NCBI GenBank assembly: GCA_020161615.1
Contig: JAIUPD010000015.1
Span: 1-64,000, forward strand
Length of the DNA stretch: 64,000 bases
Source: Pseudomonadota bacterium
GTDB lineage: Bacteria; Pseudomonadota; Alphaproteobacteria; Rhodobacterales; Rhodobacteraceae
Direction of reading: 5' to 3'
Shown here: positions 1-64,000 of the stretch, piece by piece
Position numbering within the stretch: the stretch's first letter is position 1
Layout of the letters: every line of letters starts with the position of its first letter
Made by a program: the position numbers and the translations under genes
Notes under the pieces: generated by a model
Seen by the model: the letters and a program-made list of their open reading frames with translations, nothing else
Database searches by the model: none
Told to the model about the DNA's origin: nothing

Positions 1-57
1 ATGCTCTTTCAGAATGCCAATGATCTGTTCTGCGCTGAAACGGCTTCTCTTCATCAT
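1..57 (-). CDS. IS3-family transposase OrfA, N-terminal fragment cut by window edge
   Basis: Nineteen codons are visible, reading MMKRSRFSAEQIIGILKEH. This is the characteristic N-terminus of the HTH_Tnp_1 OrfA protein of IS3-family elements, which binds the terminal repeats. A gaggag Shine-Dalgarno lies 5-10 bases upstream of two tandem ATG codons (57 and 54); either could be the start. OrfB should lie further left, expressed by programmed frameshifting in this family, but it is outside the window. Confidence 0.8.
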   Translation of the reverse strand, partial: MMKRSRFSAEQIIGILKEH

Positions 58-119
58 CTGTCTCCTCAGTTGGAGAACAGGCTAACCAAAATTTCAGGAC
101 ATTTCAGGGGAGCAGGTCA
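1..119 (-). mobile_element. IS3-family insertion sequence, one terminus (rest lies outside the window)
   Basis: The terminus reads TGACCTGCTCCCC on the minus strand (positions 119 to 107) and is followed, after an untranslated leader with a gaggag ribosome site, by the start of an OrfA transposase. The TG-initiated terminal repeat and the OrfA N-terminus fit the IS3 family (IS407-like group). Only about 119 bp are visible, so neither the far end nor a target-site duplication can be checked. The element abuts the distal edge of a dispersed intergenic repeat (see 121-229). Confidence 0.8.
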
Positions 120-120
120 A

Positions 121-229
121 GGCAATTAACCTTTCCGAAACCCGCCTTCTTTGCGCTCCAAATATCCTCCAGGGGGGCCGGGGGGATGGAAAATCCCCCC
201 CCGGGGCCGCCACCGGGCGCAGGCTCTCG
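121..229 (-). repeat. Half-copy (A type) of the dispersed 3'-end intergenic element
   Basis: Read from the stop codon of the flavoprotein gene, this stretch has a C/G stem-loop (about 175-205), then GGAGGATATTT-ggagcg-CAAAGAAGGCGG, the same core as the A half of the complete copies near 9.45, 34.0 and 63.3 kb. It ends where the IS3-family terminus begins at 119, so the matching B half, if it existed, is displaced or lost. Confidence 0.6.
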
Positions 230-1603
230 TCAACCGCGCCCCGTTAGCCGGTTTCCCCAGGCCGCCAGCCGCGAGGGCGGGCCACCGGCGGCCTCGGCCC
301 GGTCGGCCAGCCCATAGAGCCGATACATCGCCCGCACCCCCAGCCAGCGCAGCGGCTCGGGCTCCCAGGCGCGGGGGCGGCGGTTGACCCAGGGCAGGGC
401 GGTCAAGTCCGTCTGCCGTCCCAGCGCCAGATCGGCCAGCGTGCGCCCGGCGAGGTTCGCGGTCGAGACGCCGGTTCCGACATAGCCCCCCGCCCAGCCG
501 ATCCCGTCCGCACCCAGACCCACCGTCGCGCACCAGTCGCGCGGCACGCCCAGCACGCCGCACCAGGCATGGTCGATCCGCGCGCGCCGCGCGGCCGGGA
601 AATGGCGGTGCAGGATGGCGATCAGGCGGCGCACCGTCTTGGCATCGGGCGTCCCGTCGCGGTCCAGCCGCGAGCCGAATTTGTAGGGCACGCCGCGGGC
701 GCCGACCGTGATCCGTCCCTCGCGCGTGCGTTGGCAATAGCAATAGGTATGGTCGAAATCGCCGAGGATCTCGTGCCCGTCCCAGCCGATCTGCGCCCAG
801 ATCTCGGGCGAGAGCGGCTCGGTCACGATCTGGGCGGAGTTCATCGGCAGCCATTCCCGGCGAAGGCCCGGCAGGGTCGCCGTGAATCCCTCGGTACAGC
901 GCAGGATCACCGGCGCGCGCAGGCGCCCGCGGTTGGTAGTCAGCATGCCGGGGGCGATGCCGGTGACCTCCGTCTCCTCATGGATCACCGCGCCCGCGCG
1001 TTCCACCGCCTCGGCCAGACCCCGTACCAGCTTGGCCGGCTGGATCCGGGCGGTGCCCGTCACCACCATGGCGCCCCGGGCGCCGGGGATGCGGATGCGG
1101 GCGCGGGTCTCGTCCGCGCCGATGGCAAAGACGCGACCCTCCTCGCCCCAGGACACGCGGTGTGCGGTTTCGGCCAGCAGCCGCTCGCGCTGGGCGTCGT
1201 TGGTGGCCACCATCAACTCGTCGCCGCGGCGGATATCGGCGTCGATGCCCTGCTCCTCGGCCACCGCGATCACCTCGTCCACCGTGCCCGACATGGCACG
1301 GACCAGCGCGCGCACTGCCTCGGGGCTTGAGGTCTCGGCATAGCGCTGGTGGTTCCACGAGAACCCGCCCGAGAGCCAGCCGCCGTTCCGCCCCGAGGCG
1401 CCGTAGCCGGCGAAATGCTTCTCGACCAGCGTGACACGCAACCCGGGGTCCAGCTGCTTCAGATACCACGCCGCCCAGAGCCCGGTATAGCCCGCGCCGA
1501 TGATCGCGACATCCGCCTCGCTGTCGCCGGGCAGGGGCGCGCGGCGGGTCCGGGGCAGGCCGATATCGGCGTACCAGAAGCTGAGCTGCCCCAGCGTGGT
1601 CAT
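230..1603 (-). CDS. FAD-dependent amine/amino-acid oxidoreductase (DadA/PuuB-like)
   Basis: A 457-residue flavoprotein of the DAO superfamily, of the kind that oxidises secondary amines such as gamma-glutamylputrescine or N-methylated amino acids. The N-terminal Rossmann motif DVAIIGAGYTGLWAAWYL (about residues 30-47) binds FAD, followed by the GASGRNGGW segment typical of the PuuB/OrdL group. A C-terminal GIGWAGGYVGTGV segment is the second FAD contact. The ATG at 1603 overlaps the stop of the upstream CoA-transferase gene as ATGA, which fixes the start and indicates translational coupling. A longer in-frame extension to 1828 is only the shadow of that gene. The substrate cannot be told from sequence; the operon partners suggest a carboxylate or CoA-ester context. 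Confidence 0.85.
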   Translation of the reverse strand: MTTLGQLSFWYADIGLPRTRRAPLPGDSEADVAIIGAGYTGLWAAWYLKQLDPGLRVTLVEKHFAGYGASGRNGGWLSGGFSWNHQRYAETSSPEAVRALVRAMSGTVDEVIAVAEEQGIDADIRRGDELMVATNDAQRERLLAETAHRVSWGEEGRVFAIGADETRARIRIPGARGAMVVTGTARIQPAKLVRGLAEAVERAGAVIHEETEVTGIAPGMLTTNRGRLRAPVILRCTEGFTATLPGLRREWLPMNSAQIVTEPLSPEIWAQIGWDGHEILGDFDHTYCYCQRTREGRITVGARGVPYKFGSRLDRDGTPDAKTVRRLIAILHRHFPAARRARIDHAWCGVLGVPRDWCATVGLGADGIGWAGGYVGTGVSTANLAGRTLADLALGRQTDLTALPWVNRRPRAWEPEPLRWLGVRAMYRLYGLADRAEAAGGPPSRLAAWGNRLTGRG

Positions 1604-2685
1604 GCGAGGCCCAGCGCGGCCAGAACCTCGGCCCGGTGCTGGTTGCGCCTTGGTGCCGCCGAGGGTTCCAGCGCCTGCCCGTCGAAGCGGGGCGCCGGGC
1701 GCGGCTGCAGCATGCCGCCCGCCTCGGTCCAGGTGCCCCGCGCCCGCAGATGGGGATCGGCGGCCGCTTCCTCGGGCGCCAGCACCGGCGCGATGCAAGC
1801 GTCTGAGCCCGCGAAGAGCCGGGTCCAATGGTCGCGGTCGTGGCTGGCGAAAAGGGATGTCAGACGTTCGGTAGCCCTCGGCCAGCTCCTCGGGTCGTTC
1901 TGGCGAGAAAAATCGGGATCATCCGACAGGGACAAAAGCGACAGAAACTGCGCATAGAACTTGGGTTCAAGGCATTGGACCGAGACAAATCCGCCATCCG
2001 CGCAGCGATAGCTGCGCGACCAATGCGGCCCGTCCAGCAGCGACTGGCCCCGGGCGGCGCGGAACAGCCCGCCCGCCTGCATCAGCATCAGCAGCGTCAT
2101 CATATGCGCCGAGCCGTCGACGATGGCGGCATCCACCACGGTTCCCTCGCCGGTCCGACCGGCCCGGATCAACCCGGCCAGCATCCCGGCCACCAGATAC
2201 ATGGCCCCGCCGCCGATGTCGCCCAGCAGCGTCGGCGGCGTGACCGGCGGCTCGCCGGGCAGCGAGGCGTACCAGAGCGCGCCCGAAAGCGCGATGTAAT
2301 TGAGGTCATGCCCGGCCTCGGTCGCGCGCGGCCCTTCCTGCCCCCAGCCGGTCATCCGCCCATAGACCAGCCGCGGGTTCAGCGCCTGCGCCTCGGCGGG
2401 TCCCAGCCCCAGACGTTCCATGACGCCCGGCCGGAACCCTTCGATCAGCCCGTCGGCCGAGGCGATCAGCGCCTCCAGCACCGGCCGGTCCGCCGGCGAT
2501 TTCAGGTCGAGCGCGATGGTCTTCTTGCCGCGGTCGAGGAGATTGGCCTCCGGCAGGCCGGGCAGCGGCGGGCCGTCCGGGCGCTGGACGCAGATCACCT
2601 CGGCCCCCAGATCCGCCAGCGTCATGGCGGCAAAGGGGCCGGGGCCCAGCCCCTCGATCTCGATGATGCGCAGGCCTTCAAGCAT
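1600..2685 (-). CDS. CaiB/BaiF family, alpha-methylacyl-CoA racemase-like
   Basis: A 361-residue class III CoA-transferase fold protein. Family signatures seen are GPGPFAAMTLADLGAEVI near the N-terminus, LDRGKKTIALDLK, the GRMTGWGQEGP turn and GHDLNYIALSGAL. The last holds the His/Asp arrangement of alpha-methylacyl-CoA racemases rather than the general CoA-transferase pattern. The likely reaction is epimerisation of 2-methylacyl-CoA thioesters in branched-chain degradation, but a CoA transferase is possible. The gene sits in a tight leftward trio: its start lies 8 bp inside the glycerophosphodiesterase gene and its stop overlaps the flavoprotein start. Confidence 0.85.
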   Translation of the reverse strand: MLEGLRIIEIEGLGPGPFAAMTLADLGAEVICVQRPDGPPLPGLPEANLLDRGKKTIALDLKSPADRPVLEALIASADGLIEGFRPGVMERLGLGPAEAQALNPRLVYGRMTGWGQEGPRATEAGHDLNYIALSGALWYASLPGEPPVTPPTLLGDIGGGAMYLVAGMLAGLIRAGRTGEGTVVDAAIVDGSAHMMTLLMLMQAGGLFRAARGQSLLDGPHWSRSYRCADGGFVSVQCLEPKFYAQFLSLLSLSDDPDFSRQNDPRSWPRATERLTSLFASHDRDHWTRLFAGSDACIAPVLAPEEAAADPHLRARGTWTEAGGMLQPRPAPRFDGQALEPSAAPRRNQHRAEVLAALGLA

Positions 2686-3439
2686 GGTCTCTCCATTCCC
2701 CCCGGTCGATCAGGATCTGTTTCAGCAAGGTCGGCCGGTCGGTCATCAGCCCGTCCACACCCATGTCCAGAAGCCGCTGCATCTCGGCGGCCTCGTTCAC
2801 CGTCCAGACCTGCACGCGGATGCCATGACGATGCGCGGCGCGCAGGAAGCGGGGCGTCACCACCTCGATCCCGCGGAAGTGCCGGGGCACCTGCACCATC
2901 GGAAAGCCGCCGCGCGGCAGCGGCAGACCCCAGCCCCTGAGCCATAGCCCCAGCGCGCCCCTGAGTGACGGCGACCAGCACAGTTCCTGCCCCACAAGCG
3001 CCCTGAGCCGCGCCGTGCGGGCGCCCGAGAAACTGCCGGTGCCGATCCGGGGCAGGGCCCGCATGCGGGTCAGAAGGTGCGCCAGCGGCTCGACCACCGC
3101 GTCGCATTTGCTTTCGATATTGACGTAGAGCTCGGGAAATTCCTCGAGCAGATCGGACAGCAGCGGGATCGGCGCGCCGGAATGGGTTCGGATCCGCGCC
3201 AGATCCCGCCGGGTCAGGGCGGCGATGGGGCGGGGATCGCCGGTGAGGCGGTCGAGCGTCGGATCGTGGTGGATGACCACCGCGCCATCGGCGGTCAGAT
3301 GCACGTCCGTCTCGATATGCCGATAGCCCAGCGCCACGGCATGGGCGAAGGCCGGCATCGTGTTCTCGTCATTCTCCAACGAGCCGCCGCGGTGGGCGAT
3401 GGCCACCGGGCCGGGATGGTCAAGCCAGCCATGTCTCAT
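2678..3439 (-). CDS. Glycerophosphodiester phosphodiesterase
   Basis: A 253-residue GDPD TIM-barrel enzyme that releases glycerol 3-phosphate from glycerophosphodiesters. The signature runs from VAIAHRGGSLENDENTM (catalytic HRG near residue 16 and the metal-binding E.NT) through HIETDVHLTADGAVVIHHD, which supplies the ExD metal ligands and second catalytic His. The C-terminal VWTVNEAAEMQRLLDMGVDG is also typical. No signal peptide is visible, so it should be cytoplasmic. The ATG at 3439 is chosen because it begins the family-typical N-terminus and overlaps the stop of a 24-codon upstream ORF as ATGA. It overlaps the following racemase gene by 8 bp. Confidence 0.88.
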   Translation of the reverse strand: MRHGWLDHPGPVAIAHRGGSLENDENTMPAFAHAVALGYRHIETDVHLTADGAVVIHHDPTLDRLTGDPRPIAALTRRDLARIRTHSGAPIPLLSDLLEEFPELYVNIESKCDAVVEPLAHLLTRMRALPRIGTGSFSGARTARLRALVGQELCWSPSLRGALGLWLRGWGLPLPRGGFPMVQVPRHFRGIEVVTPRFLRAAHRHGIRVQVWTVNEAAEMQRLLDMGVDGLMTDRPTLLKQILIDRGEWRDHA

Positions 3440-3510
3440 GCGCGGACCGGGGAATACGCGGGCCGGCCGGACCTGTGGTCGCGCCCGGGGCTGAAGCGCC
3501 AATCGCCCAT
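3436..3510 (-). CDS. Small ORF (24 codons) translationally coupled to the phosphodiesterase
   Basis: A short reading frame beginning MGDWRFSPGRDH and ending SPVRA. It has a good Shine-Dalgarno (agaggaa, 8 bases before ATG) and its TGA overlaps the phosphodiesterase ATG in the form ATGA. That arrangement is what is expected of a leader peptide or a small coupled protein. No membrane segment or known domain is recognised; it is rich in Arg, Ser, Gly and Pro. It could instead be the remnant of a larger gene. Confidence 0.4.
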   Translation of the reverse strand: MGDWRFSPGRDHRSGRPAYSPVRA

Positions 3511-3586
3511 GTCGTAGGGTTCCTCTGCCTGTGTCGCGCGCGAGCCTAGAGGCTCGGCGCCGGAAGGGGAATCCCGTTTTGCCGGT

Positions 3587-4738
3587 TCAGCCCCGGTGGC
3601 CCTGCGTCAGCGCCGCGTCGAGATCGTCGTAAAGGTCGCCCGCATCCTCGATCCCGGTCGAGAGCCGCAGCAGATCGACCGGGCAGGGCGAACCCGCGCC
3701 CTCGATCGAGGCCCGATGCTCGATCAGGCTTTCGACCCCGCCCAGCGAGGTGGCGCGTTTCCACAGACCGGTCTGCGCGGCGGTGCCGATGGCCGCCTTT
3801 TCGCCGCCGATCACCTGTACCGACAGCATGTAGCCGAAGCCCCCGGCCATCTGCCGCGCGGCGATGTCATGGCCCGGATGCTGCGGCAGGCCCGGGTAAA
3901 GGACGCGCGCGACCAGCGGATGGGCCGACAGCCGCTCGGCCAGCGCCAGGGCTGAGGCCGCCTGCCGTTCGGCCCTGAGGTGCAGCGTGCGCAGGCCCCG
4001 CATCAGCAGATAGGCCTCGAAGGGGCCGAGGATGCTGCCCTGCGACTTGCGGATCAGGCGGATGCGGGCGGTGAATTCGTCCTCGGTGCGGGCGGCGATC
4101 ACCCCGGCCAGCACGTCAGAATGGCCGTTCAGGATCTTGGTTGCCGAATGCATGACGATATCGGCGCCCAGTGTCAGCGGCCGGGTGTGGACCGGCGAGG
4201 CGCAGGTGGAATCGACCGCCAGCCGCGCGCCCGCGGCATGCGCCAGCGTTGCCGCGGCCTCGATATCGGTGATGGTCCAGAGCGGGTTCGAGGGCGTCTC
4301 GATCCAGACGAGCTTGGTCTTGCCGGGCTTGATCGCCGTCTTCAGCGCCAGCAGGTCATCGGTCTCGACGAAATCGACGGCGATGCCCCAGCGTTTGGCT
4401 TCGGTCGAGAGCCACGCGCGCAAGGCCCAATACATGACCTTCGAGGCCACGACATGATCGCCCGGGTCCAGCACCTGAAAGACCGCCGTCGCCGCGGCCA
4501 TGCCCGAGCCGAACAGCATCGCCCCTGCCTCGGCCGCCTCCAGCATGGCGAGCACCGCCTCGGCCTCGTGGATCGTGGCGTTGTCGGGGCGGCCATAGAC
4601 GAAGCCGGTGGAATAGCCGTTGTCGGGATCGCGGATATAGGTGGTCGACAGATGGATCGGCGGCACCACGCCGCGCGTCACCGGGTCGATCTTGCCCATG
4701 GCCTGCACGGCGAGCGAACGGGGGGTCCAAGGGGGCAT
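3587..4738 (-). CDS. Cys/Met metabolism PLP-dependent enzyme (cystathionine gamma-synthase / beta-lyase family)
   Basis: A 383-residue fold-type I PLP enzyme of the trans-sulfuration family. The PLP lysine is in MHSATKILNGHSDVLAG. VWIETPSNPLWTITDIEA (substrate-side loop) and the substrate-carboxylate region SLGGVESLIEH are also present. The family covers cystathionine synthesis or cleavage, methionine gamma-lyase and related eliminations; sequence alone does not separate these. A ggag ribosome site precedes the ATG. It lies downstream of an Lrp/AsnC-type regulator on the same strand with a 194 bp gap, a common pairing for amino-acid-responsive control. Confidence 0.85.
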   Translation of the reverse strand: MPPWTPRSLAVQAMGKIDPVTRGVVPPIHLSTTYIRDPDNGYSTGFVYGRPDNATIHEAEAVLAMLEAAEAGAMLFGSGMAAATAVFQVLDPGDHVVASKVMYWALRAWLSTEAKRWGIAVDFVETDDLLALKTAIKPGKTKLVWIETPSNPLWTITDIEAAATLAHAAGARLAVDSTCASPVHTRPLTLGADIVMHSATKILNGHSDVLAGVIAARTEDEFTARIRLIRKSQGSILGPFEAYLLMRGLRTLHLRAERQAASALALAERLSAHPLVARVLYPGLPQHPGHDIAARQMAGGFGYMLSVQVIGGEKAAIGTAAQTGLWKRATSLGGVESLIEHRASIEGAGSPCPVDLLRLSTGIEDAGDLYDDLDAALTQGHRG

Positions 4739-4932
4739 GGCGGGGCTCCGGCGCGAGGGGGGGACGCGAAACGGCTAGCGGCTGCGCGAGGTTGCTGCAA
4801 GAGGGTGCGCGGCAGCGGTCAGTCAAGTGCTGGGCAGTCAGGGCATGCGGTTTACCGCAATGCCGCCCGGCCGTGCGGCGCTGCGGGGGCGGGGGCAGTG
4901 GCGGGGGCGGTGGCGTTTCCGTCCCGCCCGCC

Positions 4933-5433
4933 TCACGCCTCGCGGCGGTAGCGGTCTTCGAGGACGTCGAAGGGCACGCCCGGCTCGTCCTTGGCGCAGC
5001 GGATCACCAGCGAGGTCTTGACCGAGGCCACGTTGTCGGCGGCCAGCAGATCCTCGGTCAGGAAGGACTGGAAGGTCGACAGATCCGGCGCCACGCATTT
5101 CAGGATGAAATCGATCTCGCCGTTCAGCATGTGGCATTCGCGGACCAGCGACCAGGCGCGGCAGCGGTCCTCGAAGGCGCGCAGATCGGCCTCGTTCTGG
5201 CGGTGCAGCCGCACCATGGCGAAGACCTGGACCTCGAACCCCAGTTCGCGGACATCGACGCGGGCGTGGTAGCCCTGGATATAGCCCGCCTCCTCCAGCG
5301 TCCGCACCCGGCGCAGGCAGGGCGGGGCCGAGATGCCGACCCGCTTGGCCAGTTCGACATTGGTCATGCGCCCGTCGGCCTGCAATTCGGCCAGAATCAT
5401 GCGGTCGATGGGATCGAGTTTGGCGCCGGGCAT
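4933..5433 (-). CDS. Lrp/AsnC family transcriptional regulator
   Basis: A 166-residue regulator with an N-terminal AsnC-type winged helix-turn-helix (LDPIDRMILAELQADGRMTN, then RVGISAPPCLRRVRTLEEAGYI) and a C-terminal RAM/effector domain (GFEVQVFAMVRLH onward). The AKRVGISAPPCLRR recognition helix is typical of Lrp proteins of alphaproteobacteria. The start at 5433 begins the usual MPGAKLDP N-terminus; a 14-residue upstream extension lacks a ribosome site and would cover the promoter. It probably senses an amino acid and may control the downstream PLP enzyme and itself. Confidence 0.9.
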   Translation of the reverse strand: MPGAKLDPIDRMILAELQADGRMTNVELAKRVGISAPPCLRRVRTLEEAGYIQGYHARVDVRELGFEVQVFAMVRLHRQNEADLRAFEDRCRAWSLVRECHMLNGEIDFILKCVAPDLSTFQSFLTEDLLAADNVASVKTSLVIRCAKDEPGVPFDVLEDRYRREA

Positions 5434-5462
5434 TGCGGCAAGTCTCCGTATCGGTTTGCGCT

Positions 5463-5491
5463 TATGTAGGCACACTCGCCCCTGTGCGCAA
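5463..5491 (-). promoter_or_regulatory. Sigma70-type promoter for the Lrp-family gene
   Basis: On the minus strand, TTGCGC (5491-5486) is separated by 17 bases from TACATA (5468-5463), about 30 bases before the ATG at 5433. Spacing and position fit a housekeeping promoter; the -35 box is only half matched. Confidence 0.4.
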
Positions 5492-5502
5492 TATTATTTC
5501 GC
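5486..5502. promoter_or_regulatory. AT-centred imperfect palindrome, candidate Lrp autoregulatory site
   Basis: GCGCAATATTATTTCGC overlaps the -35 box of the lrp promoter. A partial repeat (GCAATAT) follows at 5509-5515. Lrp proteins bind degenerate AT-centred palindromes next to their own promoters, so autoregulation is a reasonable inference. Confidence 0.3.
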
Positions 5503-5665
5503 AAAGTGGCAATATCCGTGCCGTCAGCCGCTGCGGGACGCCGAAAAGGCAGGCGTCAGGGCCGCCGCTCGCCGCCCTGACGGGGGCCGCCAAGGCACCC
5601 GCGCCAGCCCTGCCAGGGAGGGCCGCGCAGGCGCCGGTTGTATTTTTGGCTGCAGTCAGGAAATG

Positions 5666-5679
5666 CAATTGCGCAATTG
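5666..5679. promoter_or_regulatory. Perfect 14-bp palindrome upstream of the small lipoprotein gene
   Basis: CAATTGCGCAATTG is perfectly self-complementary and lies 58-71 bp before the lipoprotein ATG, in an otherwise gene-free 303 bp stretch (5434-5736). It has the size of an operator half-turn pair. No cognate regulator can be named. Confidence 0.3.
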
Positions 5680-5736
5680 TTGCACAGGTATAGCGTCTGC
5701 CTCCGGGGCGCGTTCGCCCTTCCATCGGAGACAATC

Positions 5737-6090
5737 ATGATTCGTCACGCGCCATTTTTGGCGGCCCTTTCCCTCTGTGTCATTTCCCTTGCTGGTTGCA
5801 GCGATTCCTTCTACGAACCCGCCCCCGCCAACATGGTCAACCGCGTGGTCGGCACCGGCTCGCTGATGGTCAACGGCATCAGTACCTCGTACGGGATCGT
5901 CGAACGCGGGCCGGAGGGCGGTCCGCTCCAGACCTACCATCGGTTCGTGATGCCCAACGGCACGTTTGTCGATTGCGCACCCGCCACCGCCGAGGCCTGC
6001 GTGCGGGAGAACCTCGCGCGTTTCCCTCCCGGCACGACCCTGCCGGCCGGCACCCGTCCCAGCCTGGAATCGCCTGAGCAGGGGCACTGA
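5737..6090 (+). CDS. Small predicted lipoprotein of unknown function
   Basis: A 117-residue exported protein. Residues 1-19 form a lipoprotein signal peptide ending in the lipobox LAGC (Cys at about residue 19), followed by a Ser/Asp-rich linker. The mature part has no recognised domain; two cysteines (FVDCAPATAEACVREN) could form a disulfide. An upstream TTG would add 33 residues without a ribosome site and would bury the signal peptide, so ATG 5737 is preferred. A terminator-like hairpin follows, so the gene appears to be monocistronic. Confidence 0.75.
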   Translation: MIRHAPFLAALSLCVISLAGCSDSFYEPAPANMVNRVVGTGSLMVNGISTSYGIVERGPEGGPLQTYHRFVMPNGTFVDCAPATAEACVRENLARFPPGTTLPAGTRPSLESPEQGH

Positions 6091-7131
<1,041 letters not shown>

Positions 7132-7290
7132 GCGAGGGGTTTCGCCCTCGGCCCCCGCTGTCGCGGGCGCCTCGGGCGACCAGCGGCGCCGCGTTCCGCG
7201 GCGCCGGAGAAGGGGGGCGCTGCCCCCCTCTTTGCTGCGCAAATTCACCCCCGGGGATATTTGCAGAACGAAGAGGGCGGGCTAGGCGCG
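7132..7290 (+). repeat. Variant copy of the dispersed 3'-end intergenic element between convergent genes
   Basis: Starting next to the trxB stop codon are gaggggtttcgccctc (a small stem-loop), gcgggcgcctcgggcgacca, a ggcgcc-rich hairpin and ggggggcgctgcccccc. The core is ACCCCCGGGGATATTT followed six bases later by CGAAGA. This is the A-half layout of the complete copies near 9.3 and 33.9 kb. No clear B half is seen before the end of the Nudix gene at 7326. Confidence 0.7.
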
Positions 7291-7325
7291 CCCGGGTCCG
7301 AGATTGGCGCCCAGCAGCCGCGCGG

Positions 7326-7778
7326 TCAGCGGGCGTAGAGTTCGAGGGGGTCGTAGAGGATTCCGAACCCGCCGAAGGCCACGTCGGGCAGGCTGTCGGG
7401 CTTGAAGCGCAGACCGTGCAACTCGTCGCGGGTGACCCAGCGCTGACGGTTGACCACGCCTTCGGTGTCGATCCATTCGCCCTTGGGCAGTGCCAGGACC
7501 GTAGCGCGGAAATAGATGTCGACCTGGTGGATGCCGCTGTCGGGGTCATGGAATTCATTGACCAGGCAGGGGTCGCCCACGCGGATGGCGATGCCGGTTT
7601 CCTCGTGAATCTCACGGATCAGGTTGTCGGGGAGCGAGGCATGCGGCTCTACCCCACCGCCGGGCACGCACCACAGGTCGCTTTCGTCGCCGGGCCAGGC
7701 ATTGACCAGCAGCAGCCTTCCGCCCCGCAGGATCACCGCCCGGACCGACAGCCGCACCCGGGGCTTCACTCGCGTCAT
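7326..7778 (-). CDS. Nudix hydrolase
   Basis: A 150-residue Nudix protein that would hydrolyse a nucleoside-diphosphate-X substrate. The Nudix box lies near residues 47-69 (GGVEPHASLPDNLIREIHEE then TGI), with the metal-binding REIHEE core intact. The conserved Glu seven residues into the box is Ala here. The start at 7778 is chosen over an ATG at 7823 because an aaggagg ribosome site sits 8 bases upstream. The gene is divergent from the lipase-like gene with 72 bp between starts. The substrate is not predictable. Confidence 0.88.
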   Translation of the reverse strand: MTRVKPRVRLSVRAVILRGGRLLLVNAWPGDESDLWCVPGGGVEPHASLPDNLIREIHEETGIAIRVGDPCLVNEFHDPDSGIHQVDIYFRATVLALPKGEWIDTEGVVNRQRWVTRDELHGLRFKPDSLPDVAFGGFGILYDPLELYAR

Positions 7779-7850
7779 TTTGTCTGCCTCCTTCGCTTGC
7801 GCGGCATTCTTCCGCTTCTGCATCGGGAAGGCGAGCCCTATACTCGGCCC

Positions 7851-8606
7851 ATGCGCGCGTTAGCCCTGATCCTTTGCCTCATGCCTTTGCCTGCGAAAGC
7901 CGATTGCGTGGTCCTGCTGCACGGGCTGGCGCGGTCCGATGCCTCGATGCTGGTGCTGCAGGAGGTGCTGCGCTTCCACGGCTATCGCGTGGTGAACGAG
8001 ACCTATCCCTCCGACGATGCGCCGATCGGCGATCTGGTGCGCTATGTGGCCCGCTCGGCCGCGCTCTGCGGGCAGGAGCGGATGCATTTCGTGACGCATT
8101 CGCTGGGGGGGATTCTGGTCCGGGCCTGGCTGGCGCAGGGGCATCCGCCGAACCTGGGCCGGGTGGTGATGCTGGCGCCGCCGAACCACGGGTCCGAGAT
8201 CGTCGATGCGCTGCGCTCGAACGAGGTGGCCCATGATGTCGGCACCTTCTTCAACGGTCCGGCGATGGCGCAGCTGGGGACAGATCCGAATTCGGTGCCG
8301 AACAACCTGCCGCCGGTGGATTTCGACCTGGGGGTGATCGCCGGCGATCTGCCGATCAACCCGATCGGCGCGGCGGTGATCGGCGAGCGCTCGGATGGCA
8401 CGGTCTCGGTCGCCTCGACCCGGGTCGAAGGCATGCGCGACCATATCACCATCCCGGCCTCGCACACGCTGATCATGATGAACCCGATCGCCATGGCCGA
8501 GGTGCTGGAATTCCTCAGGAACGGGGTTTTCGACCACGGCATCACCTATGTCGGCGCGCTGCGCAAACTGGCCCGGCGCTGGCCGGCAACGGAGGCTGAG
8601 CCATGA
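7851..8606 (+). CDS. Secreted lipase-like alpha/beta hydrolase
   Basis: A 251-residue protein with a short signal peptide (MRALALILCLMPLPAKA, cleavage about residue 17) followed at once by CVVLLHGLARS, the oxyanion-hole HG strand of lipases. The nucleophile elbow is THSLGG (Ser about residue 83). The acid and His follow the usual alpha/beta order, with SHTLIMM near the C-terminus giving the catalytic His. It resembles the small PGAP1-like/LipA esterases of proteobacteria and is probably periplasmic. Its TGA overlaps the ATG of the next gene, indicating a two-gene operon. Confidence 0.82.
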   Translation: MRALALILCLMPLPAKADCVVLLHGLARSDASMLVLQEVLRFHGYRVVNETYPSDDAPIGDLVRYVARSAALCGQERMHFVTHSLGGILVRAWLAQGHPPNLGRVVMLAPPNHGSEIVDALRSNEVAHDVGTFFNGPAMAQLGTDPNSVPNNLPPVDFDLGVIAGDLPINPIGAAVIGERSDGTVSVASTRVEGMRDHITIPASHTLIMMNPIAMAEVLEFLRNGVFDHGITYVGALRKLARRWPATEAEP

Positions 8607-9319
8607 CGATCCGCATTGCCATGTGGTCGGGACCGCGCAACCTGTCGACGGCGCTGATGTATGCCTTTGCCGCGCGGGGCGATTGCGCGGTGACGGACGA
8701 GCCCTTCTACGCCGCCTATCTGGCGATGACCGGGCTGGATCACCCGATGCGCGACGCGGTGCTGGCCAGCCAGCCGCGGGATCCGGCCGCTGTCCGGGTG
8801 ACGGGCGAGGCGCCGGGCGGCAAGCCGGTGTGGTATCAGAAGCACATGACCCAGCACATGCTGGCGGGCGTGCCACGGGAGTGGATGGGGGAATGCCGCC
8901 ACGCTTTCCTTATCCGCCATCCGGCGCGGGTCGTGGCCTCCTATTCCAAGAAGCGCGAGGAGCCGGTGCTGGCGGATCTGGGTTTCCTGCAGCAGGCCGA
9001 ACTCTTCGACCGGGTGGCGCAGGCCGAGGGCGTGGCGCCGCCGGTGATCGATTCCACCGCTTTGCGAGAGGCGCCCGAGGCGCGGCTCAAGGCCTTGTGC
9101 GAGGCGCTGGGCATCGGCTGGACCCCGCGGATGCTGCGCTGGGAGGCGGGGCCAAAGCCCTATGACGGAATCTGGGCGCCGGTATGGTATCATGCGGTCC
9201 ATGCCTCGACCGGGTTCGAGGCGGCCGAGGGGCCCTTGCCCGACCTGCCGCCCGCCTATGCTCGGCTGGCCGAAGCGGCGCTGCCCGCCTACGAGGCGCT
9301 GGCGCAGCACGCGCTCTAG
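8603..9319 (+). CDS. Sulfotransferase-like P-loop protein
   Basis: A 238-residue protein whose N-terminal RIAMWSGPRNLSTALMYAF matches the 5'-phosphosulfate-binding loop region of sulfotransferase-family proteins. HAFLIRHPARVVASYSK (about residues 95-111) resembles the 3'-phosphate-binding RxPxxxxxS segment. No signal peptide is seen. The acceptor is unknown and a non-sulfotransferase role is possible. It is translationally coupled to the upstream lipase-like gene (ATGA overlap). Its TAG codon directly abuts a complete copy of the dispersed intergenic element. Confidence 0.7.
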   Translation: MTIRIAMWSGPRNLSTALMYAFAARGDCAVTDEPFYAAYLAMTGLDHPMRDAVLASQPRDPAAVRVTGEAPGGKPVWYQKHMTQHMLAGVPREWMGECRHAFLIRHPARVVASYSKKREEPVLADLGFLQQAELFDRVAQAEGVAPPVIDSTALREAPEARLKALCEALGIGWTPRMLRWEAGPKPYDGIWAPVWYHAVHASTGFEAAEGPLPDLPPAYARLAEAALPAYEALAQHAL

Positions 9320-9662
9320 GAGGGGTTTCGCCCTCGTTGCCCGCCGTCGCGGGCGCCTCGGGCGACCAACGGCGCGGCAAGGCCGCGCCGAAGAAGGGGG
9401 GCCGTCTGCCCCCCTCTTGGCCTGACGGCCAATTCACCCCCCGAGGATATTTGAAGCGCAAAGAAGGCGGCTTAACGCCCCCTTAACTTTCATCTTTGTT
9501 CTGGAAATATCCTCGGGGGTTTCCAAAGGGGGCCCGAGGGTCCCCTTTGGCGGGGGGTGAGCGGCGTCTCGGAAACGCGCCAGTGGCGCGCCTCTGGCCG
9601 CGAACGCCGCGCCTGTGGCGCGGCCGGGAGTCGAGGGGGCTGGCCCCCCCGCTCCTTCCCGC
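9320..9662 (+). repeat. Complete A+B copy of the dispersed intergenic element, between convergent genes
   Basis: The A half (9320-9480) has stem-loops gaggg/ccctc, GCCCGC/GCGGGC, GGCGCGGC/GCCGCGCC, a G6/C6 hairpin and TTGGCC/GGCCAA, then CCCCCGAGGATATTT (9438-9452) and CAAAGA. The B half begins with the mirror CTTTG and AAATATCCTCGGGGG (9505-9519). It continues with tttccaaaggggg, GCGGCGTCTCGGAAACGCG and a GGGGGC/GCCCCC hairpin next to the symporter stop. The 15-bp arms are perfect inverted repeats 52 bp apart. Long parts are identical to the 33.9 kb copy, and the same A-B order recurs inverted at 63.1 kb. Confidence 0.9.
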
Positions 9663-9674
9663 GCAAGGACGCCG

Positions 9675-11141
9675 TTACCAGGCGTTCACGCGGTCCAGAT
9701 CCGGCCGCAGCTCGGCGGCGAAGTCGAGCGCCTCGGGACGGGGGCGGGTGGCGAGCGAGACCAGGACGAAGAGGCCGAGGCTCAACCCGCCGACGCTGAG
9801 TGCCAGCACCGGGTTGAAGACGCTGACGCCCTGCACCATCGCCATCCAGACCGCGAGTGAGGCGCCGCCGAGGATCGAGGTCAGCGCCCCGGCCGCCGTC
9901 GCCCGGCGCCAGAAGAAGGCGCCCACCGTGGCGGGAACCGTGACCATGAGCCCGGCGGCCGAGAGGGCGGCGAGCTGGTCGACCACCGCCGCCTTCTGCA
10001 CGGCAAAGAGGCTGGCGAACAGGATCACCAGGATCACCACCACCCGGCCGGTGAGGATCTGCGCCCGGGGCTGGGCATCGGTCATCACGTCCCGCGCCAC
10101 CATCGCCGCCAGCGTCAGCGCGATGGAATCGAGGGTCGAGACCGCCGCGGCGAGGATGCCGAGGATCAGCAGCACCGCCACCGGCGCCGGGATCGCGCCC
10201 GAGGTCAGCAGCGCGGGGGTCGCGGTCGCGGTATTCTCCAGCCCCGGGGCGAGTTGCAGCGCGGCAAAACCCCAGATCACGGCGATGAGCGTGAAGGCGA
10301 GGCCGAAGCCCAGTACCCAGAAGATCATCCGCCGCATCGCCGCCATGTCCTTCAGGATGAAGAGCCGCTGGCTGACCTGCGGGTTGGAGATGGCGAAGAA
10401 GAACCAGGGCAGCGACAGCGCGGTGAAGGTGCCGAGGCTCCAGAGCCCCGGACCGGGGACCGAGAGGTGGCTGCCCTGCGTCTCGAGCGTCGCTTGGGCG
10501 AAGGCGCCCCAGCCGCCGAGCGCGGCGACGGCGAAGAGGATGGCCAGCACGGCCGACCCCATCATCACCACCGCCTGCACCGCATCGGTCCAGGCGACCG
10601 AGCGGATGCCGGCGAAAAGCGTCCAGAGCGCGGCAAGCAGTGCGCCCGTCGCCACTGCCTGAACCAGCGTGATCTCGCCCCCGGTGACACCCGAGAGCAA
10701 GAGCCCGATGCCCGCCATCTGCGTGGTGCAATAGGGCATCAGGAAGACCAGCGCGACCAGAGCGGCGGCGCGGGCGACCCAGGCCGAGCCGTAGCGCGCG
10801 CCCAGCATCTCGGCCGGCGAGATGAAGCCCCAGCGTTTCGCCGCCAGCCAGAAGCGGGGGGCGAAGATGACCAGGAGGCCGAGGCCCGCGAAATAGATCA
10901 GCTCGAAGCCCAGCGCGCCGATGCCGCCGCGATAGGTGAGCCCGGTCAACACCACCAGCATGAAGGCCGAATAGGTGGTGGCGGCATAGGAAAGCCCGGC
11001 GACCATGCCGCCGAAGCGGCGGTTGCCAAGGTAGTAATCCTCGGCCGTGCCGGCGTTTTCACGCGTGGCGCGCCAGGCGATGATCAGGCCGAAGGCGGCG
11101 AAAGCGGCGATGGCGCTCCAGATCAGGGTGGGAGAGAGCAT
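9675..11141 (-). CDS. Sodium:solute symporter (SSS family permease)
   Basis: A 488-residue integral membrane protein with about 13 hydrophobic segments, matching the sodium:solute symporter family. Motifs seen are the N-terminal RRFGGMVAGLSYAATTYSAF, the sodium-site region GIRSVAWTDAVQAVVM and the later ILAAAVSTLDSIALTLA. The family takes up carboxylates, amino acids or sugars. The small partner gene upstream resembles those paired with monocarboxylate (MctP-type) permeases, which hints at organic acids but does not prove it. The start at 11141 overlaps the upstream stop as TAATG. The C-terminus ends close to the B half of the intergenic element. Confidence 0.88.
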   Translation of the reverse strand: MLSPTLIWSAIAAFAAFGLIIAWRATRENAGTAEDYYLGNRRFGGMVAGLSYAATTYSAFMLVVLTGLTYRGGIGALGFELIYFAGLGLLVIFAPRFWLAAKRWGFISPAEMLGARYGSAWVARAAALVALVFLMPYCTTQMAGIGLLLSGVTGGEITLVQAVATGALLAALWTLFAGIRSVAWTDAVQAVVMMGSAVLAILFAVAALGGWGAFAQATLETQGSHLSVPGPGLWSLGTFTALSLPWFFFAISNPQVSQRLFILKDMAAMRRMIFWVLGFGLAFTLIAVIWGFAALQLAPGLENTATATPALLTSGAIPAPVAVLLILGILAAAVSTLDSIALTLAAMVARDVMTDAQPRAQILTGRVVVILVILFASLFAVQKAAVVDQLAALSAAGLMVTVPATVGAFFWRRATAAGALTSILGGASLAVWMAMVQGVSVFNPVLALSVGGLSLGLFVLVSLATRPRPEALDFAAELRPDLDRVNAW

Positions 11142-11329
11142 TAGCGGTCCCTCCAGCCGGCCGCGCCCAGCGCGATCAACACGATGACCGCCAGCCCGAA
11201 CCCGCCCCAGAAAAGCGCGATGGTCCAGCCGATGCTGCCCGCCAGCGGCCCATAGGGCACCGCTGCCCCGAGGAAGACCAGCACCGCCAGTGCCGCCAGC
11301 CATGCGGCAAAGCCGCTCCGTCCTGTCAT
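11141..11329 (-). CDS. Small membrane protein coupled to the symporter
   Basis: A 62-residue protein with two predicted membrane helices (FAAWLAALAVLVFLGAAV, then IALFWGGFGLAVIVLIALG) and a short basic C-terminus WRDR. Small two-helix proteins of this kind (DUF3311-like) are commonly encoded just before SSS permeases, and here the stop and start codons overlap (TAATG). It is probably a symporter accessory subunit. The internal ATG at 11329 is preferred to a start at 11389 because the longer form adds a hydrophilic leader unlike the family. Confidence 0.7.
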   Translation of the reverse strand: MTGRSGFAAWLAALAVLVFLGAAVPYGPLAGSIGWTIALFWGGFGLAVIVLIALGAAGWRDR

Positions 11330-11525
11330 GGTCACATCTCCCCTGTGCCCTGCAATAAGCGGGCGGGTGTAGGGGGATGCGGCCCGCATGGCAAGCGAAA
11401 ACCGCTTTGGTCATTGAAATAAAACGATTTTTTACTATACGGTCAAGCAACAGGAAAGGGCCAGACGGGGTTTGCATCCGGGCGCGGGCTTGGGTAAACC
11501 CGCGCAGGCACATTCGGAGTTGGTC

Positions 11526-12248
11526 ATGATCCTCTATCCCGCCATCGACCTGAAAGACGGGCAATGCGTGCGGCTCTACAAGGGCGAGATGGAGAAGGCG
11601 ACGGTCTTCAGCGACGATCCGGCCGCGCAGGCGCTGGCCTTTCAGCGGCAGGGGGCGGAGTGGATCCACCTCGTCGACCTGAACGGCGCCTTCGCGGGCA
11701 AGCCCGTGAACGCGGCGGCAGTCGAGGGGATCTTGCAGGCGGTTTCGGTGCCCTGCCAGCTGGGCGGCGGCATCCGCGACATGGCGACGATCGAGGCCTG
11801 GCTTGAGAAGGGCCTGGCGCGGGTCATCCTGGGCACCGTCGCGGTCGAGAACCCCGATCTGGTCCGGCAGGCGGCGCGGGCCTTCCCCGGGCAGGTTGCC
11901 GTGGGGATCGACGCCCGCAAGGGGCTGGTCGCGACCAAGGGCTGGGCCGAGGAGACCGACATGAAAGTGACCGAACTGGCGCTCGCCTTCGAGGATGCGG
12001 GCGTGGCCGCCATCATCTACACCGACATCGACCGGGACGGGGCAATGCAGGGGCCGAATGTGGCGGCGACGGCGGAACTCGCCTGGGCCACCTCGATCCC
12101 GGTGATCGCCTCGGGCGGGGTGTCCTCGGTGGCGGATCTCTCGGCGTTGAAGGCGACCGGGGCGCCCCTGAACGGGGTGATCTCGGGCCGGGCGCTCTAT
12201 GACGGCAAGCTCGACATGGGCGAGGCGATCCGCATCCTCAAGGCCTGA
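11526..12248 (+). CDS. hisA: Phosphoribosylformimino-5-aminoimidazole carboxamide ribotide isomerase
   Basis: A 240-residue TIM-barrel isomerase of histidine synthesis that converts ProFAR to PRFAR in the cytoplasm. The general base Asp is in [17 protein letters not shown], the first phosphate site is CQLGGGIRD, the second catalytic Asp lies in [14 protein letters not shown], and the second phosphate site is IASGGVSS. The ATG at 11526 gives the standard MILYPAIDL start. It stands alone here, without hisH or hisF neighbours, between the symporter pair and a regulator. A weak TTGAAA-N16-TATACG pair (11414-11441) could be its promoter. Confidence 0.96.
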
Positions 12249-12367
12249 GAGGAGGGGGCGCCCCCTGCGTGGGACACTCCGTCAGGCTGAGGGATTCCAG
12301 GGGGTTGGTAGAGGGCATCAGGCTCTTGGCGGGAATACCCCGCGGCGGCTTTCCGGGCCCGCTCCCT

Positions 12368-12580
12368 TCAGCCACCGCTTCGCCGATGCCCCAGGCGGCT
12401 GAGCGAGGCCCGGAGCAAGTCCCTCCGCTGCCCGCAACGCGGCGCCGTCTCGGCAGCCTGACGCTCGGCCACCCAGGCCGCCTCGACCTCCCGTCTGCTC
12501 TGCGACTCCCGCTGGCCCCCGGCATCCGCCCAAGGTCCAAGGCGCAGGGCGAGAAGGGTTGCGTGGTCGTACCAGCTCAT
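12368..12580 (-). CDS. Small hypothetical protein divergent from the WYL regulator
   Basis: A 70-residue hydrophilic ORF beginning MSWYDHATLLALRLGPWAD, rich in Arg, Glu and Ala, with no membrane segment or recognised domain. A very strong Shine-Dalgarno (aggaggt, 6 bases before ATG) argues that it is translated. It lies divergent to the YafY-type regulator, a place where the target of such regulators is often found. Its function is unknown. Confidence 0.55.
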   Translation of the reverse strand: MSWYDHATLLALRLGPWADAGGQRESQSRREVEAAWVAERQAAETAPRCGQRRDLLRASLSRLGHRRSGG

Positions 12581-12622
12581 GCGCGGACCTCCTGGCTTCG
12601 GCCAGGGAACAGTCGCGGATCG

Positions 12623-12667
12623 CTCCTGACATGGTGTTGGCAGGAGGGGCGTCTATAGTGGCAGGAG
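12623..12667. promoter_or_regulatory. Candidate operator between the small ORF and the WYL regulator
   Basis: CTCCTG (12623-12628) and CAGGAG (12641-12646) form an inverted repeat, and a further GCAGGAG follows at 12661-12667 around a TATAGT box (12654-12659). The divergent layout suggests autoregulation by the adjacent helix-turn-helix protein. No known binding consensus is matched. Confidence 0.3.
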
Positions 12668-12687
12668 CCCCCGCTTCCCCCGGCCCC

Positions 12688-13383
12688 ATGAAAAAAACGA
12701 ACCGCCTCTTCGAGACCATCCAGATCTTCCGGGCCGCCCGGGGGCCGCTGCGGGCCGAGGATCTGGCCGCGCGGCTCGAGGTGTCGGTGCGCACGGTCTA
12801 TCGCGACATCGCCGGGCTGCAGGCGATGCGGACGCCGATCGTCGGCGAACCCGGGATCGGCTATGTCATGCGCCGCGGCTACGACCTGCCACCCCTCAAC
12901 TTCGACGAGGAAGAGGTCGAGGCTCTGCGCGTGGGCCTGGGCATGCTCAGCCGCTCGGGCGACCGCTCGCTGCGCCGCGCGGCCGAGCGGATCTCGGCCA
13001 AGATCGACGCGCTGCAGGCGCCGGTAAGCTGGATCCAGATCTCGCCCTGGGGCGCGCCCGAGGACGACCCGGCGCTGGGCTGCGTCTCGATCTCGATGCT
13101 GCGGGCGGCGGTGCGGGATGAGCTGGTGCTCAGGATCGAGTACGAGGACGGCGAGGGCCGGCGCACCACCCGCACCATCCGGCCTATCGGCATCGTCTAC
13201 CACATCAACGCGGTGCTGGTGGCCGCCTGGTGCGAACTCCGCGCCGGCCTGCGCCACTTCCGCACCGACCGCATCCACGCCTGTGAACCCACCGGCGCCA
13301 CCTTCCCCGGCCAGGGCGAGGTCTTCCGCGCCGTCTGGGCCGAGCAGAACCGGTGGGATGCGGGCGGGGAGGGGGCCTCGTGA
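12688..13383 (+). CDS. YafY-type transcriptional regulator with HTH and WYL domains
   Basis: A 231-residue regulator. The N-terminal HTH_11 domain reads RLFETIQIFRAARGPLRAED and then LEVSVRTVYRDIAGLQ (recognition helix, about residues 28-45). The C-terminal WYL domain spans about residues 135-215, with ISMLRAAVRDELVLRIEYED and VYHINAVLVAAWCELR. In this family the WYL region senses a ligand, often a nucleic acid fragment or metabolite. The start at 12688 gives the standard MKKTNRLFETIQ N-terminus; the 43-residue upstream extension would run through the divergent promoter. Confidence 0.88.
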   Translation: MKKTNRLFETIQIFRAARGPLRAEDLAARLEVSVRTVYRDIAGLQAMRTPIVGEPGIGYVMRRGYDLPPLNFDEEEVEALRVGLGMLSRSGDRSLRRAAERISAKIDALQAPVSWIQISPWGAPEDDPALGCVSISMLRAAVRDELVLRIEYEDGEGRRTTRTIRPIGIVYHINAVLVAAWCELRAGLRHFRTDRIHACEPTGATFPGQGEVFRAVWAEQNRWDAGGEGAS

Positions 13384-13649
13384 CAGCAGGTCCGGTTGGG
13401 GGCTGACCGGGGCCTTTGGGGGCCAGGGTGGAATGCCTGCAAGACGGCCAGTCTACGTTATCCGCCCGGTCACGCGATTGGCGTCTGTCGTGATGGGATA
13501 AAGGCCCCCGTCATCATCTTGTCACCGAGGCGATACCAGAATTGGGCCTCCCCCCGCTAAAATTCGATTCATCCTTGTGGCTTGCCTTGGCGCCTGAATC
13601 GTGATTGCAGGGCTGTACACGTCCTATTAAGAAATGATAGGAACTTCAT

Positions 13650-13817
13650 ATGGTTAAAAATTTAAGGGTTCTTCGGTGTCGTAACTGCGGGCACAAGATG
13701 CGATTTGGCGCGGGACGCTGCGGTTCTTGCGGCAGACCTACGCAACTGGCAAATCGCTATTCTTCCTGGGTGATACCATTTGGTATTATTGCAGCGTTGA
13801 TCATTCTCCTGATGTGA
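13650..13817 (+). CDS. 55-residue zinc-ribbon membrane protein
   Basis: The frame runs from ATG 13650 to TGA 13817. Residues 10-27 hold a CX2C-X10-CX2C zinc ribbon (RCRNCGHKMRFGAGRCGSCG) and residues 40-55 a single hydrophobic helix ending at the C-terminus, so it would be a tail-anchored ribbon protein. An aggaac ribosome site precedes the ATG. Codons such as tta, ata, agg and cgt, and the locally low GC, differ from its neighbours and suggest recent transfer or weak expression. Its function is unknown; similar short ribbon-plus-helix proteins are often adaptors. Confidence 0.65.
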   Translation: MVKNLRVLRCRNCGHKMRFGAGRCGSCGRPTQLANRYSSWVIPFGIIAALIILLM

Positions 13818-13840
13818 TCAGCTGCTGAAATCGTTCAGGT

Positions 13841-13887
13841 CGGCCCCCCGAGTTCATCTTGGACAGGATGAGATAGCAGGGGGCCGG
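13841..13887. terminator. Stem-loop between the zinc-ribbon gene and the convergent GNAT gene
   Basis: CGGCCCCC (13841-13848) pairs with GGGGGCCG (13879-13886), with a smaller CATC/GATG pairing inside. There is no T-run. It may act as a bidirectional terminator. Nothing else is seen in the 178 bp between the two genes. Confidence 0.4.
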
Positions 13888-13995
13888 TCCAGAAATCGCG
13901 CCCGCCACCAGGACCGTCCGACCAGCGTGTTCTTCCCGACTGTCGCAAGGTGGGCCGATTCCGCCGGTCAGAGCGTCACAGCCCCTTCGCGCCCC

Positions 13996-14289
13996 TCACC
14001 CCTGAAACACATCCGCCCATTCCGGGTGTTTCCGGCGTTGGGCGTTGACGAAGGGGCAGAGGGGGACAATCTTGACGCCCTCGGCCCGGGCGTCGGCGAC
14101 CAGGCGCTGGACCAGGGCAAGGCCCGCGCCGGTGCCCCGGAATGCATCCGGGACGCCGGTGTGGTCGGCGATGATCAGCGTGGGCGTGGTGATGGAATAG
14201 GTGAGTTCCGCCTCCTCGCCGCCCTGGCGGATGACGTAGCGGCCCTTCGAGCCGCTCACCTCACGCTCGATGACATGCTCAGCCGACAA
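13996..14289 (-). CDS. GNAT-fold N-acetyltransferase (YjdJ-like)
   Basis: A 97-residue minimal GNAT protein. It shows GVPDAFRGTGAGLALVQRLV (acetyl-CoA loop, about residues 47-66) and the family-specific KIVPLCPFVNAQRRKHPEW ending. These short YjdJ-type proteins are usually of unknown substrate. No ATG is available in frame: translation probably begins at TTG 14289, which has an acggagg ribosome site. The start overlaps the scoB 3' end by 11 bp, so it is the last gene of the scoAB operon. Confidence 0.82.
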   Translation of the reverse strand: MSAEHVIEREVSGSKGRYVIRQGGEEAELTYSITTPTLIIADHTGVPDAFRGTGAGLALVQRLVADARAEGVKIVPLCPFVNAQRRKHPEWADVFQG

Positions 14290-14905
14290 TGGTCGCCTCC
14301 GTGGCCGCGCGAAGCTCGGCCTCGGTCACGCCGTCCGCACATTCGACGATCTTCAGGCCGCCCGGCACCACGTCCAGCACGCCCAGGTTGGTGATGATGC
14401 GGTCGACCACGCCCTTGCCGGTCAGGGGCAGGGTGCAGGCCTTCAACACCTTGGAATCGCCGTGTTTCGAGGTGTGGTCCATGACCACGATCACCCGGCC
14501 CACGCCCGCGACCAGATCCATGGCGCCGCCCATGCCCTTCACCAGCTTGCCGGGCACCATCCAGTTCGCCAGATCGCCCTCTTCCGAGACTTCCATGCCG
14601 CCGAGGATCGCCGCGGCGATCTTGCCGCCGCGGATCATGGCGAAGGAGGTGGCCGAGTCGAAATAGGCGGTGCGAGGCAGTTCGGTGATGGTCTGCTTGC
14701 CGGCGTTGATCAGGTCGGGGTCTTCCTCGCCCTCAAAGGGGAAGGGGCCCATGCCGAGCATGCCGTTCTCCGATTGCAGCGTGATGTCCTTGTCGCCGAC
14801 GTAATTGGCGACCAGCGTCGGGATGCCGATCCCGAGGTTCACATACATCCCGTCTTCGAGTTCAAGCGCCGCGCGGGCGGCCATCTGGTTGCGGTCCCAA
14901 GCCAT
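14279..14905 (-). CDS. scoB: 3-oxoacid CoA-transferase subunit B
   Basis: A 208-residue beta subunit of succinyl-CoA:3-ketoacid CoA transferase, which activates acetoacetate or a related oxoacid. NLGIGIPTLVANYV is the family start, and SENGMLGMGPFP contains the catalytic Glu that forms the enzyme-CoA thioester. GGAMDLVAGVGRVIVVMDHTSK is a further signature. The start at ATG 14905 has an aggagg site 8 bases upstream; an upstream TTG at 14911 is less likely. It is separated from scoA by two bases, as expected for a heterodimeric enzyme made in equal amounts. Confidence 0.94.
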   Translation of the reverse strand: MAWDRNQMAARAALELEDGMYVNLGIGIPTLVANYVGDKDITLQSENGMLGMGPFPFEGEEDPDLINAGKQTITELPRTAYFDSATSFAMIRGGKIAAAILGGMEVSEEGDLANWMVPGKLVKGMGGAMDLVAGVGRVIVVMDHTSKHGDSKVLKACTLPLTGKGVVDRIITNLGVLDVVPGGLKIVECADGVTEAELRAATEATIVG

Positions 14906-14907
14906 TC

Positions 14908-15612
14908 TCAAGCCTCCTGACGCTTGCGGGTGGTGCGCTGCTCGATGCGCTTCTCGTGCTGGCCCTGGATCAGGCGGTGCACATAGATGCCGGGCAGGTG
15001 GATGTGGTCGGGGTCGAGCGAACCGGCGGGCACGATTTCCTCGACCTCCACAACGCAGACCTTGCCGCAGGTCGCCGCGGGCGGGTTGAAATTGCGCGAG
15101 GTCTTGCGGAAGACGAGGTTGCCCGTCTCGTCAGCCTTCCAGGCCTTGACGATCGCCAGGTCCATGACCAGCCCCGTCTCCAGGATATAGGTCTGGCCGT
15201 TGAAATCCTTGTGTTCCTTGCCCTCGGCGATCACCGTGCCGACGCCGGTCTTGGTATAGAAACCGGGGATCCCGGCGCCGCCGGCGCGCATCCGCTCGGC
15301 CAGCGTGCCCTGCGGGTTGAATTCCAGCTCCAGCTCGCCCGAGAGATACTGGCGCATGAATTCCGCGTTCTCGCCCACATAGGAGGAGATCATCTTCCTG
15401 ACCTGCCGGGTCTCCAGCAATTGCCCCAGGCCGAAGCCGTCCACGCCCGCGTTGTTCGAGGCGACGGTCAGGTTCTTGGTGCCGGCGTCGCGGATCGCCG
15501 CGATCAGCAGTTCCGGGATGCCGCAGAGGCCGAAACCGCCCGCCGCAATGGTCATCCCGTCGAACAGGAGGCCCTCCAGGGCCTCGGCGGCCGAGCCGTA
15601 GATCTTCTGCAT
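14908..15612 (-). CDS. scoA: 3-oxoacid CoA-transferase subunit A
   Basis: A 234-residue alpha subunit of succinyl-CoA:3-ketoacid CoA transferase. The N-terminal [20 protein letters not shown] contains the glycine-rich CoA-binding loop; [34 protein letters not shown] and the [13 protein letters not shown] region are all family features. [14 protein letters not shown] is the usual start, so ATG 15612 is chosen over ATG 15636. A Lys/Arg-rich tail follows the globular domain. It forms an operon with scoB and a small acetyltransferase, supporting ketone-body or polyhydroxyalkanoate-derived acetoacetate use. Confidence 0.94.
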
Positions 15613-15727
15613 GTTTTCCCCCGTATCAGGCGCCATGTTTGTGACGCGGCACTGCGGCGAAGTCAATTGTCGCGGGGCGGCGGGCGGGGTGCCTTGCGGA
15701 TGGGCGGCGCAACAGTATGGTGCATGA

Positions 15728-17593
15728 ATGATTTCCGGGGTGAGACGCCTGCTGCTTGGTGCGATGCTGGCGCTGACGGCCTGTGCCGCAGTGCGGAGCG
15801 GACCTGCGCCCGAACAGGTTCCGCTGGTCACGCCCGAGCCGGGCGGGCGTCATGCGATCACCTATCTGACCCTGACCCAGGCAGGCCCCGCGCCCGGCCA
15901 GAATCGCGCCTATTTCGATGCGCGGGGGGCCGGGCGGGTCTCGGTTACCTTCCTGGCGCATGGGCCGGGGGCCTATGGCATCAGCGCCACCTGCGACGGC
16001 CGGGCGCGGGTCCGGCCGGCCGAGGGCGAGCTGTCGGTTCCGGCCTGGATCCCGGCGGGCCAGCCCGTCGCGCTGCGGCTGGCACCGGGCGAGCGGGGCG
16101 AGAGCCTGCTGGATCTGGCGCCCGAGGTCGGTGCCTGCGCGCTGGCGATCCGGCCGGGCGGGCGGCCAGGCTGGGTGCTGGATCTGGCCCGCGAGGAAAG
16201 CGCGCTGCCCCGCATCGCCGCGCTCGACGCGCCGGTCGAGGCCTGCGTCGGCGGCGGCGAGGGGCCCCTGCAACGGGCGATGATGGCGAGCGGTACGCTG
16301 TCGGCGACCTGCCCGATGCCCGCCGGCCCCATGCGCCTTCTGGCCGACGGACCCGAGGCGCTGAACGCCAGGGTCGAGGCGCTTACCGGGCGGCGGCTGT
16401 CGGCCGCGGCGCTGGCTGCGGGCGATCCCGACCTGCCGCTCGATTTCTCGAACGCGCCCCGGTTGGACCTGATCTATGTCAACTATCTGAACATGAACGC
16501 GGATTTCGCGGGCTACCTGACGGCCCGGATGCTGGCCTGGCACGCGGCGCGGGGCACGATCGTGCGGATGATGGTCTCGGATGTGATGATGACCGATGCC
16601 GACCGCGCGCTGTTCGAGGGGCTGGCCGCGACCTATCCGACGGTCGAGGTGCAGCCCTACAGGATGCCCATCGACGCCGCGCGCGGGTTCGAGGGGCAAT
16701 TCGCGCATCTGCACCGGGTGACGCATGTGAAGCTCTTCGCCACCGTCGCGCGTGAGCCCGGGCGCTCCGTCGCCATGATCGGCGGGCGCAACATCCATGA
16801 GGGGTATTTCTTCCCCGAGCCGCGGGACCTCTCGGCCTTTCCGTTCCTCCACCAATACGACCCCGAGGAAATGCGCATCACCGGCGGTTTCACCGCCTAT
16901 GACGATTTCGAGCTGGCCTTCAGCGGCGATGCGCAGGTGCGGCGGATCGTGCGGCAGATGGGGGCGCTCTGGCACCGCGACGCCGAGACACAGGCGATGC
17001 TGCCGCCCGCGCTCGGGGGTGGGCCGGTCGGCGCCCTGCCCGAGGGGAGTATGCGGCACTTCATCTCGGTCCCCTATGCCGACGGGGCAGCGATGGAGGA
17101 TTGGTTCGTCGGGCTCATCGACGCGGCGCAGGCGCGGATCCGCATCGCCTCGCCCTATCTGAACCTGACACCGGGGATCGAGGCGGCGTTTCAGCGGGCC
17201 CGGGCGCGGGGGGTGCGGGTCGATGTGGTGGCGACGGTCCGGGTGCGCGAGGCCACGGATTTCATGGTGACGGGTTTCAACCGCCGCTTCGCCAATCTTG
17301 AGGGCGACTGGCTGAATTTCTTCGATTACGACCCTCAGCCGCGCCTGATGCACACGAAGCTCATCGTCATCGACGACCATCTGGTGGTGGCGGGGTCGGT
17401 GAACCTGAACCAGCGGTCGTTCCTGCACGACCTGGAAAATGGCGTCGTGGTGCTGGACCGGGCCTTGGCTGCGCAGGCCGACCGGTTGATCCAATCCTAT
17501 ATCGACCGGGGCGAGCGGGTGCCCCCGGGGCAGATGCTGTCGGGCTGGATGCGGTTCCTGTCCAGCTTCGGCTTCATCGAGCGGGCTTTCTGA
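15728..17593 (+). CDS. Phospholipase D-superfamily lipoprotein
   Basis: A 621-residue exported protein. The signal peptide ends in the lipobox LTAC (Cys about residue 19). An N-terminal domain of some 200 residues is of unknown fold. The PLD domains follow. The second catalytic motif is complete, [20 protein letters not shown] then QRSF, near residue 540. The first, [15 protein letters not shown] then GGRNI near residue 335, keeps His and Lys but lacks the expected Asp. It resembles cardiolipin-synthase-like PLD proteins and may act on phospholipids at the periplasmic face. It is divergent from scoA. Confidence 0.82.
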
Positions 17594-17597
17594 ACAG

Positions 17598-17623
17598 GGA
17601 ACCCGCAGGGCGCCGGGCCTGTT
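17598..17623 (+). promoter_or_regulatory. Weak EcfG-like promoter motif before the persulfide dioxygenase-like gene
   Basis: GGAAC (17598-17602), N17, then TGTT (17620-17623), 30 bp before the ATG. The outer bases also form a GGGAAC/GTTCCC inverted repeat, so the match may reflect a stem-loop after the PLD gene instead. Confidence 0.25.
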
Positions 17624-17652
17624 CCCCTCTGGCAGACCAGAGGAGCACCGCC

Positions 17653-18552
17653 ATGCAGTTTTTCCCCGCCTCCACCGAACCGGGCAGCCCCGATGTCGCC
17701 GCGCTTTACGACAAGGCCACGGGGTCTTGGCAATATATCGTCTCGGACCCGGGCACGGGCGAAGCGCTGATCGTCGACCCCGTCCTGGATTTCGACGCCA
17801 AAGCCGCTGCCACCGGCACCGCGAATGCCGAGGCGCTGCTGGCGCAGATCGAGGCGAAGGGGCTTAAGGTGGGCCTCATCGTCGATACCCATCCCCATGC
17901 CGACCACCTGAGCGCCGCGGCCTGGCTGGCCGGGCGGCTGGGCGCGCGGATGGCGACCGGGCAACGGGTGCTGGGGGTGCAGCGGCTTTGGGCCGATTAT
18001 TACGCCGATGACAATCTGGCGGACCGGCCGGAATACTGGGACCGGCTTTTCGCCGACGAGGACGGTTTTTCTTTGGGCGGTCTGAAGGGGCGGGTGGTGC
18101 TGGCGGCGGGGCATACCACGGTTTCGGTCACGCTGCAGGTGGGTGATGCCGTCTTTGCCCATGACACGCTGATGATGCCGGACAGCGGCACGGCGCGGGC
18201 GGATTTCCCGGGCGGTTCGGCCGAGGTGCTGTGGCAGACGATCCGCGAGACCTTGGACCTGCCCGAGGAGACGCGGGTTTTCATCGGCCATGATTACGGC
18301 AAGGACGGGCGCGAGCCCGCCTGCATGGCCACCGTCGGCGCGCATCGGCAGGAGAATATCCATGTCAGGGACGGTGTCTCGCGCGAGACATTCCTGCGGC
18401 TGAGGGCCGAGCGTGACGCGACCCTGCCGCTGCCCGACCGCATGCTGATGGCGCTGCAGGTCAATCTGCGGGGCGGGCGCCTGCCCGAACCGGACGCCAA
18501 GGGCCGCCGCGTGCTGCGCGTCCCCCTCGACCGGTTCGACGCCCGCGGCTGA
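17653..18552 (+). CDS. MBL-fold hydrolase, persulfide dioxygenase-like (Blh/ETHE1 group)
   Basis: A 299-residue metallo-beta-lactamase-fold protein. The metal motif is THPHADHLSAA (about residues 78-88); later ligands are in AAGHTTVSV, DTLMMPDSGTARADFPGG and VFIGHDYG. The GTARADFPGG segment marks the ETHE1/Blh persulfide dioxygenases, which oxidise glutathione persulfide to sulfite and use a single iron. The C-terminal half is typical of the bacterial Blh form. No sulfide:quinone reductase or rhodanese gene lies beside it, so the physiological link to sulfide oxidation is inferred from family alone. Confidence 0.85.
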   Translation: MQFFPASTEPGSPDVAALYDKATGSWQYIVSDPGTGEALIVDPVLDFDAKAAATGTANAEALLAQIEAKGLKVGLIVDTHPHADHLSAAAWLAGRLGARMATGQRVLGVQRLWADYYADDNLADRPEYWDRLFADEDGFSLGGLKGRVVLAAGHTTVSVTLQVGDAVFAHDTLMMPDSGTARADFPGGSAEVLWQTIRETLDLPEETRVFIGHDYGKDGREPACMATVGAHRQENIHVRDGVSRETFLRLRAERDATLPLPDRMLMALQVNLRGGRLPEPDAKGRRVLRVPLDRFDARG

Positions 18553-18555
18553 GGG

Positions 18556-21165
18556 TTATTCCTCGGCCGCTGCCTTCTTGGCAGGCTTTTTCGCCGCCGG
18601 TTTCTTGGCGGCTGCCTTCTTCGGCGCGGGTTTGGCGGCCTTCTCGGCGGCGGGTTTTTCAGCCTTGGCCTTCGGCGCGGCCTTCTTCTTGCCCTTGGGC
18701 GCGGCGCCGGCCTTGGCGGTGATCAGCTCCAGCGCCTGTTCCAGCGTCACGTCAGAGGGTTCGACGCCCTTGGGCAGGGTCGCATTGACTTTTTCCCATT
18801 TGACGTAAGGCCCGTAGCGGCCGGGCATCACCTGGATCGGCCCGCCGTCCGGGTGATCGCCCAGCACCTTCAGCGGCTGCGCGGCGGCGCCCCGGCCCGG
18901 GCCGCGCGCCAGTTTCTGCGCCAGCACCTCGACCGCGCGGTTCATGCCGATGGTGAAGACCTCATCGACCTCCGGCAGGTTCGCATAGGTCGAATTGTGC
19001 TTCACATAGGGGCCGAAACGGCCGATCCCGGCCTCGACCGCGGCGCCGTCCTCGGGATGCGGGCCGATGACGCGCGGCAGATCCAGCAGCGAGACGGCCT
19101 TTTCCAGATCCATCTCGTCCGGCGACCAGCCCTTCGGGAGGCTCGACCGCGGCGGTTTCGGCTGCTCGGCCGTCACCTCGCCGCGCTGGACATAGGGGCC
19201 GAAGCGGCCCGAACGCAGGCTGATCGCGTCGCCCCGGTCGTGGCCCAGCAGCTTCCCCTCGCCCGAGAGTTCGCTGTCGCCCTCGTCGCCCGACAGGGGG
19301 CGGGTGTAGCGGCATTCGGGGTAATTGGTGCAGCCGATGAAGGCCCCGCCCGACCGCGCGGTCTTCAGGTTCAACCGCCCCTTGCCGCAGGTCGGGCAGA
19401 CGCGGGGGTCCGAGCCATCCTCGCGCGGCGGGTAGAGGTGGGGCGCCAGAACCTCGTCGATCTTTTCCAGCACCTCGGTGATGCGCAGATCGGCGGTTTC
19501 CGCCAGCGCGGCCGAGAAATCGCGCCAGAAGCGGGCCAGCACATCCTTGTAATCGCGCGACCCGGCCGAGATGTCGTCGAGCTGTTCTTCCAGATCGGCG
19601 GTGAAATCGTATTGCAGGTATTTCCCGAAATAGGAGGTCAGGAAGATGGTGACCAGCCGCCCCTTGTCCTCGGGGATCAGGCGGTTCTTGTCTTTCTTGA
19701 CATAGCCGCGCTCCTGAATCGTGGTGACGATCGAGGCATAGGTCGAGGGGCGGCCGATTCCCAGCTCTTCCATGCGCTTGACCAGCGTCGCCTCGGTATA
19801 GCGGGGCGGCGGCTGGGTGAAATGCTGCTCGGGCGTGACCTGGCGCTTGGCGACGGCCTCGCTCTGGTTCAGCTGCGGCAGGCGGCCCTCGTCGCCCTCT
19901 TCCTCGTCGCGGCCTTCCTCATAGACCTTGAGGAAGCCGTCAAACAGCACGACCTGGCCGGTCGCGCGCAACCCGACCTGCCCGTCCTTCGAGCCGATCT
20001 CGACCGTGGTGCGTTCCAGCCGGGCCGATTCCATCTGGCAGGCGATGGTGCGCTTCCAGATCAGCTCGTAGAGGCGGCGCTGGTCCACTTCCGACAGGCG
20101 CAGGCTGTCGGGATCGGCCGCCATGTCGGTCGGCCGGATGCATTCGTGCGCTTCCTGCGCGTTCTTGGCCTTGTTCTTGTAAAGGCGGGGCGCGGCGGGG
20201 ACGTATTCCTTGCCATAGCGCTTTTCGATCTCGGCCCGGGTCTGGGTCACGGCCTCGGGCGCCATGTCGATGCCGTCGGTCCGCATATAGGTGATATGCC
20301 CGGCCTCGTAGAGGCGCTGCGCTGCGGCCATGGTCTGCTTGGCGCCCATGCCGAACTTGCGGCTGGCTTCCTGTTGCAGGGTCGAGGTCATGAAGGGCGC
20401 GGAGGGGTTGCGCGACGCGGGCTTGGCCTCGACCGATTGCACGCTGAGGTCGCGCTTGGTCACCGCATCGACCGCCAGTTCCGCTGCCGCCTGGGTGGCG
20501 AGGTCGAAACGCTCCAGCTTCTTGCCGCCGAGGCTGACGAGGCGGGCGCTGAACTCGGCTCCGCGCGGGTTCTCGAGGTCGGCGGTCACCGACCAGTATT
20601 CGCGGGCGCGGAAGGCCTCGATCTCCATCTCGCGCTCGACGATCAGGCGCAGGCAGACCGATTGCACGCGGCCCGCCGACCGGGCGCCGGGCAGCTTCCG
20701 CCACAGGACCGGCGACAGGTTGAAGCCCACCAGATAATCCAGCGCGCGGCGGGCCAGATAGGCCTCGACCAGCGGCGCATCGACCTGGCGGGGGTGCTTC
20801 ATCGCCTCCTGGATCGCCGTCTTGGTGATGGCGTTGAAGGTGACGCGGCTCACGTTCTTGTTCTTGAGCTTCTTCTCCAGCGCCTGCTCCAGGTGCCAGG
20901 AAATCGCCTCGCCCTCGCGGTCGGGGTCGGTGGCCAGGATCAGCGTGTCGTCATCCTGCAGCGCGTCGGTGATGGCCTTGATGTGCTTTTTCGAGTCGCT
21001 CGCGACTTCCCATTTCATGGTGAAATCGTGCTCGGGATCGACCGACCCGTCCTTGGCCGGCAGGTCGCGCACATGCCCGAACGAGGCCAGAACCGTGAAG
21101 CCGGGACCGAGATACTTGTTGATGGTCTTGGCCTTGGCCGGGGACTCGACGACGACGACTGCCAT
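18556..21165 (-). CDS. topA: DNA topoisomerase I
   Basis: An 869-residue type IA topoisomerase that relaxes negative supercoils. The Toprim domain begins MAVVVVESPAKAKTINKYLG and includes LATDPDREGEAISWHLEQAL. The active-site Tyr is in GHITYMRTDGIDM near residue 300. A C4 zinc finger (CPTCGKGRLN, GCTNYPEC) lies near residue 600, followed by repeated topoisomerase C-terminal modules with RFGPYV motifs. A long Lys/Ala/Pro-rich tail of about 50 residues ends the protein, as in other alphaproteobacterial TopA. dprA lies upstream on the same strand. Confidence 0.97.
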   Translation of the reverse strand: MAVVVVESPAKAKTINKYLGPGFTVLASFGHVRDLPAKDGSVDPEHDFTMKWEVASDSKKHIKAITDALQDDDTLILATDPDREGEAISWHLEQALEKKLKNKNVSRVTFNAITKTAIQEAMKHPRQVDAPLVEAYLARRALDYLVGFNLSPVLWRKLPGARSAGRVQSVCLRLIVEREMEIEAFRAREYWSVTADLENPRGAEFSARLVSLGGKKLERFDLATQAAAELAVDAVTKRDLSVQSVEAKPASRNPSAPFMTSTLQQEASRKFGMGAKQTMAAAQRLYEAGHITYMRTDGIDMAPEAVTQTRAEIEKRYGKEYVPAAPRLYKNKAKNAQEAHECIRPTDMAADPDSLRLSEVDQRRLYELIWKRTIACQMESARLERTTVEIGSKDGQVGLRATGQVVLFDGFLKVYEEGRDEEEGDEGRLPQLNQSEAVAKRQVTPEQHFTQPPPRYTEATLVKRMEELGIGRPSTYASIVTTIQERGYVKKDKNRLIPEDKGRLVTIFLTSYFGKYLQYDFTADLEEQLDDISAGSRDYKDVLARFWRDFSAALAETADLRITEVLEKIDEVLAPHLYPPREDGSDPRVCPTCGKGRLNLKTARSGGAFIGCTNYPECRYTRPLSGDEGDSELSGEGKLLGHDRGDAISLRSGRFGPYVQRGEVTAEQPKPPRSSLPKGWSPDEMDLEKAVSLLDLPRVIGPHPEDGAAVEAGIGRFGPYVKHNSTYANLPEVDEVFTIGMNRAVEVLAQKLARGPGRGAAAQPLKVLGDHPDGGPIQVMPGRYGPYVKWEKVNATLPKGVEPSDVTLEQALELITAKAGAAPKGKKKAAPKAKAEKPAAEKAAKPAPKKAAAKKPAAKKPAKKAAAEE

Positions 21166-21231
21166 GCAAACCTCTGATTGACAACGCCCTTTTCAGCCTG
21201 GCGCCAGGGCGGGCGGCCCGTGCCGCGCCGC

Positions 21232-21262
21232 ATAGATGGGGGCGAACGGGGGTGGATGTCAA
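21232..21262 (-). promoter_or_regulatory. Possible topA promoter
   Basis: On the minus strand, a perfect TTGACA (21262-21257) lies 18-19 bases before a poor -10 (CATCTA/ATCTAT, 21238-21232), about 70 bp ahead of the topA ATG. The strong -35 makes a housekeeping promoter plausible. Confidence 0.35.
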
Positions 21263-21319
21263 TCTGGCGGGGGATTCGCGGCTGGCAAGAGGGGGGTGTT
21301 TCGATGTCGAAAGCGCGGC

Positions 21320-22456
21320 TCAATTCCGTGCCAGCATGCCCCCGGGCTGGCGCTGGACGCGGCCGTCGAGTTCCAGGAACAGCAGCGCCGGGGCCAGTGC
21401 ATGGGCCGGCAGGTCGAGGTCGCGCAGCAGCTGATCCTCGGGCAGGGGGCTGGCGCTGAGCCGGTCCAGGATCATCCGGTGCAGGGTCAGCGTATCGGGT
21501 GCGGCGCCGGGACCCGCGCGTTTCGGGGCCTGCGGGGCAGGGGCGGGCTCCGGGTCGGTCAGGCTGTGTTCCAGGGCCTCGATCACATCCTCGACGCTGC
21601 GCACCAGCCGCGCGCCCTCGCGGATCAGCAGGTTCGCGCCCGCAGCCCGGGCATCCATCGGATGACCCGGCACCGCCATCACCTCACGCCCCTGGTCCAG
21701 CGCGTCGCGGGCGGTGATCAGGCTGCCCGAGCCTTCGGCCGCCTCGACCACCACCACAGCGCGCGAGAGGCCGGCGATCAGCCGGTTGCGGCGGGGGAAA
21801 TGGCGGGCCTGGGGCTGCAGGCCCATGGGTTGTTCGGACAGCAGCAGGCCCTGATCGGCGATCGTGGCGCCCAGCATCTCGTTCTCGGGCGGATAGAGCA
21901 CATCGACTCCCCCCGCCATCACGGCGATGGTGCCGGTCTTCAGCGCGGCACCATGCGCGGCGGCGTCGATGCCGCGCGCCAGGCCCGAGACGATGGTGAA
22001 GCCGTGATGGCCCAGCCCCTCGGCCAGTTTGCGCGCCATGCGGGCGCCGAGGCTGGAGGCATTGCGCGCGCCCACCAGGCCGATGCCGGGCTGCGCCAGG
22101 ACGCTGGCGCGTCCCCGGGCCCAAAGCAGCGGCGGCGGATCGGAGAGGGCGGCCAGCGCGGCGGGATAGTCGGAGGCGCCCAGAAACAGCAGGCGCGCAC
22201 CCTTGCGAAGGCCCGCCTCCAGTTCGCGCAGGGCGAGGTCTTGCGGGCAGGGCGCGTAATCCTCGACCCCGGCGGCGCGGGCGATGGCGGGCAGGGCATC
22301 GAGCGCGGCGGCGGCATTGCCGTGTTCGGCCAGCAGCCGTAGGAAGGTGGCCGGTCCGACCCGGCGCGAGCGAATGAGGCGAAGCCACGAGAGACGGTCT
22401 TCTTCCGTGGTGGGTGGGGTGAAGGGTGTGGGAGAAGAAAGAATGTTCCCGACCAT
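21320..22456 (-). CDS. dprA: DNA-processing protein DprA (Smf)
   Basis: A 378-residue DprA/Smf protein that loads RecA on incoming single-stranded DNA during transformation. The Rossmann-like core contains IGLVGARNASSLGARMARKL, GFTIVSGLARGIDAAAH, LSEQPMG, HFPRRNRLIAGLS and GSGSLITARDALDQGREV, all DprA hallmarks. A C-terminal winged-helix domain (about residues 315-378) follows a Pro/Ala linker. The N-terminal SAM-like region begins RLSWLRLIRSRRVGP. The protein lacks a signal peptide. It is upstream of topA on the same strand with 154 bp between them. Confidence 0.94.
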   Translation of the reverse strand: MVGNILSSPTPFTPPTTEEDRLSWLRLIRSRRVGPATFLRLLAEHGNAAAALDALPAIARAAGVEDYAPCPQDLALRELEAGLRKGARLLFLGASDYPAALAALSDPPPLLWARGRASVLAQPGIGLVGARNASSLGARMARKLAEGLGHHGFTIVSGLARGIDAAAHGAALKTGTIAVMAGGVDVLYPPENEMLGATIADQGLLLSEQPMGLQPQARHFPRRNRLIAGLSRAVVVVEAAEGSGSLITARDALDQGREVMAVPGHPMDARAAGANLLIREGARLVRSVEDVIEALEHSLTDPEPAPAPQAPKRAGPGAAPDTLTLHRMILDRLSASPLPEDQLLRDLDLPAHALAPALLFLELDGRVQRQPGGMLARN

Positions 22457-22534
22457 CGCAACCTCGCCTCATTCGATTCGGAGATTGCGCTTGCTAGGTT
22501 AACAGGCCGTAAAGAAAACTCGATTTCGCCACAG

Positions 22535-22625
22535 AAATGACAATCTTTGTTCCCCAAATATCCTCGGGGGATTTTCAAGGGAGCAGACGGCCCCCTTGAA
22601 GCGGGGGGCGGCAGCCCCCCGGCCT
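22535..22625 (-). repeat. Half-copy (B type) of the dispersed intergenic element, 3' of tldD
   Basis: Read from the tldD side, GGGGGGCTGCCGCCCCCC and a GGGGG-rich stem lead into AATCCCCCGAGGATATTT-ggggaa-CAAAGA at about 22570-22547. The match to CAAAGAT and the preceding hairpins is of the B-half type. There is no second half, and here the next gene (dprA) is on the same strand rather than convergent. Confidence 0.7.
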
Positions 22626-22649
22626 TGCCAAACCTGCGCCGTTCCCGTC

Positions 22650-24104
22650 TCAGGCCACGCCGCCCACCGTCAGCCCGCCGATCAGCAGCGAGGGCTGTCC
22701 CACGCCGACCGGCACCCATTGCCCCGCCTTGCCGCAATTGCCGATGCCCGGGTCCAGCGCCATGTCGTTGCCGATGCCGCGCACGTTCTTCAGCGAGGTC
22801 GGGCCGTCGCCGATCAGGGTGGCGCCCTTGACCGGCTCGCCGACCTTGCCGTCGCGGACGCGGTAGGCCTCGGTGCAGGAGAAGACGAACTTGCCGCTGG
22901 TGATATCCACCTGCCCGCCGCCGAAGCCCACGGCCCAGATCCCGTCCTTCATGCTGGCCACCAGCGCTTCAGGATCGTCGGACCCGCCCAGCATATAGGT
23001 GTTGGTCATCCGGGGCATCGGCGCATGGGCGTAGCTTTCGCGCCGCCCGTTGCCGGTGGCAGGAACGCCCATCAGCCGGGCGTTCTGGCGGTCCTGCATG
23101 TAGCCGACCAGCACGCCGTCCTCGATCAGCACGTTCTTGCCCGAGGGCGTGCCCTCGTCATCGACGGTGATCGAGCCGCGGCGGTCGGGGATGGTGCCAT
23201 CGTCCAGCACGGTGACGCCCTTGGCGGCGACCTGCTGGCCCATCAGCCCGGCAAAGGCCGAGGTCTTCTTGCGGTTGAAATCGCCCTCGAGGCCATGCCC
23301 CACGGCCTCGTGCAGCAGGATCCCGGGCCAGCCCGGGCCCAGCACCACGTCCAGCATCCCGGCCGGGGCGGGCACGGCGTCGAGGTTGACCAGCGCCACG
23401 CGCAGCGCTTCCCGGGCGACGGGCTGCCAATGGGCGGGGTCCATCAGCCCCGATAGGCCGACCCGCCCGCCGCCGCCGTAATGGCCCGATTCGCGCCGAC
23501 CGTCGCGTTCGACGATCACGGCGATGGAGACGCGGGCCATCGGGCGGATATCGGTGACGAGCCCGCCTTCGGGACGCAGGATCGCCACCTCCTGCAGCGA
23601 GGCCGAGAGCGAGGCGGTCACTTGCACCACCCGCGGGTCCAGCGCCCGCAGGTAATCGTCGATGGCGCGCATCGTCTCGATCTTGGCGGCGAAACTTGCG
23701 TCGGCGATCGGGTCGAAATCGCCATAGAGGTGGCGGTTGGTGCCCGGGGGTGCCTCGGCCAGCGTGCCGCCGCCCGCGCCCACCGCCAGCCGGGCGGTCG
23801 CGGCCGCTCGTCTCAGGGCACTTTCGGTGATCTGGGTCGAATGGGCATAGCCTGCGACATCGCCGCGCACGGCCCTGAGGCCGAAGCCCTCGGCCGCGTC
23901 ATAACCCGCGTTGCGGATGCGGCCATCGTCCAGCACCAGTGATTCGGAGCGGCGGCGTTCGAGGAACAGCTCGCCGTCATCGGCCCCCGCCACCGCCTCG
24001 CGCAGGAGCGTCAGCGCCGCGTCGCGGTCCAGCAGCGTGTCAAAGGGGCGGAATCGGGCGGCGTCGGCCGGAATGGCGGCCGCGTTCGGGTGGGAGGTCG
24101 GCAT
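22650..24104 (-). CDS. tldD: Metalloprotease TldD
   Basis: A 484-residue TldD protein, the partner of PmbA/TldE in a heterodimeric zinc protease that trims microcins and degrades antitoxins. The zinc motif is ILLHEAVGHGLEGDF (HExxxH, about residue 255). The upstream GRIRNAGYDAAEGFGLRAVRG and the C-terminal GNCGKAGQWVPVGVGQPSLL are family signatures. ATG 24104 is chosen because an aaaggag site lies 6 bases upstream; a 15-residue longer form lacks one. PmbA is not in the window. It is divergent from the cta operon. Confidence 0.94.
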   Translation of the reverse strand: MPTSHPNAAAIPADAARFRPFDTLLDRDAALTLLREAVAGADDGELFLERRRSESLVLDDGRIRNAGYDAAEGFGLRAVRGDVAGYAHSTQITESALRRAAATARLAVGAGGGTLAEAPPGTNRHLYGDFDPIADASFAAKIETMRAIDDYLRALDPRVVQVTASLSASLQEVAILRPEGGLVTDIRPMARVSIAVIVERDGRRESGHYGGGGRVGLSGLMDPAHWQPVAREALRVALVNLDAVPAPAGMLDVVLGPGWPGILLHEAVGHGLEGDFNRKKTSAFAGLMGQQVAAKGVTVLDDGTIPDRRGSITVDDEGTPSGKNVLIEDGVLVGYMQDRQNARLMGVPATGNGRRESYAHAPMPRMTNTYMLGGSDDPEALVASMKDGIWAVGFGGGQVDITSGKFVFSCTEAYRVRDGKVGEPVKGATLIGDGPTSLKNVRGIGNDMALDPGIGNCGKAGQWVPVGVGQPSLLIGGLTVGGVA

Positions 24105-24135
24105 CGGGCTCCTTTCGCGGCGGTGCAGCATGTCT

Positions 24136-24149
24136 TTGACACAGGTCAA
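24136..24149. promoter_or_regulatory. FNR-type box between tldD and ctaC
   Basis: TTGACacagGTCAA is a perfect palindrome matching the FNR/FnrL/FnrP consensus TTGAY-N4-RTCAA. It lies about 67 bp upstream of the predicted ctaC transcription start and 32 bp upstream of the tldD ATG. Oxygen-responsive control of the aa3 oxidase operon is the likelier role. Confidence 0.6.
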
Positions 24150-24173
24150 AGGGCGGCATCCTGACGCATTGGT

Positions 24174-24202
24174 TTGGCTTGTTATGCCGATGCTAATATG
24201 AT
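24174..24202 (+). promoter_or_regulatory. Sigma70-type promoter of the cta operon
   Basis: TTGGCT (24174-24179), a 17-base spacer and TATGAT (24197-24202). The resulting leader of about 125 bases is GC-rich. Confidence 0.5.
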
Positions 24203-24332
24203 TTTAGGAGAGAGGGAAACCGCCCCCGATCCGGCTGCGGTGGGTCCGGGCTGTCCGGACGCTCGCCGGGGCAGGCCGGGAGGGGTCGGCGGAGTAAGAC
24301 GGTCGCAGGGCCGCGCAAAACGGGAACATACA

Positions 24333-25232
24333 ATGCATCTTTTCAAGGACCTCACCCGTCTCGCCGCCGGTTTCGGTGCGTTCGGCGGCCGTGTCGGCGG
24401 TGCGGCGCTGGGCCTAGCGGTCGCCGGGCAGGCGCTGGCGCAGGATCTGCCCTTCATCGGCGAGCCGCAGCCGGGCGGTATCGCCCTGCAGCCGGCCCAT
24501 ACGCCGGTTGCGGAGGCGTCGCACTGGATCGACCACATGCTGATGTACATCATCGCGGCGATCACGGTCTTCGTCTGCGCGCTGCTGGTCTGGGTGATCG
24601 TCGCCTACAACCGCCGCGCCAACCCGACGCCCTCGCGCTTCACCCACAATTCGCCGCTGGAAGTCGCCTGGACCATCCTGCCGATCTTCGTGCTGATCTT
24701 CATCGGCTCGTTCACCGTGCCGGCGCTCTTCCGCGACCAGACCATGCCGCTCGCCGATGTGACCATCAAGATCACCGGCAACCAGTGGAACTGGACCTAC
24801 GAGTACGTCGACCACGGCGTCGAGTTCACCGCCTATCTGCTGCCGCGCGAAGATCTGGAAGCGAACGGCTACGACCAGAGCCAGTATCTGCTGGCCGCCG
24901 ATGAGCAGGTCGTGGTCCCGGTCGGCCGCAACGTCGTCGTGCAGGTCACCGGCTCGGACGTGATCCATTCCTGGACCATCCCGGCCTTCGGCGTGAAGCA
25001 GGACGCGGTGCCCGGCCGTCTGGCCCAGGCCTGGTTCAACGTCGACACCCCCGGCATCTATTTCGGCCAGTGCTCGGAACTCTGCGGGCAGGAACACGCC
25101 TATATGCCGATCGTCGTGCGCGCCGTGCCGGAAGCCGATTATCTGGCCTGGCTGCAGGAGCGGGGCGCGACCAACCTCGCCGCCGCGCCGGGCTACACCG
25201 AAGCCGCCGTGCAGGTGGCCTCGAACAACTGA
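24333..25232 (+). CDS. ctaC: Cytochrome c oxidase (aa3) subunit II
   Basis: A 299-residue subunit that carries the CuA centre and receives electrons from cytochrome c. The N-terminal leader (about residues 1-37, ending GQALAQ) is followed by two membrane helices (about 70-95 and 110-135) and a periplasmic cupredoxin domain. CuA ligands are seen in [13 protein letters not shown] and [13 protein letters not shown] (Cys, Glu, Cys, His, Met). The aromatic patch [10 protein letters not shown] is intact. The subunit I gene is absent from the operon, as in other Rhodobacteraceae where ctaD lies elsewhere. It is the first gene of the operon. Confidence 0.96.
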
Positions 25233-25241
25233 TCGAACGAC

Positions 25242-25279
25242 GGGCGCCGCCACCGGCCCGGCCGGCCTGTGCGGCGCCC
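25242..25279 (+). other. Intercistronic stem-loop between ctaC and ctaB
   Basis: GGGCGCCGC (25242-25250) pairs perfectly with GCGGCGCCC (25271-25279), with a GGCC-rich inner pairing. There is no T-run. It could stabilise the 3' end of ctaC mRNA and set a higher level for subunit II than for the assembly factors. Confidence 0.5.
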
Positions 25280-25297
25280 GATTGACTTGAGGAAGCC

Positions 25298-26269
25298 ATG
25301 AGCGACATGCGAGCCGAGATTGCGGGCGAAAGCGGCACGGGCGACGCCGGGTTCGGCGATTACGTCGCGCTGCTGAAGCCGCGCGTCATGTCGCTGGTGG
25401 TCTTCACCGCGATGGTGGGCCTGATGGTGGCCCCCGTGCGCCTGCATCCGATCGAGGCGCTGGCCGCGATCATCTTCATCGCCCTGGGCGCGGGCGCCTC
25501 GGGCGCGCTGAACATGTGGTGGGACGCCGATATCGACCGGGTGATGCGCCGTACCGCCAAGCGTCCCGTGCCCTCGGGCGCGGTCGAGCCCGGCGAGGCG
25601 CTGGGCCTCGGGGTGGCGTTGTCGGCGATGTCGGTCGTCATGCTGTGGCTGGCCACCAATGCGCTGGCCGCGGGCCTGCTGGCCTTCACCATCTTCTTCT
25701 ATGCCGTGATCTATACGATGTGGCTGAAGCGCTCGACGCCGCAGAACATCGTCATCGGCGGTGCCGCGGGGGCCTTCCCGCCCATGATCGGCTGGGTGGC
25801 CGCGACCGGCTCCATCAGCCTGGAAGCGGTGCTGATGTTCCTCTTGATCTTCATGTGGACGCCGCCGCATTTCTGGGCGCTCGCGCTCTTCATGAACTCG
25901 GATTACGAGAAGGCCAAGGTGCCGATGCTGACCGTGACCCACGGGCGCAAGGCCACGCGGGCGCATATCCTGGTCTACACGATCCTGCTGGTGCCGGTGG
26001 CGCTGGGCACGGCTTTCACCGCGATCGGCGGGCCGGTCTATTTCGCGCTGGCGCTGGTCCTGAACGCGCTCTTCCTGATCGGGGCGATCCGCATCTGGCG
26101 CCGTCCCGAAGCCACGGCCGAGGCCGACAAATACGCGGTCGAGAAGCGGTTCTTCGCGCTGTCGCTGGCCTATCTCTTCGGTCATTTCGCGGCGATCCTG
26201 ATCGAGGCCACGCCTTGGGCCGAGCAGCTTGCCACCTGGGCCAACTGGGGAGCCGTGACATGGGGCTGA
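25298..26269 (+). CDS. ctaB: Heme O synthase (protoheme IX farnesyltransferase)
   Basis: A 323-residue UbiA-family membrane prenyltransferase that makes heme O, the precursor of heme A for the aa3 oxidase. About nine hydrophobic helices are visible. The Asp-rich prenyl-diphosphate site is [19 protein letters not shown] (about residues 72-90), with a second motif in [39 protein letters not shown] is the usual N-terminal signature. The gene follows ctaC by 65 bp and overlaps the next small ORF by 10 bp. Confidence 0.96.
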
Positions 26270-26463
26270 CTCAAGAACACGACCTGCACCGCCGCCGCTG
26301 GAGCCGGAACCTGGGCGTCCTGCTGACGCTTCTGGCTTTCGTCGCGCTGGTGTTCGGCCTGACCATCGCCAAGGTCGGCGGGGGCGACCAGATGCAGGGC
26401 TTCGACCACACCTATCGCGTCGGCATCGACCCCGACACCCGCATCCCGGAGGCGGGGCAATGA
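26260..26463 (+). CDS. Small membrane protein of the cta operon (CoxF-like)
   Basis: A 67-residue protein with a basic N-terminus ([11 protein letters not shown]), one membrane helix ([20 protein letters not shown]) and a short C-terminal tail. It is placed between ctaB and ctaG, where alphaproteobacterial operons often carry a CoxF-type oxidase assembly ORF. It overlaps ctaB by 10 bp and ctaG by 4 bp (ATGA), so it is translated within a coupled chain. The function is inferred from position. Confidence 0.8.
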
Positions 26464-27044
26464 TCCGCTGGTGGCGCAACCTCGACGGCGCGCGGCGCAC
26501 GCTGACCTCGCTGGTCGGCGTGGTCGTCGTCATGGGCGCGCTGGCCTGGGCGGCGGTGCCGCTTTACGATCTCTTCTGCCGGGTCACCGGCTTTGGCGGC
26601 ACCACCCGGGTGGCCGAGACCGAATCCGATCTGATCCTGGACCAGACGATCCAGATCCGCTTCGATGCCTCGGTCGAGCGTGGTTTCCCCTGGGAGTTCC
26701 GGCCGCTGGAACGGACCATGCCGCTGAGGATCGGCGAGACGGGGATCGCCTTTTACGAGGCCTATAATCCGACCGACCGGCCCATCGCCGGGACCGCCAG
26801 CTACAACGTGACGCCCTATTCGACGGGCAGCTATTTCATCAAGATCGCCTGCTTCTGCTTCACTATGCAGGTCCTGCAGCCGGGCGAGCGGGTGCAGATG
26901 CCGGTCACCTTCTATGTCGATCCCGAGATCGTCACCGATCCCGATGTCATCGCCAGTGGGCTGAACACGATCACGCTGAGCTACACCTTCCACCCGACCG
27001 AGATCCCCGCCGGAACCCCGGCGGCCGAGGTCGGAACCAACTGA
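26460..27044 (+). CDS. ctaG: Cytochrome c oxidase assembly protein CtaG (Cox11)
   Basis: A 194-residue copper chaperone that delivers copper to CuB of subunit I. It has one N-terminal membrane helix (about residues 14-34), then [15 protein letters not shown] and a periplasmic immunoglobulin-like domain. The copper-binding pair is in [16 protein letters not shown] (CFCF, about residue 140). Length and motif order match Cox11. It is translationally coupled to the preceding small ORF, and subunit III follows after 82 bp. Confidence 0.96.
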
Positions 27045-27126
27045 ACCATTAGGCGCCTGGGGCTGACGGGCGCAAAGACAGGGACCGCGCGAGCGGCGAG
27101 AAACGGGAAAGACTGAGGGAATCCAC

Positions 27127-27930
27127 ATGGCCCACGCAAAGAACCACGATTACCACATCCTGCCGCCGTCGATCTGGCCCTTCATCGCCGCGGTCTCGGC
27201 CTTTGTCATGCTGCTGGGCGCGATCCTGTGGATGCACGACATGGGCCCCTGGATCTTCGCCATCGGCCTCGTCGGCGTGCTCTATGTGATGTACGCTTGG
27301 TGGGGCGATGTGGTGAAGGAAAGCATGGCGGGCGACCATACCCCGGTCGTCGCCATCGGCCTGCGCTATGGCTTCATCCTGTTCATCATCTCCGAGGTGA
27401 TGTTCTTCGCCGCCTGGTTCTGGACCTTCTTCAAACACCGCATGTACCCGATGGGGCCGCAGTCGCCGGCCATCGACGGCCCCTGGCCGCCTGTTGGCAT
27501 CGAGACCTTCGACCCCTGGCACCTGCCGCTGATCAACACGCTGATCCTGCTGCTCTCGGGCTGCGCGGCGACCTGGGCCCACCACGCGCTGGTGCACGAG
27601 AACAACCGCAAGGACGTTGCCAACGGCCTGATCATCGCCGTGATCCTGGGCATGATCTTCACCGTGCTGCAAGCCTATGAATACAGCCACGCGGGCTTTG
27701 GCTTCGCGGGCAATATCTATGGCGCCTCGTTCTTCATGGCGACGGGCTTCCACGGCGCTCATGTGATCATCGGCACGATCTTCCTCTTCGTCTGCTACCT
27801 GCGGGTCCGGGCCGGCCACTTCACGCCCGAGCGCCACATCGGTTTCGAGGCCGCCGCCTGGTACTGGCACTTCGTCGACGTGGTGTGGCTGTTCCTCTTC
27901 GCGGCGATCTACATCTGGGGCCAGGGCTGA
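27127..27930 (+). CDS. ctaE: Cytochrome c oxidase (aa3) subunit III
   Basis: A 267-residue seven-helix membrane subunit that stabilises the oxidase and its proton uptake. [15 protein letters not shown] is the family N-terminus. The lipid-pocket Glu lies in [20 protein letters not shown]. Later family segments are [18 protein letters not shown] and [16 protein letters not shown]. All expected helices are present and the length is normal. A gaggga ribosome site precedes ATG 27127. Confidence 0.97.
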
Positions 27931-27956
27931 GGCCCAACCCCTTGCTGACCTGGGAT

Positions 27957-27977
27957 CGGGGGGCTATGTGCCCCCCG
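27957..27977 (+). terminator. Stem-loop between ctaE and surf1
   Basis: CGGGGGGC and GCCCCCCG form an 8-bp stem with a 5-base loop, followed by tctctatt. It could be a partial terminator or an mRNA end. Its presence argues against translation from the GTG at 27968, which lies inside it. Confidence 0.45.
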
Positions 27978-28015
27978 TCTCTATTCGGGGCATCCCTCAT
28001 CTGGCGGAGTGGCAC

Positions 28016-28696
28016 GTGAAGGCGCGGTTTATCGGGGCGGGGCTGTTCGGGATTGTCGGTGTGGCGATCCTGCTGTCCCTGGGATTCTGGCAGCTGAAGC
28101 GGCTGGAATGGAAGCTGGACCTGATCGCCCAGGTCGAGGGGCGGATCCACAACGATCCCGTGGCGGTGCCGCCCGATGCCAATCCCGCGCGCGACCGCTA
28201 CCTGCCGGTGACGGTGAGCGGCCGCTACACCGGCGAGGCGGTGGATGTCCTGTCCAGCGACCGCGAGGCGGGGCCCGGCATGCGGGTCATCGCCGTCCTG
28301 GAGACGGCCGAGGGGCGGCGCCTGCTGGTCGACCGCGGCTATATCCCCGAGGCGCGCCGGGCCGCCCTGCCGATGGTGGCAGAGGGGGTGACGGTCACCG
28401 GCAACCTCGACTGGCCAACCGACAGCGACAGTTTCACGCCCGCGCCCGATCTGGGCCGGAACCTGTGGTTCGCCCGCGATCCCCTGCCCATCGCCGAAGC
28501 GCTGAACGCCGAACCGCTGCTGATCGTCGCGCGCAGCGACAGCGCCGCGGCCTCACCCCTGATGACCCTGCCGGTCACCGGCGCGAGCTTCCGCAACGAC
28601 CATCTGGAATACGCCATCACCTGGTTCCTGCTGGCGGGCGTCTGGGCGGTGATGACAATCGCGCTGCTCTGGCGTATCAGGCGGACGAGCCTCTAA
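28016..28696 (+). CDS. SURF1 family protein (oxidase assembly)
   Basis: A 226-residue SURF1 homologue that helps insert heme a into the aa3 oxidase. It has membrane helices near both ends (IGAGLFGIVGVAILLSLGFWQ; ITWFLLAGVWAVMTIALLW) with the periplasmic domain between. FWQLKRLEWK and LLVDRGYIP are family signatures. Translation probably starts at GTG 28016, which has a ggag site 6 bases upstream; a GTG at 27968 lies in a strong stem-loop. It is the fifth gene of the oxidase cluster. Confidence 0.92.
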   Translation: MKARFIGAGLFGIVGVAILLSLGFWQLKRLEWKLDLIAQVEGRIHNDPVAVPPDANPARDRYLPVTVSGRYTGEAVDVLSSDREAGPGMRVIAVLETAEGRRLLVDRGYIPEARRAALPMVAEGVTVTGNLDWPTDSDSFTPAPDLGRNLWFARDPLPIAEALNAEPLLIVARSDSAAASPLMTLPVTGASFRNDHLEYAITWFLLAGVWAVMTIALLWRIRRTSL

Positions 28697-28706
28697 GGAT
28701 TTCTCG

Positions 28707-30095
28707 ATGCAGTATATCTCGACCCGCGGATCGGCCCCGGTCCTGACCTTTGAACAGGCGATGCTGACCGGGTTGGCGCGTGACGGCGGGCTTTACGTGC
28801 CCGAGTCGGTGCCGGTGATGACCGAGGCCGAGATCGCCGCGCTGGCCGGTCTGCCCTATGAGGACATCGCCTTTCGTGTCATGCGTCCCTTCATCGGCGA
28901 GACCTTCACCGACGCCGAGCTCAAGGGCCTCATTGCCAAGGCCTATGCCGGTTTCGGCCATGCTGCCCGGGCGCCCCTGAAGCAGCTGGGTCCCAACCAC
29001 TTCCTGCTGGAGCTGTTCCACGGCCCGACGCTGGCTTTCAAGGATTTCGCCATGCAGCTGATCGGTCAGCTGTTCCAGGCGGCGCTGGGTCGGTCGGGCC
29101 AGCGGGTCACGATCGTCGGCGCCACCTCGGGCGATACCGGCTCGGCCGCGATCGAGGCGTTTCGCGGGCTGTCGAACGTCGATGTCTTCATCCTCTACCC
29201 GCACGGCCGGGTGAGCGAGGTGCAGCGCCGGCAGATGACGACGCCTGCCGACAGCAATGTGCATGCGCTGGCGGTCGATGGCGATTTCGACACCTGCCAG
29301 GGCCTGCTTAAGGACATGTTCAACGATTTCACCTTCCGCGACCGGGTGCGGTTGGCGGGGGTGAACAGCATCAACTGGGCGCGGGTGCTGGCGCAGGTGG
29401 TTTACTACTTCAGCGCGGCCGTGTCGCTGGGCGCCCCGCACCGGGCAGTGGATTTCACCGTGCCCACGGGCAATTTCGGCGACATCTTTGCGGGTTACAT
29501 CGCCCGCCAGATGGGCCTCCCCATCGGCAAGCTGGTCATCGCCACGAACCAGAACGATATTCTTCATCGCTGCCTGACGACCGGCGTTTACCAGACGGAA
29601 AGCGTTCTGCCCTCTCTATCGCCCAGCATGGATATCCAGGTCAGCTCCAATTTCGAACGCGTGCTGTTCGACGCCTATGGCCGCGACGGGGCCGCCGTGG
29701 CGCAGGTGATGGGCGAGTTGAAGAAGGACGGGCGTTTCACCGTGAGCCAGGGCGCGCTGGAAATGCTGCGCGACACTTTCGCCTCGGGCCGCGTGTCCGA
29801 GGACGAGACGATCGCCACCATCGCCCGCACGCTGAAAGCCTCGGTCGAGCTGCTCTGCCCGCATTCGGCGGTCGGCGTGGCCGTCGCCGAACAGCACCTC
29901 GGCGCCAACCCGATGGTGACGCTGGCGACCGCGCATCCCGCCAAGTTCCCGGCTGCGGTCGAAGGGGCAACCGGCATTCACCCGGCCCTGCCGCCGCGCA
30001 TGGCCGACCTCTTCGAGCGACCCGAACGGGTGACACGGATGACCGGCGAGCTTCACGCCATCGAGGCGCTGATCCTCGAAAGGACGGGTGTCTGA
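28707..30095 (+). CDS. thrC: Threonine synthase
   Basis: A 462-residue PLP enzyme that converts O-phosphohomoserine to threonine. The PLP lysine is in FHGPTLAFKDFAMQL (about residue 113). ATSGDTGSAAIEAFRG (phosphate-binding loop) and FTVPTGNFGDIFAGYIARQMG are hallmarks of the longer class of threonine synthases. It begins with the usual MQYISTRG. The ATG has an aagga site; the surf1 stop is 10 bp upstream. Its TGA overlaps the M16 peptidase ATG by one base. Thus a biosynthetic gene is tied to the oxidase operon, as in related genomes. Confidence 0.97.
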   Translation: MQYISTRGSAPVLTFEQAMLTGLARDGGLYVPESVPVMTEAEIAALAGLPYEDIAFRVMRPFIGETFTDAELKGLIAKAYAGFGHAARAPLKQLGPNHFLLELFHGPTLAFKDFAMQLIGQLFQAALGRSGQRVTIVGATSGDTGSAAIEAFRGLSNVDVFILYPHGRVSEVQRRQMTTPADSNVHALAVDGDFDTCQGLLKDMFNDFTFRDRVRLAGVNSINWARVLAQVVYYFSAAVSLGAPHRAVDFTVPTGNFGDIFAGYIARQMGLPIGKLVIATNQNDILHRCLTTGVYQTESVLPSLSPSMDIQVSSNFERVLFDAYGRDGAAVAQVMGELKKDGRFTVSQGALEMLRDTFASGRVSEDETIATIARTLKASVELLCPHSAVGVAVAEQHLGANPMVTLATAHPAKFPAAVEGATGIHPALPPRMADLFERPERVTRMTGELHAIEALILERTGV

Positions 30096-31354
30096 TGCAC
30101 CGCATCACCACGCTGCCCAACGGCTTCCGCATCGTTTCCGAACCCATGCCCGGCCTCGCCTCGGCGGCGGTCGGCATCTGGGTCATGGCCGGCGCCCGGC
30201 ATGAACAGGCCGAACAGAACGGCATCGCCCATTTCCTTGAACACATGGCCTTCAAGGGCACGGCGCGCCGCACGGCGCTGCAGATCGCCGAGGAGATCGA
30301 GGATGTGGGCGGCTACATCAACGCCTATACCTCGCGCGAGATGACCGCCTATTACGCCCGCGTGCTGGAGGCCGATGTGCCGCTCGCGTTGGACGTGATC
30401 GCCGATATCGTCCTGAACCCTGCTTTCGACAAGCGCGAGATCGAGGTCGAGCGTCATGTCATCCTGCAGGAGATCGGGCAGGCGGCGGACACGCCCGACG
30501 ACGTGATCTTCGACTGGCTGCAGGAAGCCAGCTACCCCGATCAGCCGCTGGGCCGCCCGATCCTGGGGCCTGCCGACCGGATCGCCAAATACAACGCCAA
30601 GGACCTCAAACGCTTCGTGAAGGGTCATTACGGGCCGGGGCAGATGATCCTGGCCGCGGCGGGCGCCGTGCATCATGAGTCGCTGGTCCGCATGGCGGAG
30701 GAATTCTTCGGCGGCCTGCCCGCGCTGGTCATGCCCGTGGCCGAGCCCGCGCGTTTCCAATGCAACGAGCGGCGCGAGATCAAGGATCTGGAACAGGCCC
30801 ATTTCGCGCTGGCCATCGAGGGGCCCGCGTTCCGCGATCCCGACCTGTTCACGGCGCAGATCTTCGCCGGGGCGATGGGCGGCGGCATGTCCTCGCGCCT
30901 GTTCCAGAAGCTGCGGGAAGAACGCGGCCTCTGCTACACCACCTTCGCGCAGGCGGGGGCGCATGACGATACCGGCTCGATCACCGTCTATGCCGGGACC
31001 GGGGCCAGTGACATCAAGGATCTGGCCAATCTGACCATCGACGAGTTCCGCCGCGCGACCGAGGACATGACCGAGGTCGAGATTGCGCGCGCCCGCACGC
31101 AGATGAAGGCGGGGCTGCTGATGGGGCTGGAAAGCCCGTCGAGCCGGGCCGAACGCCTGGCCCGGTTGCTGGCGATCTGGGACAGGGTGCCCAGCCTGTC
31201 CGAAACGGTCGAGAGGATCGACGCCGTGAATCTCGACGCGATCAAGGCCTATGCCGAGAAGCTGGCTTCCGAGGCGCGACTCTCGATGGCGCTTTATGGA
31301 CCCGTGGACGAAGCGCCGAGGCTCGAGGCGCTGAGGGAAAGGCTGGTGGCGTGA
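30095..31354 (+). CDS. M16 family zinc peptidase (mitochondrial processing peptidase-like)
   Basis: A 419-residue pitrilysin-family peptidase, the bacterial relative of mitochondrial processing peptidase beta. The inverted zinc motif is HFLEHMAFKGTARR (HxxEH, about residue 46), with the third ligand Glu in EVERHVILQEIGQA. The second half contains MGGGMSSRLFQKLREERGLCY, the R/Y substrate-binding region. Length is normal and no signal peptide is seen. It is translationally coupled to thrC and to the following acetyltransferase. Confidence 0.93.
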   Translation: MHRITTLPNGFRIVSEPMPGLASAAVGIWVMAGARHEQAEQNGIAHFLEHMAFKGTARRTALQIAEEIEDVGGYINAYTSREMTAYYARVLEADVPLALDVIADIVLNPAFDKREIEVERHVILQEIGQAADTPDDVIFDWLQEASYPDQPLGRPILGPADRIAKYNAKDLKRFVKGHYGPGQMILAAAGAVHHESLVRMAEEFFGGLPALVMPVAEPARFQCNERREIKDLEQAHFALAIEGPAFRDPDLFTAQIFAGAMGGGMSSRLFQKLREERGLCYTTFAQAGAHDDTGSITVYAGTGASDIKDLANLTIDEFRRATEDMTEVEIARARTQMKAGLLMGLESPSSRAERLARLLAIWDRVPSLSETVERIDAVNLDAIKAYAEKLASEARLSMALYGPVDEAPRLEALRERLVA

Positions 31355-31950
31355 TGGCCGGGTTCCTGCTGGCATCGAAGAAGCGATTCCGGCTGGATAC
31401 CGAACGTCTGCTGCTGCGCCTGCCGGAACACACGGATTTCCGCATGTGGGCGGCCCTGCGCGAATCCTCGGCCAGCTTTCTGGTCCCATGGGAGCCGACC
31501 TGGTCCGATGACCACCTGTCGCGCCGCGCCTTCACCGGCCGCGTACAATGGGCGGCCCGGGTGCGCCAGCAGGGCACCGGGCTGCCGCTGTTCCTGATCC
31601 GGCGCGACGACAGCCAGCTGGTCGGCGCGATCACGCTCGACCACATCCGCCGTGGTCCGGCGCAGGCAGGGACGGTCGGCTACTGGATCGGTCAGCCCTT
31701 CGCCCGGCATGGCTATATGCGCGAGGCGCTGCGCGCGCTGGTGCATCACGCCTTCACCGAGCTGGACCTGAGCCGCATCGAGGCCGCCTGCCTGCCGGAA
31801 AACGCCGCCTCGCGCGCCGTGCTGGAAAAGACCGGTTTCAAATACGAGGGCGTGGCGCAATCCTATCTGCAAATCAACGGCCGCTGGCGGAACCATGTGC
31901 TCTACGCCAATCTGCGGGGCGACCGGCGGGGCCGCACGGATGTCGGCTGA
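31354..31950 (+). CDS. GNAT family acetyltransferase (RimJ-like)
   Basis: A 198-residue GNAT protein of the RimJ/RimL type, which acetylates protein N-termini or related amines. TERLLLRLPEHTDF is the family beta-strand start. The acetyl-CoA region is GTVGYWIGQPFARHGYMREA (about residues 105-124), followed by IEAACLPENAASRAVLEKTGF and YLQINGRWRNHVLYA. The start ATG 31354 overlaps the M16 stop (TGATG). It precedes the DUF1697 gene with an 11 bp overlap. Confidence 0.9.
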   Translation: MAGFLLASKKRFRLDTERLLLRLPEHTDFRMWAALRESSASFLVPWEPTWSDDHLSRRAFTGRVQWAARVRQQGTGLPLFLIRRDDSQLVGAITLDHIRRGPAQAGTVGYWIGQPFARHGYMREALRALVHHAFTELDLSRIEAACLPENAASRAVLEKTGFKYEGVAQSYLQINGRWRNHVLYANLRGDRRGRTDVG

Positions 31951-32482
31951 GCCGCGCATCCTGTTCCTGAGGGGCGTGAACGTGGGCGCCAACCGCAAGC
32001 TGCCGATGGTCGATCTGCGGGCGCTGCTGCGGGGGCTGGGGCTGGAGGGGGTGACAACCCATATCCAGAGCGGCAACGCCGTATTCCGCGACCCCCAGGG
32101 GCGCCCCGATCTGGCGACGGCGATTGCCGATGCGATCGGCGCGCGCTTCCCTTTCCGCCCCGAGGCGCTGGTGCTGGACCTGCCGGCGCTGGAGGCCGCG
32201 CTGGACGCCAATCCCTTCCGCGACACGCCGGACCCCGCCCGGGTGCAGATCGGCTTTCTGGCGGGCGGCGGCGCGGCCGATACTGACCGGCTGGCGGCGC
32301 TGGCCGCACCGGGCGAAGGCTGGCATCTGGGCGATGCGGCCCTCTACCTGCATCTGCCACAGGGCACCGGGCGGTCGAAACTCGCCGCCGGGGCCGAAAA
32401 GGCGGTCAAGACACCGATGACGATGCGTAACCAGCGCGTGGCCGAGGCCGTTGCGGCGCTGGCGAGGGAGATGACATGCTGA
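31940..32482 (+). CDS. DUF1697 family protein
   Basis: A 180-residue protein of the DUF1697 family, shown by ILFLRGVNVGANRKLPMVDL at the N-terminus, LRGLGLEGVTTHIQSGNAVF, and the C-terminal GRSKLAAGAEKAVKTPMTMR with RN following. It is soluble and cytoplasmic. The family has no settled biochemical role. It lies in a chain of overlapping genes between the GNAT and the flavoprotein (11 and 7 bp overlaps), so it is likely co-transcribed with the thrC block. Confidence 0.88.
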   Translation: MSAEPRILFLRGVNVGANRKLPMVDLRALLRGLGLEGVTTHIQSGNAVFRDPQGRPDLATAIADAIGARFPFRPEALVLDLPALEAALDANPFRDTPDPARVQIGFLAGGGAADTDRLAALAAPGEGWHLGDAALYLHLPQGTGRSKLAAGAEKAVKTPMTMRNQRVAEAVAALAREMTC

Positions 32483-33888
32483 ACCCCTGCGACCCCGCTT
32501 TCCTGACCGGGCTGGAGGCTTTGCTGCCCCCGGGCGTCCTGCGGGTGCCCGAGGAACGCTATCTGACCGAACTCCGCGGCCGCTATCGGGGTCAGGCGGG
32601 CGCCGTGGCCTGCCCCGGCTCGGTCGAGGAGGTCGCGACCATCCTGCGCGCGGCGCACGAGGCGCGGGTGGGCGTGGTGCCCTACGCGGGCGGCACGGGG
32701 CTGGTCGCGGGGCAGGTGATGTCCGGGGGACCGCTGCCGCTGGTCCTGTCGGTCGAACGGTTGAACCGGCTGCGCAGCGTCGAGCCTCTGGGCAATGTGC
32801 TGGTGGCCGAGGCCGGTTGCATCCTGGCCGATGTGCAGGCAGCGGCCGAGGGCGCGGACAGGCTGTTTCCGATGTCGCTGGGATCGGAGGGCTCGGCCCG
32901 GATCGGCGGGCTTCTGGGGACCAACGCGGGCGGCACCGGCGTGTTGCGCTACGGCACGATGCGGGAACTGGCGCTGGGGCTGGAGGTGGTTCTGGCCGAC
33001 GGACGGGTGATCCACGGGCTGAAGAGGCTGCGCAAGAACAACATGGGCTACGACCTCCGGCATCTGATGATCGGCTCCGAAGGGACGCTGGGGGTGATCA
33101 CGGCCGCGGCGCTGCGGCTCTTCCCCCGCCCGGCGCGCACCGGCGCCGCGCTGATCGTCGTGCCCTCGCCCGAGGCGGCGCTGCGGCTGCTGGCCCTGGC
33201 CCAGGCGCGGCTGGGCGAGGGCGTCTCGGGCTTCGAGCTGATCGGCGGGCAGGGGCTCCGGTTCCTGGCCGAGGTCATGCCGCAGATCCGCCAGCCCTTT
33301 GCCGAGCCGCCCGAGTGGCTGGTGCTGATCGACCTCGGGCTGGTGGCGGCGCTGGACCCGGCGACGGAGCTGGAGGGCCTGTTCGAGGCGGCGGTGGAAT
33401 CGGACCTGGCGACGGATGGCGTGATCGCCGGCAGCGAGGCGCAGCGCGCCGCCTTCTGGCAGATGCGCGAGGCGATCCCCGAAGCGAACCGCAAGATCGG
33501 CGCCGTGGCCTCGCATGACGTGTCGCTGCCGCTGTCGGCGCTGCCCGCCTTCATCGCCGAGGCCGGCGTGGCCCTGGCCGCCCTGGGCGACATGCGGGTG
33601 AATTGCTTCGGCCATGTGGGCGACGGCAATCTGCATTACAACATCTTCCCAGGGCTGGGGCGGCACCGGGATGCCTATGACGGGCTGCGCGACCGGGTGA
33701 CCGAGACGGTACACGACCTGGTGCATGGCTTCGGCGGTTCGGTCAGCGCCGAGCACGGGGTGGGGCGGCTGAAGACCGGTGATCTGGTGCGCTATGTCGA
33801 TCCGGTGGCGGTCTCGGTCATGCGCTCGATCAAGGCGGCGCTGGACCCGGCGGGGATCCTGAACCCGGGGGCGGTCCTGGAAGGCTGA
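32476..33888 (+). CDS. FAD-binding oxidoreductase (GlcD / D-2-hydroxyglutarate dehydrogenase type)
   Basis: A 470-residue flavoprotein of the vanillyl-alcohol-oxidase fold that oxidises a D-2-hydroxyacid such as D-lactate, glycolate or D-2-hydroxyglutarate. The PCMH FAD domain shows VVPYAGGTGLVAGQV, GSEGSARIGGLLGTNAGGTG and GYDLRHLMIGSEGTLGVITA. The C-terminal cap holds the metal/substrate motif NCFGHVGDGNLHYN and SAEHGVGRLK. The single-chain form without separate GlcE/GlcF subunits favours the D2HGDH/D-lactate dehydrogenase group. Its TGA is immediately followed by a complete intergenic element. Confidence 0.9.
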   Translation: MLNPCDPAFLTGLEALLPPGVLRVPEERYLTELRGRYRGQAGAVACPGSVEEVATILRAAHEARVGVVPYAGGTGLVAGQVMSGGPLPLVLSVERLNRLRSVEPLGNVLVAEAGCILADVQAAAEGADRLFPMSLGSEGSARIGGLLGTNAGGTGVLRYGTMRELALGLEVVLADGRVIHGLKRLRKNNMGYDLRHLMIGSEGTLGVITAAALRLFPRPARTGAALIVVPSPEAALRLLALAQARLGEGVSGFELIGGQGLRFLAEVMPQIRQPFAEPPEWLVLIDLGLVAALDPATELEGLFEAAVESDLATDGVIAGSEAQRAAFWQMREAIPEANRKIGAVASHDVSLPLSALPAFIAEAGVALAALGDMRVNCFGHVGDGNLHYNIFPGLGRHRDAYDGLRDRVTETVHDLVHGFGGSVSAEHGVGRLKTGDLVRYVDPVAVSVMRSIKAALDPAGILNPGAVLEG

Positions 33889-34255
33889 GGGGTTTCGCCC
33901 TCGGCCGCGATGCCTCCGGCGCCGAGGCCCCAGGAAACGAAACGGGGGGCGACCGGCGGCGCGGCGGTGCCGCCGCGCCGAAACAGGTAGGGGGGCCGTC
34001 TGCCCCCCTCTTGGCCTGACGGCCAATTCACCCCCCGAGGATATTTGAAGCGCAAAGAAGGCGGCTTAACGCCCCTTTAACCTTCATCTTTGTTCTAGAA
34101 ATATCCTCGGAGGTTTCCAAAGGGGGACCGAGGGTCCCCTTTGGCGGGGGTGAGCGGCGTCTCGGAAACGCGCCAGTGGCGCGCCTCTGGCCGCGAACGC
34201 CGCGCCCGTGGCGCGGCTGGGAGTCGAGGGGGCTGGCCCCCCGCGTGGCTCGGCC
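33889..34255 (+). repeat. Complete A+B copy of the dispersed intergenic element, between convergent genes
   Basis: It begins at the flavoprotein stop (tgaggggtttcgccctcgg). The A half ends with CCCCCGAGGATATTT-gaagcg-CAAAGA (34032-34058). The B half starts with CTTTG and AAATATCCTCGGaGG (34089-34113). About 34010-34240 is nearly identical to 9410-9640, including GCGGCGTCTCGGAAACGCG and the GGGGGCTGGCCCCCC hairpin before the folB stop. The gene-proximal 90 bp differ between copies. Confidence 0.9.
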
Positions 34256-34265
34256 CGCGCGGCGC

Positions 34266-35171
34266 TCAGGCCGGGAACGTCTCGATCGGGACGCGGGTGC
34301 CGGCCGGCAGCGAGACACCCCAGGGCAGCAGCAGCGCCGTGGCGGCAAGCGTTTCGGCCAGCCAGAGCGCCAGCGCGGGGCCGTTGTTCGCGTGATTCAC
34401 CGGCCCGTCCGGCGCGTCGAGCACCAGTTTCGAGGGCGCCCAGACGATGGTGCGGCCCTGGCGGATCGCCCAGTCGATCTCGGTCCGGCTTTCAACCACC
34501 AGGCAGCGGCGGTCGCGGGCGGCCAGCGCCCAGGCGTTCAGCCCGATGCTGAGCAGGTCGATGCGTTGCTGTACGGCGCGCACGGCGACCTCGGGGCGGG
34601 GCAGGTCGGGCAGCCCGGTGCAGAGGATGACCGGCGCCCCGCGCGCCTCCAGCCGGTCGATCCGGCCTGAGAAATCCGGGGCGGCGATGGCGGCGTTGTC
34701 CATATAGACCACCAGCGGATGGGTCGCGTTGCCCTCGACCTGGATCGGCGCTGCGGCGCGGGTGCGGGCGATCTCGACCCCCAGCTTGAAGGGGCCGCGG
34801 TCGAGTTTCTCGATCCGCACGAAGGCGCGCATCGCCCTGGGATGGGTCAGGATGCGTTCCGCGACATTCTCGGCCAGCGTCTCCAGCAGGTTCAGCCGTC
34901 CGGCGGCCAGCGCGTCGGTGATCGCCTCGGTGATCGTGTCATAGGACATGATGCGGTCGACATCGTCGTCGATCGGCCCCTGGGGTGGCAACACCTCGAC
35001 CACGACATTGAACATCAGCCGTTGCGAATGGCCGCGTTCGGTCTGGAAGGCGCCGATCTCGGCCTCGACCAGATAGTCGCGCAGCGCGATCCGGTCGCGG
35101 GGATCGGCCGAGGCGGTGGCTTCGGCGCGCTCTTCGGGATGGGCGAAGGCGAGATGGATGTCGGTGCTCAT
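34266..35171 (-). CDS. folB: Dihydroneopterin aldolase (FolB) with an extra C-terminal domain
   Basis: A 301-residue protein. Residues about 25-145 are a FolB/FolX domain that retro-aldol cleaves dihydroneopterin in folate synthesis, or epimerises it. Seen are DRIALRDYLVEAEIGAFQTE, then SYDTITEAITDALAAGRLNL with LETLAENVAERI, and VRIEKLDRGPFKLGVEI. The usual family length is about 120 residues. Here about 150 residues follow (from THPLVVYMDN to the end), with LEARGAPVILCTGLPD and GRTIVWAPSKLVLDAPDG. That part has no recognised catalytic motif but looks like an alpha/beta domain. The gene ends at the B half of an intergenic element. Confidence 0.85.
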   Translation of the reverse strand: MSTDIHLAFAHPEERAEATASADPRDRIALRDYLVEAEIGAFQTERGHSQRLMFNVVVEVLPPQGPIDDDVDRIMSYDTITEAITDALAAGRLNLLETLAENVAERILTHPRAMRAFVRIEKLDRGPFKLGVEIARTRAAAPIQVEGNATHPLVVYMDNAAIAAPDFSGRIDRLEARGAPVILCTGLPDLPRPEVAVRAVQQRIDLLSIGLNAWALAARDRRCLVVESRTEIDWAIRQGRTIVWAPSKLVLDAPDGPVNHANNGPALALWLAETLAATALLLPWGVSLPAGTRVPIETFPA

Positions 35172-35294
35172 GGCGAGCCTCGCGTCAGGGATGCTGCCCG
35201 GGACTTATCCTCTGCGCGCGTTCTTGCCCAGCCCGCAGGCGGCATGCCGGGGCCCGGGCGCGACGCCCCGGGTTTCCGAAAGGCGGCGGGCGGG

Positions 35295-35942
35295 TCAGTT
35301 GAGCGTCAGGCGCACCGGTTCGCGGTAGAAGAGATGCGAGCCGAACTGGGCGGTGCGGTGAAAGCTCTGGGCCCAGCGGGGCCGCACACCGGTGGTGTGG
35401 AAATGCGTCGCGCCATCGGTCAGTTCGCGCGGTGCGCCCGAAAGCATGATCTGGGCGATGGCATTGGCCAGCCGGCGGGCCGAGGGTTCGACCATCTCAC
35501 GCGAGCGGCCATTGCAGGCATAGGAGAACTGGCAGGCGTTGCGGTGCTCGGCGTTCTGGTGGACGACGCCGCAGACGCTGTTGGGGTAATTCGGCAGGTC
35601 CACGCGGTTCAGGATCACCTCGGCCACGGCGAACTGGCCATAGACATCCTCGCCCCGTGCCTCGTGATAGATCGCCTCGGCCAGGCATTGCACGGGGGTG
35701 TCGTTCGATTGCGGCATGGCCATCAGATAGGACGCGTCATAGCGCAGGATATCGGCGGGGTTGTCGAAGGGCGTCGTCGCCCGGCTGACCAGCGAGGAAC
35801 TGACCCCGCGCATCGCCTCGCGTTCGGCGCTGAAGGCCAGCGCGAGCGACTGCTCGAGCGGCAGATCGGCAGCGGCGCTCTGCGCCGAAAGGGTCAGGGC
35901 AAGCGCGGTCCCGAAGGCCGCGAGCCGGTTCACGAATCCCAT
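35295..35942 (-). CDS. Exported cell-wall hydrolase (SleB family)
   Basis: A 215-residue protein with a signal peptide (VNRLAAFGTALALTLSAQSAAA, cleavage about residue 25) and a C-terminal hydrolase_2 domain. AEAIYHEARGEDVYGQFAVA and EVILNRVDLPNYPNSVCGVV contain the catalytic Glu of SleB-type lytic transglycosylases; CQFSYACNG and THFHTTGVRPRWAQ are also family-typical. The ATG at 35942 is preferred to 35951 because aggatgg is correctly spaced only for the inner start. It is likely a peptidoglycan remodelling enzyme of the periplasm. Confidence 0.88.
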   Translation of the reverse strand: MGFVNRLAAFGTALALTLSAQSAAADLPLEQSLALAFSAEREAMRGVSSSLVSRATTPFDNPADILRYDASYLMAMPQSNDTPVQCLAEAIYHEARGEDVYGQFAVAEVILNRVDLPNYPNSVCGVVHQNAEHRNACQFSYACNGRSREMVEPSARRLANAIAQIMLSGAPRELTDGATHFHTTGVRPRWAQSFHRTAQFGSHLFYREPVRLTLN

Positions 35943-36245
35943 ACCGTCCATCCTATGTCAGCCGAGGGCAGCACGAAGGCCATGCCAAAGGCGTCCGGTG
36001 TGCCGCCAGGATGCGGCATCTTCTGTGTCGTTTTCTGTCGTTTTCGCGACGGTGGCGGCCCGGTGTCCCCCCCTGGCACGCCGCTCATCTGCCCATCGAT
36101 TAGCGCAAAACGCGTTCCAAGTCCACAATATGACAGGGTTTTCCCCGGCCGCCCTCCGGCGGGCGATGCCGCGCTGCCGCATGGAAGCAATACCCCCGCC
36201 TGAGTCGCGTCGAATTTCCCGCAAGATTCAACGGCGGAACGTCAG
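35943..36245. other. 303 bp intergenic region between the PPDK-like gene and the SleB-type gene
   Basis: No convincing gene is seen. Open frames crossing it have no ribosome site or domain. It should hold the SleB-gene promoter and the 3' end of the PPDK-like transcript. A repeated tgtcgttttc (36026-36045, two copies) is the only notable feature. Confidence 0.5.
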
Positions 36246-38813
36246 TCAGCGAAGGTCTGGCATTTCCTCGGCAGCATCTTCGGCCTTGAGAGTCAACTGC
36301 GCTGCGGCGAGGCGGGCGACCGGCACGCGATAGGGCGAGCAGGACACGTAATCGAAGCCCGCCGCCCGGCAGAAGGCTATCGATTCGGGCGAGCCGCCAT
36401 GCTCGCCGCAAATCGACAATGTCAGACTTTTGCGGGCCCGGCGCCCGCGCTCGGCGGCGATGAGCAGCAACTCACCCACGCCGTCGGTGTCGAGGACGTG
36501 GAACGGATCTTCGGGGAAGACGCCGGCCTGGATGTAATAGGACATGAAGCGCCCGGCGTCGTCGCGCGACAGGCCATAGGTCATCTGCGTCAGGTCGTTG
36601 GTGCCGAAGGACATGAAATCGGCGTGTTGGGCGATTTCGCCCGCCCTGAGGGCGGCGCGGGGCGTTTCCACCATCACCCCCAGCCGATACTCGAAGGCCG
36701 AGCCCTTGGCCACCCGAACCGCCGCTGCCACGGCGTCGATGCGGGCCTTGACCAGTTCGACCTCGCGCATGGCCGAAACCAGCGGGATCATGATCTCGGG
36801 CACGACCTTCTCGCCGCGCTTGGCGGTCTCGATCGTGGCCTCGAAGATGGCGCGGGCCTGCATTTCGTAGATCTCGGGCAGGGTCACGCCCAGCCGCACG
36901 CCGCGCAGGCCCAGCATCGGGTTGAACTCGGCCAGTTCCTCGGCCCGGCGGGTGATTTCGGACAGGGGTTTGTCCAGCGCATCGGCGAGTTGCTTCATCC
37001 CCTCGCGGGTATGGGGCAGGAATTCATGCAGTGGCGGGTCGAAGAGCCTGATGCAGACCGGCAGGCCCTGCATGATCGAGAAGAGCTCCTTGAAATCCGA
37101 CCGCTGCATCGGCAGAAGCCGCGCCAGCGCCGCTGCCCGGTCCTGCCCGGTATCGGCGAAGATCATCTCGCGCATGACAGTCAGGCGGTCATCCTCGAAG
37201 AACATGTGTTCGGTACGACACAGGCCGATCCCCTCGGCCTTGAAATTCCGGGCCGAGCGGGCATCGGACGGCGTGTCGGCATTGGCGCGGACGCCGATGT
37301 CGCGGATTTCGTCAGCCCAGTCGAGCAGGGTATTGAACCACCGGTCGGTGGCGGGTTCCAGCATGGTAACGGCGCCGCGCAGCACCTCGCCCACGGTGCC
37401 GTCGATGGTGATCAGCTCGCCCTCGTCCAGGACATGGCGGCCGGTGTGCAACTGGCGGTTCCTGGCGTCAATGCGGATACCGGTGGCGCCGACGATGCAG
37501 GGCACGCCCAGGCCCCGGCCGATCACCGCCGCATGGCTGGTCATGCCGCCGCGCTCGGTCAGGACGCCCGCCGCCGCATGCATGCCGCGGATATCCTCGG
37601 GCGAGGTTTCGCGGCGCACGAGGATGCAGGGTTCCCCGCGCGAGGCCGAGGCCTGGGCCGCGGTCGAGGTAAAGACCAGCCGCCCGGTCGAGGCGCCGGG
37701 GCTGGCGGGGATGCCGCGGGCCAGAACCTCACGCGGGCCGCGGGGATCGACCTGCCGGTGCAGCAGTTCCGACAGCGCGCGGGGGGTGACGCGGGTCAGC
37801 GCCTCCTTGCGGGTGATGATCCCGTCCTCGGCCAGCGAGACGGCGACGCGCACCGCCGCTCGGCTTGACCGCTGGACCTTCAGCGCGTCCAGCACCGCCA
37901 CCTGGCCGTTGACGATAGTGAATTCGATCTGCATCTCCTCGCGCAGCTTCTGCCGGCAGATCTCGAGGTGGCGGACCAGCTGGGCAAAGGACTCGGGGTC
38001 CTGATCCTCGAGCGAGGGGCCGCGCGGGTCGCGGGTCAGGTAGATGGCCTGCGGGTTGTTCGACACGGCGCCGCGGTCCTGACCGCCCAGCGCGTAGCGT
38101 CCGGTCACCTGTGGCGCGCCGGTCACCGGCTCGATCATCTGGATCACGCCCGCACCGGATTCGCTGGTGCCGAAGCCCCCGGCCATGGCCTGCACGACCA
38201 GGCCCAGCCCCGCCTCCTCGGGCGCGCCCTTCGCCTGGCGCAGCAGACGGGCCGAGGTCCCCTCCCAGGCGCGGGCCATGGAGCGCAGGACTTCGGCCAG
38301 CTGGCGCTTGGGGTCCTGCGGGAAAGGTTCCTCCATCTCTTTCTCGAAATCGTAGAGCGCGGCCTGCAGCGCCGGCAGGCAGGGCTCGCCCAGCGGAAAG
38401 AGGTCCGGGTCCAGTCGCGCCACATGCACCGCATAGGCCTGCACGAAGCCGAGATAGAGCGCGGTCGCCACCGCCTCGCCATGGGTTTTCGAAATCGTGG
38501 CGTGGCGTTCGTCGTTCATGCCGATGTTCAGGACCGCGCTGGGGCCGCCCCAATCCGAATTCTCGGCCGAGGGGCGCACCGAGAGCAGCTGGTCCGAGGC
38601 GAAGCGGCCGACCAGCCCGCCGAGGTCCGGCAATTGCCCGGCGGCAATGGCGCGCACGGCGTTGAAGGACAGCGCCACCGTCTTCGGCACCGGCAGGTCC
38701 AGCCGCACCAGCCGCTGCAGGCATTTCGCCCGCCAGCCATGCGTGCGCAGGGCGATGGGGGCCGAGCCGGTGATCTCGGAATAATCGAGCAGGGTGAGAT
38801 TGCTGATGGGCAT
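36246..38813 (-). CDS. PPDK-like PEP-utilising protein with a degenerate ATP-grasp half
   Basis: An 855-residue protein aligned end to end with pyruvate phosphate dikinase. The central phospho-His domain is intact (TERGGMTSHAAVIGRGLGVP), as is the PEP/pyruvate barrel: GIGLCRTEHMFF, RLFDPPLHEFLPH, FGTNDLTQMTYGLSRDDAGR and CGEHGG with its proton-donor Cys. The N-terminal nucleotide-binding half is altered. The glycine loop GGKGANLAEM is absent, the SVRSGARASMPGMMDT segment reads SVRPSAENSDWGGPSA, and the LQTRxGKR region reads LDALKVQRS. ATG 38813 is chosen; a longer form to 38945 has no ribosome site. It may transfer phosphate without ATP or act as a regulator. Confidence 0.85.
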   Translation of the reverse strand: MPISNLTLLDYSEITGSAPIALRTHGWRAKCLQRLVRLDLPVPKTVALSFNAVRAIAAGQLPDLGGLVGRFASDQLLSVRPSAENSDWGGPSAVLNIGMNDERHATISKTHGEAVATALYLGFVQAYAVHVARLDPDLFPLGEPCLPALQAALYDFEKEMEEPFPQDPKRQLAEVLRSMARAWEGTSARLLRQAKGAPEEAGLGLVVQAMAGGFGTSESGAGVIQMIEPVTGAPQVTGRYALGGQDRGAVSNNPQAIYLTRDPRGPSLEDQDPESFAQLVRHLEICRQKLREEMQIEFTIVNGQVAVLDALKVQRSSRAAVRVAVSLAEDGIITRKEALTRVTPRALSELLHRQVDPRGPREVLARGIPASPGASTGRLVFTSTAAQASASRGEPCILVRRETSPEDIRGMHAAAGVLTERGGMTSHAAVIGRGLGVPCIVGATGIRIDARNRQLHTGRHVLDEGELITIDGTVGEVLRGAVTMLEPATDRWFNTLLDWADEIRDIGVRANADTPSDARSARNFKAEGIGLCRTEHMFFEDDRLTVMREMIFADTGQDRAAALARLLPMQRSDFKELFSIMQGLPVCIRLFDPPLHEFLPHTREGMKQLADALDKPLSEITRRAEELAEFNPMLGLRGVRLGVTLPEIYEMQARAIFEATIETAKRGEKVVPEIMIPLVSAMREVELVKARIDAVAAAVRVAKGSAFEYRLGVMVETPRAALRAGEIAQHADFMSFGTNDLTQMTYGLSRDDAGRFMSYYIQAGVFPEDPFHVLDTDGVGELLLIAAERGRRARKSLTLSICGEHGGSPESIAFCRAAGFDYVSCSPYRVPVARLAAAQLTLKAEDAAEEMPDLR

Positions 38814-38950
38814 GGGGGACTCCGTTCGCGGCGCAGGATAGCCCTGTCGCGCCACCGTGCAAGCGCAGAAATCCGGCGGGGCGAGGCGGTTCGGGGCAGG
38901 GCCCGGCCGCGGGGGGAGGCGGCAATCCGCCGCCCGTCGCCCCACCGGAC

Positions 38951-38975
38951 GGAACCGAGCCGGGATTGGACGGTT
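38951..38975 (+). promoter_or_regulatory. EcfG-type promoter of the SH3/glycine-zipper gene
   Basis: GGAAC (38951-38955), N16, GGTT (38972-38975), 54 bp before the ATG at 39030. It matches the general-stress-response consensus GGAAC-N16/17-CGTT except for one base. Confidence 0.55.
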
Positions 38976-39029
38976 CTATCGCCAGACCGGGCGGAGGATG
39001 CGCTCTGCCCAGCGAAGATGGAGAAGACC

Positions 39030-39686
39030 ATGAAAGCCAAGATGCTGACCCTTGCCACCCTGTCGGTGGCGGCCCTTGCCGCCTCGTCGATGGGCGCCGC
39101 TGCCCTGACCGCCGCTGCCTCGGCCGACCTGAACCTGCGCGCGGGCCCGGGCCCCGACTTCCGCATCCTCGACGTCATCCAGAACGGCGAATCGGTTACC
39201 GTCGACGGTTGTCTGGCCAGCCAGGAATGGTGCGAGGTGCAGACGGCCTCGGGCAGCGGCTGGGCCTATGCGCCCTATCTCATGTTCGACGAGGCCGGCG
39301 AGATGAAACCGCTGGCGCAGGTCACCTCGCAGACCGTCACCGTGATCGAGGACACCAGCCCCCGTGACGAGGCGACTCTGATCGCCGGCGGCATCGGCGC
39401 CGTGGCGGGCGCGCTGATCGCCGGTCCCATCGGCGCTATCGCCGGTGGCATGGCCACGGGGATCGCCGCCAATGCTTCGGTCGACCCGGAGGTCGAGGTC
39501 TATGTCCGCAACAACCCGGTGCAGCCCGTCTTCCTGTCGGGTGAGGCGGTGGTCGGCGCCCAGGTCCCCTCGGGCGTGACGGTCTATGAAGTGCCGGATA
39601 ACCAGGGTGTCGCCTATCTGAACATCAATGGCGACACCGTGCTGGTTGACCGTTCTGACATGCGGGTGATCGGCGTGGTGCGCTGA
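39030..39686 (+). CDS. Exported SH3-domain / glycine-zipper protein
   Basis: A 218-residue envelope protein. It has a signal peptide (about residues 1-29, AASSMGAAALTAAASA), then a bacterial SH3b domain (ADLNLRAGPGPDFRILDVI to GSGWAYAPYLMF, about 30-90). A glycine-zipper membrane segment follows, AGGIGAVAGALIAGPIGAIA with GGMATG (about 115-145). The C-terminus contains a DUF1236-like fold (VYEVPDNQGVAYLNINGDTV). ATG 39030 has a ggag site 7 bases upstream, better than ATG 39018. The EcfG-type promoter places it in the stress regulon. Confidence 0.8.
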   Translation: MKAKMLTLATLSVAALAASSMGAAALTAAASADLNLRAGPGPDFRILDVIQNGESVTVDGCLASQEWCEVQTASGSGWAYAPYLMFDEAGEMKPLAQVTSQTVTVIEDTSPRDEATLIAGGIGAVAGALIAGPIGAIAGGMATGIAANASVDPEVEVYVRNNPVQPVFLSGEAVVGAQVPSGVTVYEVPDNQGVAYLNINGDTVLVDRSDMRVIGVVR

Positions 39687-39720
39687 CCCCCGACCGGCCG
39701 GCACCTTTGGTCCGGTTCGG

Positions 39721-39746
39721 GCGCGGCCCCCGTGATGGGGTCGCGC
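39721..39746 (+). terminator. Stem-loop after the SH3-domain gene
   Basis: GCGCGGCCCC pairs with GGGGTCGCGC across a 6-base loop with one mismatch. It is followed by tcctctgg rather than a T-run. Confidence 0.45.
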
Positions 39747-39824
39747 TCCTCTGGCGTTTCTTCTCAGGTATTTGTTATTAAATAATTATTTTGCCGCTTT
39801 TTTGCTCTGGATGCGGAAAAAGTC

Positions 39825-39849
39825 GGAACCGAATCTGCCCCCGGACGTT
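39825..39849 (+). promoter_or_regulatory. EcfG-type promoter of the PRC-barrel gene, full consensus match
   Basis: GGAAC (39825-39829), N16, CGTT (39846-39849), 46 bp before the ATG at 39896. The preceding 39765-39803 stretch is the most AT-rich of the region and could act as an UP-like element. Confidence 0.7.
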
Positions 39850-39895
39850 TCCCTGTCAGCGACGCAGCAAGCGTCACAAACGACAGGAGATGACG

Positions 39896-40618
39896 ATGCA
39901 GATGCAACCGAAGAAACTCTTCCCCTTTGTCCTGGCCCTGGCGATGACCGCCGGTTCGACCGCGGTTTACGCGCAATCGGGCACGCTGGGCGCCACCGTC
40001 GACTCGACGACGAGCGCGGCGACCGAGACCGCCGAAGGCCTGACCGCCGATGCCACCGGCAGCGCGTCGACCTCGGCCAATACCGAACTCTGCGCGGACG
40101 GCGCCGCTTGCGCCGATGCCGATGCTTCGGCCGAAGCCGAGATGGACAGCGACACGACCCTGACCCCGGGTGCGGCCTCGACCGATACCAGCGTCGCGGG
40201 CTCGACCGAGGCGATGGGCAATGCCCAGACCGACTCGATGGCCGCGGGTGAAAGCGACGCCTCGACCATGCCGATGGGCGATGCCTCGGCGACCGCCGAG
40301 ACCGAGCTGACCGATGAGGGCGAGACCCTGGTCGATGTGGCCACGGTTGCTGAACTCGACTCGCTGATCGGCGCGCGCGCCTATGACGCCAACGCGGAAT
40401 GGATCGGCGAGATCAGCGCCGTGCTCCCGGCTGATGCCGAGGGGAACGAAGAGCGCTTCGTGATCGACATCGGCGGTTTCCTCGGGATCGGCGAAAAGCC
40501 GGTGGCCCTGACCGCCGAGGACCTGCGGGTCGCGGTGGATGCGGAAGGTGACGTGGAACACGTCGTCGTCTCGCGCACCGAGGCCGAGCTGGAAGCGATG
40601 CCGGAAGTCGAGATGTAA
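39896..40618 (+). CDS. Exported PRC-barrel protein
   Basis: A 240-residue protein with a signal peptide (KKLFPFVLALAMTAGSTAVYA, cleavage about residue 26). A long Ser/Thr/Ala/Asp low-complexity region follows (about 27-150, strongly acidic). The C-terminal PRC-barrel domain spans about 155-235, with IGARAYDANAEWIGEISAVL and DIGGFLGIGEKPVALTAEDL. PRC-barrel proteins of this type are periplasmic and common in stress regulons of alphaproteobacteria. The third ATG (39896) is chosen because aggag lies 6-7 bases before it. A full-consensus EcfG promoter precedes it and a UUCG-loop terminator follows. Confidence 0.82.
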   Translation: MQMQPKKLFPFVLALAMTAGSTAVYAQSGTLGATVDSTTSAATETAEGLTADATGSASTSANTELCADGAACADADASAEAEMDSDTTLTPGAASTDTSVAGSTEAMGNAQTDSMAAGESDASTMPMGDASATAETELTDEGETLVDVATVAELDSLIGARAYDANAEWIGEISAVLPADAEGNEERFVIDIGGFLGIGEKPVALTAEDLRVAVDAEGDVEHVVVSRTEAELEAMPEVEM

Positions 40619-40640
40619 TCCGGTTCTACAAAGACGTGAC

Positions 40641-40662
40641 GCGGGGCCCTTCGGGGCCCCGC
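40641..40662 (+). terminator. Strong stem-loop terminator after the PRC-barrel gene
   Basis: GCGGGGCCC and GGGCCCCGC form a perfect 9-bp stem closed by a TTCG tetraloop. It is followed by atttcgtat. Confidence 0.7.
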
Positions 40663-40716
40663 ATTTCGTATATCCTGCCGATTCATCGCATCCCTTTTCA
40701 GACCGAGGTCCGGACA

Positions 40717-41748
40717 ATGACGGAATTTCTGCGCAACCGCTGGCCCGAGACGGTGCTGGCCGTGCTGGCCCTCGCCTGGGCGCTGAAGGTGGCCGAGGCG
40801 GTGATGGCGCCCCTGGTGCTGGCCTTTGTCACCGCGCTGGTGCTGACACCCGTGATGAACGTGCAGCAGCGGATCGGGTTGCGCCCCTCGGTCGCGGCGA
40901 CGATCACGCTGTTGCTGGCGCTGGGCTTCGTCGCCGGGATCGCGCTGGCGCTGCAGCCCTGGGTGGTCGAGATCGTCGATGCCTGGCCGCGTGTCTCGCA
41001 CGAGTTGCGGTCGGCGATGCTGGATGTGCGCTACAGCCTCAGCGGGCTGATCGACGCGCAGCGCGAGGTGATCGAGGCCATCGCTCCTGATGCGGCGGAA
41101 GGGTCGGCAGCGGGCGAGGGGGCGGCGGCGGCACTGCCGTCGCTGGCTGACGCCGCCTGGATGGCGCCCGCGCTGGGCGCGCAGATCCTCGTCTTTTTCG
41201 GCGGGCTCTTTTTCTTCCTGATGGGCAAGGACCGGGTTTATGACTGGGCGCAGATCGCGGGATTCCGGCCGGGCGACTTCCGCCGGGCCGAGGCGCGCGT
41301 TTCCAGCTATTTCGGGGCGGTGACGCTGATCAACGCGGCGCTGGGCACGGCGGTGGCGCTGGCGCTGGCGGCCTATGGCTTGCCGGGCGCACCGGTCTGG
41401 GGGATGGTCGCGGGGATGGCGAATTTCGTCATCTATCTGGGTCCGGCCGTCACCGCGGCGATGCTGCTGCTGGCCGGAACCGTGGCTTTCGACGGGGTGG
41501 CGGCGGTGGCCCCGATGCTGATCTATCTGGGCATCAACCTGATGGAGGCGCAATTCGTCACGCCCCTGGTGATTGGCCAGCGCATGCGGCTCGATCCGCT
41601 GCTGGTCTTCCTGTCGCTGACGCTGTGGCTGTGGCTCTGGGGGCCGATCGGCGGCATCGTGGCGATCCCGCTGGTGCTGTGGGTGCAGTCCTTGTGGAGC
41701 GACGCGATGGCCCATGCCCGGCAGGAACCCAACCGCCTGCTGGTCTGA
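40717..41748 (+). CDS. AI-2E/PerM family membrane permease
   Basis: A 343-residue membrane protein of the AI-2E exporter/PerM family. About eight helices are visible, with the large extracytoplasmic loop (about residues 85-150) between helices 3 and 4. Family signatures include GFRPGDFRRAEARVSSYFGA, PVWGMVAGMANFVIYLGPAV and INLMEAQFVTPLVIGQRMRL with DPLL following. Members export small molecules or act as Na+/H+ antiporters; the substrate here is unknown. It lies inside the stress island but no EcfG-type promoter is visible before it. Confidence 0.85.
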   Translation: MTEFLRNRWPETVLAVLALAWALKVAEAVMAPLVLAFVTALVLTPVMNVQQRIGLRPSVAATITLLLALGFVAGIALALQPWVVEIVDAWPRVSHELRSAMLDVRYSLSGLIDAQREVIEAIAPDAAEGSAAGEGAAAALPSLADAAWMAPALGAQILVFFGGLFFFLMGKDRVYDWAQIAGFRPGDFRRAEARVSSYFGAVTLINAALGTAVALALAAYGLPGAPVWGMVAGMANFVIYLGPAVTAAMLLLAGTVAFDGVAAVAPMLIYLGINLMEAQFVTPLVIGQRMRLDPLLVFLSLTLWLWLWGPIGGIVAIPLVLWVQSLWSDAMAHARQEPNRLLV

Positions 41749-41809
41749 GGGCGCGGGCCCGCCAAAAGCGGCTGTCCCCGCGTCCGTCCGCAACGGAAAG
41801 GGCCGCGCT

Positions 41810-41828
41810 GCCTGTCGCAACGCGGCCC
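41810..41828. terminator. Bidirectional stem-loop between the permease and the histidine kinase
   Basis: GGGCCGCG (41810-41817) and CGCGGCCC (41821-41828) pair across a short loop, with aaag before and cttc after, between convergent genes. Confidence 0.4.
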
Positions 41829-41855
41829 CTTCGCCATGAGGGTCGTTCGCGGCTC

Positions 41856-43640
41856 TCAATCGGCCGGTTTGGGGTCGGCCGGGGGGACTTCGCCCTCCAC
41901 GTCCTGCAGATTTGCGTCCTGAGCCTGCGGGTTGAAGGTATCCGCCTCGAAGGTCACGCGGAAATCGTACCAATCCTCGCTCACATCGGTGACCAGCGTG
42001 CCGCCGATCTGCGTGGCGAAGCCCGCGATCAGCGAGCGCCCCAGTCCCGAGCCCGAGACCTGCTCGGGCGGCAGGAAGGGCCGGCCTCGGGTGTTGGCGA
42101 TGCGCAGGAGGGCGGTGGTCTGGCCATTCTCGTTCACGCCCTCGGCGGTCAGGGCGATGTCCAGCGTCGCCTCGCCGCTGTCCAGCCGGCCCATGTACTT
42201 GAGGGCATTGGTCACGGCTTCCGAGGCCATCAGAAGCAGCGGCACCGCCTGATCGGGGTAGAGCTGGACCGGCGCATAGCTCTGATTGATCGTGATCGAC
42301 CGGTCATCGGTCAGCCCGGCCGAGATGGTCGAGGCGATCACCGATTGCAGCAGTTCATCCGCCGCGACCTGACCGCTGGTCGGCCCGGAATAGAGCGCGC
42401 GGTGGACCGAGGCGATGGACATGACCCGCATCTGCACCTCTTTCAGGGTGCGGCGGGCCTCGGGCGTGGCGGCGCGGCGGATCTTCAGGTTCACGATCGA
42501 GGCGATGAGCTGGAGGTTGTTCTTCACCCGGTGGTGGACCTCCTTCAGCAGCACGTTCTTCTCGTGCACCATGTTCTCGAGTTCCGCCTCGTCCCGGACC
42601 AGCCGGTTGGCGAGGTCGGTCCAGGCCTCGTCGATCTCGGCCAGTTCCTGCGACAGGCGGCCGCGCGGGGCCAGCGTCTCGATCTGGCGCGAGGTCGAGA
42701 ACGCCGCCATGTTGCGGCGCAAATGGCGGATGTGGCGGATGACCAGCGCGTTGACCGCGCCCATCGCCACCACCAGCCCGACCATCAGCATCAGCACCGG
42801 GAAAAGGATCGGCGACAGGCGCATCCAGCCCAGCGTCGGCCGGGGCCAGCTGCCCAGGGCATGCACGACGCCGGGGATGATCGGCACAACCGCAAAGATG
42901 CGGCGCTCACCCGATATCGTACGGCCGTTGAACGCATATTGCCGGTTCGTGATCAGCGAGGTCAGGGGGCGCCCGACCGGCAGCATCTGGGCGGCATTGC
43001 CCAGATCGCCCCCGGCGGACAGAACGTCGCCCTCGGCGTTGAAGGTCAGGACATTGAGATTGGCCTCGACGGTCGAGCTGCCGGGAATGCCGAAGATGCG
43101 CGAATGCGGCACCGAGACGACGACGAAACCGGCATAGTCGCCGTCGATCCGCACCGGCACGGCCGAGACGATTACCGAGGTGCCGCTGATCGCGCCGAGG
43201 CCCGAGGCCAAGACCGCCGGCTGACGGTCGCGGTTCATGACCGGATAGAGCAAGCCGTCCCTCATGTCGCGGCCGACATCGGCCGAGGCGCAGCGCAGGA
43301 TGCCCTCTGCATCGACATAGCCGGCGAAGGAGAATTGCGGCGTCGAGCGCACCACGTTGACGAACATTTCCGAACAGCCATCGACCACGCCGCCATCGGC
43401 CGCGACATGCGCGGCCAGGGTCGCCACGGCGCCGCCTGCGGCCGAGATGGCCAGTGCCTCGCCCGCCGCGGCTTCGGCGGTCGCGGTCAACAGCGCGGAT
43501 TCGACGCGGCGTTGTTCATCCGCGCCGATCTGCACCGCCTGATAGACGGCAATGGCCCCGATCGGCATCAGCGCGATGGCCAGAATCCCCGCCACCCGGG
43601 CAGCCAGCCCGCGGAACGGCCACCACGACCCGCCGCTCAC
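41856..43640 (-). CDS. HWE/HisKA_2-type sensor histidine kinase of the general stress response
   Basis: A 594-residue membrane kinase. It has a first helix at about residues 14-35, a periplasmic sensor domain (about 36-285), a second helix (LFPVLMLMVGLVVAMGAVNA), then a HAMP-like linker and HisKA_2 domain. The phospho-acceptor His is in LLKEVHHRVKNNLQLIASIV. The ATPase motifs are ASEAVTNALKYM and GSGLGRSLI. Kinases of this type phosphorylate PhyR. The GTG start at 43640 overlaps the ecfG stop (GTGA), placing it last in the nepR-ecfG-kinase operon; a longer frame to 43796 is only the ecfG shadow. Confidence 0.9.
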   Translation of the reverse strand: MSGGSWWPFRGLAARVAGILAIALMPIGAIAVYQAVQIGADEQRRVESALLTATAEAAAGEALAISAAGGAVATLAAHVAADGGVVDGCSEMFVNVVRSTPQFSFAGYVDAEGILRCASADVGRDMRDGLLYPVMNRDRQPAVLASGLGAISGTSVIVSAVPVRIDGDYAGFVVVSVPHSRIFGIPGSSTVEANLNVLTFNAEGDVLSAGGDLGNAAQMLPVGRPLTSLITNRQYAFNGRTISGERRIFAVVPIIPGVVHALGSWPRPTLGWMRLSPILFPVLMLMVGLVVAMGAVNALVIRHIRHLRRNMAAFSTSRQIETLAPRGRLSQELAEIDEAWTDLANRLVRDEAELENMVHEKNVLLKEVHHRVKNNLQLIASIVNLKIRRAATPEARRTLKEVQMRVMSIASVHRALYSGPTSGQVAADELLQSVIASTISAGLTDDRSITINQSYAPVQLYPDQAVPLLLMASEAVTNALKYMGRLDSGEATLDIALTAEGVNENGQTTALLRIANTRGRPFLPPEQVSGSGLGRSLIAGFATQIGGTLVTDVSEDWYDFRVTFEADTFNPQAQDANLQDVEGEVPPADPKPAD

Positions 43641-44215
43641 GCCGAGAGGCGTCCCTGCGCGCCGGCATTGACGATGGCCGCCGTCACCCGGTCGGTCATG
43701 TCGGCATAGCCGGTTTCGCCCGGATGCAGCAAGTCCACCAGGCGGGCCCGTCCGCGGTTGGCGCGGCTCTTGATCGTGCCCACGGCGACGCCGCACATAT
43801 TGGCCGCTTCCTCGTAGGAAAAGCCCGAGGCGCCCACCAGCGCCAGCGCTTCGCGCTGTTCGACCGGCAATTGGGCAAAGGCGTCAAGGAACTCGGCCAG
43901 TTGCAGGCGCCCGTCATGCGCGGGCTTGACCGACATCTGCCCGGCGACGATGCCATCGGGATCGGCCACCTCGCGTGAGCGTTTGCGGCGGATGGAGTAG
44001 AAGGTGTTGCGCAGGATCGTGAAAAGCCAGGCCTGCATGTTGGTGCCGGACTGGAAACTCTCGATGTTCTTCCAGGCCTTCACCAGCGATTCCTGGACCA
44101 GATCGTCCGCTTCGGCGCCGTTTCGGGTGAGGGACAGCGCAAAGGCGCGCATCGGACCCAGATGCGTGACGAGTTCGTCCCGCGGGTCCTGACTGACGGC
44201 GGGGTCAGCGCTCAT
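43637..44215 (-). CDS. ecfG: EcfG-type sigma factor of the general stress response
   Basis: A 192-residue ECF sigma factor. Region 2 (about residues 15-80) reads MRAFALSLTRNGAEADDLVQ and WLFTILRNTFYSIRRKR. Region 4 (about 110-165) holds LPVEQREALALVGASGFSYEEA and GVAVGTIKSRANRGRARL. This pattern matches the EcfG/SigT group controlled by NepR. It overlaps nepR by 11 bp and the kinase by 4 bp, so all three are translated together. In the known circuit it is held by NepR until phosphorylated PhyR binds NepR. Confidence 0.93.
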   Translation of the reverse strand: MSADPAVSQDPRDELVTHLGPMRAFALSLTRNGAEADDLVQESLVKAWKNIESFQSGTNMQAWLFTILRNTFYSIRRKRSREVADPDGIVAGQMSVKPAHDGRLQLAEFLDAFAQLPVEQREALALVGASGFSYEEAANMCGVAVGTIKSRANRGRARLVDLLHPGETGYADMTDRVTAAIVNAGAQGRLSA

Positions 44216-44360
44216 GATGTGTCTCGTCCTGGGACCTCAACTGGCGTAGCAGATCGAGAAAGCGGTCGGGCACCTTCTCGCTGGCACGCTCTTGGAACGC
44301 GCGGCGCAGGTTGTCCGCGATCTGGTCTTCCAGGGCGCTCGATGGTTGTTCATTGTGCAT
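44205..44360 (-). CDS. nepR: Anti-sigma factor NepR
   Basis: A 51-residue protein with the NepR core IADNLRRAFQERASEKVPDR followed by FLDLLRQL, the two helices that clamp EcfG and are swapped on to phospho-PhyR. The N-terminus is short and acidic, as usual. The start is ATG 44360. It overlaps the ecfG ATG by 11 bp, which fits the equal production of sigma and anti-sigma. It is divergent from phyR across a 111 bp promoter region. Confidence 0.9.
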   Translation of the reverse strand: MHNEQPSSALEDQIADNLRRAFQERASEKVPDRFLDLLRQLRSQDETHHER

Positions 44361-44410
44361 GGGCTTCTTAGGCAACGCGCCTTCCACTTGCAGATTTTTC
44401 ACAGACGTTC

Positions 44411-44442
44411 GGAACCAAACACCAGACAGCGCGTTTGGTTCC
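44411..44442. promoter_or_regulatory. Superimposed divergent EcfG promoters (nepR and phyR) in one palindrome
   Basis: GGAACCAAAC (44411-44420) and GTTTGGTTCC (44433-44442) are perfect inverted repeats 12 bases apart. On the plus strand GGAAC-N16-CGTT faces phyR; on the minus strand GGAAC-N16-TGTT faces nepR-ecfG. Each -35 box lies on the other promoter's -10 box, so polymerase can serve only one direction at a time. Confidence 0.8.
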
Positions 44443-44471
44443 AAGAAATTCGCGAAAAGGACTGAAAAAAA

Positions 44472-45284
44472 ATGCCGACTGCCCAGAAGGAACAGTTCCT
44501 GTCCGTCATCGTCGCCGATCTGCTGCCCTTCCTGCGCCGTTACGCCCGGGCGCTGAGCGGAAGCCAGGCGACCGGCGACCGGTATGCGGCGACCACGCTG
44601 GAGGCATTGCTGCTCGACCGTTCGGTCTTTGACGGCGGCTATTCCCACAAGGTCGCGCTGTTCAAGGCATTCCACGCCATCTGGTCTTCGTCCGGCGCCC
44701 TGACCGAAGGGGCCGAGGACGGAATCACCGCCAAGGCGCAGCGCCATCTGGCGCGTCTGGCGCCCAACACGCGCGAGGTCCTGTTGCTGAGGACCATCGA
44801 GGAATTCACCGATGACGAGATCGCGGTGATCATGGACACCACCCCCGAGGAGGTGAACGAACTCTACCGCATCGCGCTGCGCGACATGGAAGACAGCGTT
44901 GCGGGCCGCGTCCTGATCATCGAGGACGAGGCGATCATCGCGCTCGATCTGCAGAGCATCGTCGCCGACATGGGCCACCGGATCACCGGCGTGGCCCCGA
45001 CCCATCGCGCCGCCGTCGATCTCTTCTCGCGCGAACGGCCGGACATGATCCTCTCGGATATCCAGCTCGCCGACGGATCCTCGGGGATCGAGGCGGTCAA
45101 CGAGATCCTGAAAAGCGCGGGCGACGTGCCGGTGATCTTCATCACCGCCTTCCCCGAACGTCTGCTGACCGGCGAGCGGCCCGAACCCGCCTTCGTCATC
45201 ACCAAGCCCTATACCGAAGAGCAGGTCCGCTCGGCCGTGAGCCAGGCGATGTTCTTCTCCTCGACCGAGACGCTGCGCGTCTGA
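44472..45284 (+). CDS. phyR: General stress response regulator PhyR
   Basis: A 270-residue anti-anti-sigma factor. The N-terminal sigma-like domain (about residues 1-135) mimics EcfG: FLSVIVADLLPFLRRYARAL and LAPNTREVLLLRTIEEFTDD with EIAVIM. The C-terminal receiver (about 143-265) has VLIIEDEAIIALDL, the phospho-acceptor Asp in DMILSDIQLADGSSG, and the conserved Lys in VITKPYTEEQV. Phosphorylation frees the sigma-like domain to bind NepR. It is divergent from nepR-ecfG with a shared palindromic promoter, and a strong terminator follows. Confidence 0.96.
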   Translation: MPTAQKEQFLSVIVADLLPFLRRYARALSGSQATGDRYAATTLEALLLDRSVFDGGYSHKVALFKAFHAIWSSSGALTEGAEDGITAKAQRHLARLAPNTREVLLLRTIEEFTDDEIAVIMDTTPEEVNELYRIALRDMEDSVAGRVLIIEDEAIIALDLQSIVADMGHRITGVAPTHRAAVDLFSRERPDMILSDIQLADGSSGIEAVNEILKSAGDVPVIFITAFPERLLTGERPEPAFVITKPYTEEQVRSAVSQAMFFSSTETLRV

Positions 45285-45308
45285 GGTCGTTTCACGCTTC
45301 CCTCGCCT

Positions 45309-45337
45309 GGCGGCGTCCTTCGGGGCGCCGCCTTTTT
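45309..45337 (+). terminator. Rho-independent terminator of phyR
   Basis: GGCGGCG and CGCCGCC form a 7-bp stem with a 10-base loop, followed by TTTTT. Confidence 0.8.
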
Positions 45338-45380
45338 CATGCGGCGCGGTCCCGCGGCATCGCGGCTGCACCAGGAGGAA

Positions 45381-45412
45381 GGAAAAGACCCCGCGCCTGG
45401 GGGGGCGCGGGG
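45381..45412 (-). terminator. Rho-independent terminator of dps
   Basis: On the minus strand CCCCGCGCC and GGCGCGGGG form a 9-bp stem, followed by tcttttcc. Confidence 0.65.
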
Positions 45413-45453
45413 CCAGGCCGGGAATCCGGCTGGAACCGGTCAAGGGAACCGGC

Positions 45454-45948
45454 TCAACCGGCGGCCATCGAGCGCAGCATCCAGGCCGCTTTCTCATGCG
45501 CGGCGGAGCGGGCCGTCAGCATGTCCGCGGTCACCGGATCGCCGCTGTCCTCGGCCAGCGTGATGCCTTCGTGGCAGGCGCGGGCCAGCGCCTCGTGCCG
45601 GTCCTTCAGCGCGGTGACCATGGCGGCGGCCCCGGCCTTGGCCTTGGTGCCCTTGGCATCGGTATCGACCAAAGCGCCGGGCGTCGCGGGCGCCAGATGG
45701 CCCAGGGCGCGGATGCGCTCGGCCAGTTCGTCGGTCGCGGCGAAGAGTTCGCCGTATTGCTTCTCGGTCAGCATGTGGACGCCGTAGAACATCGGCCCTT
45801 CGATGTTCCAATGCACCTCATGCGTGCGGATCAAGAGGTCATAGGTGCCGCCGAGGATCTCGGCGAGCTTTTCGGCGACGGCTTCGGGCGCCTCGACACC
45901 GGTCTTCACCGCAACGGTGCCGGGGGTGACGGATCGCAGGTCTTTCAT
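45454..45948 (-). CDS. dps: Dps-family DNA-protecting ferritin
   Basis: A 164-residue Dps protein that oxidises and stores iron and shields DNA. The inter-subunit ferroxidase site is visible as THEVHWNIEGPMFYGVHMLT (two His) and ATDELAERIRALG (Asp, Glu). It ends in a short AAG tail without a Lys-rich extension, so DNA binding may be weak. It lies 78 bp downstream of the DUF1328 gene on the same strand with no terminator between, so both are probably read from the EcfG-type promoter at 46257-46282. It is convergent with phyR. Confidence 0.94.
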   Translation of the reverse strand: MKDLRSVTPGTVAVKTGVEAPEAVAEKLAEILGGTYDLLIRTHEVHWNIEGPMFYGVHMLTEKQYGELFAATDELAERIRALGHLAPATPGALVDTDAKGTKAKAGAAAMVTALKDRHEALARACHEGITLAEDSGDPVTADMLTARSAAHEKAAWMLRSMAAG

Positions 45949-46026
45949 GGCAATACTCCTTGTTCTGGGCAGGTCAGGCGAAGCCCGGGCGGCGCGGAAT
46001 AGGGGGCGCCGCCCGGGTCAGCGGCG

Positions 46027-46200
46027 TCAGACCGGCGGGCTGCCGCGCAGCGCCCGCGCCAGCAGCGCGATGACGAAGAGCGCCAGGAACACGAAGAACA
46101 GGATCTTGGCGATCCCGGCCGAAGCCGCGGCGATACCACCGAAACCGAAGACGGCGGCGATGATGGCGATGACAAGAAACGTCAGGGCCCATCCAAGCAT
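46027..46200 (-). CDS. DUF1328 small membrane protein (YtjA-like)
   Basis: A 57-residue two-helix membrane protein: [20 protein letters not shown] is the first helix with the DUF1328 signature, then [20 protein letters not shown] as the second. The ATG has an aaggag site 8 bases upstream. Proteins of this family are frequent in stress regulons but their function is unknown. An EcfG-type promoter lies 57 bp upstream of the ATG on the same strand. A longer frame that begins at 46530 is not supported. Confidence 0.88.
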
Positions 46201-46256
46201 GGCAGGTCTCCTTCTACGAGGGGTGGCCGGCGTGATTGCTCGGCCTTCGCAGGGAC

Positions 46257-46282
46257 AACAGGAGTCCGTCGCCGATGGTTCC
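46257..46282 (-). promoter_or_regulatory. EcfG-type promoter for DUF1328-dps
   Basis: Minus strand GGAAC (46282-46278), N17, TGTT (46260-46257). It is back-to-back with the promoter at 46296-46321. Confidence 0.55.
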
Positions 46283-46295
46283 AGAAATATTTCGT

Positions 46296-46321
46296 GGAAC
46301 CCGGGTCGGGGCCCGGGCGTT
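46296..46321 (+). promoter_or_regulatory. EcfG-type promoter for the DUF883 operon
   Basis: GGAAC (46296-46300), N17, CGTT (46318-46321), 48 bp before the ATG at 46370. The spacer CCGGGTCGGGGCCCGGG is itself palindromic. Confidence 0.65.
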
Positions 46322-46369
46322 GACTGGACGAGAGATAACCTTCCCTTCCACTCAGTTGAGGAGATGATG

Positions 46370-46747
46370 ATGGCCCGTGCAACGCAACCGAGCACCGCTG
46401 ATCTGAAGCGCGAGTTCGACGCCCTGAAAGCGGATCTGGGCAATCTGACGAAAGAGCTGCGCGCCTTCGCGCAGGCCCAGGAACGCAGCCTGTCGCAGCG
46501 CGCGACGGAAACCGCCCAGGCGGCAGCCAATGGTTTCGTCGGCAGCGCGCAGGCGGCGGCGAATGGCGTGCTGGGCGCGACCGAGGGGCTGCGCGAAACG
46601 GGTGCGCAAAAGGTTCAGGACCTGCGCAGCCTGGCGGAACAGGCGACCTCGGGCGCCGAGGAACTGGTGCGCGAGCATCCGGCCGGCACCGTCGCCGGGG
46701 CCGCGGCGATCGGTTTTCTGGTGGGCGCGCTGGCGGCCCGGCGCTGA
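46370..46747 (+). CDS. DUF883 (ElaB/YqjD-type) membrane-anchored protein
   Basis: A 125-residue protein. A long amphipathic, coiled-coil-prone region (about residues 10-100, Ala/Gln/Glu-rich, with repeats [11 protein letters not shown] and VLGATEG) is followed by the DUF883 C-terminus [20 protein letters not shown] and a single membrane helix ending in RR. Members such as YqjD tether ribosomes to the membrane in stationary phase. Of three tandem ATGs the last (46370) is best spaced from gaggag. It is under an EcfG-type promoter and followed 2 bp later by a second membrane gene. Confidence 0.87.
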
Positions 46748-46749
46748 TC

Positions 46750-47052
46750 GTGGCGCGGCGGCTAGCCCTGAAGAGCGCCTTCGGCGCGCTCGCCCTCGCG
46801 CTGATGGGCGCGGGGGCGGTGCTGCTGTTGCGCGCGCTCTGGCTGGCGATCTGGCCGCTGCTGGGGCCGGTCGGCACCGCGGCGGCGATGGGGGGCGGGC
46901 TGTTTTTCGCGGGGGCGGTGATCCTCGCGGTGACGCTGAGGCCCCGCCGGCTGCCCCCGCCGCCCCCCGCCCCGGCGCCCAATCCCCTGGCGACGGTCAT
47001 CGCCGCCTTCGCCCAGGGCTACGGGGCCGGGCAGGCGATCAAGAGGCGATGA
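46750..47052 (+). CDS. Small membrane protein coupled to DUF883 (holin-like)
   Basis: A 100-residue protein with two hydrophobic helices (FGALALALMGAGAVLLLRAL; TAAAMGGGLFFAGAVILAV), a Pro-rich linker and a basic end (AIKRR). Small two-helix proteins in this place resemble the phage-holin-like/YqjE partners of YqjD-type proteins. Translation probably begins at GTG 46750, two bases after the DUF883 stop. A canonical terminator follows at once. Function is unknown. Confidence 0.75.
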   Translation: MARRLALKSAFGALALALMGAGAVLLLRALWLAIWPLLGPVGTAAAMGGGLFFAGAVILAVTLRPRRLPPPPPAPAPNPLATVIAAFAQGYGAGQAIKRR

Positions 47053-47057
47053 AGGAA

Positions 47058-47078
47058 GGGGCCGCGAGGCCCCTTTTT
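47058..47078 (+). terminator. Rho-independent terminator of the DUF883 operon
   Basis: GGGGCC, loop GCGA, GGCCCC, then TTTTT; a textbook hairpin 5 bp after the stop codon. Confidence 0.9.
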
Positions 47079-47090
47079 CGTGGTGCGAGC

Positions 47091-47446
47091 AGGGTGGAAT
47101 GAAATCCCACCCCACGGGGCGCTGGGACGGTTCGTGCCCGCGCGCGTCACTCCCCGGCATCGACGCGGCAATGTTCCGCCTCGGCGGCACGCCGGGCATC
47201 GCCCGCATTGCCTCTCGGGGCGGGCGCTGCCCTTGTCACGGGAGACGCGGCTGGGCGACGAAGCCTGCTGCGGCGTCGCCGGGTGTTTCGACCTGGCGTT
47301 GCGGGGCGGTGGGATGAAATCCCACCCTACCGGGGGCGGTGCCGGGGAGGGTGCGGCCACGTACCCTACGGCGATACGCGCGGAAAGGGCCGATCAGCTA
47401 CGGGCTTGCGCGCACCGCTGTAGGGTGGGATTTCATCCCACCCTGT
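47091..47446. repeat. Three palindromic GGTGGGATnnnATCCCACC repeats in a convergent gap
   Basis: Copies lie at 47091-47113 (ggtggaatgaaatcccacc), 47307-47327 (ggtgggatgaaatcccacc) and 47420-47446 (tagggtgggatttcatccca). Each can fold as a short hairpin; the third is in the opposite orientation. They fill most of a 396 bp gap between the DUF883 operon and glyS. Nothing coding is seen between them. They look like REP-type intergenic repeats. Confidence 0.75.
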
Positions 47447-47448
47447 GT

Positions 47449-49695
47449 TCACCCTTCCAGCTTCGTCAAATCCGCCACGCCCGCGCAGGTCGTGCGGATG
47501 CGGTGCAGCAGGTTCAGCCGGTTGCGGCGGACGATCTGGTTGTCGGTGTTGATCTGCACCGCCGTAAAGAACGCGTCGATGGGCGCCCTGAGCGCGGCCA
47601 TTGCCGACATGGCGGCGGCGAAATCCTCGGCCGCCATCGCCGGGGCGATCTGCGCCTCGGCCGTGTCGAGCGCGGCGAAGAGGGCGCGTTCCTCGTCGGT
47701 CTCGGCGAATTTCGCCTCCGCCCCGAAGGAATATTCCACTCCGTCCTTGGCCTCGGCCTGGGTCAGGATGTTGTTGGCGCGCTTGAAGCCCTGGAGCAGG
47801 TTCTCGCCGTCGTCGGTCTTCAGGAAGGCCGTGAGTGCATCAGCCAAACGGCTCAACTTAAGGAAGTTGTCGTGGTGCCCAGTATTGGAGGCTGAAGCTT
47901 CAATTGCGTCGTCCCGAATCCCTTGATCTTTGAGGTAAACGCGCAGCCTGTCGCGAATGAACTGAAGAAGATCGGCGACAATCTCAATTTCCCAGTCTTG
48001 CCAAGGAACATCGTGAGCGCCAGACCTAAGAAGCTCAATGGTTTTCTCGGTCTCGGCCTTCAAAGCCGACACGTCGTTATTTTCCTTTGCGAATCCAACT
48101 AGTTCTGCGAGTCGCGCTGCCTCAATCAGTTTGTTCGACTTGAGCGTTTGCTGGAGTTTGTCGGCGTAGCATCGGCGCAGAGCCAATACAAAGCCACCAA
48201 CCCACTTTACGTCGATACCATTCCCCAACACCAACCGAATAACCCCCAGCGCCGCCCGCCGCAGCGCGAAGGGGTCTTTGGAGCCCGTGGGTTTCTCGTC
48301 GATCGCCCAGAAGCCGGTCAGCGTGTCGATCTTGTCGGCCAGCGCCACGGCGACCGAGACCGGCTCGGAGGGCACCTCGTCGGAGGGGCCGAGCGGCTGG
48401 TAATGGGCCTTGCAGGCGTTCGCCACGGGTTCGGGCAGGCCCGCCGCCTTGGCGTAATAGACGCCCATCGTGCCCTGCAACTCCGGGAACTCGCCGACCA
48501 TGGAGGAGCGCAGGTCGGCCTTCGCCACCCGCGCGGCTTCCTCGGCCAGATCGGGCGAGGCGCCGACCAGCGGCGCGATCTCGCGCGCCAGCGCGGCAAT
48601 CCGGTCGATCCGGGCCTTCTGCGAACCCAGCTTGTTGTGGAAGGTGACATTGGCCAGCCCTTCGGCCATGCCGGTCAGGCCTTCGTTCCGCACCACCCGC
48701 AGGTCGTTCTCCCAGAAGAACTTGGCATCCGACAGCCGCGCGGTCAGCACCTTCTGGTTGCCCTTCAGGATCGTGGCGCCGTTGTCCGCCGTCTCGCGGT
48801 TGGCCACGGTGACAAACCGGACGATCCGGCCCTGGGCATCCTTCAGCGAGAAGAATTTCTGATGCTCGCGCATCGAGGTTTGCAGCACCTCGGGCGGCAG
48901 GTCGAGGAACTGGGCGCCGATCTCGCCCACCAGCACCACCGGCCATTCGACCAGCCCCGCGACCTCGGCCAGCAGGCCCTTGTCCTCGATGGGGTCCAGC
49001 CCCAGCGCGAAGGCGCGGTTCTTCACCTCATGCTCGATCATGTCGGCGCGCTCGGCCGCGTCCAGCACGACGAAGGCGCGTTTCAGCTTGGCCGCGTAAT
49101 CCTCGAAGGAGGAGACGGTGAAGGACCCGGGCGCCATGAAACGGTGGCCGCGGGTGGTGTTGCCGGCGGTGATCCCGTCGATGTCGAGCGGCACCACCTC
49201 GGCGCCCGCTTCCGTGACCATCAGGGCGATGATCGACTGCAGCGGCCGCACCCAGCGCAAGCTGCCCGAGCCCCAGCGCATCGACTTCGGCCAGGGGAAG
49301 GTGCGGATGGTCTTTTCCAGCACCTCGGCCAGGATCTCGGCCGCCGGACGACCGGGCTTCTGGAAATGCGCGACGTAGAAGGCGCCTTTCTTGTCCTCAT
49401 GGACATGGAGCTGTTCCATGGTCAGGCCCGTCGAGCGCAGGAAGCCGTCCAAGGCCTGCTGCGGGGCGCCGACTTTCGGGCCCTTCCGGTCCTCGCGCAG
49501 CGTCGGGCTTTCGGCGCTCAGCCCCTCGAGCGCCAGCACCAGACGGCGCGGCGTCGAGAAGGCGCGGGCATGGGCGTAGCTGAGCCCGCCCTCGACCAGA
49601 CCCTCGGTCACCAGCTTGCGCAGATCCTCGGCGGCGCGGGTCTGCATCCGCGCGGGGATTTCCTCGGAGAAGAGTTCGATCAGGACGTCGGGCAT
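47449..49695 (-). CDS. glyS: Glycyl-tRNA synthetase beta subunit
   Basis: A 748-residue beta subunit of the heterotetrameric glycyl-tRNA synthetase. MPDVLIELFSEEIPARMQTR is the family start; ATFHNKLGSQKARIDRIAAL, AAGLPEPVANACKAHYQPLGP and GFWAIDEKPTGSKDPFALRR are core signatures. The C-terminal tRNA-binding region is present. A segment encoding roughly residues 490-620 (about 47830-48240) has clearly lower GC and altered codon use but stays in frame, suggesting gene conversion from another source. ATG 49695 is the start; a 34-residue extension has no support. Confidence 0.95.
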   Translation of the reverse strand: MPDVLIELFSEEIPARMQTRAAEDLRKLVTEGLVEGGLSYAHARAFSTPRRLVLALEGLSAESPTLREDRKGPKVGAPQQALDGFLRSTGLTMEQLHVHEDKKGAFYVAHFQKPGRPAAEILAEVLEKTIRTFPWPKSMRWGSGSLRWVRPLQSIIALMVTEAGAEVVPLDIDGITAGNTTRGHRFMAPGSFTVSSFEDYAAKLKRAFVVLDAAERADMIEHEVKNRAFALGLDPIEDKGLLAEVAGLVEWPVVLVGEIGAQFLDLPPEVLQTSMREHQKFFSLKDAQGRIVRFVTVANRETADNGATILKGNQKVLTARLSDAKFFWENDLRVVRNEGLTGMAEGLANVTFHNKLGSQKARIDRIAALAREIAPLVGASPDLAEEAARVAKADLRSSMVGEFPELQGTMGVYYAKAAGLPEPVANACKAHYQPLGPSDEVPSEPVSVAVALADKIDTLTGFWAIDEKPTGSKDPFALRRAALGVIRLVLGNGIDVKWVGGFVLALRRCYADKLQQTLKSNKLIEAARLAELVGFAKENNDVSALKAETEKTIELLRSGAHDVPWQDWEIEIVADLLQFIRDRLRVYLKDQGIRDDAIEASASNTGHHDNFLKLSRLADALTAFLKTDDGENLLQGFKRANNILTQAEAKDGVEYSFGAEAKFAETDEERALFAALDTAEAQIAPAMAAEDFAAAMSAMAALRAPIDAFFTAVQINTDNQIVRRNRLNLLHRIRTTCAGVADLTKLEG

Positions 49696-49708
49696 GGCGG
49701 AAACTCTG

Positions 49709-50212
49709 TTAGGGCGCGGGCGGGGGCGGGCAATCGGCGGGCACCGGGTCGCCGTCGAAGGCCTTTTCGCCGCAATGGTTGATCTGCGGCCAGACATAGG
49801 CGCGTCCGTCCGGGTAAAGCGCCATCACGCGGTCGAAGCCCCAGGGCGCGTTTTCCTCGACCATCACGGCGCGGGCCTCGCCGGTGGTCAGATCCTCGCC
49901 GATGGCGGTGGCGTCGAAACAGTCGAACCAGCCCGGCGCGTTCAGGGGTTCGGACTGGGGCCGGTCGACCAGCTCGGGCAGGCCGCCGACGATCTGGAAG
50001 CAGGCGCGATAGCGCAACGGCGAGGAATTGCTGTCGATCCCCTGGAAATCGGCGATCTCCAGCCGGGCGGTGCCGCCGTCGGGCGTGGCCACCTGATAGC
50101 CGATCTGCGGCTCCAGTTCCTCGTAATAGCCGTAGACCTGCAGGTAATACATGGCGATGCCCGCGACGGCGGCGCAGACAACGATCATGACCGCGGCGAT
50201 GCGTCCGGTCAT
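49709..50212 (-). CDS. Membrane-anchored hypothetical protein between glyQ and glyS (DUF6446-like)
   Basis: A 167-residue protein with one N-terminal membrane helix ([20 protein letters not shown]) and a periplasmic domain. The latter holds [20 protein letters not shown], two cysteines (CFQIV, WFDCFDA) and a C-terminal CPPPPAP. This ORF is typical of the glyQ-glyS gap in Rhodobacteraceae. Its ATG overlaps the glyQ stop (ATGA) and it lies 13 bp before glyS, so it is made with the synthetase. No function is known. Confidence 0.82.
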
Positions 50213-51165
50213 GACGCGGCGGACTCGGGCGTCCACCCCCCCGCCACGGTGGTGACGAAGGCGTCGGCGCATTTCTTGGCCAGCGCGCGGACGCGGCCGA
50301 TATAGGCTTGGCGCTCGGTGACCGAGATCACGCCGCGGGCGTCCAGCAGGTTGAAGAGGTGGCTGGCCTTGATGCATTGGTCATAGGCCGGGTGGGCCAT
50401 GACGATGCGCTTGCCGCTGTTGGGGTCCTGCGGGTTGAAGGCCAGCAGGCGCTCGCATTCCGCCTCGGCATCCTCGAAATGCCGCAGCAGCATCTCGGTG
50501 GTGGCGCCGTCGAAGTTGTGGCGCGAGTATTCCTGCTCGGTCTGGCGGAAGATGTCGCCATAGGTCAGCGGAATTGGCGATTGCGGATCGTTGAAGGGCA
50601 TGTCCATGACGTGATCAATGCCCAGCACATACATGGCCAGACGCTCCAGCCCATAGGTCAGTTCGCCCGAGACCGGCTTGCAATCATGGCCGCCGACCTG
50701 CTGGAAATAGGTGAACTGGCTCACCTCCATCCCGTCGCACCAGACCTCCCAGCCCAGGCCCCAGGCGCCCAGCGTCGGGCTTTCCCAGTCGTCCTCGACA
50801 AAGCGGATGTCATGGAGCGACGTGTCGATGCCGATCGCGTCGAGCGAGCCGAGGTAGAGTTCCTGCAGGTCGGGCGGGCTCGGCTTGATGAGGACCTGGT
50901 ATTGATAATAGTGCTGCAGCCGGTTCGGGTTCTCGCCATAGCGGCCGTCGGTCGGGCGGCGCGAAGGCTGGACATAGGCCGCGGCCCAGGGCTGCGAGCC
51001 GAGGCTGCGCAGGGTCGTCGCCGGGTGGAAGGTGCCGGCGCCCACCTCCATGTCATAGGGTTGCAGGATCGCGCAGCCCTTCGAGGCCCAATAGGCCTGA
51101 AGGCGCAGGATCACCTCCTGAAAGCTGCGGGGCCTCACGGGGCTGTTCTCGGCGCGGGCGGGCAT
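50209..51165 (-). CDS. glyQ: Glycyl-tRNA synthetase alpha subunit
   Basis: A 318-residue catalytic alpha subunit that activates glycine. The signatures are [35 protein letters not shown], then [20 protein letters not shown] and [20 protein letters not shown]. The class II motif set is complete and the length is as expected. ATG 51165 gives the common start; a 30-residue extension to 51255 lacks a ribosome site. It heads the glyQ-ORF-glyS operon. Confidence 0.97.
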
Positions 51166-51377
51166 CGGCGGACCTCGGCTGGACGGGTTCTGCGCCTCAA
51201 TAGGCGCAGGGCCTGCCGGGGTCAACGGCAGCCCCGAAAGCCCGGCCCGGCGCATCGCGGAAAAAATGACACGTGTGGGGCGCGGAGGCCTGACCTAACC
51301 TAATTTTTATCGGTAAATGCTTGACGACCCTGCTAGGGTCGCCGGAATCAACACGATCAACGAGATTTGGACCGACC

Positions 51378-53219
51378 GTGACCGACCGACTAGCCAAAGC
51401 CATTTTTGCAGCCCTGCTGGCGATTGTTCTCGCCCCGGTTGCCGCCCTCGCCCAGGCAACCCATTGGGTACAGATCGAGGCTCATGCCACGCTCAGGACC
51501 GCCGAGGAATTCGCCACCCGCTACGAGCAGCGCATCGGCCAGATCGCGGGCTTCCGCATCGCCGGCGGCTGGTACGCGCTGGCGGTCGGTCCCTTCGCCA
51601 CGCCCGAGGCGGCCGAGGCGCGCCGGGGCGAGCTGATCGCCGCGCGCGAGATCCGCGAGGACAGCTATGTCACCGACAATTCCATCTATGGCCAGCAATT
51701 CTGGCCGGTCGGCGGCCAGGCCCCCAGCGCGCCGGTGACGGCCGCGGGGCGTGACGCGGGCCAGAGCCAGATCCAGGTCCCGGTCACCGAAGCGCCGACG
51801 ACCGAGCCGGTCGTCGAGCCCGCGCCTGCCGCGCCCGAGGTCATCGCCACGCCCGCCACCCCGGCGGAACCCGCGCTGGCCGACCTGCCGGACGAACCCG
51901 TCGCCGAGGCGCGGCGCCTGGAAGCCGCGCTCAGCCGCGACGAGCGGGCCGAAATCCAGGTGGCGCTGCAATGGTACGGCTTCTACCGGGGCGGTATTGA
52001 CGCCGCATTCGGGCCGGGCACCCGCGGCGCCATCCAGAACTGGCAGCGCGCCAACAATTTCGAACCCACAGGCTTCCTGTCGACCCGCCAGCGGGCCACG
52101 CTGATCCGCGGCTATGAATCGGCCGTCGCGCGCTATGCCTTCGGCCCCTTCCGCGACGAGGCGGCGGGGATCGAGATCACGCTGCCCTTGGGCATGGTGG
52201 AATTCGACCATCACGAATCCCCCTTCGCGCATTTCCGCTCGATCAACGACAGCGGCCTGCGCGTGCTGCTGATCAGCCAGGAGGGCACGCAGAGCACCTT
52301 CTACGGTCTCTACGAGATCCTGCAGACGCTGGAAGTGATCCCGCTGGAGGGCGAGCGTGACCGCAGCCGCACCAGCTTTACCATCGAGGGCCGCAGTGCC
52401 ACCCAGCGCGCCCATGTCGAGGCGCGGCTGAACGACGGCCAGATCAAGGGCTGGATCCTGCTCTGGGGCCCCTCGGCCGATGCCGACGCCGAGGTCATCC
52501 TGTCGACGATGCGCGACAGCTTCCGCCCGATCGCCGGCGTCCTGCCGTCGAGCGCCGGGGCCACCGCCTCGACCGTGGCCCGCCGCGATCTGGTGGCGGG
52601 GCTGGAAGTGCGCCGCCCGGAACGCTCGCGTTCGGGCTTCTTCGTGGATTCGACCGGCACCGTGGTGACCACCGCCGAGGCCGTGGCGATGTGCGACCGC
52701 GTGACCATCGACGAGGCCTATCGCGCCCGCGTCGCCGCGGTGGACGAGGGGCTGGGCGTCGCCGTGCTGACGCCCGAGGATCCGCTGGTGCCCCTGGCCT
52801 TTGCGCAATTCGCGGCCGCCTCGCCCGCGCCGGGTAGCGAGATCCGCGTTTCGGGCTTCAGCTATCAGGACACGCTGACCCGGCCCATCGTCACCTTCGG
52901 CAGCCTGAGCGAGATGACCGGCCTGAACGGCGAGGCCGAGCTGCGCCGTCTGACCCTGACGGCCGAGCCCGGCGATACCGGCGGCCCGGTCTTCGATCCG
53001 AACGGTGCCGTCATGGGGATGCTGCTGCCGCGCCCCGAGACTCCCGGCCGCATCCTGCCCGACGATGTGAACTTCGCCGTCAGCGGCGAGGCGATCCAGT
53101 CGGTGCTGGCCGGCGCGGGGACCCGGCCGAGCGTGAGCCGCAGCACCGCGCCCGTCTCGGCCGAGATGCTGACCCGGATGTCGGGTGACCTGACGGTCCT
53201 CGTCTCCTGCTGGAACTGA
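51378..53219 (+). CDS. Exported SPOR / peptidoglycan-binding / trypsin-like protein with lost catalytic residues
   Basis: A 613-residue exported protein. It has a signal peptide (AKAIFAALLAIVLAPVAALA, about residues 5-25), then a SPOR-like domain (about 28-105, THWVQIEAHATLRTAEEF and WYALAVGPFATPEAAEA). After a Pro/Ala linker comes a PG_binding_1 domain (about 195-250, QVALQWYGFYRGGIDAAFGP), then a region of unknown fold. The C-terminal trypsin-like domain spans about 430-590. In that domain the usual TxAHxV reads VVTTAEAVAMC (no His) and GDSGGP reads PGDTGGPVFD (Thr for Ser), so it is probably inactive as a protease. Start: GTG 51378. Confidence 0.82.
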   Translation: MTDRLAKAIFAALLAIVLAPVAALAQATHWVQIEAHATLRTAEEFATRYEQRIGQIAGFRIAGGWYALAVGPFATPEAAEARRGELIAAREIREDSYVTDNSIYGQQFWPVGGQAPSAPVTAAGRDAGQSQIQVPVTEAPTTEPVVEPAPAAPEVIATPATPAEPALADLPDEPVAEARRLEAALSRDERAEIQVALQWYGFYRGGIDAAFGPGTRGAIQNWQRANNFEPTGFLSTRQRATLIRGYESAVARYAFGPFRDEAAGIEITLPLGMVEFDHHESPFAHFRSINDSGLRVLLISQEGTQSTFYGLYEILQTLEVIPLEGERDRSRTSFTIEGRSATQRAHVEARLNDGQIKGWILLWGPSADADAEVILSTMRDSFRPIAGVLPSSAGATASTVARRDLVAGLEVRRPERSRSGFFVDSTGTVVTTAEAVAMCDRVTIDEAYRARVAAVDEGLGVAVLTPEDPLVPLAFAQFAAASPAPGSEIRVSGFSYQDTLTRPIVTFGSLSEMTGLNGEAELRRLTLTAEPGDTGGPVFDPNGAVMGMLLPRPETPGRILPDDVNFAVSGEAIQSVLAGAGTRPSVSRSTAPVSAEMLTRMSGDLTVLVSCWN

Positions 53220-53268
53220 CGGGACGGGGAGCGGGCGCAGGCTCGCTCCCGCCCAGCCCGCGCGCCTG

Positions 53269-53299
53269 CGCCCGCCCCCCAAGGCGGGCGTTCGGTTTT
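53269..53299 (+). terminator. Terminator between the exported protein and the EamA gene
   Basis: CGCCCGCC and GGCGGGCG form an 8-bp stem, followed by ttcggtttt. A second GGAGCGGGCG/CGCTCCCGCC-type pairing lies just upstream at 53228-53252. Confidence 0.65.
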
Positions 53300-54208
53300 C
53301 TAGCGGCGCAGCGCCAGGCGGCTCACCGCCAGCCCGCCCAGGATCAGTGCCAGGGCCAGCAGGAATTGCGGCGGCAGGGGTTCGGCCAGGATCAGCATGC
53401 CGAAGATCACCGACCAGACCGGCACCTGGTAATTGGTCTGCGTGAGGAATGTGGGCCCCGCCGTGCGGATCACATGGACCATCAGCAACGAGGCCAGCGC
53501 CGTGGGTAGCAGTCCGACATAGCCCAGGGCCAGGGCCGGGCGCAGGCCGGGCCAGGCAGGCAGCCCCTCCAGCGCCAGGGTCAGCGGCAGCATCGCCGCG
53601 CAGGCCAGGAGCACCGAGGCCGCGGTATAGGCGATGGGATCGACCCGCGGGCTGCGCCGGGCGATGATCGAGCCGATGGCATAGCACAGCGTCACCGCCA
53701 CGCAGGCCAGCCGCGGCAGGATCTGCGGCACGCCCTCGCCCAGCGACACGCCCTCGGTCCCGATCAGCATGACGACACCGACCAGCCCCAGCGCGAAACC
53801 GGCGATGCGGGGCAGGGTGAGTTTCTCGTCCGGCAGGAAGACATGGGCCAGGACCAGGGTGAAAAGCGGCACCAGGGCCATGGTCACGCCGACGAAGCTG
53901 GATTGCACATGCTGCTGCGCCCAGGCCATCAGCATGAAGGGCAGCGCATGCGAGAAGAAGGCAAAGCCCGCAACATGCGCCCAGATCCGGCGGTCGGACA
54001 GCGGCGGCAGCGGAATCCTGAGCACCGCCAGCAGCAGCGCCAGGGTCAGGGCCGCCACGCTCACCCGCCCGGTCGCGACCCAGGCGGGGGCGATCCCCTC
54101 CAGCGCGATGCGGACGGCCAGGAAGCCCGCCCCCCAGATCACGCCGAGCGCGACGACTTCGGCCCAACTGATCAGGCCGGGACGATGGGGGGGCTGGGTC
54201 TGGATCAT
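53300..54208 (-). CDS. EamA/DMT-superfamily transporter
   Basis: A 302-residue ten-helix membrane protein formed by two EamA repeats. Each repeat has the expected five helices; VIWGAGFLAVRIALEGIAPA opens the first, and NYQVPVWSVIFGMLILAEPL (Pro/Glu signature) lies in the second. Members export amino acids, nucleosides or other metabolites; the substrate is unknown. ATG 54208 gives the usual short cytosolic N-terminus; a longer frame runs into the paaX leader. It is divergent from paaX by 103 bp. Confidence 0.88.
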   Translation of the reverse strand: MIQTQPPHRPGLISWAEVVALGVIWGAGFLAVRIALEGIAPAWVATGRVSVAALTLALLLAVLRIPLPPLSDRRIWAHVAGFAFFSHALPFMLMAWAQQHVQSSFVGVTMALVPLFTLVLAHVFLPDEKLTLPRIAGFALGLVGVVMLIGTEGVSLGEGVPQILPRLACVAVTLCYAIGSIIARRSPRVDPIAYTAASVLLACAAMLPLTLALEGLPAWPGLRPALALGYVGLLPTALASLLMVHVIRTAGPTFLTQTNYQVPVWSVIFGMLILAEPLPPQFLLALALILGGLAVSRLALRR

Positions 54209-54311
54209 CGGGGCCTCGGTCGGTCGGTTTCCGAGGCGTCGCACGGATAGTGAACTTGTGCAAGGCTCTGCCCCTCTCGCCACGGCGGGCGGCGCGTGGC
54301 AGGATAGGGTC

Positions 54312-55187
54312 ATGCCCGATCCCCGTTTCGCCCCCCGACTGACCCAGATTGCCGAGGCGCTGCCGCTGCGCGCCGCGGGCTTCATCGTCACGATCTATGG
54401 CGATGCGGTGGTGCCGCGCGGCGGCGAGGTCTGGATCGGTACGATCATCGAGACCTGCGCCATGGTGGGCATTTCCGAGACGCTGGTCCGCACCGCCGTC
54501 TCGCGGCTGGTGGCCGCCGGGCAGTTGGAGGGCTGGCGCCGCGGGCGGCGCAGTTTCTACCGGCTGTCCGACGCGGCGCGTGCCGAATACGAGGCGGCGG
54601 CGCGCATCATCTATGGCCCGGCCGAGGAGGGCCCAGGGCGCTGGCGCTTCCTGCATCTGCCCGAGGCCGGGGGCGAGGCGCTGATGGCGGGGCTGGAGCG
54701 GCGGGGCTATGCGCGGCTGCGGCCGCTGCTGGCGGTGGGCCCGGCGCGGGGGCCGGTGCCGAAAGGGTGCCTCTCGTTCGAGGCCGAGCCCGAGGGCCCG
54801 CTCCTGGCCGAGTTCGCGGCGCAATCCTGGGACCTCGCGCCCCATGCTGCGGCCTATCGCGCCTTTGTCGAACGTTTCGGGCCGCTCGACGGGCTTGCAC
54901 CCGCCACCGGGGCCGAGGCCCTGGCGGCACGGCTTCTGTTGGTCCACGCCTGGCGGCAGGCGCTGTTGCGCGACCCGCGGCTGCCGCGGGCGGCGCTGCC
55001 TGCCGACTGGCCCGGGCACGCCGCGCGGGCGTTGTTTCACCGGCTCTATCGGGCGCTGTCTCCGGCCGCCGATTCGCATATCGGCGCGCGGTTCGAGGGG
55101 GCGCAGGGCTTTCTGCCTGGCGTAGTGCCGGAAGGGATTTCCGAAGCAGGGCAAGGGATTGGCGGAGGGCTGCGGCAAACGGCCTGA
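54312..55187 (+). CDS. paaX: PaaX-type repressor of phenylacetate catabolism
   Basis: A 291-residue GntR-like regulator of the PaaX family. AAGFIVTIYGDAVVPRGGEV is the family start, and the winged helix carries GISETLVRTAVSRLVAAGQL (about residues 55-75). A C-terminal PaaX domain follows with WRFLHLPE, LLLVHAWRQALLRDPRLP and ARALFHRLYRAL. PaaX represses paa operons and is released by phenylacetyl-CoA. It lies directly before the paa operon in the same direction, with a promoter and operator-like repeats in the 89 bp gap. Confidence 0.92.
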   Translation: MPDPRFAPRLTQIAEALPLRAAGFIVTIYGDAVVPRGGEVWIGTIIETCAMVGISETLVRTAVSRLVAAGQLEGWRRGRRSFYRLSDAARAEYEAAARIIYGPAEEGPGRWRFLHLPEAGGEALMAGLERRGYARLRPLLAVGPARGPVPKGCLSFEAEPEGPLLAEFAAQSWDLAPHAAAYRAFVERFGPLDGLAPATGAEALAARLLLVHAWRQALLRDPRLPRAALPADWPGHAARALFHRLYRALSPAADSHIGARFEGAQGFLPGVVPEGISEAGQGIGGGLRQTA

Positions 55188-55190
55188 TCT

Positions 55191-55227
55191 GTCACAAACA
55201 CGCAAGAAAAATTCGTTGATTTGTGAC
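55191..55227. promoter_or_regulatory. Inverted repeat GTCACAAA-N21-TTTGTGAC, candidate PaaX operator
   Basis: Perfect 8-bp arms at 55191-55198 and 55220-55227; the right arm overlaps the -35/spacer of the paa promoter. Two-armed sites around a promoter are expected for a dimeric repressor. Confidence 0.55.
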
Positions 55228-55244
55228 ACGTCATTGCCTATACA
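55216..55244 (+). promoter_or_regulatory. Sigma70-type promoter of the paa operon
   Basis: TTGATT (55216-55221), 17-base spacer, TATACA (55239-55244), 33 bp before the paaJ ATG. One of the best housekeeping-type matches in the window. Confidence 0.65.
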
Positions 55245-55246
55245 GT

Positions 55247-55258
55247 GACCGAACGGTC
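55247..55258. promoter_or_regulatory. GACCG-AA-CGGTC palindrome at the paa start site
   Basis: A perfect palindrome just downstream of the -10 box, covering the predicted start point. Its form resembles TetR-family operators such as those of PaaR-type regulators, so a second repressor may act here. Confidence 0.5.
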
Positions 55259-55276
55259 GGCGAATTGGGGGAGCTG

Positions 55277-56482
55277 ATGTCCGAGGCCTTCATCTGCGAC
55301 GCGGTGCGCACGCCCATCGGGCGGTATGGCGGGGCGCTTTCCGCCGTGCGCGCCGACGATCTGGCCGCCGCCCCCCTGAAGGCCCTGATGAATCGCAACC
55401 CCGGCACCGATTGGGCCGCGGTCGATGACGTGATCTATGGCTGCGCCAACCAGGCCGGCGAGGATAACCGCAACGTCGCCCGGATGGCGGTGCTGCTGGC
55501 CGGACTGCCGGTCAGCGTGCCCGGCACGACGATCAACCGGCTCTGCGGTTCGGGCATGGATGCGGTGGGCCTGGCGGCGCGGACGATCCGGGCCGGGGAT
55601 GCCGACCTGATGCTGGCGGGCGGCGTCGAAAGCATGAGCCGCGCGCCCTTCGTCATGCCCAAGGCGGAAGCCGCCTTCTCCCGTGCCAACGCCGTCTACG
55701 ACACGACCATCGGCTGGCGCTTCGTCAACCCGGCGATGAAGAAGGGCTTCGGCATCGATTCCATGCCGCAGACCGCCGACAACGTGGCCGCCGATTGGGG
55801 CATCCCGCGCGAGGATCAGGACGCTTTCGCGCTCCGCTCGCAACAGCGCTGGGCGGCGGCGCAGGCGGCGGGACTCTTCGCCGATGAGATCGCGCCGGTC
55901 TCGATCCCGCAGCGCAAGGGCGATCCGCTGGTGGTCGATACCGACGAACATCCGCGCCCCGATGTAACGCTGGCGGCGCTGGCGAAGCTGAAGGGCGTGA
56001 ACGGGCCGGAACTGTCGGTCACGGCGGGCAATGCCTCGGGCGTGAATGACGGGGCGGCGGCGCTGATCGTCGCCTCCGAGGCCGCGGCGAAGGCCCAGGG
56101 TCTGACGCCCCGGGCCCGCGTGGTCGGCATGGCGGCGGCCGGGGTCGAGCCGCGGGTGATGGGCGTGGGCCCGGTGCCGGCGGTGCGGAAGCTGCTGGCG
56201 CGCACGGGGCTCAGCCTCGAGCGGATGGATGTGATCGAGCTGAACGAGGCTTTCGCGGCCCAGGGTCTGGCGGTTCTGCGCCACCTGGGCCTGGCCGATG
56301 ACGACCCGCGAGTGAACCCCCTGGGCGGGGCCATCGCGCTGGGTCATCCGCTGGGCATGTCCGGGGCGCGGCTGGTCGGCACCGCTGCCTGGCAATTGCA
56401 ACGCTCGGGCGGGCGCTATGCGCTGTGCACGATGTGCGTGGGCGTGGGACAGGGCATTGCCCTGATCCTGGAACGAGTCTGA
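55277..56482 (+). CDS. paaJ: 3-oxoadipyl-CoA / 3-oxo-5,6-dehydrosuberyl-CoA thiolase
   Basis: A 401-residue thiolase that cleaves 3-oxoadipyl-CoA to succinyl-CoA and acetyl-CoA in phenylacetate or beta-ketoadipate breakdown. The acyl-enzyme Cys is in [21 protein letters not shown]. The catalytic His is in [17 protein letters not shown] and the second Cys in [15 protein letters not shown]. The start [20 protein letters not shown] fits PcaF/PaaJ. A gggggag ribosome site precedes the ATG. Being first in the paa operon, it is more likely PaaJ than a protocatechuate-pathway PcaF. Confidence 0.92.
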
Positions 56483-56497
56483 TCAAAGGAGGCTGTC

Positions 56498-57475
56498 ATG
56501 TATGCACAGATGGTGAAATCCGAGGCGAGCACCGATGACCCGGCGCTGCTGGCGGCCTTCCAGGCCCGGATCGACGCGGGCGAGAAGATCGAGCCGAAGG
56601 AATGGATGCCCGAGGCCTATCGCAAGACGCTGATCCGCCAGATCGGCCAGCACGCGCATTCGGAAATCGTGGGTCAATTGCCCGAGGGCAACTGGATCAC
56701 CCGCGCCCCGACGCTGGAGCGCAAGGCGATCCTTCTGGCCAAGGTGCAGGACGAGGCGGGGCATGGCCTCTACCTCTATTGCGCGGCCGAGACGCTGGGC
56801 GTGTCGCGCGACGACCTGACCGAACAGCTGCTGTCGGGCCGGATGAAGTATTCCTCGATCTTCAACTATCCGACGCTGACCTGGGCCGATATCGGCGCGG
56901 TGGGCTGGCTGGTCGATGGCGCGGCGATCATGAACCAGGTGCCGCTGCAACGGACCTCGTTCGGGCCCTATTCCCGCGCCATGATCCGCATCTGCAAGGA
57001 AGAGAGCTTTCACCAGCGGCAGGGGTACGACCTCATGCGGGCCATGGCGACCGGCACCGCCGAGCAGAAGGCGATGGCCCAGGATGCGCTGAACCGCTTC
57101 TGGTATCCCTCGCTCATGATGTTCGGGCCGTCCGACAAGGATTCGATCCACTCGACGCAATCCATGGCCTGGCGGATCAAGATCAACACCAATGACGAAC
57201 TGCGGCAGAAATTCGTCGACCAGACGGTGCCGCAGGCGCAGTACCTGGGGCTGACGATCCCCGACGAAAACCTGAAGTGGAACGAGGAAAAGCAGGGCTG
57301 GGACTTCTCCGAGCCCGACTGGTCCGAGTTCTATGAGGTGCTGAAGGGCAACGGCCCCTGCAACACCGACCGGATGGAGGCGCGGCAAAGGGCTTGGCGC
57401 GACGGCGAATGGTTCCGCGAGGGGCTGATGGCGCATGCGCGCAAATCGGCCGCGCGGCGGGTGGCGGCGGAGTAA
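56498..57475 (+). CDS. paaA: Phenylacetyl-CoA 1,2-epoxidase catalytic subunit PaaA
   Basis: A 325-residue di-iron ferritin-fold oxygenase subunit that epoxidises the ring of phenylacetyl-CoA. Iron ligands are visible in [20 protein letters not shown] (ExxH) and [20 protein letters not shown] (ExxH). The PaaA-specific end [20 protein letters not shown] is present. Family length is normal. It is followed by a C/G hairpin resembling the intergenic element and then paaB, 66 bp away. It forms the PaaABCE complex with paaB, paaC and paaE. Confidence 0.96.
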
Positions 57476-57476
57476 G

Positions 57477-57530
57477 CGGGGGGTTTTGCACCCCCCGCAC
57501 CCCCCGCAGCGTATTTTCGGCAGAATGAAA
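57477..57530 (+). repeat. In-operon stem-loop related to the dispersed 3'-end element
   Basis: GCGGGGGG and CCCCCCGC pair at 57477-57499. Next comes CCCCCCGCAGCGTATTTTCGG and then agaatgaaag. The order (C/G hairpin, C-run, TATTT, AAAG) copies the A/B modules elsewhere but the bases are diverged. It may attenuate transcription between paaA and paaB. Confidence 0.45.
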
Positions 57531-57541
57531 GGGCTTTAGCC

Positions 57542-57826
57542 ATGTCCAGCGAATGGCCGCTTTGGGAAGTTTTCATCCGGGGTCAGCACGGCCTGAACCA
57601 CCGGCACGTCGGCAGCCTGCATGCGCCGGACGCCGAACTGGCGATCCGCCACGCGCGCGACGTCTACACGCGGCGCAACGAGGGGGTCAGCATCTGGGTG
57701 GTGCCGTCCGCGCAGATCACCGCCTCGAGCCCGTCCGAGAAGGGGCCGCTCTTCGAGCCGGCCAATGACAAGGTGTACCGGCACCCGACGTTTTACGACA
57801 TTCCCGATGAAGTGGGGCATATGTGA
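57542..57826 (+). CDS. paaB: Phenylacetyl-CoA epoxidase subunit PaaB
   Basis: A 94-residue subunit of the epoxidase. WPLWEVFIRGQHGLNHRHVG and SLHAPDAELAIRHARDVYTR with RNEGVSIWVV are the family signatures. The C-terminus KVYRHPTFYDIPDEVGHM is standard. PaaB bridges two PaaAC heterodimers. Its TGA overlaps the paaC ATG (TGATG), so paaB and paaC are coupled. Confidence 0.96.
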   Translation: MSSEWPLWEVFIRGQHGLNHRHVGSLHAPDAELAIRHARDVYTRRNEGVSIWVVPSAQITASSPSEKGPLFEPANDKVYRHPTFYDIPDEVGHM

Positions 57827-58674
57827 TGGCCCCCTCATTGTCTGACGTCATGACCCCGGATGCGGCGGCTTTGGCCGCAGCCGCCGGGGGCGAGGGGCGG
57901 GCGCCGCTGGCGGCGGGCTCGGCCGACCATGATCTGTTTACCGGGCTGACAAGACTGGGCGATACCGCCTTGATTCTGGGGCATCGCGTGTCCGAATGGT
58001 GCGGCCATGCGCCGATCCTGGAAGAGGATATCGCGCTGGCCAATATGGCGCTCGATCTGATCGGGCAGACCCAGCTCTGGCTGGGACTGGCGGGCGAGGT
58101 CGAGGGGCGGGGGCGCGATGCGGATGCCCTGGCCTTCCGTCGCGATGCCTGGGACTTTCACAACCTTCTGCTGGTCGAGCGCCCGAACGGCGATTTCGGC
58201 ATGACGCTGATGCGGCAGTTCCTGTTCGACGCCTGGCACCTGCCCTTGCTGAAGGCGCTGGAGGGATCCACCGATGCCCGCATCGCCGCCATCGCCCAGA
58301 AGGCGGGCAAGGAAGTGGCCTATCATCTGGAGCGCTCCGCCGATCTGGTGATCCGGCTGGGCGACGGGACCGAGGAGAGCCACCGGCGGATGCAGGGCGC
58401 GCTGGACGCGCTCTGGGGCTATACCGGCGAGATGTTCCTGGGCGATGCGGTCGATCAGCGGCTGGCCGAGGCCGGGGTGATGCCCGCGCCCGAGAGCCTG
58501 CGGGCGGTCTGGGACCAGACCGTCGACCAGGTGCTGGCCGAGGCGACGTTGACGCGCCCGGCCTCGACCTTCGCGCACAAGGGCGGCAAGCAGGGGCGGC
58601 ATTCGGAACACATGGGGCACCTGCTGACCACGATGCAGTGGTTGCAGCGCGCCTATCCGGACGCCAAGTGGTGA
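57826..58674 (+). CDS. paaC: Phenylacetyl-CoA epoxidase subunit PaaC
   Basis: A 282-residue ferritin-fold structural subunit that pairs with PaaA. Family features are GDTALILGHRVSEWCGHAPI with LEEDIALANMALDLIGQTQL, then AFRRDAWDFHNLLLVERPNG and KEVAYHLERSADLVIRLGDG. The C-terminal GRHSEHMGHLLTTMQWLQR is typical. As in other PaaC proteins a full set of iron ligands is not expected. The ATG at 57826 overlaps the paaB stop; its TGA overlaps the paaD GTG. Confidence 0.95.
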   Translation: MAPSLSDVMTPDAAALAAAAGGEGRAPLAAGSADHDLFTGLTRLGDTALILGHRVSEWCGHAPILEEDIALANMALDLIGQTQLWLGLAGEVEGRGRDADALAFRRDAWDFHNLLLVERPNGDFGMTLMRQFLFDAWHLPLLKALEGSTDARIAAIAQKAGKEVAYHLERSADLVIRLGDGTEESHRRMQGALDALWGYTGEMFLGDAVDQRLAEAGVMPAPESLRAVWDQTVDQVLAEATLTRPASTFAHKGGKQGRHSEHMGHLLTTMQWLQRAYPDAKW

Positions 58675-59180
58675 GACCCGCGCTGGAACAGGTCTGGTCC
58701 TGGCTGGGCGAGGTCCCGGACCCCGAGATCCCGGTCATCAGCCTGACCGACCTCGGGATCATCCGCGATGTCGCTTACGAGGGCGAAACGCTTGTGGTGA
58801 CGGTGACGCCGACCTATTCCGGCTGCCCCGCGACCAGCGTCATCAACCTGGAGATCGAGAAGCGGCTCGCCGAGGAGGGGGTCACCGACCTGCGCCTGAA
58901 ACGCCAGCTCTCGCCGCCCTGGACCACCGACTGGATCGCCCCCGCGGCCCGCAACGCCCTGAAAGCCTATGGCATCGCCCCTCCGATCGACGGCACCGCC
59001 GCGGATGGCGTGCTGGCCGGGCGCATCGCGCGGCTGACGGGCGAGAATGCGGCGGTCGAATGCCCGCGCTGTGGCTCGACCCAGACCGAGATGGTCAGCC
59101 GCTTCGGCTCCACCCCCTGCAAGGCGGCGTATCGATGCCGCGACTGCCTGGAACCCTTCGACTATTTCAAGTGTATCTGA
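58671..59180 (+). CDS. paaD: PaaD, iron-sulfur maturation factor of the epoxidase
   Basis: A 169-residue protein of the MIP18 (DUF59) family that matures the epoxidase iron-sulfur component. The N-terminal part is VPDPEIPVISLTDLGIIRDV with VTPTYSGCPAT (functional Cys). The C-terminal metal-binding ribbon has CPRCGST and CRDCLEPFDYFKC. Translation probably starts at GTG 58671 within the paaC stop (GTGA). A longer frame starting at 57996 is a paaC shadow. Confidence 0.93.
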   Translation: MRPALEQVWSWLGEVPDPEIPVISLTDLGIIRDVAYEGETLVVTVTPTYSGCPATSVINLEIEKRLAEEGVTDLRLKRQLSPPWTTDWIAPAARNALKAYGIAPPIDGTAADGVLAGRIARLTGENAAVECPRCGSTQTEMVSRFGSTPCKAAYRCRDCLEPFDYFKCI

Positions 59181-59189
59181 GGTAAGGCC

Positions 59190-60263
59190 ATGGCCCGTTT
59201 CCTGCCCCTCGACGTGGTCGAGGTGAAGAAAGACACCCGTGACGCGGTTGTCGTCACGCTGCGTCCGCGCCCCGAGGATGCCGAGCGCTTCGCGTTCATC
59301 CAGGGCCAGTACCTGACCTTCCGCCGCGACTTCGACGGCGAGGAATTGCGCCGGTCCTATTCGATCTGCGCCGGGCTCGATGAGGGCCTTCTGAAGGTCG
59401 GTATCAAGCGTGTCGATGGCGGGGCGTTCTCGACTTGGGCCAACGAGAATCTGGCGCCCGGGGCGGTGCTGGAAGCCATGCCGCCGATGGGCAATTTCCA
59501 CACCGCGCTGGATGCGGCGACGGGCAAGCATTACCTCGGCTTCGCCGGCGGCTCGGGCATCACCCCGGTGCTGTCGATTCTGAAAACCGTGCTGGCGCGC
59601 GAGCCGAAATCGCGCTTCACGCTGGTCTATGCCAACCGGCAGATCAACTCGATCATGTTCCGCGAAGAGCTGGAGGACTTGAAGAATTCCTACCTCGGGC
59701 GGCTGTCGGTGGTGCATGTGCTGGAGGCGGAAGGTCAGGAAATCGACCTGTTCACCGGACGGGTGGATGCCGAGAAAATGTCTGCCCTTTTCACCCATTG
59801 GGTCGATCCGGCAAGCGTGGACACCGCTTTCATCTGTGGCCCTGAGCCGATGATGCTGACCATTGCCGCCAGCCTGAAAGAACACGGGTTGACGGACAGT
59901 CAGATCAAGTTCGAACTGTTCGCGAGTGGCCAGCCCGGCCGCGCCAGGAAGAAGGCCGCCAGCACGGTCGCCGACAGCGGCGAGGCCTGCGAGGCGACGG
60001 TGACGCTGGATGGCGCGACCCGCACCTTCCGCATGCCGAAATCGGGGGAAAGCCTGCTGGACGCGGCGCTGGGGGCCAATCTGGACGCGCCTTATGCCTG
60101 CAAGGCCGGGGTCTGTTCGACCTGCCGCGCCAAGGTGTTGGAGGGCGAGGTCGAGATGATGACCAACCACGCGCTTGAGGATTACGAGGTCAACCAGGGC
60201 TATGTGCTGACCTGCCAATGCTATCCGCTGAGCGACCGCGTGGTCGTCAGCTACGATCAGTGA
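59190..60263 (+). CDS. paaE: Phenylacetyl-CoA epoxidase reductase PaaE
   Basis: A 357-residue electron-transfer subunit. The N-terminal ferredoxin-NADP reductase-type domain has RRSYSICAGLDEG (FAD binding) and YLGFAGGSGITPVLSILKTV. NAD(P) contacts include FICGPEPMML. The C-terminal plant-type [2Fe-2S] domain has CKAGVCSTCRAKVLEG and a final Cys in LTCQC. It passes electrons from NADPH to the PaaAB(C) di-iron centre. It lies 9 bp after paaD. Confidence 0.95.
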   Translation: MARFLPLDVVEVKKDTRDAVVVTLRPRPEDAERFAFIQGQYLTFRRDFDGEELRRSYSICAGLDEGLLKVGIKRVDGGAFSTWANENLAPGAVLEAMPPMGNFHTALDAATGKHYLGFAGGSGITPVLSILKTVLAREPKSRFTLVYANRQINSIMFREELEDLKNSYLGRLSVVHVLEAEGQEIDLFTGRVDAEKMSALFTHWVDPASVDTAFICGPEPMMLTIAASLKEHGLTDSQIKFELFASGQPGRARKKAASTVADSGEACEATVTLDGATRTFRMPKSGESLLDAALGANLDAPYACKAGVCSTCRAKVLEGEVEMMTNHALEDYEVNQGYVLTCQCYPLSDRVVVSYDQ

Positions 60264-60273
60264 GGAGGGCACC

Positions 60274-61023
60274 ATGACCGAGATGAGCATCGAGGACTAT
60301 CTGGCCCATGGCGGCAAGCTGACCTCGCCGGGCAACGTCCCCGCCCGCTACCGGGGGGAACTCCTGCGGCTGATGGCGTCTTTCGTGGACAGCGAGCTGG
60401 CGGCCTCGGCCGGGTTCGCGGACTCGATCAACGACGCGCCGGGGATCAAGAGCCGCATCGCCGCGGCCAAGATCACCCTTGAAAAGGCCGATCATGCCGA
60501 GCGCGTGCTGCGGCTGATGGCTGAATTCGGGGTCGATACCGAGCGGTATGAGGGCGTCCATCCCTGGGCCGACCGGCTGCCGCGCGGCGCCGATATCGGC
60601 GCGACCCGGCGGGACGGCGACATGCGCCTGTCGGTCTTCCACTACCCGTTGCAGGGCTGGATCGACGCCGTGGTGATGAACGTGGTGCAGGGGCTGGCGG
60701 CCAAGGTGCAGTTGGCGGAGCTGTCGCAGGTCAGCTACCAGCCGCTCGCCGAAGTCTTCCGCGCCATCGCCCCGGTCGAGGCCCGCCACGCCGAACTTGG
60801 CATCGAGGGGCTGGCGCAGATCGCCCAGACCGAGGGCGGCCGCGCGGCGGCCGAGGCCTCGCTCGCCTATTGGCTGCCCCGCGTGGCGGCCGGCTTCGGC
60901 GCGGCCAATTCGGCACGGTTCGAGCGGCTCAGCCGTCTGGGCCTTCGGCACCGGACCAATGCCGCGATGCTGGCGGAATGGGAGGCCGAGATCGCCGCCC
61001 TCCGCACCGATCTTACGCTCTGA
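60274..61023 (+). CDS. Extra PaaA/PaaC-like ferritin-fold protein in the paa operon
   Basis: A 249-residue helical protein belonging to the phenylacetate catabolic (PF05138-like) ferritin superfamily. Metal-ligand-like motifs are KITLEKADHAERVLRLMAEF (E-x3-H) and APVEARHAELGIEGLAQIAQ (ExxH), with SFVDSELAASAGF supplying a possible third Glu. It is shorter than PaaA and lacks the PaaA C-terminus. It lies between paaE and paaZ with 10-11 bp gaps and a gaggag ribosome site, so it belongs to the operon. Its role is unknown; a paralogous di-iron subunit or quality-control factor is possible. Confidence 0.82.
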   Translation: MTEMSIEDYLAHGGKLTSPGNVPARYRGELLRLMASFVDSELAASAGFADSINDAPGIKSRIAAAKITLEKADHAERVLRLMAEFGVDTERYEGVHPWADRLPRGADIGATRRDGDMRLSVFHYPLQGWIDAVVMNVVQGLAAKVQLAELSQVSYQPLAEVFRAIAPVEARHAELGIEGLAQIAQTEGGRAAAEASLAYWLPRVAAGFGAANSARFERLSRLGLRHRTNAAMLAEWEAEIAALRTDLTL

Positions 61024-61034
61024 AAGGACCCGTC

Positions 61035-63083
61035 ATGACGGATCAGACCCCCCTCCGGCTGAAAAGCTACATCTGCGGTGAATGGAAAGCCGGATCGCGC
61101 GACGGCCAGCTTCTGCGCGATGCCGGCACCGGCGCTCCGGTGGCGCTGATCGACGCCTCGGGGCTCGATATGGCGGGGGCGCTGGATTACGGGCGCAAGT
61201 CCGGCAAGGCGCTGAGGGCGATGACCTTCCACCAGCGGGCCGAGATGCTGAAGGCGTTGGCCAAGGCCCTGACCGAGCAGAAGGCCGAGTTTCACGCGCT
61301 GTCCCTGGCGACCGGCGCCACCCCGCGCGACGGGATGGTGGATATCGAGGGCGGGTTTCACACGCTGTTCAGCTATTCCGGGCAGGGGCGGCGCGAATTG
61401 CCGAACACCCGGGTCCTGACCGAAGGCGCGGTCGAAGGCCTGTCCAAGGACGGCAGCTTCAGCGCCCAGCATATCCTGACGCCACTGCAGGGCGTTGCGG
61501 TGCATATCAACGCCTTCAACTTCCCGGTCTGGGGCATGCTGGAGAAACTGGCGCCGACCCTGCTGGCGGGGATGCCGGCCATCGTCAAACCGGCCTCTCA
61601 GACCGCCTATCTGACCGAACTGGTGGTCCGCCGCATCGTCGAGTCGGGCATCCTGCCCGAAGGCGCGCTGCAACTGATCTGCGGCTCGACCGGCGATCTG
61701 CTGGACCATGTGACCGGGCAGGATGTGGTGACCTTCACCGGCTCGGCCAATACCGGGCGGATGCTGCGCACGTCGAAGGCCATCGTCGAGAATTCGGTCC
61801 GCTTCACCATGGAGGCGGACAGCCTCAACGCCGCGGTGCTGGGCCCCGACGCCGGGCCGGGTACGCCGGAATTCGACCTTTTCGTCAAGGAAGTGGTGCG
61901 CGAGATGACGGTGAAGGCCGGGCAGAAATGCACCGCCATCCGCCGCGTCCTGGTGCCGCGCGCGCAAGTGCAGGCGGTGACCGAGGCGCTGTCGCTGGCG
62001 CTGGGCAAGATGGGCGTGGGCCTGCCGGGGGACGAGGTCACGCGGATGGGCGCGCTCGCCTCGATGGCGCAGCGCGACGAGGTGCGGGCCCGCATCCGCG
62101 ACCTTCAGGACGATGCCGAGATCGTGGTCGGCAACCCGGATGCCGTGACGCTGGTCTCGGGCGACGCCGACCGGGGCGCCTTCCTGAACCCCGTTGTCCT
62201 CTATTGCGACCGGCCCGACACGGCCCGCGCCGTGCATGATGTCGAGGCTTTCGGCCCCGTCTCCACCCTCATGCCCTATGACGATCTGGAGGAAGCCGTG
62301 GCGCTGACCCAGCGCGGCAAGGGCTCGCTGGCGGCGTCGGTCTTCACCGACGACCCGGCGGTGGCGGAAGCGGCGGTGCTGGGCATGGCGCCTTTCCACG
62401 GCCGGATCCTGCTGGGCAACCGCGCCAGCGCCAAGACTTCCACCGGCCACGGCGCGCCTCTGCCCAATCTGGTGCACGGCGGCCCCGGCCGCGCCGGTGG
62501 CGGCGAGGAAATGGGCGGCATCCGCGGCGTGAAACACTTCATGCAGCGCACGGCGGTGCAGGGAACGCCCAAGCTGCTCAGCGCCGTGACCGGCCGCTGG
62601 ATCCCGGGCGCGCCCACGCGTGAGGATATCCACCCGTTCCGCAAATCGCTGGCGGATCTGAGGGTCGGCGACCGGATCGTCACCGCCACGCGGGAAGTGA
62701 CGCTTGACGACATCGAGCATTTCGCCCGCTTCACGGGCGATACCTTCTACGCCCATATGGACGAGGAAGCCGCCAAGGCGAACCCGTTCTTCGACGGGCG
62801 TGTGGCGCATGGCTATCTGATCGTCAGCTTCGCCGCCGGCCTCTTCGTGCAGCCGGATCCCGGCCCGGTCTTGGCCAATTACGGCGTCGACAACCTGCGC
62901 TTCCTGACGCCGGTCAATCCGGGCGACGTTTTGGGGGTCGAGCTGACCTGCAAGGAGATCAACCCTCGCGAAAACGCCGATCATGGCGAGGTCCGCTGGG
63001 ATTGCCGCGTCACCAACCAGACCGGCGCCGTGGTCGCGCAATACGACGTGTTGACCATGGTGGCGAAAACCTGGCCGCAGTAA
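61035..63083 (+). CDS. paaZ: Bifunctional oxepin-CoA hydrolase / 3-oxo-5,6-dehydrosuberyl-CoA semialdehyde dehydrogenase
   Basis: A 682-residue fusion enzyme. The N-terminal aldehyde dehydrogenase domain (about residues 1-520) has GVAVHINAFNFPVWGMLEKL, the catalytic Glu in FTMEADSLN and the catalytic Cys in VKAGQKCTAIRRVLVP. The C-terminal MaoC-type hydratase domain (about 540-682) carries RFTGDTFYAHMDEEAAKANP and the FDGRVAHGYLI active-site His. It opens the oxepin ring and oxidises the aldehyde. It starts 11 bp after the extra ferritin-like gene. Its stop abuts an inverted copy of the intergenic element. Confidence 0.96.
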   Translation: MTDQTPLRLKSYICGEWKAGSRDGQLLRDAGTGAPVALIDASGLDMAGALDYGRKSGKALRAMTFHQRAEMLKALAKALTEQKAEFHALSLATGATPRDGMVDIEGGFHTLFSYSGQGRRELPNTRVLTEGAVEGLSKDGSFSAQHILTPLQGVAVHINAFNFPVWGMLEKLAPTLLAGMPAIVKPASQTAYLTELVVRRIVESGILPEGALQLICGSTGDLLDHVTGQDVVTFTGSANTGRMLRTSKAIVENSVRFTMEADSLNAAVLGPDAGPGTPEFDLFVKEVVREMTVKAGQKCTAIRRVLVPRAQVQAVTEALSLALGKMGVGLPGDEVTRMGALASMAQRDEVRARIRDLQDDAEIVVGNPDAVTLVSGDADRGAFLNPVVLYCDRPDTARAVHDVEAFGPVSTLMPYDDLEEAVALTQRGKGSLAASVFTDDPAVAEAAVLGMAPFHGRILLGNRASAKTSTGHGAPLPNLVHGGPGRAGGGEEMGGIRGVKHFMQRTAVQGTPKLLSAVTGRWIPGAPTREDIHPFRKSLADLRVGDRIVTATREVTLDDIEHFARFTGDTFYAHMDEEAAKANPFFDGRVAHGYLIVSFAAGLFVQPDPGPVLANYGVDNLRFLTPVNPGDVLGVELTCKEINPRENADHGEVRWDCRVTNQTGAVVAQYDVLTMVAKTWPQ

Positions 63084-63403
63084 CCCGCGGCGAGGCCGGG
63101 CGAAGGCGGGGGACCAGCCCCCTCGGCTCCCGGCCGCGCCACGGGCGCGTTTCCGAGACGCCGCTCACCCCCCGCCAAAGGGGACCCTCGGGCCCCCTTT
63201 GGAAACCCCCGAGGATATTGAAGAACAAAGATGAAGATTAAGAGGGCGTTAACCGGCCTTCTTTGCGCTCTAAATATCCTCGGGGGGTGAATGCCCGCAG
63301 GGCAGAGGGGGGCAGACGGCCCCCCTTCTTCAGCGCGGCGGCACGCCGCGCCGCTGGTCGCCCGAGGCGCTCGCGGCAGCGGGCAACGAGGGCGAAAGCC
63401 CTC
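63084..63403 (-). repeat. Complete copy of the dispersed intergenic element, inverted
   Basis: On the minus strand the order is A then B, starting at the panE stop (tgagagggctttcgccctcg). CCCCCGAGGATATTT at 63286-63270 is followed by CAAAGA; the mirror CCCCCGAGGATATT lies at 63208-63221 on the plus strand. GCGTTTCCGAGACGCCGC (63148-63165) and a gggggaccagccccc hairpin adjoin the paaZ side. Sequence and order match the copies at 9.3 and 33.9 kb. Confidence 0.9.
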
Positions 63404-64000
63404 TCAGCTTTCTTCCAGCAGGCCCACCATCATCGCCAGCGCCCAATTCAGCGGCGTCGGCACGCCGAACGCGGCGCCGCGGCGGGCGATGTCGCCGTTG
63501 AGCTGGGCGATCTCGGTGCGTTTGCCGGCCATCACGTCCTGCGCGGTCGAGGACAGCTGCGCCGGCATCGTCACCGTCAGCGCCATCACCCGTTCCAGCA
63601 TGTCGGCGGGCAGCGTCACGCCGCTGGCCGCGGCCACGGCGCGGCATTCCTCGACCAGCGCCGAGAAGGTGGCCCGGGCCTCGGGCCTTGTGGCGATGGT
63701 GCCGTAATCGCGCAGCGTCAGGGCCGAGATCGCGTTCAGCGCGCAGTTCAGCGTGAGCTTGGTCCAGAGCGCGCTGTCCGCCTGGGGCGAGACCTCGGCC
63801 GGGACCTGCACCGCCCGGAACCGCGCCGCCGCGGCCTGGGCGCCCGGACCTTCGCCCAGCACCAGATCGCCCCGGCCGCGGTGCAGCACATGCCCGGGTC
63901 CGGCCAGGGCGGCGGCGACATAGACCACGGCGGGCAGCACCGGGCGGTCCAGGATCTCGGCCAGGATCTCGGCATTGCCGATGCCGTTCTGCAGGCTCAT
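63404..64000 (-). CDS. 2-dehydropantoate 2-reductase (KPR family), C-terminal part; start lies beyond the window
   Basis: The visible 198 codons begin inside the enzyme. MSLQNGIGNAEILAEIL matches the internal L.NG.GN segment that follows the N-terminal Rossmann domain, so the M at 64000 is not the start. The C-terminal domain is clear: WTKLTLNCALNAISALTLRD (Lys/Asn catalytic region) and SSTAQDVMAGKRTEIAQLNG with DIARRGAAFGVPTPLN. The family reduces ketopantoate in pantothenate synthesis, but KPR paralogues have other 2-oxo substrates. Confidence 0.9.
   Translation of the reverse strand: MSLQNGIGNAEILAEILDRPVLPAVVYVAAALAGPGHVLHRGRGDLVLGEGPGAQAAAARFRAVQVPAEVSPQADSALWTKLTLNCALNAISALTLRDYGTIATRPEARATFSALVEECRAVAAASGVTLPADMLERVMALTVTMPAQLSSTAQDVMAGKRTEIAQLNGDIARRGAAFGVPTPLNWALAMMVGLLEES

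Follow-up and report, generated by a model that had tools for sequence, protein, structure and literature searches.

The 64,000-nucleotide stretch of alphaproteobacterial DNA analysed here (the window) carries three complete copies of a dispersed element, each of which fills the whole gap between two convergent genes (Table 1); a Pfam match on the called strand was obtained for each of the six flanking genes. In good agreement with a preliminary description of this DNA, which had reported three copies of about 340 bp spanning convergent gaps, parts of the first two nearly identical over about 230 bp and the third flipped, the copies measure 320–377 bp and lie at 9.3, 33.9 and 63.1 kb. Over 297 bp, the 9.3 kb and 33.9 kb units share 92.9% identity, while the unit at 63.1 kb matches the 9.3 kb unit in inverted orientation, with 90.1% identity over 273 bp. 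Core and mirror core are separated by 28 bp and not by the approximately 20 bp originally given. The left half of unit 3 is one T short, so that the core offset is 49 instead of 50. The stop codon, which had been placed inside the first stem, does lie there at 33.9 kb, but on reading the sequence it is merely adjacent to the stem at the other two copies. A search for the core CCCCCGAGGATATTT-N6-CAAAGA with up to three mismatches returned eight matches in the window and none in 100 shuffles. The mirrored architecture was seen in the three complete copies; since three additional cores in the window, at 148 (−), 7248 (+) and 22544 (−), are single, the full mirrored form is not the sole form of the element. 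An Rfam search of the window gave no match at the gathering score.

Table 1. Complete units, their parts and single cores in the window
Feature	Position	Strand	Basis or context
Unit 1	9320..9674 (355 bp)	.	whole convergent gap, sulfotransferase (+) / SSF symporter (−)
GC hairpin 1, unit 1 left module (GGGGGG..CCCCCC)	9396..9414	+	sequence; other copies share the module
Hairpin 2, unit 1 left module (TTGGCC-TGAC-GGCCAA)	9417..9432	+	sequence; in genome G002 sequence changed, pairing kept
Core CCCCCGAGGATATTT-N6-CAAAGA, unit 1	9438..9464	+	pattern search
TTAA-N7-TTAA (CtrA-type box), unit 1 dyad axis	9472..9486	.	motif search
Mirror core, unit 1	9493..9519	−	pattern search
GC hairpin, unit 1 right module (CCAAAGGGGG..CCCCTTTGG)	9523..9550	−	sequence
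Unit 2	33889..34265 (377 bp)	.	whole convergent gap, FAD oxidase (+) / FolB-domain (−)
Core, unit 2	34032..34058	+	pattern search
TTAA-N7-TTAA, unit 2 axis	34066..34080	.	motif search
Mirror core, unit 2, one mismatch	34087..34113	−	pattern search
Unit 3, in reverse orientation to units 1 and 2	63084..63403 (320 bp)	.	whole gap, aldehyde dehydrogenase-MaoC (+) / ApbA (−)
Core without one T, unit 3	63206..63231	+	sequence
TTAA-N7-TTAA, unit 3 axis	63238..63252	.	motif search
Mirror core, unit 3	63260..63286	−	pattern search
Single core, two mismatches	148..174	−	pattern search
Single core, two mismatches	7248..7274	+	pattern search; convergent genes by gene calls, + gene without Pfam check
Single core, 3′ of PmbA/TldD gene	22544..22570	−	tandem gap by gene calls

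Nearly every listed core fits the same half-unit order: a GC module with one or two hairpins, then CCCCC, then the bipartite AT-rich core, with the pattern GAGGATATTT-NNN-G(CG/AA)-CAAAGA. Among the cores listed, the hairpin modules recur as few types, and near-identical modules appear in mosaic combinations across copies. As judged by eye, identical modules bear different N6 spacers, which rules out the spacer as a hairpin-loop partner. The layout also accommodates other cores. The source genome has a sister core, GCGTATTT..GGCAAAGT, at eight places in the 1.66 Mb sample described below, and the congener G002, with only 12 matches to the own-type core, carries the sister core CGTATT-N3to5-GCAAGATGAA. 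Without exception, the 17 G002 sister-core sites have a second stem of 5 bp or more, and 16 of them have the first stem; the second stems comprise 12 distinct sequences, to be read against the 39% of random 26-mers that have such a stem. Two of the 17 sites lie inside called genes, and at least one of these (C36:37503, which has no GC modules) is probably a chance match. At G000:C7:8315 the hairpin strand CCACCCCCTTTGGAAACCCCC stands three times in tandem ahead of the core. The region 128001-528000 of contig C1 in genome G010 contains a second dispersed palindrome, around GGATGGGCAATATTGCCCATCC, whose 12-mers recur in four G010 gaps.

We next followed the distribution of the element across the source genome (4.87 Mb, 26 contigs), in which GAGGATATTT-N6-CAAAGA has 250 matches with up to three mismatches and the reversed control has none. 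Gap statistics were compiled for a 1.66 Mb sample that includes the window, using gaps of at least 30 bp, cores with at most two mismatches and genes from a purpose-retrained caller; these gene calls are approximate, and a part of the strands was checked with Pfam, most being used without such a check. In that check one or both neighbours were run for 12 of the 15 listed antisense or divergent sites, and 19 of 20 proteins matched on the called strand. A core was found in 41 of 136 convergent gaps (30%), 38 of 573 tandem gaps (6.6%) and 7 of 252 divergent gaps (2.8%), and core density differs both between convergent and tandem gaps (p = 2e-12) and between tandem and divergent gaps (p = 0.03). 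By site, the 116 sampled cores divide into 56 convergent, 47 tandem and 11 divergent, with one called coding and one at the edge of the window. The preference for convergent 3′ ends is thus real, though not exclusive; it is the bias on which the preliminary description had made its reading depend. The two relatives present a similar picture: in G010, 11 of 30 convergent, 10 of 131 tandem and none of 63 divergent gaps hold a core, and in G002 the sister core occupies 8 of 31, 5 of 147 and 2 of 45, respectively. A DNA uptake sequence is unlikely, because only 1 of the 116 sampled cores (at most two mismatches) is called coding. At two sites, G000:C1:44894 and C1:388773, the gene caller starts the next gene at the terminal ATG of the core (CAAAGATG), so that core and gene start may run into one another there.

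Location downstream of the stop codon and a GC-rich stem-loop, both of which the element has, are what a terminator calls for. We scanned the three window copies for canonical intrinsic terminators, defining the U-tract as at least five T in eight, 0–2 nt past the stem, and found 0, 1 and 1 sites, compared with 0.8, 0.7 and 0.6 in shuffles. The site at 33.9 kb (34122-34105, −) stops exactly before ATATTT. In folding, the four bases (GAGG) that precede AUAUUU were paired with a mean probability of 0.51, and the last pair of the minimum free energy structure lay within one base of AUAUUU in 65 of 115 folds. Strand polarity was followed in single cores within tandem gaps: 19 are sense and 10 antisense (p = 0.14) with at most two mismatches, and 15 and 5 (p = 0.04) with at most one, which is weak for a one-way terminator. 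The U-rich part being weak, the scans at shuffle level and the polarity weak, we favour a boundary element over a proven terminator. The earlier reading of a modular, bidirectional 3′-UTR/terminator unit therefore stands as far as modular, bidirectional and convergent-biased are concerned, but its terminator part does not gain from the scans or the polarity.

About half of the cores (57 of the 116) occur in pairs, and the second core is offset by 49–51 bp in 38 of 41 pairs from our sample and 400 kb of G010. The axis between paired cores carries a further motif. TTAA-N7-TTAA appears only three times in the window (0.01 expected), each time on the axis of a unit. The 1.66 Mb sample has 20 exact occurrences, compared with 0–3 for each of the other spacings from 3 to 12; 13 of these lie within mirrored pairs, another 3 next to single cores and the remaining 4 elsewhere, and 12 of the 16 exact boxes in elements are in convergent gaps. 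Only 3 of the 59 single cores have TTAA at the matching distance, and the box thus belongs with the paired form. Allowing one mismatch, there are 57 boxes at N7 against 11–19 at spacings 4–6 and 8–11, and 27 of the 57 fall within 45 bp of a core. The 30 near-consensus boxes outside elements, about twice background, include 14 in tandem and 13 in divergent gaps, an excess of the kind expected of a regulatory box.

Since many centres in the source genome and in G010 are copies of one another, their box counts are not independent: at least seven of the eight box positions are matched between mirrored cores in 22 of 29 own pairs (13 exact) and in 32 of 36 G010 pairs (18 exact), every other spacing giving 0–2. 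For the same reason G009, G006 and a set of 11 of the 36 G010 pairs with divergent centres are more telling. The box reached 7/8 in 6 of 11 pairs in G009 and 6 of 10 in G006, other spacings giving 0–2, and in 8 of the 11 G010 pairs, which were picked by eye and of which two have an identical interior. The interiors of the G009 and G006 boxes are mostly unrelated to our own, and shuffles of both sets give at most 1. Across the divergent-centre sets the interior is nearly without information while the TTAA halves are informative (no shuffle exceeds 2); the sets have a palindromic consensus, GGTTAACGNNNCGTTAACC. Pairs that do not have a 7/8 box number 5 of 11 in G009, 4 of 10 in G006, 7 of 29 in the source genome and 4 of 36 in G010. 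Own-type mirrored pairs were found in 6 of 18 genomes of the genus, the other 12 having none; this survey lists 18 of the 32 own pairs, and 16 pairs of G017 and one of G013 enter it as counts. Boxed pairs are present in six of the 292 genomes sampled, among them our own and G009, and in 4 of 289 outside the genus; the listings of boxed and of own-type pairs give each symmetric site twice. In another genus, L311 and L312 (genomes G131 and G335) hold long palindromes whose TATTT..AAATA ends enclose several TTAA sites.

The axis box agrees in half-sites and spacing with the CtrA box of Alphaproteobacteria, for which the excerpted texts of three papers give TTAA-N7-TTAA(C) (PMC9437464, PMC4046655, PMC7200025), and ctrA is encoded in the genome (L330:1450-2163; NF045991, 421 bits against a cut-off of 350). 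In the work on phage sites in PMC9437464, the TTAA halves were exchanged for GGCC. It differs in where it stands, namely on the symmetry axis of a repeat and mostly in convergent gaps rather than at promoters, and in the palindromic consensus of its divergent-centre form. Judged by this match, the axis box is likely to be a CtrA site. CenR is ruled out, as its motif, given as TGA-N8-TGA in the excerpted text of its source (PMC9275681), differs from TTAA-N7-TTAA; the same study left its peaks in convergent gaps out of consideration. The 200 bp upstream of ctrA itself contain two TTAA half-sites whose spacing is not N7. One of the four exact sample boxes away from elements (G000:C1:620033) lies upstream of a hybrid histidine kinase (L074:142-2526) whose best NCBIfam match is CckA, below the model cut-off.

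A symmetric box of this kind could also act as a two-way antisense promoter, driving divergent transcription from the axis back into both 3′ ends, the more so as CtrA boxes are discussed mostly at promoters in the excerpted text of one source (PMC4046655). We regard this as very improbable: a scan of the three window copies detected no sigma-70-type promoter (the consensus may not cover CtrA promoters), and divergent gaps, where promoters usually lie, seldom hold an element.

BIMEs are said to recruit gyrase in enterobacteria, and the main rival to the boundary element is a supercoiling site: an AT island between GC hairpins, situated where positive supercoils meet, that recruits GapR and/or gyrase. 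The island is sharp, with 36–70% AT over the cores and centre and 17–32% in the flanks of a 68% GC genome, and spans about 72 bp between the hairpins. Convergent bias together with weak strand polarity is in keeping with such a site; the source genome has a GapR-family gene (PF10073), and, according to the excerpted text of one study (PMC8360656), GapR was more frequent between convergent genes when produced in E. coli and yeast. The AT preference of GapR is described there as modest in E. coli and stronger in GC-rich Caulobacter (PMC8360656), and a modest preference leaves the sequence-exact core, the fixed N6 and the exact N7 of the TTAA box unexplained. Furthermore, away from the elements an excess of N7 boxes is likewise seen in tandem and divergent gaps, as a promoter regulator would lead one to expect. 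On balance we consider the supercoiling site rather unlikely.

To follow the history of the element, we compared contig C1 of the source genome with G010, a close relative with approximately 91% identity in DNA. Across the 192 gaps of 20 bp or more that could be compared, a core is present in both genomes in 14, in the source genome only in none, in G010 only in 4 and in neither in 174. In each of the four G010-only gaps the own counterpart has a sister core (three found by search, the fourth by eye). With addresses kept in 14 of 14 cases and sister cores in place of the missing ones, no recent hopping is seen. The contents, in contrast, are altered at these fixed addresses, as alignments of the two genomes demonstrate. 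In the N6 spacers of 18 matched cores, 41 of 108 positions differ, compared with 7 of 288 at the 16 fixed core positions; the first three N6 positions differ in 27 of 54 comparisons, the fourth (G) in none of 18, and at the last two CG and AA replace each other in 7 of 18. In the 8 cores with 85% or more identity over the upstream 30 nt, N6 still differs at 20 of 48 positions; for the other 10 of the 18 cores the upstream 30 nt have been replaced or shifted (ungapped identity at most 0.70). Copy-to-copy exchange through the common fixed parts would be a simple account of the changed contents; a higher local mutation rate is a possible alternative.

The same observations bear on the idea of a selfish or passive REP/MITE-like repeat that spread in the distant past and survives mainly in convergent gaps because insertion elsewhere harms promoters. 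Near-identical modules in mosaic combinations, the low density in divergent gaps and the range of 2 to 295 core matches (at most three mismatches) among 18 genomes of the genus, some of which are incomplete or, like G002, use another spelling, are all compatible with it. One high-copy congener, G006, additionally matches Y1_Tnp at a marginal level (E 1.4e-4, 23.8 bits). The comparison with G010 speaks against it, as does the fact that hairpin pairing and the TTAA-N7-TTAA frame survive sequence change. So does the distribution of the RAYT gene (Y1_Tnp, PF01797): matches were found in 7 of 35 searched genomes, including G006 and the low-copy G012, but there were none in our own genome, G009, G010, G016 or G017. 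A repeat of this kind seems to us unlikely, and a RAYT-driven REP is rejected for the source genome, in line with the earlier view that this is no ordinary REP sequence.

Related cores extend well beyond the genus. The pattern GTATTT-N2to7-CAAGATGAAG was found in 20 of 150 family genomes, with up to 149 sites and no reversed-control match in any of them. The looser CCCC-N0to7-TATTT-N2to8-MAAGAWG had matches in 206 of the 292 genomes searched, representing 93 of 112 genera; the control gave 0–3 matches per genome and strand. This search was set at the level of the order, and all 292 genomes carry the family label of the source, and named matches point to Rhodobacteraceae/Rhodobacterales as the group. 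As CCCC with a variable gap matches one site repeatedly, site counts for this looser core are inflated, while the genome tallies are unaffected. Among the genomes with matches listed, the spelling of the core is lineage-specific and the short spacer after TATTT varies freely.

In kind, the element comes nearest to REP/BIME repeats on the one hand and bidirectional terminators on the other, without the RAYT gene of the former and without the above-chance U-tract of the latter. Like the RAYT-associated REP/BIME sequences of E. coli and Pseudomonas, it forms hundreds of intergenic palindromic copies with alternating orientation and mosaic pairs, as the genome matches and the paired cores counted above attest; REP/BIME elements also prefer 3′ ends, a further likeness. 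Unlike them, it is conserved in a bipartite AT-rich core that lies outside the hairpin, it carries TTAA-N7-TTAA on its axis, and its addresses are kept relative to G010. Tagged REP palindromes bear GTAG or CGTC at one end; of the 116 core-plus-80-nt stretches, GTAG is found in 2, CTAC in 1, CGTC in 34 and GACG in 43, counted anywhere in the stretch, with CGTC and GACG partly inside hairpin loops. With bidirectional intrinsic terminators it shares GC hairpins on both strands across convergent gaps; it departs from them in its weak U-tract (AUAUUU) with scans at shuffle level, in the long conserved sequence past the U-tract, in belonging to one many-copy family and in the central protein-type box. 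Caulobacter intergenic repeats (CIR), likewise long inverted intergenic repeats of an alphaproteobacterium, are tied to CcrM sites, whereas GANTC is present in only 1 of the 116 stretches. We found no description of the element in the open-licence literature, among the matches listed; judged by that search and by Rfam for the window, it appears to be undescribed.

Taking the evidence together, our preferred reading, which we hold tentatively and at nearly even confidence, is a dispersed two-way 3′-end boundary element in which hairpin halves flank a CtrA-type operator. The hairpins, together with the short AUAUUU, could act on the sense strand as a weak or protein-assisted terminator or as a stabiliser of the RNA 3′ end. 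In the host genus, which we infer to be Pararhodobacter, two half-units are often fused head to head around TTAA-N7-TTAA into a symmetric unit, which could serve both convergent transcripts. CtrA, or a regulator with the same box, may then bind the axis and create a two-sided roadblock or insulator; that a DNA-bound protein is able to end transcription in bacteria is stated in the excerpted text of one report (PMC10310618). Compared with one relative, the copies keep their addresses and change their contents in pieces found in other copies, presumably by inter-copy exchange. A more specific proposal, which we put forward from sequence and think unlikely as it stands, would place CtrA in many gene-end boundaries of Pararhodobacter, with the axis box, set between two hairpin terminators, acting when bound as a two-sided roadblock tuned by the level and phosphorylation of CtrA.

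The axis TTAA-N7-TTAA box, the fixed addresses with altered contents and the family-wide spread are what this analysis adds to the earlier reading. If the CtrA roadblock proposal is true, convergent-gene boundaries would be switched in concert, and the repeats would in addition titrate CtrA, 27 of the 57 near-consensus boxes of the sample being within 45 bp of a core. More generally, the axis box raises the idea of a regulator used at gene ends instead of promoters. Fixed addresses with shifting contents offer a natural system in which to measure exchange between dispersed repeats. Finally, if the element marks transcript ends, it would aid in defining where genes end in a large group of bacteria from marine and soil habitats.
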